Virus record (IMG/VR): IMGVR_UViG_3300009124_000071
Location: 1-29,796 of that record
Length of the DNA stretch: 29,796 bases
Strand: one strand, 5' to 3'
DNA from: a virus
In this document: positions 1 through 29,796 of the stretch, one piece after another
Layout of the letters: the number at the start of each line of letters is the position of its first letter
Position numbering within the stretch: the first letter of the stretch is position 1
Notes under the pieces: generated by a model
What the model was told of the DNA's origin: nothing
The model's database searches: none
What the model saw: the letters and a program-made list of their open reading frames with translations, nothing else
Program-made: the position numbers and the translations under genes

Positions 1-1605
1 TATGTGCGCGTGCGGTTCAGCCGCAATCCTTTCGCCCAGGAAGTCCTAGGCGATGTGAAGGACGGCGTTCTTAGGAACGTCTCTTTCGGCTACTCCATCG
101 ACAAGATGGAGGAGCGCGGCGGTGGCGATTTTGTCGCTACTGCTTGGACCCCTTACGAGGTGTCCGTGGTTTCCGTGCCGGCTGATCCCTCTGTTGGGGT
201 TGGCCGTTCACTAGAGACCGACTCCAACGCTGCTCCGGCAGCACCTCAACCTGATCCCATTCCTGCAATGGAAAACACCACCCCTGATCTGGCAGTGGTG
301 CGGGCCGAAGCCGCCGAGGCTGAGCGCTCCCGCATCGCTGGCATCAATGCCCTGTGCGATAAGCACAACCTGAGCGAGCTTGGCCGTCAACTGGTCGAGT
401 CTGGCCGTTCTATCGACGAGGCCCGCGCAGCTGTTCTCGATCAGCTCGGCGCTAAGCCCATCGAAGCCGTTAAGCCGGTTGAGATGGATCAGCGTGAAGC
501 TGCCAACTACAGCATCTCTGCAGGCATCAGCGCTGCGCTGAGCGGCGACTGGTCTTCCCGCGAGGCTGGCCTGGTTCGTGAAATCAGCCAAGAGGTTCAG
601 CGCACTTCCGGCTTTAAGCAAGGCGGCAAGCGCAGTTTCTTTGTTCCTTTCTCGGCTCTTGCCAAGCGCGCCACCTACGTCACCTCGGCGGCCGTGAATG
701 GCGGCAACCTGGTTGCCACCGACCTGATGGCCGATGAGTTCATCGAGGCTCTTCGGAATGAGTCGATGATGCTGCGCATGGGCGTTCGCTCCATGACCGG
801 CCTCGTCGGTGACGTGGCAATCCCCCGTCGCTCCGGTGTTGCCTCGACCTACTACCTGAGCACCGAGACCACTGCCATCACCCAGTCGGAGTCCACCTTC
901 GACCAAGTGACCTTGGCTCCCAAGAACCTCGCTGCACTTTCCAAGTACAGCCGCCAGACCCTGCTGCAAGGCACCCCTGGCATCGAGGATCTGGTTCGCC
1001 GTGACCTGACTGACGGCATCAACCTGGGCATCGACCTGGGCATCCTGAACGGCTCCGGTTCTTCCGGTCAGCCCACCGGCATCCTCAACACCTCCGGCAT
1101 CGGCTCGGTGGCACTCGGAACTAACGGTGGCGCTATCACTGTTGACGCCCTGGTTGACCTTGAAGAGCAGGTGCTGATCGACAACGGCGCGGTCAACCGC
1201 GACGCTATCGGTTATGTGACTAACGCCAAGGTGCTTGCTGAGCTGAAGAAGCTCCGCGCTGGTGGTTCTACCTCCACCGACGGCGCCTACCTGGTGAACG
1301 ATCAGCTGAACGCCATTGGCCGCGGCGGCACTCCTGCCTCGGTGAACGGCTACCCGCTCTATGTCACCAACCAGGTTCCTAGCAACCTGACCAAAGGCAC
1401 CAGCAGCGGCGTTTGCTCCGCTGCGCTGATGGGTGATTTCTCCCAGGCCATGGTTGGCTTCTGGGGCAACGGCATCGAGATTGTTGTGGGTGAAGACTCC
1501 GACGATTTCAGCAAGGCTCTGACCAGCGTTCGCGCAATCGTCACCTACGACGTTGCCGTCCGCCACGCTGAGTCCTTCGCAGCCGTCCTTGACGTGACCA
1601 CCTGA
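1..1605 (+). CDS. Prohead protease-major capsid protein fusion (5' partial)
   Basis: The open frame runs in from base 1, so the true start lies upstream; GTG at 4 is only the first usable codon. Residues 1-65 (numbered from that GTG) look like the end of an HK97-type prohead protease (peptidase U35): the VSFGY segment holds the probable nucleophile Ser27, and YEVSVVSVPADP holds the conserved Glu52. Residues about 90-165 are charged and helical, like a scaffolding delta domain. From about 166 to 533 the protein is an HK97-fold major capsid protein, with an N-arm, a VPF...ATYVTS stretch and the GILNGSGSSGQPTGIL segment. The protease would process the capsid precursor during head maturation. In most phages these are two genes; here nothing interrupts the frame. 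An in-frame ATG at 268 could give a protease-free capsid product, but I see no good ribosome site before it. Confidence 0.92.
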   Translation, partial: YVRVRFSRNPFAQEVLGDVKDGVLRNVSFGYSIDKMEERGGGDFVATAWTPYEVSVVSVPADPSVGVGRSLETDSNAAPAAPQPDPIPAMENTTPDLAVVRAEAAEAERSRIAGINALCDKHNLSELGRQLVESGRSIDEARAAVLDQLGAKPIEAVKPVEMDQREAANYSISAGISAALSGDWSSREAGLVREISQEVQRTSGFKQGGKRSFFVPFSALAKRATYVTSAAVNGGNLVATDLMADEFIEALRNESMMLRMGVRSMTGLVGDVAIPRRSGVASTYYLSTETTAITQSESTFDQVTLAPKNLAALSKYSRQTLLQGTPGIEDLVRRDLTDGINLGIDLGILNGSGSSGQPTGILNTSGIGSVALGTNGGAITVDALVDLEEQVLIDNGAVNRDAIGYVTNAKVLAELKKLRAGGSTSTDGAYLVNDQLNAIGRGGTPASVNGYPLYVTNQVPSNLTKGTSSGVCSAALMGDFSQAMVGFWGNGIEIVVGEDSDDFSKALTSVRAIVTYDVAVRHAESFAAVLDVTT

Positions 1606-1647
1606 TAAAGGAGGCGGGGCCGGGCAACCGGCCCCCTTTTTCTTATG
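1606..1647 (+). promoter_or_regulatory. Strong Shine-Dalgarno set apart from its start codon by a hairpin
   Basis: AAAGGAGG (about 1607-1614) follows the capsid stop, but no ATG, GTG or TTG lies at normal spacing from it. The next start is ATG 1645, some 30 nt away. The 20-nt hairpin at 1616-1635 lies between them. If the hairpin is looped out, the SD-to-ATG spacing falls to about 10 nt. This arrangement is inferred from sequence only. Confidence 0.5.
1616..1641 (+). terminator. Intrinsic terminator-like hairpin after the capsid gene
   Basis: The perfect 8-bp stem GGGGCCGG/CCGGCCCC closes a GCAA (GNRA) tetraloop and is followed by C and five T. This is a textbook rho-independent shape. Because the tail genes continue on the same strand, it may act as a partial terminator that lowers transcription after the abundant capsid protein. 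It also sits inside the initiation region of the next gene. Confidence 0.75.
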
Positions 1648-1830
1648 CGTGTTTTGATTGTTCGCACCTGCTGCGCCCAGCAGCAACACCTTGAGGAAGG
1701 CAAGGTCTATGACCTTGATACCAAGGTGGCCGGCCAACTGCTTCGGATGGGTCGCGCTGTAGACGCTCCGGCTGAGCAACCCAAGCCAAAGGCAGCACCT
1801 CGCAAAGCAAAAGCCAATGGCGTTGACTGA
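1645..1830 (+). CDS. Small head-region protein, 61 aa
   Basis: No function is recognised with confidence. The N-terminal part (about residues 1-40) has the pattern of small phage proteins encoded just after the capsid: a short beta start, a Gly-Lys-Val-Tyr-Asp-Leu segment, then a helix ending in LLRMGRAVD. The last 20 residues are a Pro/Lys/Ala-rich basic tail. It lies between the capsid and the FII-like joiner and overlaps the latter by 14 nt, which fits a minor head or head-tail joining role. Its start codon follows a hairpin that separates it from the only good ribosome site. Confidence 0.7.
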   Translation: MRVLIVRTCCAQQQHLEEGKVYDLDTKVAGQLLRMGRAVDAPAEQPKPKAAPRKAKANGVD

Positions 1831-2254
1831 TCTGCCTGACAGCTATTTGGCTGATTTCGGCGTTGATTGCGTCGCCGGCAGCATTACTGGCAAAGGCATT
1901 CTTGATATGCCTGGCCAAGTGCTTGCCGGCAACATGGTGATTAGCACCGACTTCATGCTGACGGCCAAGGCGGCAGATTTCGGGGATCTCCTTTATGACT
2001 CGGAGATCACAGTCAATGGCGTTGCATACGTTGTACGCGAAACCCGGCTGATTGATGACGGCTTGTTTTGCGAGATCAGCTTGCAGCGGAGCGTGGCAAC
2101 TACGATGAGCACAGCAGCAACAGCGATCGATGCTGGGGACAGCGATGATTCTGTTGATGACTTGGCTAATGCTCAGCTTGATCCTGAGGTAGACGGCGGC
2201 AGCGCTAGCTCTAGCTACCTTGATGGAAACACTATTGACGGCGGAGCGGCATGA
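1817..2254 (+). CDS. Head-tail joining protein (lambda FII-like)
   Basis: A 145-aa protein whose first about 95 residues resemble the FII-like head-tail attachment family: a short N-terminal helix, a V/I-rich strand, the GKGILDMPGQVLAGN segment, then a strand pair around ITVNGVAYVVRETRLIDDGLFCEISL. These proteins bind the connector in the filled head and provide the surface for the tail. The last about 50 residues are low-complexity and acidic (Ser, Asp, Gly), a feature not expected in this family, and may be a disordered tail. It overlaps the next gene by ATGA at 2251. The assignment rests on pattern and gene order; sequence identity in this family is usually low. Confidence 0.7.
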   Translation: MALTDLPDSYLADFGVDCVAGSITGKGILDMPGQVLAGNMVISTDFMLTAKAADFGDLLYDSEITVNGVAYVVRETRLIDDGLFCEISLQRSVATTMSTAATAIDAGDSDDSVDDLANAQLDPEVDGGSASSSYLDGNTIDGGAA

Positions 2255-2859
2255 GCAGCACGGCACGAATCAGGCTGCGGCGTGACACCGAAGCTGACTG
2301 GACCGCCGCAAATCCCACCTTGCTTGACGGCGAGATGGGCATTGAAACTGATACGCGCCGGTACAAGGTTGGCGATGGTTCGACTGCTTGGAGCAGCCTT
2401 AGCTATTACATTGAAGGCGTGCTGGCTCGCGGTCAGGCCAGCAAGACAACCAGCGGCACCATCGCCATTGCCACTGCAGGCACTTATCAAAGCACTGGTC
2501 TAACGGCGACTTTTGATAGCAGCACGGATTATCAAACTGTGCTCGGCACGTCCGACACTTTTGCCATCAAGAACAACAGCGGCGCAACCAAGCTGTTCCA
2601 AGTGCAGGCCAGCATGGACGCCTATGCCGGAAACAATCACACGCTTGGAATCAAACTGGCAAAGAACGGCACTGGCATTGATCAGTCTGAGTGCCGGGCC
2701 TTTTCCGGTTCCACTGGTCAGATTGCCAAGCTGTTTTGTTTCTGGATGGTTGAGCTGGCTGACGGCGATGAGGTGGCCATGTATGTCGCAAATATTGGCG
2801 ACACCACCACAATTCAATTCCAACGCGGCCGCATTTCAGCGATTGAGGTGAAGGCATGA
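2251..2859 (+). CDS. Structural protein with Mtd/fiber-type N-terminal domain
   Basis: The 202-aa product begins with the motif shared by major tropism determinant and many phage fibers: IRLRRDTEADWTAANPTLLDGEMG followed by IETDTRRYKVGDG and TAWSSL (residues 6-50). This N-terminal domain usually anchors a fiber or receptor-binding protein. The remaining about 150 residues are rich in beta-strand, Ser, Thr and Gly and look like a single jelly-roll-type domain. The gene lies inside the head-tail joining block and overlaps both neighbours by ATGA, so a head fiber or decoration protein is more likely than a tail fiber. That role is inferred from position. Confidence 0.75.
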   Translation: MSSTARIRLRRDTEADWTAANPTLLDGEMGIETDTRRYKVGDGSTAWSSLSYYIEGVLARGQASKTTSGTIAIATAGTYQSTGLTATFDSSTDYQTVLGTSDTFAIKNNSGATKLFQVQASMDAYAGNNHTLGIKLAKNGTGIDQSECRAFSGSTGQIAKLFCFWMVELADGDEVAMYVANIGDTTTIQFQRGRISAIEVKA

Positions 2860-3287
2860 CGACCCGGCGGGAGTCAATTCTTGCCAGGATCAGAACGACC
2901 CTGACCGGCACCTCAAACGTCGGCACGCGGATATGGCGCAGCCGTGTACAGGCATTGGCGCGGCAAGAAAGCCCGGCGATCATTATTGAGCCGGTCAGCG
3001 ACACGCCAGAGCAAAACACCAGCCTTCCGACATTGGATTGGAGCTTGGTTGTTCGCGTGAGCGTTGTTGTGCGCGGCGACGTGCCAGACCAGCAGGCTGA
3101 TCCGATCGTTGAAAGCCTGCACGCCAAGCTGATGGCTGATCTAACCGTTGGCGGTAACGCCATCGATATTCAGCCTGGGAACGTAACTTTTGAAATGGTT
3201 GACGCTGATCAGCCAACCGGCGTTATTAGTTGCGATTACGTTGTTAGGTACAGAACGGAGCTTGACGATTTGACCACCATCCCATAG
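2856..3287 (+). CDS. Probable tail terminator/completion protein
   Basis: A 143-aa protein with the layout of phage tail terminator proteins (lambda gpU-like and related families). An N-terminal helix (RRESILARIRTTL) is followed by a strand with PAIIIEP, a long strand LDWSLVVRVSVVVRG, a helix DPIVESLHAKLMADL, and two final strands ending VISCDYVVRYRT. Such proteins cap the tail tube when it reaches full length and join it to the head. It starts within an ATGA overlap and lies directly before the tube gene, the usual place. The call is from predicted secondary structure and synteny, since the family diverges strongly. Confidence 0.7.
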   Translation: MTTRRESILARIRTTLTGTSNVGTRIWRSRVQALARQESPAIIIEPVSDTPEQNTSLPTLDWSLVVRVSVVVRGDVPDQQADPIVESLHAKLMADLTVGGNAIDIQPGNVTFEMVDADQPTGVISCDYVVRYRTELDDLTTIP

Positions 3288-3292
3288 CTACG

Positions 3293-3385
3293 ATGGTGAT
3301 TGAAGAACTACCGGCAAGCGAAAGCTTTTCAGCGGACGACGCCGGCGCAACCCACTACCCCCGAGATCGAGGTTGTAACCGATGA
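3293..3385 (+). CDS. Possible 30-aa peptide between tail terminator and tube genes
   Basis: ATG 3293 opens a 30-codon frame that ends in an ATGA overlap with the tail tube gene at 3382. The peptide begins MVIEELPASESF. It has no recognisable domain and no strong ribosome site. The exact overlap suggests it could serve for translational coupling, but chance is quite possible at this length. Confidence 0.25.
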   Translation: MVIEELPASESFSADDAGATHYPRDRGCNR

Positions 3386-4317
3386 CTCTGCGGACTAGCC
3401 AACGCCTCCTGCTCGCGGAGATCGAGAGCAGCTACGGCACTGACCCCACGCCGACCGGCGCAGATAACGCGATCTTGGTTCGCAGCTTGGAAATCACTCC
3501 GATTCAGTCGGACGTGGTTGATCGCGAATTGGTCCGCGGCTTCATGGGCAATTTTGAGGCCCTGCTGGCCTTCCAGCGCGTCGAGGTGAGCTTTGAGGTT
3601 GAGCTGGCAGGCTCGGGAACTGCTGGCACTGCCCCGGCTTGGGACGCTCTGATTCGCGCTTGTGGCTGCAGCGTGGCCACCGTTGCTAGTACGTCGGTGA
3701 CCTATTCGCCGCGTTCTGAATCTTTCGAGTCCGCAACCCTTTACTACTTCACCGATGGCGTGCGCCATAAGGTGACCGGCGCCCGCGGCACGTTCTCGAT
3801 CAGCGCTGAGGTGGGCCAGATTCCGACGCTGAATTTCTCGATGGTGGGCATTTACAACGCCCCCGACGACAGCTCTAACCCCACGCCTACTTATCAAAAT
3901 CAGGCTAGGCCGGTGCTGTTTAAGAACGGCAACACCACCAGCCAGCAGCTCTTTAGCTATGCCGGTGCCGTTCAGTCGTTCAGCTTTGATCTGAACGCAG
4001 CCACCACCTACCGCGAACTGGTGGGAGGCACCAAAGAGGTGCTCTACACCGATCGCAAACCTTCCGGCAGCATCGTGCTGGAAGCTGAGTTGATGGCTAC
4101 CCACAACTTCTTTAGCGATATCACCGGCACGGCAACTGGAAACAACACGTTCCAGCACGGCCAAACGGCTGGCAACATCGTGACATTCAGTGCGCCTCAG
4201 ACTGACCTGACGGCAATCAGCTATAGCGATTCCGACGGAATCCAAATGCTCAACATCGATTACAACGCCGCCCCGTCGAATTCGGGTAACGACGAGTTCG
4301 AGATTGCGCTGACTTAA
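3382..4317 (+). CDS. Major tail (tube) protein
   Basis: A 311-aa protein that fits siphovirus tail tube proteins. It begins with a short helix/strand (TSQRLLLAEIESSYGTDPTP), followed by LVRSLEITPIQSDVVDRELVRGFMG. Several long amphipathic strands follow, including VEVSFEVELAGSG, YYFTDGVRHKVTGARGTFSISAEVGQIPTLNFSMVG and SFSFDLNAATTYRELV. The YNAPDD region, PTP motif and repeated G-x-[FI] strands resemble the two-domain tube proteins of lambda-like phages. It should form the hexameric rings around the tape measure. A GAGG ribosome site lies about 10 nt before the start, and the tail chaperones and tape measure follow, which supports the call. Confidence 0.82.
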   Translation: MTLRTSQRLLLAEIESSYGTDPTPTGADNAILVRSLEITPIQSDVVDRELVRGFMGNFEALLAFQRVEVSFEVELAGSGTAGTAPAWDALIRACGCSVATVASTSVTYSPRSESFESATLYYFTDGVRHKVTGARGTFSISAEVGQIPTLNFSMVGIYNAPDDSSNPTPTYQNQARPVLFKNGNTTSQQLFSYAGAVQSFSFDLNAATTYRELVGGTKEVLYTDRKPSGSIVLEAELMATHNFFSDITGTATGNNTFQHGQTAGNIVTFSAPQTDLTAISYSDSDGIQMLNIDYNAAPSNSGNDEFEIALT

Positions 4318-4352
4318 GCCACTGCTACGCTTGCGACGATTAGCCACCTTCT

Positions 4353-4697
4353 ATGGCGTTCGTTCTCAAGCAATCAGATACCTACAGCTGGCCTGTCGCA
4401 TTTGACATCCCCGTTGACGGTGGCCGCCACCAGCGCGTCACCTTTGACGGGGTTTTTAAGCGCGTCAGCCAAAGCCGTATGCGCGAGATTGGCCAAATGA
4501 TTCAGGAAGATCAGCTGACCGAGGCTGATCTGGTTTCTGAAATTTTGGTCGGTTGGTCTGGCATCACCGACGACGACGGCAAGGAAATGCCGTTTAGTCA
4601 GAAGGCATTGGCGCAACTGCTCGACGTGCCGATGCTTGCTGGTGCTATTGCCACCACCTACTTGGAAAGCCACCAAGGGGCTAAGCGAAAAAACTGA
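4353..4697 (+). CDS. Tail assembly chaperone, G-like short form
   Basis: A 114-aa protein at the lambda G position, between tube and tape measure. The N-terminus is beta-rich (FVLKQSDTYSWPVAFDIPV, RVTFDGVFKRVSQ). The middle has a helical segment (MREIGQMIQEDQLTEADLVSEILVGWSGI) and the C-terminus is helical. These chaperones bind the tape measure and recruit tube subunits but do not stay in the virion. The last sense codons are CGA AAA AAC before TGA 4695, a -1 slippery site that lets some ribosomes enter the downstream T frame. No Shine-Dalgarno is obvious before ATG 4353. Confidence 0.85.
   Translation: MAFVLKQSDTYSWPVAFDIPVDGGRHQRVTFDGVFKRVSQSRMREIGQMIQEDQLTEADLVSEILVGWSGITDDDGKEMPFSQKALAQLLDVPMLAGAIATTYLESHQGAKRKN
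4688..4694 (+). promoter_or_regulatory. Programmed -1 frameshift site A AAA AAC (G/GT)
   Basis: In the G frame the codons read CG[A AAA AAC] TGA, an exact X XXY YYZ heptamer next to the stop codon. After slipping back one base the ribosome reads CTG ACA GAG GCC and continues without a stop into the T frame, reaching its ATG 4748 in phase and ending at 5020. This gives a 222-aa GT product. The arrangement matches the conserved G/GT frameshift of long-tailed phages. Confidence 0.9.
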
Positions 4698-5020
4698 CAG
4701 AGGCCGCTGAGTATTGGGCCAAAGGCACCGAAGACACCTCGGAGCTAATGGCCGATGCCGCGGCCTTTGGTCTTGCGCTTCCGCAGCCAGACGGCCCAGA
4801 AGATTTCGAGGTTTGGCAGGAAAACTGGCCAGCCGTTGAAATGTTCCTGCGATGCCAGACCCAATGGCGCACATCAATGAGCGGCATTGTTGGCATGGAC
4901 TATGGGGCGCTTGCGTGGCTCTTTAGACTGTATGAAGTAGAAGACCCCCGCTCACTTCTGGAGGATCTGCAGGTCATGGAAGGGGCGGTGATGCATGTTT
5001 TGAATAAGGAGCAGAAATAA
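4694..5020 (+). CDS. Tail assembly chaperone T extension (DUF1799-like), read by -1 frameshift
   Basis: A 108-codon extension in the -1 frame that joins the G-like protein. Its C-terminal half matches DUF1799: FGLALPQPDGPEDFEVWQENWPAVEMF, then QTQWRTSMSGIVGMDYGALAWLF and a final helix LEDLQVMEGAVMHVL. In GT, the G part binds the tape measure and the T part binds tube protein. ATG 4748 could in principle start a free 90-aa T protein, but no ribosome site supports it and the frameshift route is typical of this locus. The stop TAA overlaps the tape measure ATG by one base. Confidence 0.85.
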   Translation: MTEAAEYWAKGTEDTSELMADAAAFGLALPQPDGPEDFEVWQENWPAVEMFLRCQTQWRTSMSGIVGMDYGALAWLFRLYEVEDPRSLLEDLQVMEGAVMHVLNKEQK

Positions 5021-6894
5021 TGACGACAACGTTTGGGTTTCTCATCAAAGCCAACGTCACAGGCGATAGCAATATCAAGCGTCTTGGCAACTCCATGCAG
5101 GGAGTGCAAGGCAAGGTCAAAAATCTCAAGATGGCCGTTGGCGGCCTAAGCACTGCATTCAAGGCCCTGGGCGCGGCGCTAGTAGTTGGCGGATTTTCTA
5201 GCTTTATCAAAAGCACCATCGACCAAGCCGATGCTCTTGGCAAGCTGAGCACTAGGACTGGCATTGCGGCCAATTCGCTGCAGGCATTTGTCAATGCAGG
5301 CAAGCTGGCCGACGTTTCGCAGAAGCAGCTTGAAACTGGCCTTAAGAGTTTTGCGCGCACCTCTTATGAGGCGGGTCAAGGTGTCGCCACCTATGCCGAT
5401 GCTTATGCATCGCTTGGCGTAGATGTAAAAAAAGCAGACGGCAGCCTTAAGGCTTCCGACGATCTGCTGAAAGAAATTGCAGACAAGTTCAAGGATCTGC
5501 CGAATGGCCCCGAAAAGGCGGCCATTGCCATGCGCCTGTTTGGCAAGTCTGGCGCCGACATGATCACGCTGCTGAATGGCGGCAGTGAAGCGCTAGAGCG
5601 TTTTAACTATGAGGTCAGCGACAATTTCTCGCAGAATGCCGAATATTTCAACGACCAAATTACCATCCTGCAAATCCAATTCGATGGTTTCAGAAAGCAA
5701 CTGCTAGATGCGTTGCTGCCTGCGCTGAATGCAATCCTTGAAGTATTTGGTGATTTGTTCAGCAGCGGTCAAGATTTTGGACCGCTATTTAAGGTGATCG
5801 AAGTTGGCATTCGCGGGGTGGCCAGTGTAGTGCTTGGCCTTGTGCAGTCAATGCGGTTCTTTGTACGGACTATCCGCGATCTCCTGTCGATTGCTCAGCT
5901 AGTCGTTCAAGGAAAGTTTGGCGCGGCTGTTGATGTTGCCAAAACTGGCTTGGCCGACACTCGCAGCCAATTTTTTAAAGATATTGCAGCACAGCAAAAA
6001 GTGCTGTTTGGCCGTTCTGAAGTTGGCGCTGATTACGGCGGAGGCGGCCGTGGCGCATTTATTCCCCGAACAGTTTCTGGCGCGGCAGCTGGTCGAGGAA
6101 GGCAGGAAAAGACACCAGAACAGCAGGCTGCTGAGGATCAGCAAAAAGCCGCGGATGAATACGAACGGATGCTGCAGAAGCTTATGGGCACTGCAGCAGA
6201 GTTCAAGACAATCACGATTGATGCCGTCGAGGTGACCAAGGGCCAAGCGACTGCATTTGATGGCGTCAAAGATGCAGCCACTGGCTATTTAGAAACCATT
6301 GGCACTATGCGACAAGGCGTGGCAAGCCTGGCCACAAATGCGTTTCAAGGTCTTGAAAACGCTCTAGTTGATTTGGCGACTACTGGCAAAACAAATTTCC
6401 TCGATTTTGCTAGGGCGATCATGGTGGCCACAACTCGCATGATTATTCAGCAAACAATTTTGCGCAGCATCATGCAGGCTATTGGCGCAATACCTGGCGG
6501 CGCCCTTCCAACTTCGCCATTTGGCGGCCCACAGGTCGTTTCGGGTGGCACTGGCATTGATGGCAACGCTTTTGGCGCCGCGGCATTTTCCAAGCAAATG
6601 CCAGCGTTTTCTTTAAAACCCTATGCAAAAGGCGGCATCATTAGCCAACCAACTATGTCGCTGATGGGCGAAGCAGGCCCCGAGGCTGTATTGCCTCTCA
6701 AGCGCGGACCAGGCGGCAAGCTTGGCGTTGCTGGCGGCGGCGGAAGCGTACAAGTTGGTTCAATCAATATCAGCGTTGAAAACACTGGCGAGCAACTAAG
6801 CGCAGCAGCGCAAAAGCAAATCGCCAACCAAGTTCAAGGTATCGTTATGGCAACGCTTGTGAACGAACAACGCAGCGGAGGTGTCCTGCGATGA
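5020..6894 (+). CDS. Tail tape measure protein
   Basis: A 624-aa protein that sets tail length and occupies the tube before DNA ejection. The N-terminus has a coiled, Lys/Gln-rich stretch (SNIKRLGNSMQGVQGKVKNLK). A conserved phage tape-measure region follows (QADALGKLSTRTGIAANSLQAF and AAIAMRLFGKSGADM). Hydrophobic helices lie around residues 230-300. A Glu/Gln/Lys-rich helix spans about 365-390, and the C-terminus has the usual KGGIISQPTMSLMGEAGPEAVLPL motif (about 538-562) with a Gly-rich end. At roughly 0.15 nm per residue, tail length would be about 90-95 nm, short for a siphovirus. AAGGAG lies 8 nt before the start. It overlaps the M-like gene by ATGA. Confidence 0.93.
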   Translation: MTTTFGFLIKANVTGDSNIKRLGNSMQGVQGKVKNLKMAVGGLSTAFKALGAALVVGGFSSFIKSTIDQADALGKLSTRTGIAANSLQAFVNAGKLADVSQKQLETGLKSFARTSYEAGQGVATYADAYASLGVDVKKADGSLKASDDLLKEIADKFKDLPNGPEKAAIAMRLFGKSGADMITLLNGGSEALERFNYEVSDNFSQNAEYFNDQITILQIQFDGFRKQLLDALLPALNAILEVFGDLFSSGQDFGPLFKVIEVGIRGVASVVLGLVQSMRFFVRTIRDLLSIAQLVVQGKFGAAVDVAKTGLADTRSQFFKDIAAQQKVLFGRSEVGADYGGGGRGAFIPRTVSGAAAGRGRQEKTPEQQAAEDQQKAADEYERMLQKLMGTAAEFKTITIDAVEVTKGQATAFDGVKDAATGYLETIGTMRQGVASLATNAFQGLENALVDLATTGKTNFLDFARAIMVATTRMIIQQTILRSIMQAIGAIPGGALPTSPFGGPQVVSGGTGIDGNAFGAAAFSKQMPAFSLKPYAKGGIISQPTMSLMGEAGPEAVLPLKRGPGGKLGVAGGGGSVQVGSINISVENTGEQLSAAAQKQIANQVQGIVMATLVNEQRSGGVLR

Positions 6895-7415
6895 CTGCTT
6901 ACATCACCTTAAACAATATGCCCGTTGCGCTTGAAACCAGCGCGCGGCGTGGCGTGAGGGCGCAGCGTGTTCAGTTTGGCGATGGCTATTCGCAAATTTT
7001 GACGGATGGCCTTAATAGCCAACATGAGTCTTGGCAATGCTCAACCGGGCCATTGGCTTTGGAAGACGCCTATGGCATTGAGTCTTATTTGTATCGAAAG
7101 AAGGGACAAGCCTTCAGCTGGACGCCACCTGATTCCACAAAAAGTTTCACGGCGCAATTTGAAAGCGGCATTCTTGACCTTGGTTTTGCGAATATCAATT
7201 CCTTGACCTTAACTGGATACACAAGGCCAACTGATTACACCGCAAACTTGGCGACGGGCCGATTGACTTCAGTTACAATTGACAACCTGACTGACGTAAG
7301 CGTTTCGTTGACCCTTGCTGCCAAAGATTACATCATTGAATCTGGTTGGCAGTTTGATTACATCAGCCCAGTCATTGCCCGGCTTTCGTTCACATTGCAG
7401 CAGGTATATGTATGA
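6891..7415 (+). CDS. Minor tail protein, lambda M-like
   Basis: A 174-aa protein carrying the M-family signature RVQFGDGYSQ (about residues 25-34) with DGLNSQHESW after it, then a helix that contains YLYRKKGQAFSWTPP. The M homologues sit at the tail tip next to the hub and link the tube to the baseplate. The C-terminal part (about 105-174) carries a further beta-rich segment, making it longer than lambda gpM (about 109 aa). This resembles forms in which a second receptor-distal or Ig-like domain is added. It starts in the ATGA that ends the tape measure and overlaps the L-like gene by ATGA, so the tail-tip genes are translated together. Confidence 0.85.
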   Translation: MTAYITLNNMPVALETSARRGVRAQRVQFGDGYSQILTDGLNSQHESWQCSTGPLALEDAYGIESYLYRKKGQAFSWTPPDSTKSFTAQFESGILDLGFANINSLTLTGYTRPTDYTANLATGRLTSVTIDNLTDVSVSLTLAAKDYIIESGWQFDYISPVIARLSFTLQQVYV

Positions 7416-8119
7416 CTCAGACACCACCTGTTGCCGAAACATTCAAAACCCAGCTGCCTGAGGTCGTTGATCTCTTCACGCTGGACATCTCGACGTTGCT
7501 GCCTGCTGGTTCGACGGACCAATCGATCTATCGCTTTTGCAACTGGACCCAAGTCAATGGCAATGATGTGGTCTATGACGGCAATACCTATACGGCTTTG
7601 CCATTGCAGGCAAACGGCTTTGAACTGAATACCAGCGGCAAGCTTGAGCGACCGACTTTAGTTTTTGCCAATGTCGGTCTAGCGATTACAGCACTGACCA
7701 ATACTTACACCGACTTGGTTGGTGCCAACGTCAGCCGAATCCGCACGCTGACGACCTACTTAGACGGCGCCCCTGGAGCAGATCCCAACGCTTACTGGGG
7801 ACCCGATGAATGGGTTGTTGAACAGAAGTCCAGCGAAACCAAGCTGGCGGTTACGTTCCAGTTGGCGGTGCCGTTTGACCTAGAGGGTCGCAGCTTGCCC
7901 GGTCGCCGCTTGCTGCGTGAGCAGTGCCAATGGATTTACCGCAGTGACATTGGCTGTCATTACAGCGGCACGGATTACTGGGACGCCAATGATGACGTAG
8001 TTGCCAGTGCGGCTGATGATGTGTGCGGCAAACGTCTAAGCAGTTGTCAGCTCCGCTTTGGTGCGGGGTCACGCCTGCCCTTTGGCGGTTTTCCTGGTCT
8101 CGTCGATTCTCAAGGCTGA
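7412..8119 (+). CDS. Minor tail protein, lambda L-like, with Fe-S cysteines
   Basis: A 235-aa homologue of the lambda L tail-tip protein. The N-terminal domain (1-150) has the family elements VDLFTLDIS, the Y-D-G-N-x-Y turn (55-60), GFELNTSGKLERPTL and GPDEWVVEQKS. The C-terminal domain has four cysteines, Cys172, Cys182, Cys205 and Cys212, spaced as in lambda gpL, where they bind a 4Fe-4S cluster. After the last one comes LPFGGFPG, the usual family ending. It would form part of the closed tail tip. The stop TGA and the K-like ATG share one base at 8119. Confidence 0.92.
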   Translation: MTQTPPVAETFKTQLPEVVDLFTLDISTLLPAGSTDQSIYRFCNWTQVNGNDVVYDGNTYTALPLQANGFELNTSGKLERPTLVFANVGLAITALTNTYTDLVGANVSRIRTLTTYLDGAPGADPNAYWGPDEWVVEQKSSETKLAVTFQLAVPFDLEGRSLPGRRLLREQCQWIYRSDIGCHYSGTDYWDANDDVVASAADDVCGKRLSSCQLRFGAGSRLPFGGFPGLVDSQG

Positions 8120-8841
8120 TGCTGTCCCAGTGGCAAAACCCGCTTACCGCTGAGCAGCGGCTGGCAATGCGGACTTATGCAGAACGTGCATATCCGAAGG
8201 AGACATGCGGGTTCATCTTGATCGATGGCACGGTGGTGGAGTGCCGCAATATCAGCGACGAGCCTGACACATTTGTAATGAGCGCCCAGGACACCGCTGA
8301 TTACATCGACGATGCCAAAGCTTGCTGGCATAGCCACGCAAATTACAGCGGCTTTAGTCCAGCCGACATCAAAGCGTGCAAAACACTGAACATGCCTTAT
8401 GCAGTATGGAATTGCGGCGGCAGTGAGGCGTTTTGGCTGGATCCGTCCCAGGATGCAGGGTTACTGGGACGCCCATGGAATTACGGCGTCTATGACTGCT
8501 ATTCCGCCGTGCGGGACTGGTACAAGCAGCAAATGGGCATTGAGATGGGCGATTATCCGCGCCAGTATGAAGGCGAGTGGTCAACCCGTGGCTTTACGCA
8601 TTTTGAGGACAATTTTGCCGCCGAAGGTTTTGCCAAGCTGCCTGCTGGTGCTGATCTGATGCGTGGCGATGTGATCCTGATGCGAATCCGCAACCAAGAC
8701 GCTTGCAACCACGTCGCGGTAGTGGAAGATCCTGCCAGCAATCAGTTGTACCAGCATCTAGTTGGCAGATTGTCTGGAACGACGGCGTACAGCGGTTATT
8801 TCCGCGAGAATAGTTACATGGTTGTGCGGAGAGCAGGCTGA
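8119..8841 (+). CDS. Tail-tip peptidase, lambda K-like (JAMM + NlpC/P60)
   Basis: A 240-aa two-domain protein. Residues 8-105 form a Mov34/JAB domain with Glu28 and the metal-binding HSH...SPAD motif (His71, His73, Ser80, Asp83). Residues about 118-235 form an NlpC/P60 cell-wall peptidase with catalytic Cys127 (VYDCYSAVRDWY), His198 (CNHVAVV) and a third polar residue at His213. These are minor tail components or assembly factors thought to cut peptidoglycan during entry or to process the tail tip. The frame is open back to 8023, but that would overlap the L gene by 97 nt; ATG 8119, sharing a base with the L stop, fits this cluster's pattern and begins exactly where homology begins. Confidence 0.92.
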   Translation: MLSQWQNPLTAEQRLAMRTYAERAYPKETCGFILIDGTVVECRNISDEPDTFVMSAQDTADYIDDAKACWHSHANYSGFSPADIKACKTLNMPYAVWNCGGSEAFWLDPSQDAGLLGRPWNYGVYDCYSAVRDWYKQQMGIEMGDYPRQYEGEWSTRGFTHFEDNFAAEGFAKLPAGADLMRGDVILMRIRNQDACNHVAVVEDPASNQLYQHLVGRLSGTTAYSGYFRENSYMVVRRAG

Positions 8842-9485
8842 TGGTGACGATCCGTTTGCTTGGCGAGGCTGGGCGTCGGTTTGGTCGCCAGTTCAAGCTT
8901 GCAGTAAAGACACCAGCCGAGGCTGTACGGGCATTGTGCGTACAGATCCCAGCGCTTCGTCAGTATCTAATTCAGTCAGAGCAAAACGGAATTAACTGGC
9001 GCGCAATCACGGAGCACCCTGATGGACTGGATGAAGAACAGTTGCACTGGCCGTTGAGCAAACGCTTTGTGCTTGCGCCCATCCCAGTTGGTCGTGGTGG
9101 TGTTGGCAAAATCATTGCTGGCGTTGCATTGGTTGCGTTCTCGATTTTTGTGCCGGCTATTGGCGCATCAGGTGCGCCTTGGTTGTTTGGCATGACTAAT
9201 TTCACCAGCATTGGCCTGCTTGGTGGGGCGCTGATTTTTGGTGGCGTCGCTGATTTGCTGACGCCTACGCCAAAAATGCCGAACGTTGCAGGCGGTCTTG
9301 GCGGTTTTTCCGGGACTGGAGCAACCAGCGGACGCAGTTCTGAAGAGCAAAAACGATCATTCACCTTCGACAAATCCAACGCCAATACCCAGCAGGGCGA
9401 AGTCGTTCCAGTGCTCTACGGTGAGCGCATCATTGGATCGTTGCCTACCTTGAGCTTCGGTCTGGAACTGCAGAATCACCTCTGA
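8841..9485 (+). CDS. Tail assembly protein, lambda I-like
   Basis: A 214-aa protein at the I position between K and J. The N-terminal about 80 residues form a small ubiquitin-like beta domain (VTIRLLGEAGRRFGRQFKLAVKTPAEAVRAL) followed by WPLSKRFVLAPIPVG. Two hydrophobic segments follow (about 88-108 and 114-136), typical of gpI homologues, with the LTPTPKMP motif after them. The C-terminal end has the QQGEVVPVLYGERIIG motif shared with this family. The protein helps assemble the tail tip and probably is not itself a major virion component. TGATG overlaps join it to both the K-like and J-like genes. Confidence 0.9.
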   Translation: MVTIRLLGEAGRRFGRQFKLAVKTPAEAVRALCVQIPALRQYLIQSEQNGINWRAITEHPDGLDEEQLHWPLSKRFVLAPIPVGRGGVGKIIAGVALVAFSIFVPAIGASGAPWLFGMTNFTSIGLLGGALIFGGVADLLTPTPKMPNVAGGLGGFSGTGATSGRSSEEQKRSFTFDKSNANTQQGEVVPVLYGERIIGSLPTLSFGLELQNHL

Positions 9486-12400
9486 TGGAAGACCCTAAAA
9501 AGTTGCCTGAAGTCAGCGGTGCTGGTGGCGGCGGTGGCGGCCAAACGGTTGTTCAACAGACCGTTCAACAGAACGTCACTGTCACACCAACCACGCGGCA
9601 ACCAACTGAGGCTGCCAACAATCTGTTTTCGGTTGCATTTGCCAAAACGGTCTATGCGCTGAGTGAAGGCGAAGTCGAAGGTTTTCCTAATAGCATCACC
9701 CGCGACACATATTTAGATTCAACGCCCATCGAGAACCCGGATGGGACGTTTAACTTTTCCAGTTACGAGTTAGACCACCGTACTGGTACGGACGAAACTC
9801 AAACGCCGATGACGGGCTTTAGCACCGTCGAAAACACCGTCGGCGTCAACACGGCAATCACGCAGGCTACTGGTGCAATCACGCGCAGCATTACGGACAC
9901 GGATATTGAGCGTTGCCGGGTCATTATTAACCACCCAGCACTTCAAGCAAGCAACCGCGATAACGGTGATATCACCGGGACCAGTGTCCGGTATCTGATC
10001 GAAGTTTCGTCTAATGGCGGACCTTATATAACCGCTAAGGATGCAACAGTTAGCGGCAAATCCAATAGTCCATTCCAACGGGCATACGAGTTTGACCTGC
10101 CTGGTACGGGACCGTGGTCAATCCGCGTCAGCCGACTTACAGCAGATAGTACCAGCGCCTATTTGCAAAACAGCATCAGCTGGCAAAGCTACGTCGAAAT
10201 TATCGACGAAAAATTTGCCTATCCAAATACTGCTGCACTGGCACTAAAAGTTGATGCGCGGCAGTTCAACAGCATCCCCAACGTTTCGGTCAAACTGCGC
10301 GGCAAGCGGGTTCAGATCCCTACCAACTACAACCCGGCAACCCGCGTCTACACCGGCATTTGGGACGGCACTTTTACAACCGCTTGGACCGATAACCCCG
10401 CTTGGATTTTTCGGGACATTGTTGTTAATGACCGCTTCGGCGTGGCGCGTTATGTGCCAAACATCTCAATCGACCCGTGGTATCTCTATACCGTTAGTCA
10501 ATATTGTGATAGTGAAGTCCCTGACGGCAATGGTGGAACGGAGCCGCGTTTTACCTGCAACGTCTACCTGCAAAATGCAGGCAGTGTCTACGAAGTTTTG
10601 AATGGTCTTGCCTCGTGCTTCCGGGGCTTGATTTATTACAGCCAAGGGCAACTGTTTCTCACGCAGGATCGTGAGCAGGTTCCGGTTCAGCAGTTCAGTG
10701 AAGCCAACGTTATCCAAGAGGTTGACGATTCTGGGCAAGTTACGTCGCCTTGTTTTACCTATAGCGGCACAGCACGCGGTGCTCGTAAGTCTGTTGTTCT
10801 GGCTAACTGGGACGATCCCAACCAGGCATATTCCAGCGTTACTGAGTATCAGCAGGACGACACGCTGCTGGAAACCTTCGGGTACAACCCAATTGACCTT
10901 CGCCTGCTTGGCGTCACCTCTCGCGGTCAGGCGCTGCGGGCAGCAAAACACACGCTGTTTTCCAACCGCTATCTAACTGAAAAAGTCAGCTTCCGCGTTG
11001 GTGCTGAAGGTCTTGCTGCTGGTGTTGGTGAGGTCATCCAGATTGCTGATCCGCTGAAACAGGGTCAACGCTTGGGCGGTCGTATCCGCTCGATTGACGC
11101 AGGCAGCAACCGGATTGTGTTGGACGCTGTGCTGAATCTCAGCGAATCCGACACCTACACCCTGACGCTGGTTGTTCCGGACGGCGAAACCGTCACCAAC
11201 CCCGACGGCAGCATCACCACCCGCCCGAAACTTCAAGTCCTAAACGTTGTTGATTATTCCAGCCTGTCTGGTGCAAGCCAACTCAACACGATCACAGCAC
11301 AGGACGGCGACGAGTTCATCACCCAAAGCGGTGACACTCTGATCGGTTACGTCGTTGAGGATGACTCGGCTTACACCGTCATTCAGTGCGACGGCATCAT
11401 CAACACCCAAGCTGGTGCGTTGTGGGTTCTGGAATGGCAAAGCCTGAACGCAGCACTGTTCAAGATCGTTGCCGTTAGCGAAGTTGAACCGCTGGTCTTC
11501 CAAGTCGAAGCGATCCAGTACAACGCAAGCAAGTTTGATTACGTCGATAACGACCTGCCGATTGCGGTTCCCAAAGATCGTTTCACGCTGACTGGTGCCA
11601 GTGTCCCAACAGGTGTCACGGCTGAGCTGGTCTTCCGCAATAACCAAACGCAGATTGATGCTTACTGGACAGCACCTCAGAAAAACGATGCCAACGATCT
11701 GCTGGTGCGTGGATATCGCTATCAGTGGCGACAAACCGGCGACACCGAATGGTCTGATGTTGGATCTGTCAGTAATAGCACTGCATCACAGCCATTAACA
11801 AATCATGTCTTTGGCAACAGCTATGAGTTTCGAGTTGCCACGGTCAACCGTCTTGGGCAGCAATCGGACTGGGTTGCGGTTGATGTTGCGGCATTTGAGG
11901 CAATCCCGGATCTGTCGGATTCCACGTTTAACGCATCAGTCCGTCACCAGAACCAGCCGGATGGTACTCAGCTGCTGATCATCGACGCTGGTGATTGTCC
12001 GATTCCAGAGCGGATCACGGGTTATCGCTGCTGGGCATTCCCGACAAGTGTTCCAACAGCAGTGCCGGGCGTCAAAGAACCGGAGTCTGACGGCTGGTAC
12101 TTCCTTAGCGATGTTCCGCTAACTGGTTATTACACCGTGGCATTCCACGCGCCTGGCGAATGGGAGCTTCGGGTTGCGTTTACCAGCGCGGTCTTTGGTG
12201 AAAATCCCAGCGACTATCTTTACGACACGGTGGAACGTGCGGAGATTGTCCCGCCGAAACCCAGCAATTTCACCGTCGTTCAAAACCAAAACAACGGACT
12301 AAAGCGTTTCAGCTGGCAGCTTCCGCTGAGCTTGTTTGGCAGCTGGGATCAGGGCGTTGTTAGCGACATCGTTTCGTACCAGATCCGGTACAAGCAGGGC

Positions 12401-13381
12401 GGTTTGATTGACGCTGACCCTGCCGCCACTTGGGAGCAAGGGATTGAGCTGTACTCCGGCGGTGTCTCGGCAACCCAGCAATGGTTTGAAACCAGCCTGT
12501 TTGACACCGACGAATGGACCGTAATGGTCAAGTCGGTGGATGCAACCCAATGGCGCAGCGATGAGCCAGCGGTGATTCTGATCAATGTTGGTGCGCCACC
12601 GATCAGCAACGCGGTTTATGACGAGTGCATCAACTCGACAAGCTGGCCGGGTTCTTACGTCAACTGCCAAGTCAGCGACACCTACTACCTGACTGCACAG
12701 GATGGAACGCTGCTGATTGCACAGGATGGCGATTACATCACGGGCGATACCGGCACCTATGCCGTCCAGCAGATTGATCTAACTGAGGACGCCTTCTATA
12801 CCTGGAACTTTGATAACAACTTCTACGAAAGCGCAATCTTGATTGCCACTACGGCGCAGGGAACTTACCAGCACAGCATCGGCGCTTTGAGTGGCGCGGA
12901 AACATCACTGTTCCAAGAGAACGATGATGAAATTTTCCAAGAAAACGATGATTCTATTTTTGCTGAGCAACGCACCTATGGCGCTGGCATATTGTCAGGT
13001 CAAGCGTCCGGTATTTTGCACCCTTATGCGCCATACGAAAAGCTGATCGAAGACGTTTACGCCGTCCAGACACTGTTCAAGTCAAAGGATGGCGTGAGCC
13101 CTGGTGCGATCACGGGAATCTGCTTCGAGCTGGACTACGCCGATGTGGTCGAATCACAGAATGACGTAGCAATCAGCAGCAGTGGATCCGGTACTGCCAT
13201 CCCGCTAAGTAAAACCTTCCGCGCTGTTAAGTCGGTTCAGGTGACGTTGCAGGATACGGGCACTGGTGCGATCAACGCCATTGTTCTCTCGAAATCGACC
13301 AGTAGCATTACAGTGAAATGCGTCAACAGCTCTGGCACTGCAGTCGCTGGTTTGATCGACATGACCGTCGTGGGTTACTGA
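9485..13381 (+). CDS. Tip attachment/hub protein, lambda J-like
   Basis: A 1298-aa central hub and host-recognition protein. After a Gly-rich start (residues 10-20), the N-terminal half matches the J family: AKTVYALSEGEVEGF, YLDSTPIENPDGTFNF, then the hub domains (FNSIPNVSVKLRGKRVQIPTN; DRFGVARYVPNISIDPWYLYTV). A fibronectin III-like domain lies around 720-810 and a second beta domain around 925-1030. The distal third (1050-1298) is the likely receptor-facing part. It contains short AQDG/TQSG repeats (about 601-615 and 1068-1088) and a tandem FQENDDEIFQENDD element (about 1142-1160). The final about 75 residues are Ser/Thr-rich. The protein closes the tail tip and triggers opening. Confidence 0.95.
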   Translation: MEDPKKLPEVSGAGGGGGGQTVVQQTVQQNVTVTPTTRQPTEAANNLFSVAFAKTVYALSEGEVEGFPNSITRDTYLDSTPIENPDGTFNFSSYELDHRTGTDETQTPMTGFSTVENTVGVNTAITQATGAITRSITDTDIERCRVIINHPALQASNRDNGDITGTSVRYLIEVSSNGGPYITAKDATVSGKSNSPFQRAYEFDLPGTGPWSIRVSRLTADSTSAYLQNSISWQSYVEIIDEKFAYPNTAALALKVDARQFNSIPNVSVKLRGKRVQIPTNYNPATRVYTGIWDGTFTTAWTDNPAWIFRDIVVNDRFGVARYVPNISIDPWYLYTVSQYCDSEVPDGNGGTEPRFTCNVYLQNAGSVYEVLNGLASCFRGLIYYSQGQLFLTQDREQVPVQQFSEANVIQEVDDSGQVTSPCFTYSGTARGARKSVVLANWDDPNQAYSSVTEYQQDDTLLETFGYNPIDLRLLGVTSRGQALRAAKHTLFSNRYLTEKVSFRVGAEGLAAGVGEVIQIADPLKQGQRLGGRIRSIDAGSNRIVLDAVLNLSESDTYTLTLVVPDGETVTNPDGSITTRPKLQVLNVVDYSSLSGASQLNTITAQDGDEFITQSGDTLIGYVVEDDSAYTVIQCDGIINTQAGALWVLEWQSLNAALFKIVAVSEVEPLVFQVEAIQYNASKFDYVDNDLPIAVPKDRFTLTGASVPTGVTAELVFRNNQTQIDAYWTAPQKNDANDLLVRGYRYQWRQTGDTEWSDVGSVSNSTASQPLTNHVFGNSYEFRVATVNRLGQQSDWVAVDVAAFEAIPDLSDSTFNASVRHQNQPDGTQLLIIDAGDCPIPERITGYRCWAFPTSVPTAVPGVKEPESDGWYFLSDVPLTGYYTVAFHAPGEWELRVAFTSAVFGENPSDYLYDTVERAEIVPPKPSNFTVVQNQNNGLKRFSWQLPLSLFGSWDQGVVSDIVSYQIRYKQGGLIDADPAATWEQGIELYSGGVSATQQWFETSLFDTDEWTVMVKSVDATQWRSDEPAVILINVGAPPISNAVYDECINSTSWPGSYVNCQVSDTYYLTAQDGTLLIAQDGDYITGDTGTYAVQQIDLTEDAFYTWNFDNNFYESAILIATTAQGTYQHSIGALSGAETSLFQENDDEIFQENDDSIFAEQRTYGAGILSGQASGILHPYAPYEKLIEDVYAVQTLFKSKDGVSPGAITGICFELDYADVVESQNDVAISSSGSGTAIPLSKTFRAVKSVQVTLQDTGTGAINAIVLSKSTSSITVKCVNSSGTAVAGLIDMTVVGY

Positions 13382-13382
13382 G

Positions 13383-14462
13383 ATGGCAGGACTTCGGATT
13401 TCACAACTGCCATCAGCTTCGGCTATTGCCAGTGCTGACCTGCTGCCATTTTCGAGTGTTGCTGGCAGCGAAACCCGGCGTATTCAAGCCAACGTCTTAG
13501 CGGTTGCCCTCGGTCTGCTTGGCACCAGTGTCGGCAGCAGCGCCCCGACCAGTCCGAGCAATGGTCAGCTCTGGGTCGATACCAGCAGCAACCCGCCTTT
13601 GGTGAAGGTGTGGAACGGTGCAACCTGGACAATTGTTTCGTTCCAGCCGACCAAATCAGTCATTACCAGTCCGGGCAGTACGGCACCATCTAGCCCGGCA
13701 TTGGGTCAGTTGTGGCAGGACACCAGCCAGACGCCCGATGAATTGAAGATGTGGGACGGCTCGAACTGGGTGCGTCCTGACCCTGACGGCATCACGCAAA
13801 CTGCCGGTGATGCACGGTATTTGCAGATTACGACTGCATCGTCAACGTATTTGCCGCTAGCTGGCGGCACGATGACGGGTGACTTGACGCTGACTGGAGC
13901 GCCAACCACCAACAACATGGCATCCACTAAAAAGTATGTGGATGATCAGATTGCGGCTATTCCGGCGGCTGATGTTGTGCCTGCTGGAACGGTGATCTGG
14001 ACAGCGCGAAACACTGCCCCGACAGGTTATGTGATCTGTGACGGCAGCTTGAAAAGTCGGACGACTTATGCGTCGTTGTTTGCCGCGATTGGGACGACGT
14101 TCGGAGCGGGTGATGGCAGCACCACTTTCGGCGTACCGGATTTAAGGGGCGAGTTTGTTCGCGGCTGGAATAGCGGCGCAAACGATCAAGGCGGGACTTC
14201 GACGGTTGATAGCGGTCGTGCGTTTGGTAGTGATCAGACCGAAATGATCGGACCGCACAACCACGGGATTAGCGACCCCGGTCACAACCACTCGTATGAA
14301 GGTGGTGACCGTCAGACTTTTGGTGGTGGACCTGTATCACAACCAGTATCCCAGGGAGGCAACACAACTGGTAGCCGTACCACGGGCATCTCGATCAACA
14401 ACAACAGCGGCACCGAAAACCGTCCGCGCAACGTGGCATTGCTGGCTTGTATCAAGACCTAA
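13383..14462 (+). CDS. Tail fiber with collar domain
   Basis: A 359-aa fiber. Residues 1-45 form a docking module (LRISQLPSASAIASADLLPF, then TRRIQANVLAVAL) that resembles the start of the next gene. Residues about 53-125 hold two copies of an APTSPSNGQLWVDTS-type repeat, each ending K-x-W-[ND]-G-[AS]-x-W. A short coiled or shaft region follows (GGTMTGDLTLTGAPTTNNMASTKKYVDDQI). The C-terminal about 160 residues are a Phage Tail Collar domain: PAGTVIWTARNTAPTGYVICDG, FGVPDLRGEFVRGW, His-rich PHNHGISDPGHNHSYEG, and a closing ENRPRNVALLACIKT. The His residues probably bind metal along the fiber. It is likely a side fiber or receptor-binding protein. Confidence 0.92.
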   Translation: MAGLRISQLPSASAIASADLLPFSSVAGSETRRIQANVLAVALGLLGTSVGSSAPTSPSNGQLWVDTSSNPPLVKVWNGATWTIVSFQPTKSVITSPGSTAPSSPALGQLWQDTSQTPDELKMWDGSNWVRPDPDGITQTAGDARYLQITTASSTYLPLAGGTMTGDLTLTGAPTTNNMASTKKYVDDQIAAIPAADVVPAGTVIWTARNTAPTGYVICDGSLKSRTTYASLFAAIGTTFGAGDGSTTFGVPDLRGEFVRGWNSGANDQGGTSTVDSGRAFGSDQTEMIGPHNHGISDPGHNHSYEGGDRQTFGGGPVSQPVSQGGNTTGSRTTGISINNNSGTENRPRNVALLACIKT

Positions 14463-14497
14463 GCCACGCCTAAGATTCCTGTACTGGAGCGTTACCA

Positions 14498-16315
14498 ATG
14501 GCCACGACGAAGATCACTGACCTGACGGCTTATACCGATCCGGTTAGCACTGATGTTGTCCCCATTGTTGACGTTGCGAGCGACGTGACGAAAAAGGTCA
14601 GCATTGCTGACTTGATGGAGAACGCTGGTTCCGGTACTGAAGCACTGCCGGGGATCAGCTTTGACGGCGACCCAAATACCGGCATTTATCGACCTGGCGC
14701 AGACCAAGTAGCCATCTCGACTGGTGGTACTGGCAGGTTGTTTGTTGATGCAAGTGGGAATGTTGGGGTTGGCGGTGCACCCAATGCACAGCTCAATCTA
14801 ATTGCGCCTATTCCTAGTTTCCGGCTGACTGATTCAGACACCAGTGGACATAGTCAGGTGCTGCAAAGTGATACGTCTTTATATGTTGACGCCGATAGGG
14901 GTGCTGCGGGAACTGGTGCGTTGATTTTGCGGACAAATGGCACCAACGAACGCCTCCGCATCGACTCCTCCGGGCGTATAGGCATAGGGACTAGTTTGCC
15001 TAGCGCAATTTTAGATATTGCCAACAGCACGTTCCAAGCAGTAAGAACTAATCTTTCCTCAATTACGGATACATTCCATCAATACAGAGGCACTCCTGAC
15101 GGTGCGGGCTATGAACATGCTCGCGTATTTTCGGGACGCGACACAAGCGTTCACACTTACGGCTCATTTCTTGCTTTTTATACCGAAGGTAAAGCAAGCG
15201 GTACAACGGACACATCGGTTGAGCGACTCAGGATTGACTCCTCAGGCCGTGTAGCGATTGGCTCTACGAGCCCTAGCACAACATTAAGTATTGGTGCCTC
15301 CGCATCAAGTAGCTACAACGGCGGCGTGTGCCTGAATCGGGGTCCATCGACTTACAACTTTTACGAAGCAAGTGATGGCACCAATAGCGTTATTTTTGGC
15401 TTGGATAATAACCTTGCTGTTGCAAAAATCGGATCGGTTAACAGTTATCCGATAGGGTTTTTCACTGGCAATGCAGAACGCGCCCGCATCGACGGCTCGG
15501 GTCGCCTCTTAGTTGGCACGTCTACGAGTGCCACAACAGCTCTAGTTCAAATACGCGGAAACTCAGCGGCACCAACCAATCCTGGAACACTTTATCTTTT
15601 CCCAAATTATGCTGCAGCATCGTTGGGCACAGGAGATGTACTGGGGCGCCTTCAAGCTGGAGCAAACGATGGATCAGTTGGCGCGACCATAGATTTCGTT
15701 GCAGATGCCCAATGGGGTAGTAGCGATTATCCAACGAGGTTAGTGTTCTCCACTACTGCGGATTCCGCGTCGAGCCCGACGGAGCGGATGAGGATTGCCA
15801 ATACTGGCGTAATTTCTACCTTCAATAGCGTTGGAGACTCCCTAAATCTCTTCAATGCAAACAGCGCTGGCACTAGTTACGCTTTTCTTTACGGCCTGCA
15901 TAGCGCAACCAATAATGTTAGCGGTGGCACTACAAGTATTCTTATTTACACAAATGGCAATGTAGTTAACACCAACAACTCCTACGGCGCTATCTCTGAC
16001 ATCAAGCTGAAGGAAAACATCGTTGACGCCAACTCCCAGTGGGACGACATCAAAGCCCTGCAGGTCCGTAAGTACAACTTCAAAGAAGGTCAGACCCACA
16101 CCCAAATCGGTCTAGTCGCCCAGGAAGCTGAACTGGTCTCCCCTGGTCTCGTCAGCGAATCACCCGACCGCGACCAAGACGGCAACGACCTTGGTACCAC
16201 CACCAAATCGGTAAACTACTCCGTGCTTTATATGAAGGCTGTCAAAGCACTTCAGGAAGCAATGGAGCGCATTGAAACCCTTGAAGCCAAAGTGGCAGCA
16301 CTGGAAGCCAACTAG
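14498..16315 (+). CDS. Tail fiber with S74 intramolecular chaperone
   Basis: A 605-aa fiber. The docking module (KITDLTAYTDPVSTDVVPIV, TKKVSIADLM) is followed by five beta repeats of the form [E/G]R[LA]RIDSSGR[IV]xIGTS, at about residues 78, 150, 241, 326 and 428, separated by variable receptor-type inserts. The C-terminus (about 495-605) is a peptidase S74 / endosialidase chaperone domain: AISDIKLKENI has the Ser500-Lys505 dyad, then IGLVAQEAE and a final heptad coiled coil (MERIETLEAKVAALEAN). The domain trimerises the fiber and then normally cuts itself off just before Ser500, giving a mature fiber of about 499 residues. A GGAG site lies 8 nt before the start. Confidence 0.93.
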   Translation: MATTKITDLTAYTDPVSTDVVPIVDVASDVTKKVSIADLMENAGSGTEALPGISFDGDPNTGIYRPGADQVAISTGGTGRLFVDASGNVGVGGAPNAQLNLIAPIPSFRLTDSDTSGHSQVLQSDTSLYVDADRGAAGTGALILRTNGTNERLRIDSSGRIGIGTSLPSAILDIANSTFQAVRTNLSSITDTFHQYRGTPDGAGYEHARVFSGRDTSVHTYGSFLAFYTEGKASGTTDTSVERLRIDSSGRVAIGSTSPSTTLSIGASASSSYNGGVCLNRGPSTYNFYEASDGTNSVIFGLDNNLAVAKIGSVNSYPIGFFTGNAERARIDGSGRLLVGTSTSATTALVQIRGNSAAPTNPGTLYLFPNYAAASLGTGDVLGRLQAGANDGSVGATIDFVADAQWGSSDYPTRLVFSTTADSASSPTERMRIANTGVISTFNSVGDSLNLFNANSAGTSYAFLYGLHSATNNVSGGTTSILIYTNGNVVNTNNSYGAISDIKLKENIVDANSQWDDIKALQVRKYNFKEGQTHTQIGLVAQEAELVSPGLVSESPDRDQDGNDLGTTTKSVNYSVLYMKAVKALQEAMERIETLEAKVAALEAN

Positions 16316-16361
16316 TCCCCTTCTCTACTCGTCCTACAGTTCTCTCCCCAACCACCACCCC

Positions 16362-16517
16362 ATGTCTGACACCTACATCATCAACGCCGCCGACAACGAC
16401 GAAGACGTGACCAAGCTCGTTGAGCACGTTGCCGAGAAAGTCGATGGCGTCACGATCAAAATGAAAGAAGGCGGCTCGATCAAGATGACTGGCGACGCTT
16501 CGATCAAGATTGGCTGA
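16362..16517 (+). CDS. Small protein, 51 aa, unknown
   Basis: No family is recognised. The start ATG 16362 was chosen because an upstream in-frame start would overlap the fiber gene. The peptide begins acidic (MSDTYIINAADNDEDV), continues with a helix (TKLVEHVAEKVDGVTIKM) and ends in a small repeated strand motif, KEGGSIKMTGDASIKIG. The 46-nt leader after the fiber stop is C-rich and lacks a Shine-Dalgarno. Position after the fibers could suggest a small virion or fiber accessory protein, but this is not shown. Confidence 0.55.
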   Translation: MSDTYIINAADNDEDVTKLVEHVAEKVDGVTIKMKEGGSIKMTGDASIKIG

Positions 16518-16606
16518 GCTGATTAGTCCACGCCACTACAAGGTGGGTGACCGACCTATTCAACTGGTCGCATCCCTACTAACCTTCAAACAATTCGGCT
16601 ACTACC

Positions 16607-16951
16607 ATGCCCGCCGCTACACCGACCACCACGATCACCTGGAGCATCAACACCCTGGAGCGTGAGCTAGCTGACGGTTACGTTTTCACCGCTCATTATT
16701 CGGTGAACGCTGTCAGCAGCACCCTTGATCCTGAAGGCAACAATTACAGCCAAGGCGCTTACGGCTCTGTTGGTCTGGAGCGTCCTGAAGGTGATCTGAT
16801 CGCTTTTGATGAGCTGACCCAAGATCAGGTGATTAGCTGGGTCAAGGAAAAGCTTGGCGGCGATGAAAAGGTGGCTGAGATTGAGCAGGCTTTGACCGAC
16901 CGGCTTGCTGAGGTGATTTCGCCCAGCCGCATTAACGGGGTTCCCTGGTAG
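16607..16951 (+). CDS. Conserved-type phage protein, 114 aa, unknown
   Basis: The protein has the look of a family common in phages of marine and freshwater bacteria: TTTITWSINTLERELADGYVFTAHYSVNA at the start, a middle AYGSVGLERPEGDLI segment, a helix pair (LTQDQVISWVKEKLG; EKVAEIEQALTDRLAE) and a GVPW ending. I know no function for it. It lies between the fibers and the lysis genes and its stop TAG overlaps the GTG of the next basic peptide. The 89-nt leader before it has no clear ribosome site. Confidence 0.75.
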   Translation: MPAATPTTTITWSINTLERELADGYVFTAHYSVNAVSSTLDPEGNNYSQGAYGSVGLERPEGDLIAFDELTQDQVISWVKEKLGGDEKVAEIEQALTDRLAEVISPSRINGVPW

Positions 16952-17085
16952 TGGCGGTAAGAAGCAAAACCGGCTTAGCTCGCGTGCAGCATGTGCCGGG
17001 CAAGCCGAAACGCACACGCCAAGGCGCTGGTAAAAACAGCCGCCCGCGTGGCACGCGCAAAGCGTACAGGGGTCAAGGCCGTTAA
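16951..17085 (+). CDS. Small basic protein, 44 aa
   Basis: GTG 16951 overlaps the previous stop (TAGTG). The product starts VAVRSKTGLARVQHVPG and has a long Arg/Lys/Gly-rich tail ending AYRGQGR; it has about 14 Arg or Lys residues and no acidic ones. It resembles small basic proteins seen in cyanophage-type genomes. Its charge would suit nucleic acid or cell-envelope binding, but this is inference. The exact overlap and absence of acidic residues favour a real gene. Confidence 0.6.
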   Translation: MAVRSKTGLARVQHVPGKPKRTRQGAGKNSRPRGTRKAYRGQGR

Positions 17086-17109
17086 TTTACAAGCAGGATT
17101 CTGCCGGTC

Positions 17110-17391
17110 ATGGACAAGATCAATCTTGAACTGATCGGCGGCATCTTGGCGATTGCCGTGCAAGCCGGTATCGCTGTTTGGTGGGCAAGCGGCGTCAACT
17201 CAAAGATGTTCCACATCGAGCATGAGCTGATGAAGCTCAACATGAACGTAGAGCAAAACACGGAGTTCAGAATTAAGTGGCCGCGTGGCGAGATGGGCGC
17301 GTTGCCGGACGACGTTAAACAGGATTCCGCAATTCAGGTATTGCAAGCAGAGGTGGAACGCCTTAGACAGCAAACATCTTGCAGAAAATAG
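17110..17391 (+). CDS. Small membrane protein with coiled coil (spanin- or holin-like)
   Basis: A 93-aa protein with one transmembrane segment (about residues 7-27, LIGGILAIAVQAGIAVWWAS), a helix (FHIEHELMKLNMNVEQ), a short FRIKWPRGEMGALPDD motif, and a second coiled-coil helix (IQVLQAEVERLRQQ). This N-terminal anchor plus coiled coil resembles inner-membrane spanin subunits, and the endolysin gene follows 730 nt downstream. It might instead be a holin partner. No lipobox partner is visible here, so the lysis role is inferred from topology and position. Confidence 0.65.
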   Translation: MDKINLELIGGILAIAVQAGIAVWWASGVNSKMFHIEHELMKLNMNVEQNTEFRIKWPRGEMGALPDDVKQDSAIQVLQAEVERLRQQTSCRK

Positions 17392-17535
17392 ATGGATCCC
17401 GAAACAAGGGAAAACTGGCGAAAGATTAAGGAAGCATTAGAAGCAGCGGGCAAAACTGATTGTGACTATTACCGCCGAGCGGTGGTGATTTTGCAGGGTC
17501 GCAAGGATCCATGGCGACCGCCTTCGATAGACTGA
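17392..17535 (+). CDS. Small protein, 47 aa, unknown
   Basis: ATG 17392 begins immediately after the TAG of the previous gene. The product opens MDPETRENWRKIKEALEAAG, continues KTDCDYYRRAVVILQG and ends RKDPWRPPSID. This compact helical form (helix, Gly-Lys-Thr-Asp turn, helix, DPW end) resembles short proteins that recur next to lysis genes in cyanophage-like genomes. No function is known to me. Confidence 0.6.
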   Translation: MDPETRENWRKIKEALEAAGKTDCDYYRRAVVILQGRKDPWRPPSID

Positions 17536-17553
17536 ACGCAACAGACCGCAGCC

Positions 17554-17754
17554 GTGGATCCGTTTATCACGCCATTGATCACGGCCGCGATAGTTGCTGG
17601 CGTTGGCGCGCTGTGGCGCATTGATAAACGTGCCAGCGTCATGGATACGCGGGTGGCGCTGATCTTGGAGCAGATCACAGCACTCCGAAGCGATCACAAA
17701 GAACGTCTCGACGATCACGAACGCCGGTTGCGTCAACTAGAAACTCGCCGCTAA
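17554..17754 (+). CDS. Small membrane protein with C-terminal coiled coil, 66 aa
   Basis: The frame begins at GTG 17554. A hydrophobic segment (residues 4-21, FITPLITAAIVAGVGALW) is followed by a basic turn (RIDKRASV) and a helix with heptad spacing (MDTRVALILEQITALRSDHKERLDDHERRLRQL). Topology resembles small holin-like or spanin-like phage proteins. With the proteins at 17110 and 17779 it makes three small membrane proteins in 800 nt, so which one is the holin cannot be told from sequence. Confidence 0.6.
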   Translation: MDPFITPLITAAIVAGVGALWRIDKRASVMDTRVALILEQITALRSDHKERLDDHERRLRQLETRR

Positions 17755-17778
17755 TTTCAAGGCAGCCAACGTTTCTAA

Positions 17779-17916
17779 ATGGATCCCACCGCTCTCGCCG
17801 CCATTGCGATCATTGCCGCGGCCGGCAGTGAAATCATCACCCTGCTGCCTATCCGTGAGAACAGCTGGGTGCAGCTGCTGGTCAAGGTGCTCAACATCGT
17901 CGCCAAAAAAAAGTAG
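17779..17916 (+). CDS. Small hydrophobic protein, 45 aa, possible holin
   Basis: ATG 17779 opens a short frame: an Ala/Ile-rich helix (PTALAAIAIIAAAGSEIITLLP), the RENSWVQLL motif, a second amphipathic helix and a KKK end. Small proteins of this pattern are common beside endolysins in cyanophage-type genomes. The frame ends GCC AAA AAA AAG TAG, and its A AAA AAG heptamer allows a -1 shift into the next frame, which lacks a good start of its own. A pinholin or antiholin role is possible but unproven. Confidence 0.6.
   Translation: MDPTALAAIAIIAAAGSEIITLLPIRENSWVQLLVKVLNIVAKKK
17907..17913 (+). promoter_or_regulatory. Candidate -1 frameshift site A AAA AAG
   Basis: Eight A (17905-17912) and a G precede the TAG at 17914; in frame the codons are AAA AAA AAG TAG, so 17907-17913 is the same heptamer used by E. 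coli dnaX. After -1 slippage the reading continues GTA GGC GGC ACA and runs open to 18149. A homopolymer sequencing error could give the same appearance. Confidence 0.45.
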
Positions 17917-18149
17917 GCGGCACAACTTGGCTCTTGCGCTTTGGCGATAAGGACTGGCGGCACCATGTCCACAAGGCTGCGCAGGATTGGAAATTCCGGG
18001 CCACCCTCAAGCCGCGGCTAGATCGCGCTGTTGAGGATTGGCACAAGACCCAACCAGCTGCGGTGCCGCCGCCAATCATTAGCAGCGATGAGCTGCGCAT
18101 AACTGCACCCTGGGCCACCAATGAGCAATCCAGCGACGATCACCCTTGA
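17913..18149 (+). CDS. Unknown 78-codon frame, reached by frameshift or from TTG 17934
   Basis: This frame carries a soluble sequence rich in Trp, His, Lys and Arg (FGDKDWRHHVHKAAQDWKF, LKPRLDRAVEDWHK), then Pro-rich and acidic parts (AAVPPPIISSDELR). It has no ATG or GTG near the front. TTG 17934 is the only usable internal start, and the nearest AGG is about 16 nt before it. A -1 shift at 17907-17913 would fuse it to the 45-aa hydrophobic protein (123 aa in all). The end overlaps the endolysin by 29 nt. The function is not recognised. Confidence 0.5.
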   Translation, partial: VGGTTWLLRFGDKDWRHHVHKAAQDWKFRATLKPRLDRAVEDWHKTQPAAVPPPIISSDELRITAPWATNEQSSDDHP

Positions 18150-19200
18150 GCAGCTGTTTCGCTACTACAAGGCGTTGCCCCACCAGGCCGCGGCGATCAA
18201 AGAGCTAGAGGCTGACCTAGAGGCCAACGGCTACGAAACGGCCATGCGCCGTGATCGGGCTTGGTTCAAAACCTGGAGCCAAGACGGCAAGCAAGCCAAC
18301 CTTGCGGCAGCGATCGCGCTGATCAAGGAGTTTGAGGGCGTCCACCTCTCGGCGTACCCCGACCCGCTGAGCGGCGGCGAGCCTTGGACCATTGGCTACG
18401 GCACCACGCGCTATAGCGGCGGCTTGCCGGTCAAACGCGGCGATCGGATCACGATCATCGAAGCCGACATGCTGTTGCGGCTTGAGGTGGATCGGATCGC
18501 TGAAAAGCTGCGCACCAGCGTGCCGTTCTGGAAAGAAATGGACGACAACCAAAAGTCGGCCTTGGTGTCGTTTGCCTACAACCTCGGTTCTGGTTTCGTC
18601 GGCTCTGCGGGTTTTGAGACGATCAGCCGCTGCCTGAAAGAAAAGGACTGGGCCGGAGTGCCTGCTGCTCTGGAGCTGTACCGCAACCCTGGTACCAACG
18701 TGGAGGCGGGCCTGCTGCGGCGGCGTAAGGCTGAGGGCGAATGCTGGGGCACCCATAGGCCGCAGTATCAGCAGCAAACGGCAAAGCTAAGCATTGACGC
18801 GCCTTTTACGGCCAGGCTGACGCCCCACGTCACCTTGGGCGAATTTGCGCTTAATGAGGAGGCGCGGCGGTTTGATCGGGCTGACCAGCTAGAAATCGCC
18901 GCTGAGCTGGCCGCGTTCTTAGAGCGTGTGCGCGTGGCGTTTGGCGGCAAACCGATCATCATCACCTCGGGCTATCGGCCGCCTGAAGTGAACCGCGCGG
19001 TCAATGGAGCCAGCAACAGCGAGCACCTCTACAAGCCCGGTTGCGGCGCGGTTGATTTCTACATCGACGGCGCCGACATTTACAAGGTCGAGGATTGGTG
19101 TGACAAAAACTGGCCGTATTCGATCGGCTACGGCGCTGGCAAGGGATTTGTGCATGTAGGCATTCGCAGCAGCAGGGCTAAGGTCCGATGGGATTACTAA
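18121..19200 (+). CDS. Bifunctional endolysin: GH24 muramidase + M15 peptidase
   Basis: A 359-aa lysin. Residues about 60-212 are a T4-type lysozyme: Glu72 (EFEG), Asp81 (AYPDP) and Thr90 (WTIGYGTT) match the E-x8-D-x(5-8)-T triad, and WKEMDDNQKSALVSFAYNLG with GLLRRRKAE are typical of GH24. Residues about 235-359 are a zinc M15/YcbK-like D-Ala-D-Ala carboxypeptidase: SGYRPPEVNRAVNGASNSEH gives His302, GAVDF gives Asp312, and GFVHVGI gives His345. It should cut both the glycan strands and the stem peptide. No signal peptide or lipobox is seen, so a holin is needed for release. Confidence 0.95.
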   Translation: MSNPATITLEQLFRYYKALPHQAAAIKELEADLEANGYETAMRRDRAWFKTWSQDGKQANLAAAIALIKEFEGVHLSAYPDPLSGGEPWTIGYGTTRYSGGLPVKRGDRITIIEADMLLRLEVDRIAEKLRTSVPFWKEMDDNQKSALVSFAYNLGSGFVGSAGFETISRCLKEKDWAGVPAALELYRNPGTNVEAGLLRRRKAEGECWGTHRPQYQQQTAKLSIDAPFTARLTPHVTLGEFALNEEARRFDRADQLEIAAELAAFLERVRVAFGGKPIIITSGYRPPEVNRAVNGASNSEHLYKPGCGAVDFYIDGADIYKVEDWCDKNWPYSIGYGAGKGFVHVGIRSSRAKVRWDY

Positions 19201-19206
19201 TCGCCA

Positions 19207-19722
19207 GTGCTGCTACCTGACCATGAGATCCGCCGGCTATGCCAGCGCAACTCGCTGCTGTCGCCGTTCAACGAGGAACAACTGAACCCAGCCAGCTATG
19301 ACGTGAGGCTGGGCACGCAAATCATGGTCGAGGTGGCCAAAACCTCGGAGCTACAGAAAGTCCAGCTGCACGGCCATACGCCCGACGATCCGTTTTGGAT
19401 TCAGCCGGGCGAGTTTTTCCTGGCCGAGACGATGGAGATTTTCAATCTCCCCGATCACGTCGGCGCTCAGTTTGTGCTTAAGTCCAGCCGCGCCCGTGAA
19501 GGCTGGGACCATGCAGAAGCCGGCTGGGCCGATCCGGGCTGGTTTGGCAGTCGCCTGACCATGGAACTACGCAACCAGCGCCGGCTGCATCCGTTGCCGA
19601 TCTGGCCTGGCCTGCGCATTGGCCAGATTAAGTTTCTGCTGGTCAGTGGCCGCGTAGAAAAGAGTTACGCGCAGACTGGCCGCTATAACGCCGACCTAGG
19701 CGTTACCCCCAGCAAGGGCTAA
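19207..19722 (+). CDS. dcd: dCTP deaminase-like (Dcd/dUTPase superfamily)
   Basis: A 171-aa member of the trimeric dCTP deaminase/dUTPase fold. Visible motifs are LNPASYDVRLG (residues 26-36), FWIQPGEFFLAETMEIFNLP, KSSRAREGW, and ADPGWFGSRLTMELRN with the probable catalytic Glu120, followed by IWPGLRIGQIKF. The Dcd enzymes turn dCTP to dUTP (and, in bifunctional forms, to dUMP), feeding dTTP synthesis. No thymidylate synthase or separate dUTPase is seen in the window. It starts with GTG 6 nt after the endolysin stop and is followed by a good terminator, so it is probably transcribed with the late genes, an unusual place for a nucleotide enzyme. Confidence 0.85.
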   Translation: MLLPDHEIRRLCQRNSLLSPFNEEQLNPASYDVRLGTQIMVEVAKTSELQKVQLHGHTPDDPFWIQPGEFFLAETMEIFNLPDHVGAQFVLKSSRAREGWDHAEAGWADPGWFGSRLTMELRNQRRLHPLPIWPGLRIGQIKFLLVSGRVEKSYAQTGRYNADLGVTPSKG

Positions 19723-19747
19723 CGTCCAGCTGGCGAGGGAGATGCCG

Positions 19748-19773
19748 ACCCGGCCTAGCCAACCGGGTTTTTT
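19748..19773 (+). terminator. Rho-independent terminator after the dCTP deaminase gene
   Basis: ACCCGG (19748-19753) pairs with CCGGGT (19763-19768) across a 9-nt loop, with T 19768-19773 as the U tract. It closes the long plus-strand transcription block that carries the virion and lysis genes. A minus-strand gene ends inside the T run. Confidence 0.8.
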
Positions 19774-19966
19774 ATTGCATCATGATCGCCGGGTTTTTCA
19801 GCGGCGCCATGCGCTGACGCAGCACCTTGCCAGGCGCTTCTGCTGGATCATCCAACTGCAGCATGGTGAAGCTGTCGCAGCCGTGCTTTTCAGCCCACCA
19901 GCTGGCGGCCTTGTGAGTGTCAAATGGGCCGACGTGCCAGGGGCCGACCTTCAGGATGTATTGCAT
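19772..19966 (-). CDS. Small protein, 64 aa, unknown
   Basis: Minus-strand gene beginning MQYILKVGPWHVGPFDTHKA. It has a short beta-helix-beta core (YILKVGPWHVGPFDTH, AASWWAEKHG, SFTMLQLDDP) of a type found in small phage proteins of unknown function. It ends beside the plus-strand terminator and follows the 57-aa gene at 20004-20177 on the same strand. Confidence 0.65.
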   Translation of the reverse strand: MQYILKVGPWHVGPFDTHKAASWWAEKHGCDSFTMLQLDDPAEAPGKVLRQRMAPLKNPAIMMQ

Positions 19967-20003
19967 TGCGCGAGATTAGGGGCGGTGGTTCGTTCCGTCT
20001 AGG

Positions 20004-20177
20004 TCAGGCGAGGTCAGCCCAGGTTGCGAAGGCTTCGGCTGCGGCGGTTTCGAGGGAGCAGCCGGTGCCGCGGCGGATCACCTCGGTGGTAAAGGTGACG
20101 GAAGCAATCAGCTGGTCGGAGGGGCTGGTGACGCCTGCGGCGGTGATCGCGGCGAGGGCGGCGGTGGAGTAGGTCAT
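20004..20177 (-). CDS. Small protein, 57 aa, unknown
   Basis: ATG at 20177 is preferred over the TTG at 20198, which would lie within the inverted repeat. The product is Ala/Thr-rich and mainly helical (MTYSTAALAAITAAG, SPSDQLIASVTFTTEVIRR). No family is recognised. It is the first gene of the short minus-strand pair; the putative operator at 20187-20218 is immediately upstream. Confidence 0.5.
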   Translation of the reverse strand: MTYSTAALAAITAAGVTSPSDQLIASVTFTTEVIRRGTGCSLETAAAEAFATWADLA

Positions 20178-20186
20178 TGGTCGGTT

Positions 20187-20218
20187 CCGTTGATGCAATA
20201 ACTATACACCATCAACGG
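20187..20218. promoter_or_regulatory. 9-bp inverted repeat in a divergent gene gap (candidate operator/promoter)
   Basis: CCGTTGATG (20187-20195) and CATCAACGG (20210-20218) are perfect inverted arms around a 14-nt AT-rich centre. The element is between genes transcribed away from it, the 57-aa gene (minus, start 20177) and the basic peptide (plus, start 20225). On the minus strand TATAGT (20206-20201) could be a -10 with TTGTCA (20231-20226) 19 nt upstream. Binding by a dimeric repressor is a reasonable inference. Confidence 0.5.
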
Positions 20219-20224
20219 GGCACT

Positions 20225-20314
20225 GTGACAACAGGACATAAAGCGATCCCGAAGAAACCCAGAAAACAAGGCCGCAACGGTGCCACCCGCTACCGTGTGC
20301 CAAGCGGCGGCTAG
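20225..20314 (+). CDS. Possible small basic peptide, 29 aa
   Basis: GTG 20225 opens a 29-codon frame that ends 3 nt before the next ATG. The product contains AIPKKPRKQGRNGATRYRV and has no acidic residues, like the basic protein at 16951. It starts right after the inverted repeat. At this length it may be chance, but charge and tight spacing make it worth listing. Confidence 0.4.
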   Translation: MTTGHKAIPKKPRKQGRNGATRYRVPSGG

Positions 20315-20317
20315 CCC

Positions 20318-20503
20318 ATGCGGGCGTTCTACCTAGAGATTTCCGCCAAGCTGATCTATCGCTCTGACAGCGATCCTGACGACTTGCCGGCTGACATTTA
20401 CAGCCAGATCAGCGAGTTCATCCCGAGCGATGAAGACATCATCGATATCGAGGTGCAATGTCTGCCCCTTCCTGCGGATCTAGGTGGAACAACACCACAT
20501 TGA
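20318..20503 (+). CDS. Small acidic protein, 61 aa, unknown
   Basis: The product starts MRAFYLEISAKLIYRSDS and continues with an acidic helix pair (DDLPADIYSQISEFIPSDEDIIDIEV). It has no recognised domain. It overlaps the HNH nuclease gene by 20 nt and follows the basic peptide by 3 nt, so the three probably form one plus-strand unit. Confidence 0.55.
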   Translation: MRAFYLEISAKLIYRSDSDPDDLPADIYSQISEFIPSDEDIIDIEVQCLPLPADLGGTTPH

Positions 20504-20789
20504 TGAAACGCGCCTAGTTACGCGGCGCAGTGCACGCGATCAGATCCACTTGGCATGGAACTACCGCTGCGCCTATTGCGACGATCCGCTGGGCCGATCG
20601 CCAACGCTGGATCACGTCGTTCCCAAGGTCCACGGTGGCCTCACCGTCCGCGACAACCTAGTTAGCTGCTGCTTGGCCTGCAACTCAAGCAAAGGCCACA
20701 AGCCATGGGTTTCGTGGTATCGCGCCCAAGAATTTTGGACCCCATTAGGCGAATGGTCAGTTGCGCGCTGGATCAACGGCGAGCATTAA
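20484..20789 (+). CDS. HNH endonuclease
   Basis: A 101-aa HNH nuclease starting at GTG 20484. It has the zinc-knuckle and HNH core: CAYCD (Cys29, Cys32), LDHVVPKVHGG (Asp43, His44, His50), DNLVSCCLACNSSKG (Asn58, Cys63, Cys66, Asn67). The fold is the mobile/packaging HNH type. In many siphoviruses such a gene lies by the terminase and helps packaging; here it is at the far side of the lysis block, so it could be a packaging factor, a free-standing homing nuclease or a defence-type nuclease. The family is clear but the role is not. Confidence 0.88.
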   Translation: MEQHHIDETRLVTRRSARDQIHLAWNYRCAYCDDPLGRSPTLDHVVPKVHGGLTVRDNLVSCCLACNSSKGHKPWVSWYRAQEFWTPLGEWSVARWINGEH

Positions 20790-20887
20790 ACTGCAGGTTC
20801 GAAATTCTCTTGAGGAATCTCGAAGCGTCCGTAGGCAGCAGGCTGCGGCGAGGTGGGGACTGCTCCGGCAAGCCCACCACCTGCTAA
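20790..20887. other. Gap between convergent genes, with a weak hairpin
   Basis: The HNH gene (plus) and the 56-aa gene (minus) converge here. AGGTGG (20851-20856) can pair with CCACCT (20877-20882), but there is no T run on either strand, so it is a poor terminator candidate. Confidence 0.3.
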
Positions 20888-21058
20888 CTATTTGGCCAGC
20901 AACTCGTCTAGGTACATCTCGGCTTGCCAGAGGTCCGACGAATAGCGGCAGTAGCCATGCGCGCAACTGCGGTAGTAAATCTCCATGCCTTCCCGAAACA
21001 ACGTCTCGATGTAGCCGCCGTCTCGATCAGTGCGGCTGACCACCTCTAAAGCATTCAT
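20888..21058 (-). CDS. Small protein, 56 aa, unknown
   Basis: The start was set at ATG 21058, 8 nt after an AGGTG site; the frame is open further upstream. The product is MNALEVVSRTDRDGGYIETL followed by helical REGMEIYYRSCAHGYCRYSS and a final DLWQAEMYLDELLAK. The pattern (Gly-Gly-Tyr, paired Cys, amphipathic end) recurs in small phage proteins of unknown function. It is the last gene of the long minus-strand array and overlaps the next upstream gene by 32 nt. Confidence 0.55.
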   Translation of the reverse strand: MNALEVVSRTDRDGGYIETLFREGMEIYYRSCAHGYCRYSSDLWQAEMYLDELLAK

Positions 21059-21368
21059 AAAACTCGCACCTGGCCGCATAACGCCCACCGCTTCGCTTTG
21101 ATTCTGGCAAGCCAAGCTCACAGCAATAGGTCTGAGTGTCCCACTGCAGGCAATCCCAACACATCAGCGGGTCACCTACTGGCCGGATTCTGCGCACTGC
21201 TGCCTTGTAGATCTCCTGGGCCTTGGGCAGTGCCTTGGACAAGGTGAGCGCGCCAGTGTCCGCCTGCAGCTGGTGCTCTGGCCTAGGCCCAAGAATCACA
21301 CGCGCGTGCCATGTCTTATCTGCGCGATCACAGAGCAGCAGCAAGCGGCCAGCGTGCAGCCTGATCAT
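21027..21368 (-). CDS. Cys-rich protein, 113 aa, unknown
   Basis: The N-terminal half (MIRLHAGRLLLLCDRADKT onward) is basic and beta-rich. The C-terminal half has CWDCLQWD, TYCCELGLPE and GGRYAARCEFYECF, with seven cysteines in about 40 residues. The arrangement C-x2-C...C-x-LGLPE...GGR-A-x-C looks like a small zinc-binding domain. Its start overlaps the previous stop by ATGA at 21365. Confidence 0.6.
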   Translation of the reverse strand: MIRLHAGRLLLLCDRADKTWHARVILGPRPEHQLQADTGALTLSKALPKAQEIYKAAVRRIRPVGDPLMCWDCLQWDTQTYCCELGLPESKRSGGRYAARCEFYECFRGGQPH

Positions 21369-21589
21369 TCTTCCTCGCCGTAGCTCGGGGCGTGATACAG
21401 CCGCTCAAGTTGCATTGATGCTGGCTCTTCCTCTTTAGGCCCGCAGAGCACCGGATCATCAGTGTTGGCCGCGACGAATACCATCGGCCAGAGCATCTCT
21501 TTGACCACCACCAAGCTGGTGCGCGGACTGCGGACCAGCACCCACAGCGCCAACCGCTCGATCAGGTTTAGGCCGGGCAGTTTCATCAT
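21365..21589 (-). CDS. Small protein with hydrophobic segments, 74 aa
   Basis: ATG 21589 overlaps the stop of the DUF3310 gene (ATGATGA), so I chose it over the longer frame. The product, MMKLPGLNLIERLALWVLV onward, has two hydrophobic stretches (about 9-22 and 30-42) and an acidic, Pro/Glu-rich tail. A short membrane protein is possible. No family is recognised. Confidence 0.5.
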   Translation of the reverse strand: MMKLPGLNLIERLALWVLVRSPRTSLVVVKEMLWPMVFVAANTDDPVLCGPKEEEPASMQLERLYHAPSYGEEE

Positions 21590-21810
21590 GCGCCCAGTTT
21601 GGCTATGAGCCGGTCTAAATACCAACGGCATTTCTGGGCATTTTCCAAAGGATCACCTTTAAGCCAAAGCCGCAGCAAATACTTGATCGCGTTGCCGTGG
21701 CAATACGCAGTAGGCATGTCGGGCGCATCCTGAATGGCGCTTTCGATCATTTCGATCACCTCGACTGGCCCGCGGTTGTAGTGCGGCGGGTGGTTCACGT
21801 TGTCAGTCAT
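21586..21810 (-). CDS. DUF3310 family protein
   Basis: A 74-aa protein with the full DUF3310 signature: VNHPPHYNRGPVEVIEMIES (residues 4-23), a short linker, then HGNAIKYLLRLWLKG and CRWYLDRLI. The family is common in phage early regions and is sometimes annotated as nucleotide-kinase-associated; its biochemical role is not settled. The start at ATG 21810 forms an 8-nt overlap (ATGACTGA) with the preceding gene. Confidence 0.88.
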   Translation of the reverse strand: MTDNVNHPPHYNRGPVEVIEMIESAIQDAPDMPTAYCHGNAIKYLLRLWLKGDPLENAQKCRWYLDRLIAKLGA

Positions 21811-22009
21811 CAAGCCAGGCCCATAGGCGTCGATTAACTATGTGCGAAACATGCTCGCGGCAAACGCCAAACTCGCAACACAGTTGGATGGTGGTCCACC
21901 CGTTGCGGCGTAGTTCGCGCATTCTGCGGACTTGATCAGCTGTCAGCTTGGCCGCCGGATTGTCGGCGCCAGTTTTGAACCGGCGCCCTTCTGGCATTGC
22001 TCGTTTCAT
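21803..22009 (-). CDS. Helix-turn-helix protein, 68 aa
   Basis: Basic N-terminus (MKRAMPEGRRFKTGADNPAA) followed by a helix-turn-helix unit: LTADQVRRMRELRRNGWTT as the first helices, then IQLCCEFGVCREHVSHIVNR as the recognition unit. The pattern KLT-x-[DE]QV...I...FGVS-x-x-xVS-x-IV-x-x-x-W resembles DNA-binding modules found at the end of phage HNH nucleases and in small regulators. Here it stands alone. It starts at the ATGA shared with the gene upstream. Confidence 0.72.
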   Translation of the reverse strand: MKRAMPEGRRFKTGADNPAAKLTADQVRRMRELRRNGWTTIQLCCEFGVCREHVSHIVNRRLWAWLDD

Positions 22010-22269
22010 TTCCACTTACCTAGTAGTTCAGCGCGGCAGACCTGGATGGCCTGCTGGGCCTGCTTCTGGGTCATTACTGACTCAGTGGCATCCATAGCCT
22101 TGCCGACCTTGCGCAGAAGCTCCGGGTAGTCCGTATCTCGAAAGTTCGCGGCAATGTCGCGGCAGAACTCTTCCCATAGTCCGGTGTAAGTGCCACAGGT
22201 ACGGCCGCTCTTGGCATAGAGCGAATCCATCATGTCGGCGCGTTGCTGGTCGAGTTGACGTGAGTTCAT
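22006..22269 (-). CDS. Helical protein, 87 aa, unknown
   Basis: ATG 22269 overlaps the upstream stop (ATGA). The product is mostly helical and charged: MNSRQLDQQRADMMDSLYAK, then TYTGLWEEFCRDIAANFRD and a long helix around LLRKVGKAMDATESVMTQKQ. No domain is recognised. It is one of the tightly overlapping genes of the minus-strand array. Confidence 0.6.
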   Translation of the reverse strand: MNSRQLDQQRADMMDSLYAKSGRTCGTYTGLWEEFCRDIAANFRDTDYPELLRKVGKAMDATESVMTQKQAQQAIQVCRAELLGKWK

Positions 22270-22466
22270 GGCTCTAGAAGATTTTTGAGGCGTTGCAGTT
22301 CGGCGCAAAGCTGCTCGCGGTTGCGGATGCCATGAGTGCCGCGTAGTTGCTCCACGCGGACATCAATCAGCAGTCGCAGCCGGTCGCGTTCAGATTGCTG
22401 GCCAGCTTTGAAAGTATTGCTGCCTTCCAGCAGCCGGTAAAGCCTGGCGCGCTGCGGGCTATTCAT
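22266..22466 (-). CDS. Helical protein, 66 aa, unknown
   Basis: ATG 22466 forms an ATGA with the stop of the gene upstream. The product starts MNSPQRARLYRLLEGSNTF and continues as a charged helix with heptad-like Leu/Ile spacing (ERDRLRLLIDVRVEQLRG; LCAELQRLKNLLEP). A small coiled-coil protein is likely. Its MNS start resembles that of the next gene (MNSRQLDQQR); a shared origin is possible but not shown. Confidence 0.6.
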   Translation of the reverse strand: MNSPQRARLYRLLEGSNTFKAGQQSERDRLRLLIDVRVEQLRGTHGIRNREQLCAELQRLKNLLEP

Positions 22467-22690
22467 GCCAGCTCCACCTCGCAGGATGGCCAACGGTTCT
22501 GGGCGTACTTGATCGCGGCGCTTTTGCTTTCAGCGCGGGTGATCCACGTCAGCGGCCTGGCGCCTTTTGGATAGACGATCAGCTTGAACTCTTTGGTTCG
22601 GCTGCCGCTCTTAGGCCGGCTGACGCCTTCGCCGTAGCAGCCTTCTGGTGTGTCTGCCCATTGGAGCAGGGCGCCTTTAACTTCAGCCAT
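22463..22690 (-). CDS. Small protein, 75 aa, unknown
   Basis: The product has a beta-rich N-terminal half (MAEVKGALLQWADTPEG, then TKEFKLIVYPKGARPLTWIT) and a final helix (ESKSAAIKYAQNRWP). This beta-beta-helix form ending in an amphipathic AA-x-K-x-A-x-x-RWP helix is seen in small phage proteins of unknown function. The start overlaps the upstream stop by 8 nt (ATGGCTGA). Confidence 0.6.
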   Translation of the reverse strand: MAEVKGALLQWADTPEGCYGEGVSRPKSGSRTKEFKLIVYPKGARPLTWITRAESKSAAIKYAQNRWPSCEVELA

Positions 22691-22856
22691 TTTTGATCAG
22701 GTGGTTGTCTTTGTCGGGGTTAAGCCAGCGGATCTCGTCCCAATACTGAATCCAGCCGTCGAAAGCCTCAGCCTTGGCCTGCTGAAAATTCTCGGCGCGG
22801 ATGCATTCCCGCACCGATGCGCTCTCGATATAGAAGTAGTAAGACTTTTCAGTCAT
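22683..22856 (-). CDS. Small protein, 57 aa, unknown
   Basis: ATG 22856 is chosen because it overlaps the preceding 43-aa frame by ATGACTGA and begins the conserved-looking part: MTEKSYYFYIESASVRECI, then AENFQQAKAEAFDGWIQYWD and EIRWLNPDK. The layout (beta strand, AENFQQAKAEA helix, Trp-rich end) is like that of the 75-aa neighbour, so the two may be paralogues or share a fold. Confidence 0.6.
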   Translation of the reverse strand: MTEKSYYFYIESASVRECIRAENFQQAKAEAFDGWIQYWDEIRWLNPDKDNHLIKNG

Positions 22857-22980
22857 GGCGCACATACTCCTGAGTGCCGGAATGGGTCTGGCCGTGGTGT
22901 GCGGTGGCGTCAAGGCCGATCATGGCGAAGGCGCTAGCGGCGATGACAAAACAGAGCAGGTTGGCGAATTTGTCGGTCAC
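22849..22980 (-). CDS. Small hydrophobic protein, 43 aa, GTG start
   Basis: The frame runs from GTG 22980 to TGA 22849 and overlaps the next gene by ATGACTGA, the same 8-nt junction used at two other places in this array. The product has a hydrophobic N-terminal stretch (FANLLCFVIAASAFAMIGL, residues 5-23) and a polar His-rich tail (TAHHGQTHSG). It could be a small membrane protein or have a signal-like N-terminus. Confidence 0.5.
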   Translation of the reverse strand: MTDKFANLLCFVIAASAFAMIGLDATAHHGQTHSGTQEYVRHD

Positions 22981-23050
22981 TGGTGGGGGTGCGGTGCCCG
23001 TTAATTGTGCCCCGCCTACAGAGCACACGCCAGGGCGCTGTGACAGTTGT

Positions 23051-23284
23051 TCACACAGCCCCGTCGCCTACAGCCAAGCTCACCGGAACCCGCAACGTCG
23101 GCTTGCTTTGGCCAGTCGGACCAACCCGGCCCCAGCCCACAACCGCTGGGTTGACAGTCAGCTCAACCGTGAACCAAACATGCCCGCACGCTTGGCATTT
23201 CCGCTTGCGCGTCACGCAGTCCGGCTGGTGGCCGTTGGTCGCCGTTGCCCTGATATCGCCACTGCCGCACTTGGGGCAATCCAT
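23051..23284 (-). CDS. Zinc-ribbon protein (NrdR N-terminus-like), 77 aa
   Basis: ATG 23284 starts MDCPKCGSGDIRATATN, followed by RKRKCQACGHVWFTVE. The two C-x2-C knuckles with R-x-R-K-C-x-x-C-G-x-x-[WF]-x-T match the zinc ribbon at the start of the repressor NrdR and related phage ribbons. The ATP-cone that NrdR uses to sense dATP/ATP is absent; the last about 40 residues are low-complexity. It may bind DNA, but a ribonucleotide reductase target is not seen here. Its first gene-proximal bases face the plus-strand gene at 23341 across a 56-nt gap. Confidence 0.75.
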   Translation of the reverse strand: MDCPKCGSGDIRATATNGHQPDCVTRKRKCQACGHVWFTVELTVNPAVVGWGRVGPTGQSKPTLRVPVSLAVGDGAV

Positions 23285-23340
23285 GACCGTTATCGTTGGT
23301 TGTACCCCACCAATAGCACACAATGCATTTCGGGGAATGG

Positions 23341-23520
23341 ATGGCAGTGGAGCTATCCACTGAGCAACAATTTGAGATTGAAAAACAAGCCCGCAAGTTG
23401 CTCGAAAGCGACGACGCGGGCGTATTTGCAGCGGCGCTGCTGAAACAGTGCTGCTATCAGCAGCAGCTGCTCCAGCAAGCCGTCAATGAAATCGCTCGCC
23501 TCGAATGCGAGTTGATGTGA
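23341..23520 (+). CDS. Small helical protein, tentative NblA-like, 59 aa
   Basis: ATG 23341 with a GGGGA just before it is preferred over ATG 23323, which has no ribosome site. The product begins MAVELSTEQQFEIEKQARKL and has a second helix LLKQCCYQQQLLQQAVNEIA. NblA proteins (about 60 aa, phycobilisome degradation, also carried by some freshwater cyanophages) start with a closely similar L-[ST]-x-EQ-x-F-x-[LI] motif, then a helix-loop-helix with paired leucines. A different small cyanobacterial family shares this opening, so I cannot decide by eye. It is the only plus-strand gene between two stretches of the minus-strand array and thus has its own promoter. Confidence 0.6.
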   Translation: MAVELSTEQQFEIEKQARKLLESDDAGVFAAALLKQCCYQQQLLQQAVNEIARLECELM

Positions 23521-23835
23521 TCAGAACATGTCGCCTTCAACCTCAACCACCTGGCCGTCAAATGCCTGAGCAAGCTTCTGCGCGCCATTGCCAGGATCCA
23601 CCCAGTCGCGCGGAGGCTGACCCACTGCGCTGATGTAGTTCAGACCCGACTTGGCCTGTTTCTTCCAGCCGCTGATCGGCACTTGGACCGAGCCGTATTG
23701 ATCCGGCGTCTGGCTCATCACAAAGCGGCAGAGCGCGTCCAGCTCTTCCACCTTGATATTCATCATTCCCGAAAAGTCGATCTTGCTGTCGGGCTTGGTG
23801 CTCTTGAAGATGCTCAGGTTCAGCTTGAAGCTCAT
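23521..23835 (-). CDS. Protein of recombination cluster, 104 aa, unknown
   Basis: ATG 23835 overlaps the preceding stop by ATGA. The product begins MSFKLNLSIFKSTKPDSKID, continues with MNIKVEELDALCRFVMSQ, then VQVPISGWKKQAKSGLNYIS, and ends with an acidic VVEVEGDMF. The beta-rich body with an acidic C-terminal tail is the general form of phage single-strand DNA-binding proteins, and it is downstream of recE/recT-like genes where SSB is often found. The fold cannot be confirmed, so this is a suggestion only. Confidence 0.65.
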   Translation of the reverse strand: MSFKLNLSIFKSTKPDSKIDFSGMMNIKVEELDALCRFVMSQTPDQYGSVQVPISGWKKQAKSGLNYISAVGQPPRDWVDPGNGAQKLAQAFDGQVVEVEGDMF

Positions 23836-24023
23836 TGTTCGTTGTGGGTGATGGTGTTGGCCTGTTCGTATTGCTCCACCTCGGCCAGTGGGTAGAGCAC
23901 GCGCCGACCGATCCGCACAAATGGCGGGCCAGTGCCGGCTGATCGCCAACTGATCAAAGTCTGGCGATGCATTTGCCAGCGATCAGCGAGCTGCAAATCA
24001 GTCAAAAACTCAGAAGAGTTCAT
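23832..24023 (-). CDS. Excisionase/MerR-type HTH DNA-binding protein
   Basis: A 63-aa protein of the HTH_17/AlpA-like group: FLTDLQLADRWQMHRQTLIS (helix-turn-helix), W-R-S-A-G-T-G-P-P-F wing start, then RIGRRVLYPLAEVEQYEQ. Such proteins act as excisionases or as promoter regulators. No integrase is seen in the window, so a regulatory role for the recombination operon is equally likely. It overlaps recT by 14 nt and the next gene by ATGA. Confidence 0.82.
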   Translation of the reverse strand: MNSSEFLTDLQLADRWQMHRQTLISWRSAGTGPPFVRIGRRVLYPLAEVEQYEQANTITHNEQ

Positions 24024-24657
24024 CCTCGTCAGCCTTGGGTTGTTCCGCCACCTTGGCGTTTAGATCTGCCACTGGCGAGGTGATTTGGACCTCCTCTATG
24101 TCGATGGCCTCTTCCTGGGTGTGGGTGATGCCTACCAGCAGCTCGGGCACATACAGCCGGCCCCACATTGCAGCGCAGCGATAGCGGATCATTAGCTCCG
24201 GCATCGTGCGCCACTTGCTGCCGCTTTTGGTCGCCCAGCCCTCAGCCTTGGCCATTGCCATCGTGACCGTGGGGCCTGTCAGATCCTTGCCCGTCGCTTT
24301 TTCCTTGGCCACGGCGTAGCAGGCCAGATCATCGCCCTTGCCGCTCATCTCGTACCGCAGCGGCTCAAAACGCCCGCAGCCGTTGATCAGGGCAATGATG
24401 AACTGGCTAGACCAGCTCGGGCGGCCGTGGATGATATGCAGATTCTGCATAACCTGCAGCGGGCTTAGCCCCATCCGGCCTGCAATCTCCAAGGCCACCA
24501 ACGTATTGGCCAGGCCCTGCTGCCCTTGGAACTGAGGCGGCACCAAGCTGCTGCTAGCCAACGCCTTGGCGATCCGCTGGGCATCCTCGAATGCCTGGAT
24601 CCCGCCAAAGACGTTGCCCGAACTGGTGGTGGTTAGTGCTGAATTTTGATCAGTCAT
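24010..24657 (-). CDS. recT: RecT family single-strand annealing protein
   Basis: A 215-aa RecT homologue. The conserved core runs from LANTLVALEIAGRMGLSPLQ (about 49-68) through VMQNLHIIHGRPSWSSQF, GWATKSGSKW and MPELMIRYRCAAMWGRLYVPELL. The C-terminus is acidic and disordered, typical of proteins that bind SSB or are regulated by their tail. RecT anneals single strands made by the paired exonuclease. It starts in the 8-nt overlap ATGACTGA with the 77-aa gene, and the RecE-like gene lies two genes upstream in the same operon. Confidence 0.93.
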   Translation of the reverse strand: MTDQNSALTTTSSGNVFGGIQAFEDAQRIAKALASSSLVPPQFQGQQGLANTLVALEIAGRMGLSPLQVMQNLHIIHGRPSWSSQFIIALINGCGRFEPLRYEMSGKGDDLACYAVAKEKATGKDLTGPTVTMAMAKAEGWATKSGSKWRTMPELMIRYRCAAMWGRLYVPELLVGITHTQEEAIDIEEVQITSPVADLNAKVAEQPKADEDELF

Positions 24658-24883
24658 TTTTTAGACGGCTTAGAACCATTTCGCGGATTTCCTGGATTTC
24701 GTCATCGCCCATGTCAGGCGGAAAATCTCGAAAATCCTTGCTGCTATGACGCCAACGCAATACATCGTCGATATACATGTGCTCCCCTGCACCAAGCGCA
24801 GTCAACACATAGCTAACTGCTTGGCTGAAACCTCGGCGGTAGCCAACTTCTTCGCTCAAACTTCTGGTCTTAAATGGTTCCAT
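24650..24883 (-). CDS. Small protein between exonuclease and RecT, 77 aa
   Basis: ATG 24883 is 2 nt after the exonuclease stop and is preferred over TTG 24889. The product begins MEPFKTRSLSEEVGYRRGFS, has a helix QAVSYVLTALGAG, and ends with an acidic helix (DDEIQEIREMVLSRLKN). No family is recognised. Its position between the RecE- and RecT-like genes makes an accessory recombination role plausible. Confidence 0.65.
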   Translation of the reverse strand: MEPFKTRSLSEEVGYRRGFSQAVSYVLTALGAGEHMYIDDVLRWRHSSKDFRDFPPDMGDDEIQEIREMVLSRLKND

Positions 24884-24885
24884 GC

Positions 24886-25728
24886 TCAAAATCCCTCAAT
24901 GTTGTCGGTGAGTGGTTGTTGGGCATTGCTGCCTTTTTTTGCCCAGTCCGGCAGGGTGAGCGTTTCGATCGCATCGCTGTAGCTGGGCCAGCGATCAGCC
25001 TCCCGGCAGTCGGCAAGCTTCTGCAGATCGCGCTGGCATTGTTGCCATCCGTGCTCGATCAGCTCTTGGTCTGCGGCGTAGACCCCAACGCCATAAGGCG
25101 CCTCGGTTTCGACCGCAATAAAGATGAACGCTTCCGGCCTGATGCCGGTGCTCTGCTCGACGCCGTGGCTGTACCAGGCCGCTTGCACGCCATAGCGAAA
25201 CTGCATGACGCTGTGCCGAAAGCCCCGAGGGCTGGCGTCGCGTGTGCTCTTCAGGTCAACAACGATCTTGCAATCGTCGCTCATCCAGTCCGGCCGGCAT
25301 TTGCACTGCAGACCCGTGGCACTGTCGCGCCACATGTGAGTCGTCTCGGCTTTGCCGGCCATGCCAAGCAGCATCGCCGCAGCTGGGTGCTTCCACACAG
25401 CCCGGCCCATGTGCTGCACCGTTTCGCCCTCGTCGGCAGTTAGGACCTGCTTGCCCTGGGAGATGACCTGGAACTGCGCCCAGGCTTCTTTGCCTGCTTT
25501 GGTCCGGCGGTCAATGCCAGCAGGCGCCACGGCCCATTCCTCGTCCCACTTGCTCAGCTCCAGCGTGTGGGTGTGGAACGCGCTGCCAAGCCGCATGGAT
25601 GGAGTCGGCTCAGGGATGACCCGTTTGGGGTCCACATACCGCGCCCAGTAATGCAGTGGACTGCGGGCGATTTTGTCGAGGTGGCTTTTGCTGATCGCTG
25701 GGTGCGCGTGATACTCGGCGTTGTCCAT
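24886..25728 (-). CDS. recE: RecE-like exonuclease (PD-(D/E)XK)
   Basis: A 280-aa exonuclease VIII-type protein, using ATG 25728 (a TTG 12 nt upstream is also in frame). It has the family start YHAHPAISKSHLDKIARSPL and the HYWARYVDP motif. MRLGSAFHTHTLE is near residue 45-57. The catalytic core is CRPDW (Asp147), then VVDLKST (Asp158, Lys160) and the Q-x-R-Y-G-x-Q-A-A-W-Y helix. It digests one strand of a duplex end and hands the other to RecT. It is about the size of the RecE nuclease domain (C-terminal part of E. coli RecE). The start faces the helicase gene across 53 nt. Confidence 0.92.
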   Translation of the reverse strand: MDNAEYHAHPAISKSHLDKIARSPLHYWARYVDPKRVIPEPTPSMRLGSAFHTHTLELSKWDEEWAVAPAGIDRRTKAGKEAWAQFQVISQGKQVLTADEGETVQHMGRAVWKHPAAAMLLGMAGKAETTHMWRDSATGLQCKCRPDWMSDDCKIVVDLKSTRDASPRGFRHSVMQFRYGVQAAWYSHGVEQSTGIRPEAFIFIAVETEAPYGVGVYAADQELIEHGWQQCQRDLQKLADCREADRWPSYSDAIETLTLPDWAKKGSNAQQPLTDNIEGF

Positions 25729-25780
25729 AGGTTGTGGCAACTTGCGGCAGGCTATAGCCTCTTGCCAGCCAATGCAACCT
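25729..25780. promoter_or_regulatory. Symmetrical 52-bp element between divergent recE-like and helicase genes
   Basis: AGGCTATAGCCT (25749-25760) is a perfect 12-bp palindrome. AGGTTG (25729-25734) and CAACCT (25775-25780) are inverted arms placed at exactly equal distance on either side. TATAGC in the centre can be read as a -10 on both strands, with TTGTGG or TTGCAT as poor -35 elements about 15 nt away. It fills the whole gap, with arms next to both start codons, so it could be a shared promoter and operator. Confidence 0.6.
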
Positions 25781-25781
25781 G

Positions 25782-27164
25782 ATGCAGCTCAGGCCCTACC
25801 AAACCCAGGCCATCGACGATCTCCGCAACGCCTACCGATCCGGTAGCCGTGCGCCTCTCCTATGCCTACCGACCGGCGGCGGTAAGACCGTGATTTTTAC
25901 CGCCATTGCCCAAGCAGCAGCAGCCAAGGGCAATAACGTTCTGATCTTGGTGCATCGCCGGGAGCTGCTACGCCAAGCCAGCGCCAAGCTGCGCGCTGTT
26001 GGCCTCCCGCACAGCACCATTGCAGCCGGATTGCCCATCAGGTCGAATCAGGTGCAAGTCGCCTCGGTTCAAACGCTGATCCGCCGCCTGTCGCGTTTCG
26101 ACTGGCAACCGGGGCTAATCATCATCGATGAGGCCCACCACGCTGTAGCTGGTAGCTGGGGCAAGATCCTGGCCCATTGGCCCGACGCCTTCCGCCTTGG
26201 CGTATCCGCCACCCCATGCCGCCTAGACGGCCGCGGCCTAGGCAATGCATTCGACCAGCTGGTGCTAGGCCCTGCAGTCGCGCAGCTCACTGAATCCGGC
26301 TATTTGGCAGATGCGCGTATTTATGCGCCGCCTGTTCTTGCAAACCTGAGCAACCTGCACACCCGCGCGGGTGATTACGCCACCGATGAGGCCGCCGACG
26401 CAATGGATCGCCCCACGGTCACTGGCGACGCTGTGGATCACTACCAGCGCCATGCAACAGGCCAGCCGGCCATCGCCTTTTGCTGCAATACCAAACACGC
26501 CGCATCAGTCGCCCGGCAGTTTCAAGCAGCAGGCATCAACGCCGCCACACTGCTAGGCACAAACAAGCCAGAAGAGCGCGACCAGCTGGTGGCCGACCTT
26601 GGCTCTGGTGCCCTGCAGGTCCTAGTCACTGTTGACGTAGTTTCCGAGGGTTTCGACTGCCCCGGTGCCTCTGTTGCCATCCTGCTGCGGCCTACCAAGT
26701 CCGAATCGCTCTACCTGCAGCAAGTCGGCCGGGTGCTCAGACCCAAGCCCGATGGCAGCAAAGCGCTGATCCTTGATCACGTCGGCAACGTCATGCGCCA
26801 CGGCTTTCCTGACGATGTGCGCGAGTGGTCGCTGTCTGATGGCCTCAGACGTGCCAGCCGGGGAAGCGCAGCGCCAACCGTGCGCACATGCCCCAGCTGT
26901 TATGCAGCATTCAAGCCGCAGCCTGTCTGCCCCGTATGCGGCACCGATTGCGCGCCTAAGGCCAAGCGCGGCATGGCCCAGGTGGATGGGGAGCTGCAGG
27001 AGCTGCGCCGGGAGGCTGTCCAGCAGCGAATCGCAGAGCGGACTAGCCACAGACGCGAGCAGGGACGCGCCCGCACTCTGCAGCAGCTGCTGGCACTGGC
27101 TAAGGAACGCGGTTACTCGCAAGGCTGGGCGTACAAGGTGCACGCTTCACGCGGTGGGCGCTAG
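25782..27164 (+). CDS. DEAD/DEAH-box helicase, superfamily 2
   Basis: A 460-aa SF2 helicase. Motifs seen are the Q-motif-like LRPYQTQAI (3-11), Walker A LPTGGGKT (29-36), motif Ia VHRREL, motif Ib VQTL, DEAH (116-119), SAT (142-144), motif IV-V region (VVSEGFDCPG), and QQVGRVLRP (313-321). After the core are two C-x2-C knuckles (Cys370, Cys373, Cys383, Cys386) of a zinc ribbon and a basic, Arg/Gln-rich C-terminal helix. It is likely a replicative or recombination accessory helicase that unwinds branched DNA. VRR-NUC and primase genes follow on the same strand. Confidence 0.95.
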   Translation: MQLRPYQTQAIDDLRNAYRSGSRAPLLCLPTGGGKTVIFTAIAQAAAAKGNNVLILVHRRELLRQASAKLRAVGLPHSTIAAGLPIRSNQVQVASVQTLIRRLSRFDWQPGLIIIDEAHHAVAGSWGKILAHWPDAFRLGVSATPCRLDGRGLGNAFDQLVLGPAVAQLTESGYLADARIYAPPVLANLSNLHTRAGDYATDEAADAMDRPTVTGDAVDHYQRHATGQPAIAFCCNTKHAASVARQFQAAGINAATLLGTNKPEERDQLVADLGSGALQVLVTVDVVSEGFDCPGASVAILLRPTKSESLYLQQVGRVLRPKPDGSKALILDHVGNVMRHGFPDDVREWSLSDGLRRASRGSAAPTVRTCPSCYAAFKPQPVCPVCGTDCAPKAKRGMAQVDGELQELRREAVQQRIAERTSHRREQGRARTLQQLLALAKERGYSQGWAYKVHASRGGR

Positions 27165-27194
27165 TCGCCTGGCATCCACCCCTACCCTGCATGG

Positions 27195-27548
27195 GTGGCA
27201 AACGACGAAACCACAATCCAGCAGCAAATTCGCCTGGCGCTAGGAACGCGCCCGGACTTGCGACTCTTTCGCAATAACACCGGCACCCTGCCAGATCCGC
27301 GCACCGGCCGGCCCGTGCAATTCGGCCTTGCCCGTGGCTCAGCTGATCTCATCGGCCTGCGCACCGTCACCATCACGCCCGAAATGGTCGGCCAGCAGGT
27401 AGCCGTCTTCACCTCAATAGAAGTCAAAACGCCCCAGGGCCGAGCAACGCCCGCTCAGCAGAACTGGCTGCACATGGTCCGCCGCGCTGGTGGCATTGCA
27501 GGCATCGCCCGCTCAGTGCGAGACGCGCAAAACCTATTGGATTCTTGA
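27195..27548 (+). CDS. VRR-NUC domain nuclease
   Basis: A 117-aa stand-alone VRR-NUC nuclease starting at GTG 27195. Visible are ETTIQQQIRLAL, RLFRNNTG, VQFGLARGSADLIGL with the metal-binding Asp, FTSIEVKTPQGRATPAQQNW with the E-x-K catalytic pair, and a final GGIAGIARSV strand-helix. Such phage proteins cut branched DNA such as Holliday junctions or flaps. It follows the SF2 helicase gene and comes before the primase gene, a replication-cluster order common in siphoviruses. Confidence 0.9.
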   Translation: MANDETTIQQQIRLALGTRPDLRLFRNNTGTLPDPRTGRPVQFGLARGSADLIGLRTVTITPEMVGQQVAVFTSIEVKTPQGRATPAQQNWLHMVRRAGGIAGIARSVRDAQNLLDS

Positions 27549-27596
27549 GACTCGCCGCCAAGGCGTTCCCAACCTCCTAACCCTGCGCCACACTCT

Positions 27597-27617
27597 GACG
27601 GCTATCCCTCCGCCGTC
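27597..27617 (+). promoter_or_regulatory. Hairpin immediately before the primase gene
   Basis: GACGGC (27597-27602) pairs with GCCGTC (27612-27617) across a 9-nt loop, TATCCCTCC. The stem ends two nt before ATG 27620. There is no Shine-Dalgarno. The structure would occupy the ribosome-binding region, so translational control is possible; it is not followed by a T run. Confidence 0.4.
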
Positions 27618-27619
27618 TA

Positions 27620-29662
27620 ATGGCCCCCATCGTCGATCAGCTCAGCGCCATCCCTGATTCCTGGGCGCTAGTCGCTGTCGGTAACGACAAACGCCCCTAT
27701 CAGCCCGAGTGGCAGAAACACCCGCTCACTAAGCGCCAAGTCGAATCCGAACTCTCAGCAGGCCGTGCCGTAGCTGTTGGCGTTCTTGCAGGCCCACCCT
27801 CCGGCGGTCTTCTATTCGTCGATCACGACGGCCTCGGCGCTTCCGAGGTGCTCGAATCCATCGGCACCTCACTGCGCGACCTGCCCAAGTCCTGGGCCGT
27901 CACCTCCGGCCGTGATGGTCGCCTCCAGATCATCTATCGCGTCCCTGAACCCTTTTGGGATCAGATCAAAACCACCAAGCTCAAATCCAGCGTCAAAGGC
28001 GAACAGCTTGAACTGCGCTGGACCGGCTGCCAATCCGTAGTGATCGGCAAACACCCGATGACCGGCGCCTATCGCTGGCTAAAGGATCGCTCGCCTGATG
28101 ACCTACCCCTAGCTGAGGCTCCATCAGTGCTGCTGCAGCAAATGCAGCGCCCAATCGAAACGCCGCCCCTTCTGGCCGCGGCCAACCCCATCGAAGACGC
28201 CGAACGCGCACGCACCTACCTCGCCAATATCCCCAGCTCCATCGCTGATGACTACGACGAATGGGTCAAGGTCGGCATGGCGCTCCACAGCGTTGGCGAC
28301 GATTCCCTGCTGGCCGATTGGTGCCAATGGTCCGCAGCGTCCGGCAAGTTCAAGGCCGGCGAATGCGAAGACAAATGGGCATCCTTCAAATCTGATTCCG
28401 GTGGCGTTGGCCTTGGCACTCTCTACCACTTGGCTGGTGGAGTCTCCCCGCGCGATCAGGCCATCAAGGCCATCAAATCTGCTCTCGGCTCTAACAACCC
28501 CAAGGCGCAAACGATCGGCTCTGGATCTAAAGCCATCAAGCTCGAAACCGATGAGCTGATCCAACTCATCCAGCAGCAAATGTCGGAGCGCCTGCGCTTC
28601 AACACCTACACCCAAAAGGTCGAACTAGACGAAAAACCCATCACTGATATCGAGCACCGTTACCTCGAATTTGCACAGATGGGCGTCAAGGTCGCAAAGG
28701 AACTTGCCGCCGACTCGATGGTTTATGTCGCGCGCAAGAACCCCTATGACCCCGTGCGCGAATACCTCGACCGCGTGGCCGATGAGGTGCCACCTGCCTC
28801 CATCGACCACCTAGCAAGCGCCTACCTGCGCCCTGGAGACGCCCCTGGGAGCCTGTATGACGCCATGCTGCGCTGCACCCTGATCGCCGCTGTACGGCGC
28901 GTATACGAGCCAGGCAGCAAGCATGACAGCGCCTGCGTGCTCATGGGACCGCAAGGCTGCGGCAAGTCCACTTTCTGGCGCAACCTTGGCGGCGCGTTCT
29001 TCTCAGACGCCCTGCGCGATATCGGCAGCAAGGACGATCTGATGGTGCTCCACTCCAGCTGGGTCATGGAGTGGGCTGAACTCGACCACATCACCGGCCG
29101 CCGTCACGCTGGCCAGGTCAAAGCTTTTCTCTCGCAGCAGACCGACAAATTCCGCGTGCCCTACGGCAAGGCCGCAGAAGATTTCCCAAGGCGCTGCATC
29201 ATCGTCGGCTCCACCAACCGCGACAGCGGCTTTCTGGTGGATGACACCGGCAACCGTCGCTTCTGGGTCATACCCGTCACCGTGGCGCCCCACATCCCCG
29301 TTGATGGCCTGCTGCTAGAGCGCGACGCCATTTGGTCCGCTGCTGTGGCCGCCTACCGCAACGGGGAGCCAAACCACCTGCCCCGTGAGTTCGAGCGCCA
29401 AGTGGAAGTCGAAAACGAGAGCTACCTGGTTTCCAGCCCGTGGCAATCCGCCATCGAGACCTATCTCATCAATCGCAGATCCGTCTCACCGTTGACATCG
29501 GAAGAGATTCTGACGAACGCGATAGAGAAGCCGCTTGAGCGGCAAACCAGGGGAGATCAGATGCAAGTCGCATCGATTCTCAAGGATCTCGGCTGGGTCA
29601 AGTACCGAGACTGCCAAAACGGCAAGCGCCAGTACGCATGGCGTATGCCCAACCTTGGCTGA
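27620..29662 (+). CDS. Primase-helicase: prim-pol + PriCT-2 + VapE/VirE-type ATPase
   Basis: A 680-aa replication protein. The N-terminal domain (about 1-175) resembles a phage prim-pol: GGLLFVDHDG gives the metal-binding Asp68/Asp70, and VIGKHPMTGAYRW gives the likely sxH His145. A PriCT-2 domain follows (about 205-275, DYDEWVKVGMALHS, CQWSAASGKF, LGTLYHLAGG). The C-terminal ATPase (about 375-600) has Walker A GPQGCGKST (443-451), an acidic Walker B-like VMEWAEL (482-488), QQTDKFRVPYG and STNRDSGFLVDDTGNRRFWV, as in VirE/VapE proteins. It should prime and unwind phage DNA. The last about 80 residues form a winged-helix-like end. Confidence 0.93.
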   Translation: MAPIVDQLSAIPDSWALVAVGNDKRPYQPEWQKHPLTKRQVESELSAGRAVAVGVLAGPPSGGLLFVDHDGLGASEVLESIGTSLRDLPKSWAVTSGRDGRLQIIYRVPEPFWDQIKTTKLKSSVKGEQLELRWTGCQSVVIGKHPMTGAYRWLKDRSPDDLPLAEAPSVLLQQMQRPIETPPLLAAANPIEDAERARTYLANIPSSIADDYDEWVKVGMALHSVGDDSLLADWCQWSAASGKFKAGECEDKWASFKSDSGGVGLGTLYHLAGGVSPRDQAIKAIKSALGSNNPKAQTIGSGSKAIKLETDELIQLIQQQMSERLRFNTYTQKVELDEKPITDIEHRYLEFAQMGVKVAKELAADSMVYVARKNPYDPVREYLDRVADEVPPASIDHLASAYLRPGDAPGSLYDAMLRCTLIAAVRRVYEPGSKHDSACVLMGPQGCGKSTFWRNLGGAFFSDALRDIGSKDDLMVLHSSWVMEWAELDHITGRRHAGQVKAFLSQQTDKFRVPYGKAAEDFPRRCIIVGSTNRDSGFLVDDTGNRRFWVIPVTVAPHIPVDGLLLERDAIWSAAVAAYRNGEPNHLPREFERQVEVENESYLVSSPWQSAIETYLINRRSVSPLTSEEILTNAIEKPLERQTRGDQMQVASILKDLGWVKYRDCQNGKRQYAWRMPNLG

Positions 29663-29671
29663 ACTGGTTGG

Positions 29672-29690
29672 GAGCCGAAAATCTCGGCTC
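29672..29690 (+). terminator. Weak terminator-like hairpin after the primase gene
   Basis: GAGCCGA (29672-29678) pairs perfectly with TCGGCTC (29684-29690) across a 5-nt loop. The sequence after the stem is only partly T-rich (CTGCTTTCTCC), so termination would be weak. Confidence 0.4.
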
Positions 29691-29708
29691 TCACTGCTTT
29701 CTCCTTAT

Positions 29709-29731
29709 CTCCTAACCTCCTAACCTCTAAG
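29709..29731 (+). repeat. Tandem CTCCTAAC repeat
   Basis: Two exact copies of CTCCTAAC (29709-29716 and 29717-29724) are followed by a partial copy. A single copy occurs at 27574-27581, before the primase gene, within a shared 12-mer AACCTCCTAACC (27571-27582 and 29714-29725). The stretch lies after the primase stop and next to the contig end. Confidence 0.55.
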
Positions 29732-29758
29732 AAAGAGTAATAAATAATAGAGAGAGAG

Positions 29759-29796
29759 CTGTCTCTTATACACATCTGACGCTGCCGACGATCTAC
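29759..29796. other. Sequencing adapter (Nextera) at the contig end, not biological
   Basis: From CTGTCTCTTATACACATCT onward the sequence matches the Nextera transposase mosaic end, then GACGCTGCCGACGA of the read-1 adapter through 29791; the final five bases would be index sequence. Nothing after 29758 should be treated as phage DNA. A minus-strand reading frame there begins MCIRDS, a known adapter artefact. Confidence 0.97.

Follow-up and report, generated by a model that had tools for sequence, protein, structure and literature searches.

A probable mirrored promoter pair under a 10-bp phased array between the recE operon and a helicase gene of an uncultured phage: a candidate Apl/Cox-like operator

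RESULTS

Genes on either side of the recE-helicase gap

The window analyzed here is the whole 29,796-nucleotide stretch of IMG/VR record IMGVR_UViG_3300009124_000071. In it, a leftward operon headed by a recE-like gene and a rightward helicase gene are separated by a divergent gap of 53 bp. The genes concerned are as follows.

24886–25728, − strand: recE-like exonuclease VIII (PD-(D/E)XK), first gene of the operon (phrog_412, E 1.8e-91; PF12684, E 1.7e-39)
24650–24889, − strand: small operon ORF, syntenic, without a family match
24010–24657, − strand: recT-like annealing protein (phrog_561, E 1.2e-79)
23832–24023, − strand: 63-aa winged-helix HTH_17 protein, RdfS/BldC/Xis-like, candidate array binder (PF12728, E 3.6e-8)
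23521–23835, − strand: last operon gene, a possible SSB by position only; synteny conserved, without a family match
25782–27164, + strand: SF2 helicase (ResIII/Helicase_C; phrog_16, E 7.2e-105; PF04851, PF00271)

Within the recE operon, each reading frame overlaps its neighbor by 4 to 14 bp; an ATG six bases later may be the start of the second gene. Rightward, the helicase gene is followed by genes for a VRR-NUC protein and a prim-pol/VapE protein. Elsewhere in the window, the gene g65 (23323–23520, + strand) encodes a 65-aa protein without a family match; in many relatives its conservation is 80 to 95%, against only about 65% for their other genes. Conserved beside it in many relatives is a gene for an NrdR-like zinc-ribbon protein (window 23051–23284, − strand; PF22811, E 2.6e-7) without the ATP-cone. 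A 70-aa HTH protein (21803–22015, − strand) weakly resembles HNH-endonuclease and late-activator DNA-binding domains (phrog_20467, phrog_836), and an endolysin (18121–19200, + strand) combines phage lysozyme and M15 peptidase domains. An RNA element was considered and rejected, as the window gave no Rfam match.

Relatives of the locus and their hosts

We collected about 100 viral loci by helicase and recE searches. Where recE and the helicase gene diverge, the gap is mostly 53, 50, 43, 86, or 144 bp long, and 17 distinct gaps of 53 bp could be aligned without indels. The divergent neighbor of recE in other relatives is a methylase-helicase fusion, a PAPS-reductase/DUF3440 protein, or an unknown protein. 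The nearest isolates are the Synechococcus siphoviruses S-CBS1, KBS-S-2A, S-H1, and S-LBS1, with 45 to 48% identity in recE and 49% in prim-pol (S-LBS1); they are also nearest in the capsid. At less than 50% identity, these isolates do not establish the host. S-H1 and KBS-S-2A, like the window, keep an HTH homologue downstream of recE; unlike the window, the Synechococcus siphoviruses lack the recE-helicase divergent gap, and recE, where present, lies inside an operon. A prophage search for the host returned two metagenome-assembled genome (MAG) contigs, the better one 56% identical and from a beta-proteobacterial bin, and these are an unreliable host call. In one of them, CAIMHL010000448.1 (L137), recE is 56% identical to that of the window; it may be a mis-binned phage contig.

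A phage sigma factor was also considered and rejected, since PF04542 is absent from the window and from the 23 IMG/VR relatives tested. Sigma70-like factors (PF04542) do occur in S-CBS1, KBS-S-2A, and S-LBS1 (the records behind L114, L115, and L117).

Exact symmetry of the gap is rarely kept in relatives

The first-pass annotation described a nested symmetrical element in the gap, and we confirmed its coordinates.

25749–25760, no strand: 12-bp palindrome AGGCTATAGCCT, made of two abutting inverted −10 hexamers
25729–25734, + strand: left outer arm AGGTTG, the helicase −35 TTG plus 3 bp
25775–25780, + strand: right outer arm CAACCT, the reverse complement of the recE −35 TTG, plus 3 bp

Palindrome and arms share a single symmetry center, 25754/25755, and the distance from palindrome to arm is exactly 14 nt on both sides. 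The arms had been said to abut both start codons. This is true of the left arm (recE ATG, 25728, − strand); the right arm ends 1 base before the helicase ATG (25782).

The 12-bp palindrome by itself is a chance-level object: the window holds 7 perfect palindromes of at least 12 bp, with about 9.3 expected. The nested arrangement of palindrome and arms is expected 0.03 times per window, a figure computed post hoc, so that relatives are needed to decide. The mirrored pattern TTG-N14-ANNNTATANNNT-N14-CAA, likewise post hoc, is expected 0.0006 times and occurs once in the window, in this gap. Conservation of the symmetry in relatives had been proposed as a check. We found that the perfect palindrome is kept in 3 of the 17 distinct 53-bp gaps and the 6/6 arm pairing in 4 of the 17; what relatives do conserve is the promoter hexamers and a 10-bp periodicity, described below, that the first-pass annotation had missed. 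The dyad score is 11 to 17 in helicase-adjacent 53-bp gaps, raised in most of them over a background mean of 10.4, whereas most loci in which the helicase gene is not adjacent score close to background. We therefore rejected the palindrome as an operator dyad, both on these scores and because its exact symmetry is not kept.

The symmetry is probably that of two mirrored promoters

Comparison of the gaps supports the view that the symmetry is that of two mirror-image σ70-like promoters, each reading TTG...-N17-TAGNNT.

25749–25754, − strand: recE −10 TAGCCT (TANNNT in 17/17 distinct 53-bp gaps)
25772–25777, − strand: recE −35 TTGCAT, 17-bp spacer (17/17 distinct 53-bp gaps)
25755–25760, + strand: helicase −10 TAGCCT (TANNNT; distal T kept in helicase-adjacent gaps)
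25732–25737, + strand: helicase −35 TTGTGG, 17-bp spacer, weak (TTG in 12/17 distinct gaps)

The −10 hexamers abut as the palindrome and the −35 TTGs form the inner half of the arms, which accounts for the exact mirror symmetry. On the recE strand, the whole TTGCAT-N17-TANNNT recurs throughout the 17 distinct 53-bp gaps, and so does TAGNNT on the helicase side, with TTG at the corresponding −35 in 12; the gaps share ancestry, so that these counts and those below are not of independent events. The distal T of the helicase −10 (A on the recE strand) is present in 22/22 helicase-adjacent gaps versus 2/24 others, and 22 of those 24 have C or G at this position. In the remaining two (L054 and L061), a helicase gene starts upstream, and they were probably missed by the adjacency filter. 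The base differs from the repeat-unit consensus described below and is therefore likely to be under separate constraint.

Among other gap classes, the recE promoter of the 50-bp class reads TTGACG-N17-CACAAT, and the 43-bp class allows a reading with two TANNNT boxes that overlap by 2 bases and stand in the opposite order. The 86-bp gap of L012–L015 is a different divergent gap, with a recE promoter TTGACT-N17-TATTGT and a divergent HTH protein; immediately ahead of its helicase ATG stand two 10-mers in tandem, GATCGCACCC AATCGCATCC.

Both promoters are weak relative to the Escherichia coli consensus. A consensus scan at 9/12 returned no sites, the matches being limited to the TTG and TANNNT positions; a good match is usual in bidirectional σ70 promoters and is not strictly required. 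The opposite-strand −10 elements in a pseudo-symmetric core by which such promoters are recognized are present here as TANNNT on both strands, abutting and conserved. From the hexamer positions, we predict start sites at ~25742 (− strand) and ~25767 (+ strand), 25 bp apart. The earlier suggestion of two overlapping divergent promoters thus gains comparative support from the hexamers conserved in relatives. The overlap had been ascribed to a common TATAGC, which we did find on both strands of the gap. The conserved hexamers are, however, TAGNNT, and the −10 elements abut without coinciding. We preferred TAGNNT at 17 bp because its distal T is conserved, whereas TATAGC would give 15-bp spacers.

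A 10-bp phased array covers both proposed promoters

Superimposed on the promoters is a second regularity.

25730–25789, − strand (recE strand): six tandem 10-bp units, a putative operator, identified by unit scores, a held-out model, and autocorrelation

Read on the recE strand from 25789 down to 25730, the units are AGCTGCATCA (25780–89), GGTTGCATTG (25770–79), GCTGGCAAGA (25760–69), GGCTATAGCC (25750–59), TGCCGCAAGT (25740–49), and TGCCACAACC (25730–39), most of them with a GCA core. Their scores run from 3.7 to 9.9, where the 99th percentile of the background is 4.9, and the signal ends at once on either side, where the flanking 10-mers score −11.3 and −4.0. With one unit per helical turn, the array spans both −35/−10 pairs and both predicted start sites. 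Generic repeat finders did not detect it, because its units are just ~45% alike.

In the 55 bases before recE of 66 distinct loci, identity is 0.435 at lag 10 and 0.393 at lag 20, where 0.26 is expected; further upstream in these loci, lag-10 identity is 0.30. The 62-bp region of the window has a mean identity of 0.439 over lags 10 to 40 (versus 0.256 ± 0.037) and ranks 4 of 29,735 by all-lag identity, itself counted. To avoid circularity, we trained a 10-mer model exclusively on loci in which no helicase gene is adjacent (27 loci). On either strand of the window, this held-out model placed the array on top with a score of 17.1, the next place scoring 2.8; the best score on 100 shuffled windows was 15.1. 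When near-whole contigs were scanned, the recE gap ranked first in 8 of 10, the window included. Both exceptions, G005 and G007, are of the 50-bp class, in which the step across the −10 is, by eye, 19 and not 20, and which failed a strict period-10 test. The 86-bp and 144-bp classes do not have this array.

The period-10 pattern persists across ~60% protein identity despite differing unit sequences, and the array is retained beside recE where the divergent neighbor is another gene. Direct repeats at 10 to 11 bp are the hallmark of Apl/Cox/Xis-type operators, and the six units here recur at 10 bp; such arrays lie between or over opposed promoters, as this one does with respect to the promoters deduced from conservation. 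From these features of the sequence, we infer that the array is an operator. The first-pass idea of a protein site in the gap is thus probably right by way of the 10-bp repeats, but not by way of the palindrome, whose exact symmetry is not kept.

L003 and L005–L008 contain a second 10-bp phased array at ~660–740, left of the helicase gene (for example, G003 24079, + strand), with units TGCCGCACCT ACCCGCAACC TGCAACGTCT ACCCGCACAT CGCTACAGAC TGTCGCAATG TCGGTAGCGT. It occupies the divergent gap that precedes the g65 homologue; at this place the window, L002, and L004 have the zinc-ribbon gene instead.

The HTH_17 protein is the candidate binder

The fourth gene of the recE operon encodes a protein that matches phrog_66, "excisionase and transcriptional regulator" (E 1.2e-7). 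A profile search of solved structures matched it only to RdfS (8dgl, E 3e-4) and BldC (E 0.07). Its structure model is a winged helix (pLDDT 82), and a fold search with this model gave RdfS as the best hit (TM 0.77, rmsd 1.2, E 2.7e-3), followed by BldC-DNA and Pukovnik Xis, among others. The protein is encoded in the operon of nearly all relatives with enough flank. RdfS binds one molecule per 10 bp of DNA (PMC11963761), BldC binds head to tail on direct repeats (PMC5859096), and the sites of Apl of phage 186 are direct repeats 10 to 11 bp apart that lie between and over face-to-face promoters, both of which Apl represses (PMC7498355). Apl/Cox/Xis-type systems have a small cognate winged-helix protein encoded by an operon that it controls, and here the recE operon encodes a candidate of the right class. 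The main argument for the HTH_17 protein is that its class fits the architecture of the DNA, and by this analogy it probably coats the array.

Two observations speak against this. The repeat sequence does not covary with the recognition helix, whose two types, HRQTLISWR and HPDTLMRWR, both occur over arrays of the same units, and the 50-bp class has nearly the same HTH protein in spite of its 19-bp step across the −10. Of the HTH proteins read, those of the array-less 86-bp and 144-bp classes diverge most, which weakly favors the HTH_17 protein as the binder.

An excisionase would be expected to work with a phage integrase at att, and we found no such partnership. Of 24 records, the distant G021 alone gave a match to tyrosine integrase (PF00589), the window giving none, and serine recombinase (PF00239) was found in 0 of 17, in both cases among records that may be incomplete. 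Because integrase was found in G021 only and serine recombinase in none, we think that the protein, for all its likeness to excisionases, is probably a regulator; this would not hold if missing parts of the contigs encode an integrase.

DISCUSSION

We consider the gap to be, with fair probability, a bidirectional promoter overlaid by an Apl/Cox-like autoregulatory operator, with the HTH_17 protein as the candidate binder. In this model, leftward transcription of the recE-recT-HTH operon would come from one promoter and rightward transcription of the helicase gene from the other. Polymerase bound in one direction would cover the opposite promoter, so that occupancy in vivo would be mutually exclusive. 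As the HTH_17 protein accumulates from the recE operon, it would fill the array cooperatively from head to tail, and the filled array would occlude both promoters, making the recE operon autoregulated and repressing the helicase gene also, as Apl does at pR-pL. The gap had been proposed to switch between recombination and replication. As a general function this is not supported, since the recE half and the array persist with other divergent neighbors.

The alternative that we take most seriously, though we think it rather unlikely, accepts the promoters and the phased operator and changes the binder to another phage or host factor, such as the NrdR-like zinc-ribbon protein, or has the binder activate in place of repressing. 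In its favor, the recognition helix of the HTH protein does not follow the repeats, and the zinc-ribbon gene is also conserved nearby. However, that gene is absent in L003, L005, L007, and L008, all of which bear the array, and to our knowledge NrdR is not associated with 10-bp repeat arrays. Direct repeats can also serve activators, as do the TTGCN6TTGC sites of λ CII, whose two TTGC tetrads flank the −35, but here they cover the predicted start sites, which is the position of a repressor. We considered a CII-type site at 25732–25745 (TTGT-N6-TTGC) and rejected it, as its spacing is wrong, with the −10 too near the TTGC pair.

It is improbable that only the two mirrored promoters are real and that the 10-bp periodicity is a slippage relic or a compositional accident. 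The hexamers alone do explain the dyad, and relatives with 86-bp or 144-bp gaps manage without the array, but the period is kept over ~60% protein identity, with differing units and an exchanged neighbor gene, and a further array of this kind is present in another divergent gap. The element had also been read as an origin or loading site, and the repeats, which adjoin the helicase and prim-pol/VapE genes, could then be iterons. We regard this as very improbable: there is neither an AT-rich stretch nor a skew change at the gap, the array follows recE and not a replication gene, also where the helicase gene is not adjacent, and the repeats overlie promoter elements. Hardest to credit is that a short gap is symmetrical by chance. 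Palindromes of this length are common in the window, and relatives do not preserve the palindrome and arms exactly, but the conservation of hexamers, spacers, and array over many loci already contradicts it.

Beyond the autoregulatory operator itself, it is possible, at somewhat short of even chances, that a phage family in which no integrase is detected uses an excisionase-type, filament-forming protein purely as a transcriptional regulator of recET, with this protein coating the phased array over the mirror-symmetric promoter and the array kept through several exchanges of the divergent partner gene. For a phage group that is uncultured and has its nearest isolates on Synechococcus, the gap offers a specific, testable control element for the recombination genes. 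In this one 60-bp element, the principle of the bidirectional promoter meets that of the head-to-tail winged-helix array, each of them already known. The natural variants (53-, 50-, 43-, and 86-bp gaps, with the helicase gene or another neighbor) provide a comparison set for a divergent promoter that gains or loses its second direction.

What is new here is the phased array; the architecture of the element is a variant of control regions already known. The Apl array at pR/pL of coliphage 186, and likewise the Cox boxes of P2-like phages, consists of direct repeats one turn apart over opposed promoters, and a small winged-helix RDF-type protein is encoded by one of the controlled operons (PMC7498355). 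Unlike Apl's face-to-face promoters, those in the gap diverge from a common −10 region, the operon is recE-recT and not one of lysis/lysogeny, binding is predicted from the sequence, and no tyrosine integrase turned up in the window or in 22 of the 23 relatives searched. In the bidirectional promoters of Warman and Grainger, divergent starts lie 7 to 25 bp apart, most commonly 18 bp, and, as proposed here, the −10 region is pseudo-symmetric and binding in one direction excludes the other (PMC10268837, PMC12825309). In contrast to the usual case, the −10 elements here abut, the predicted 25 bp between starts falls at the edge of that range, and both −35 boxes are mirrored too. BldC of Streptomyces and RdfS of ICEMlSymR7A, the nearest solved relatives of the HTH_17 protein, coat DNA cooperatively, with about one protomer per turn. 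The HTH_17 protein differs from both in being phage encoded within recE-recT, and its presumed repeat consensus is GC-rich and GGCCGCAACT-like, whereas BldC sites are of the AATT type.
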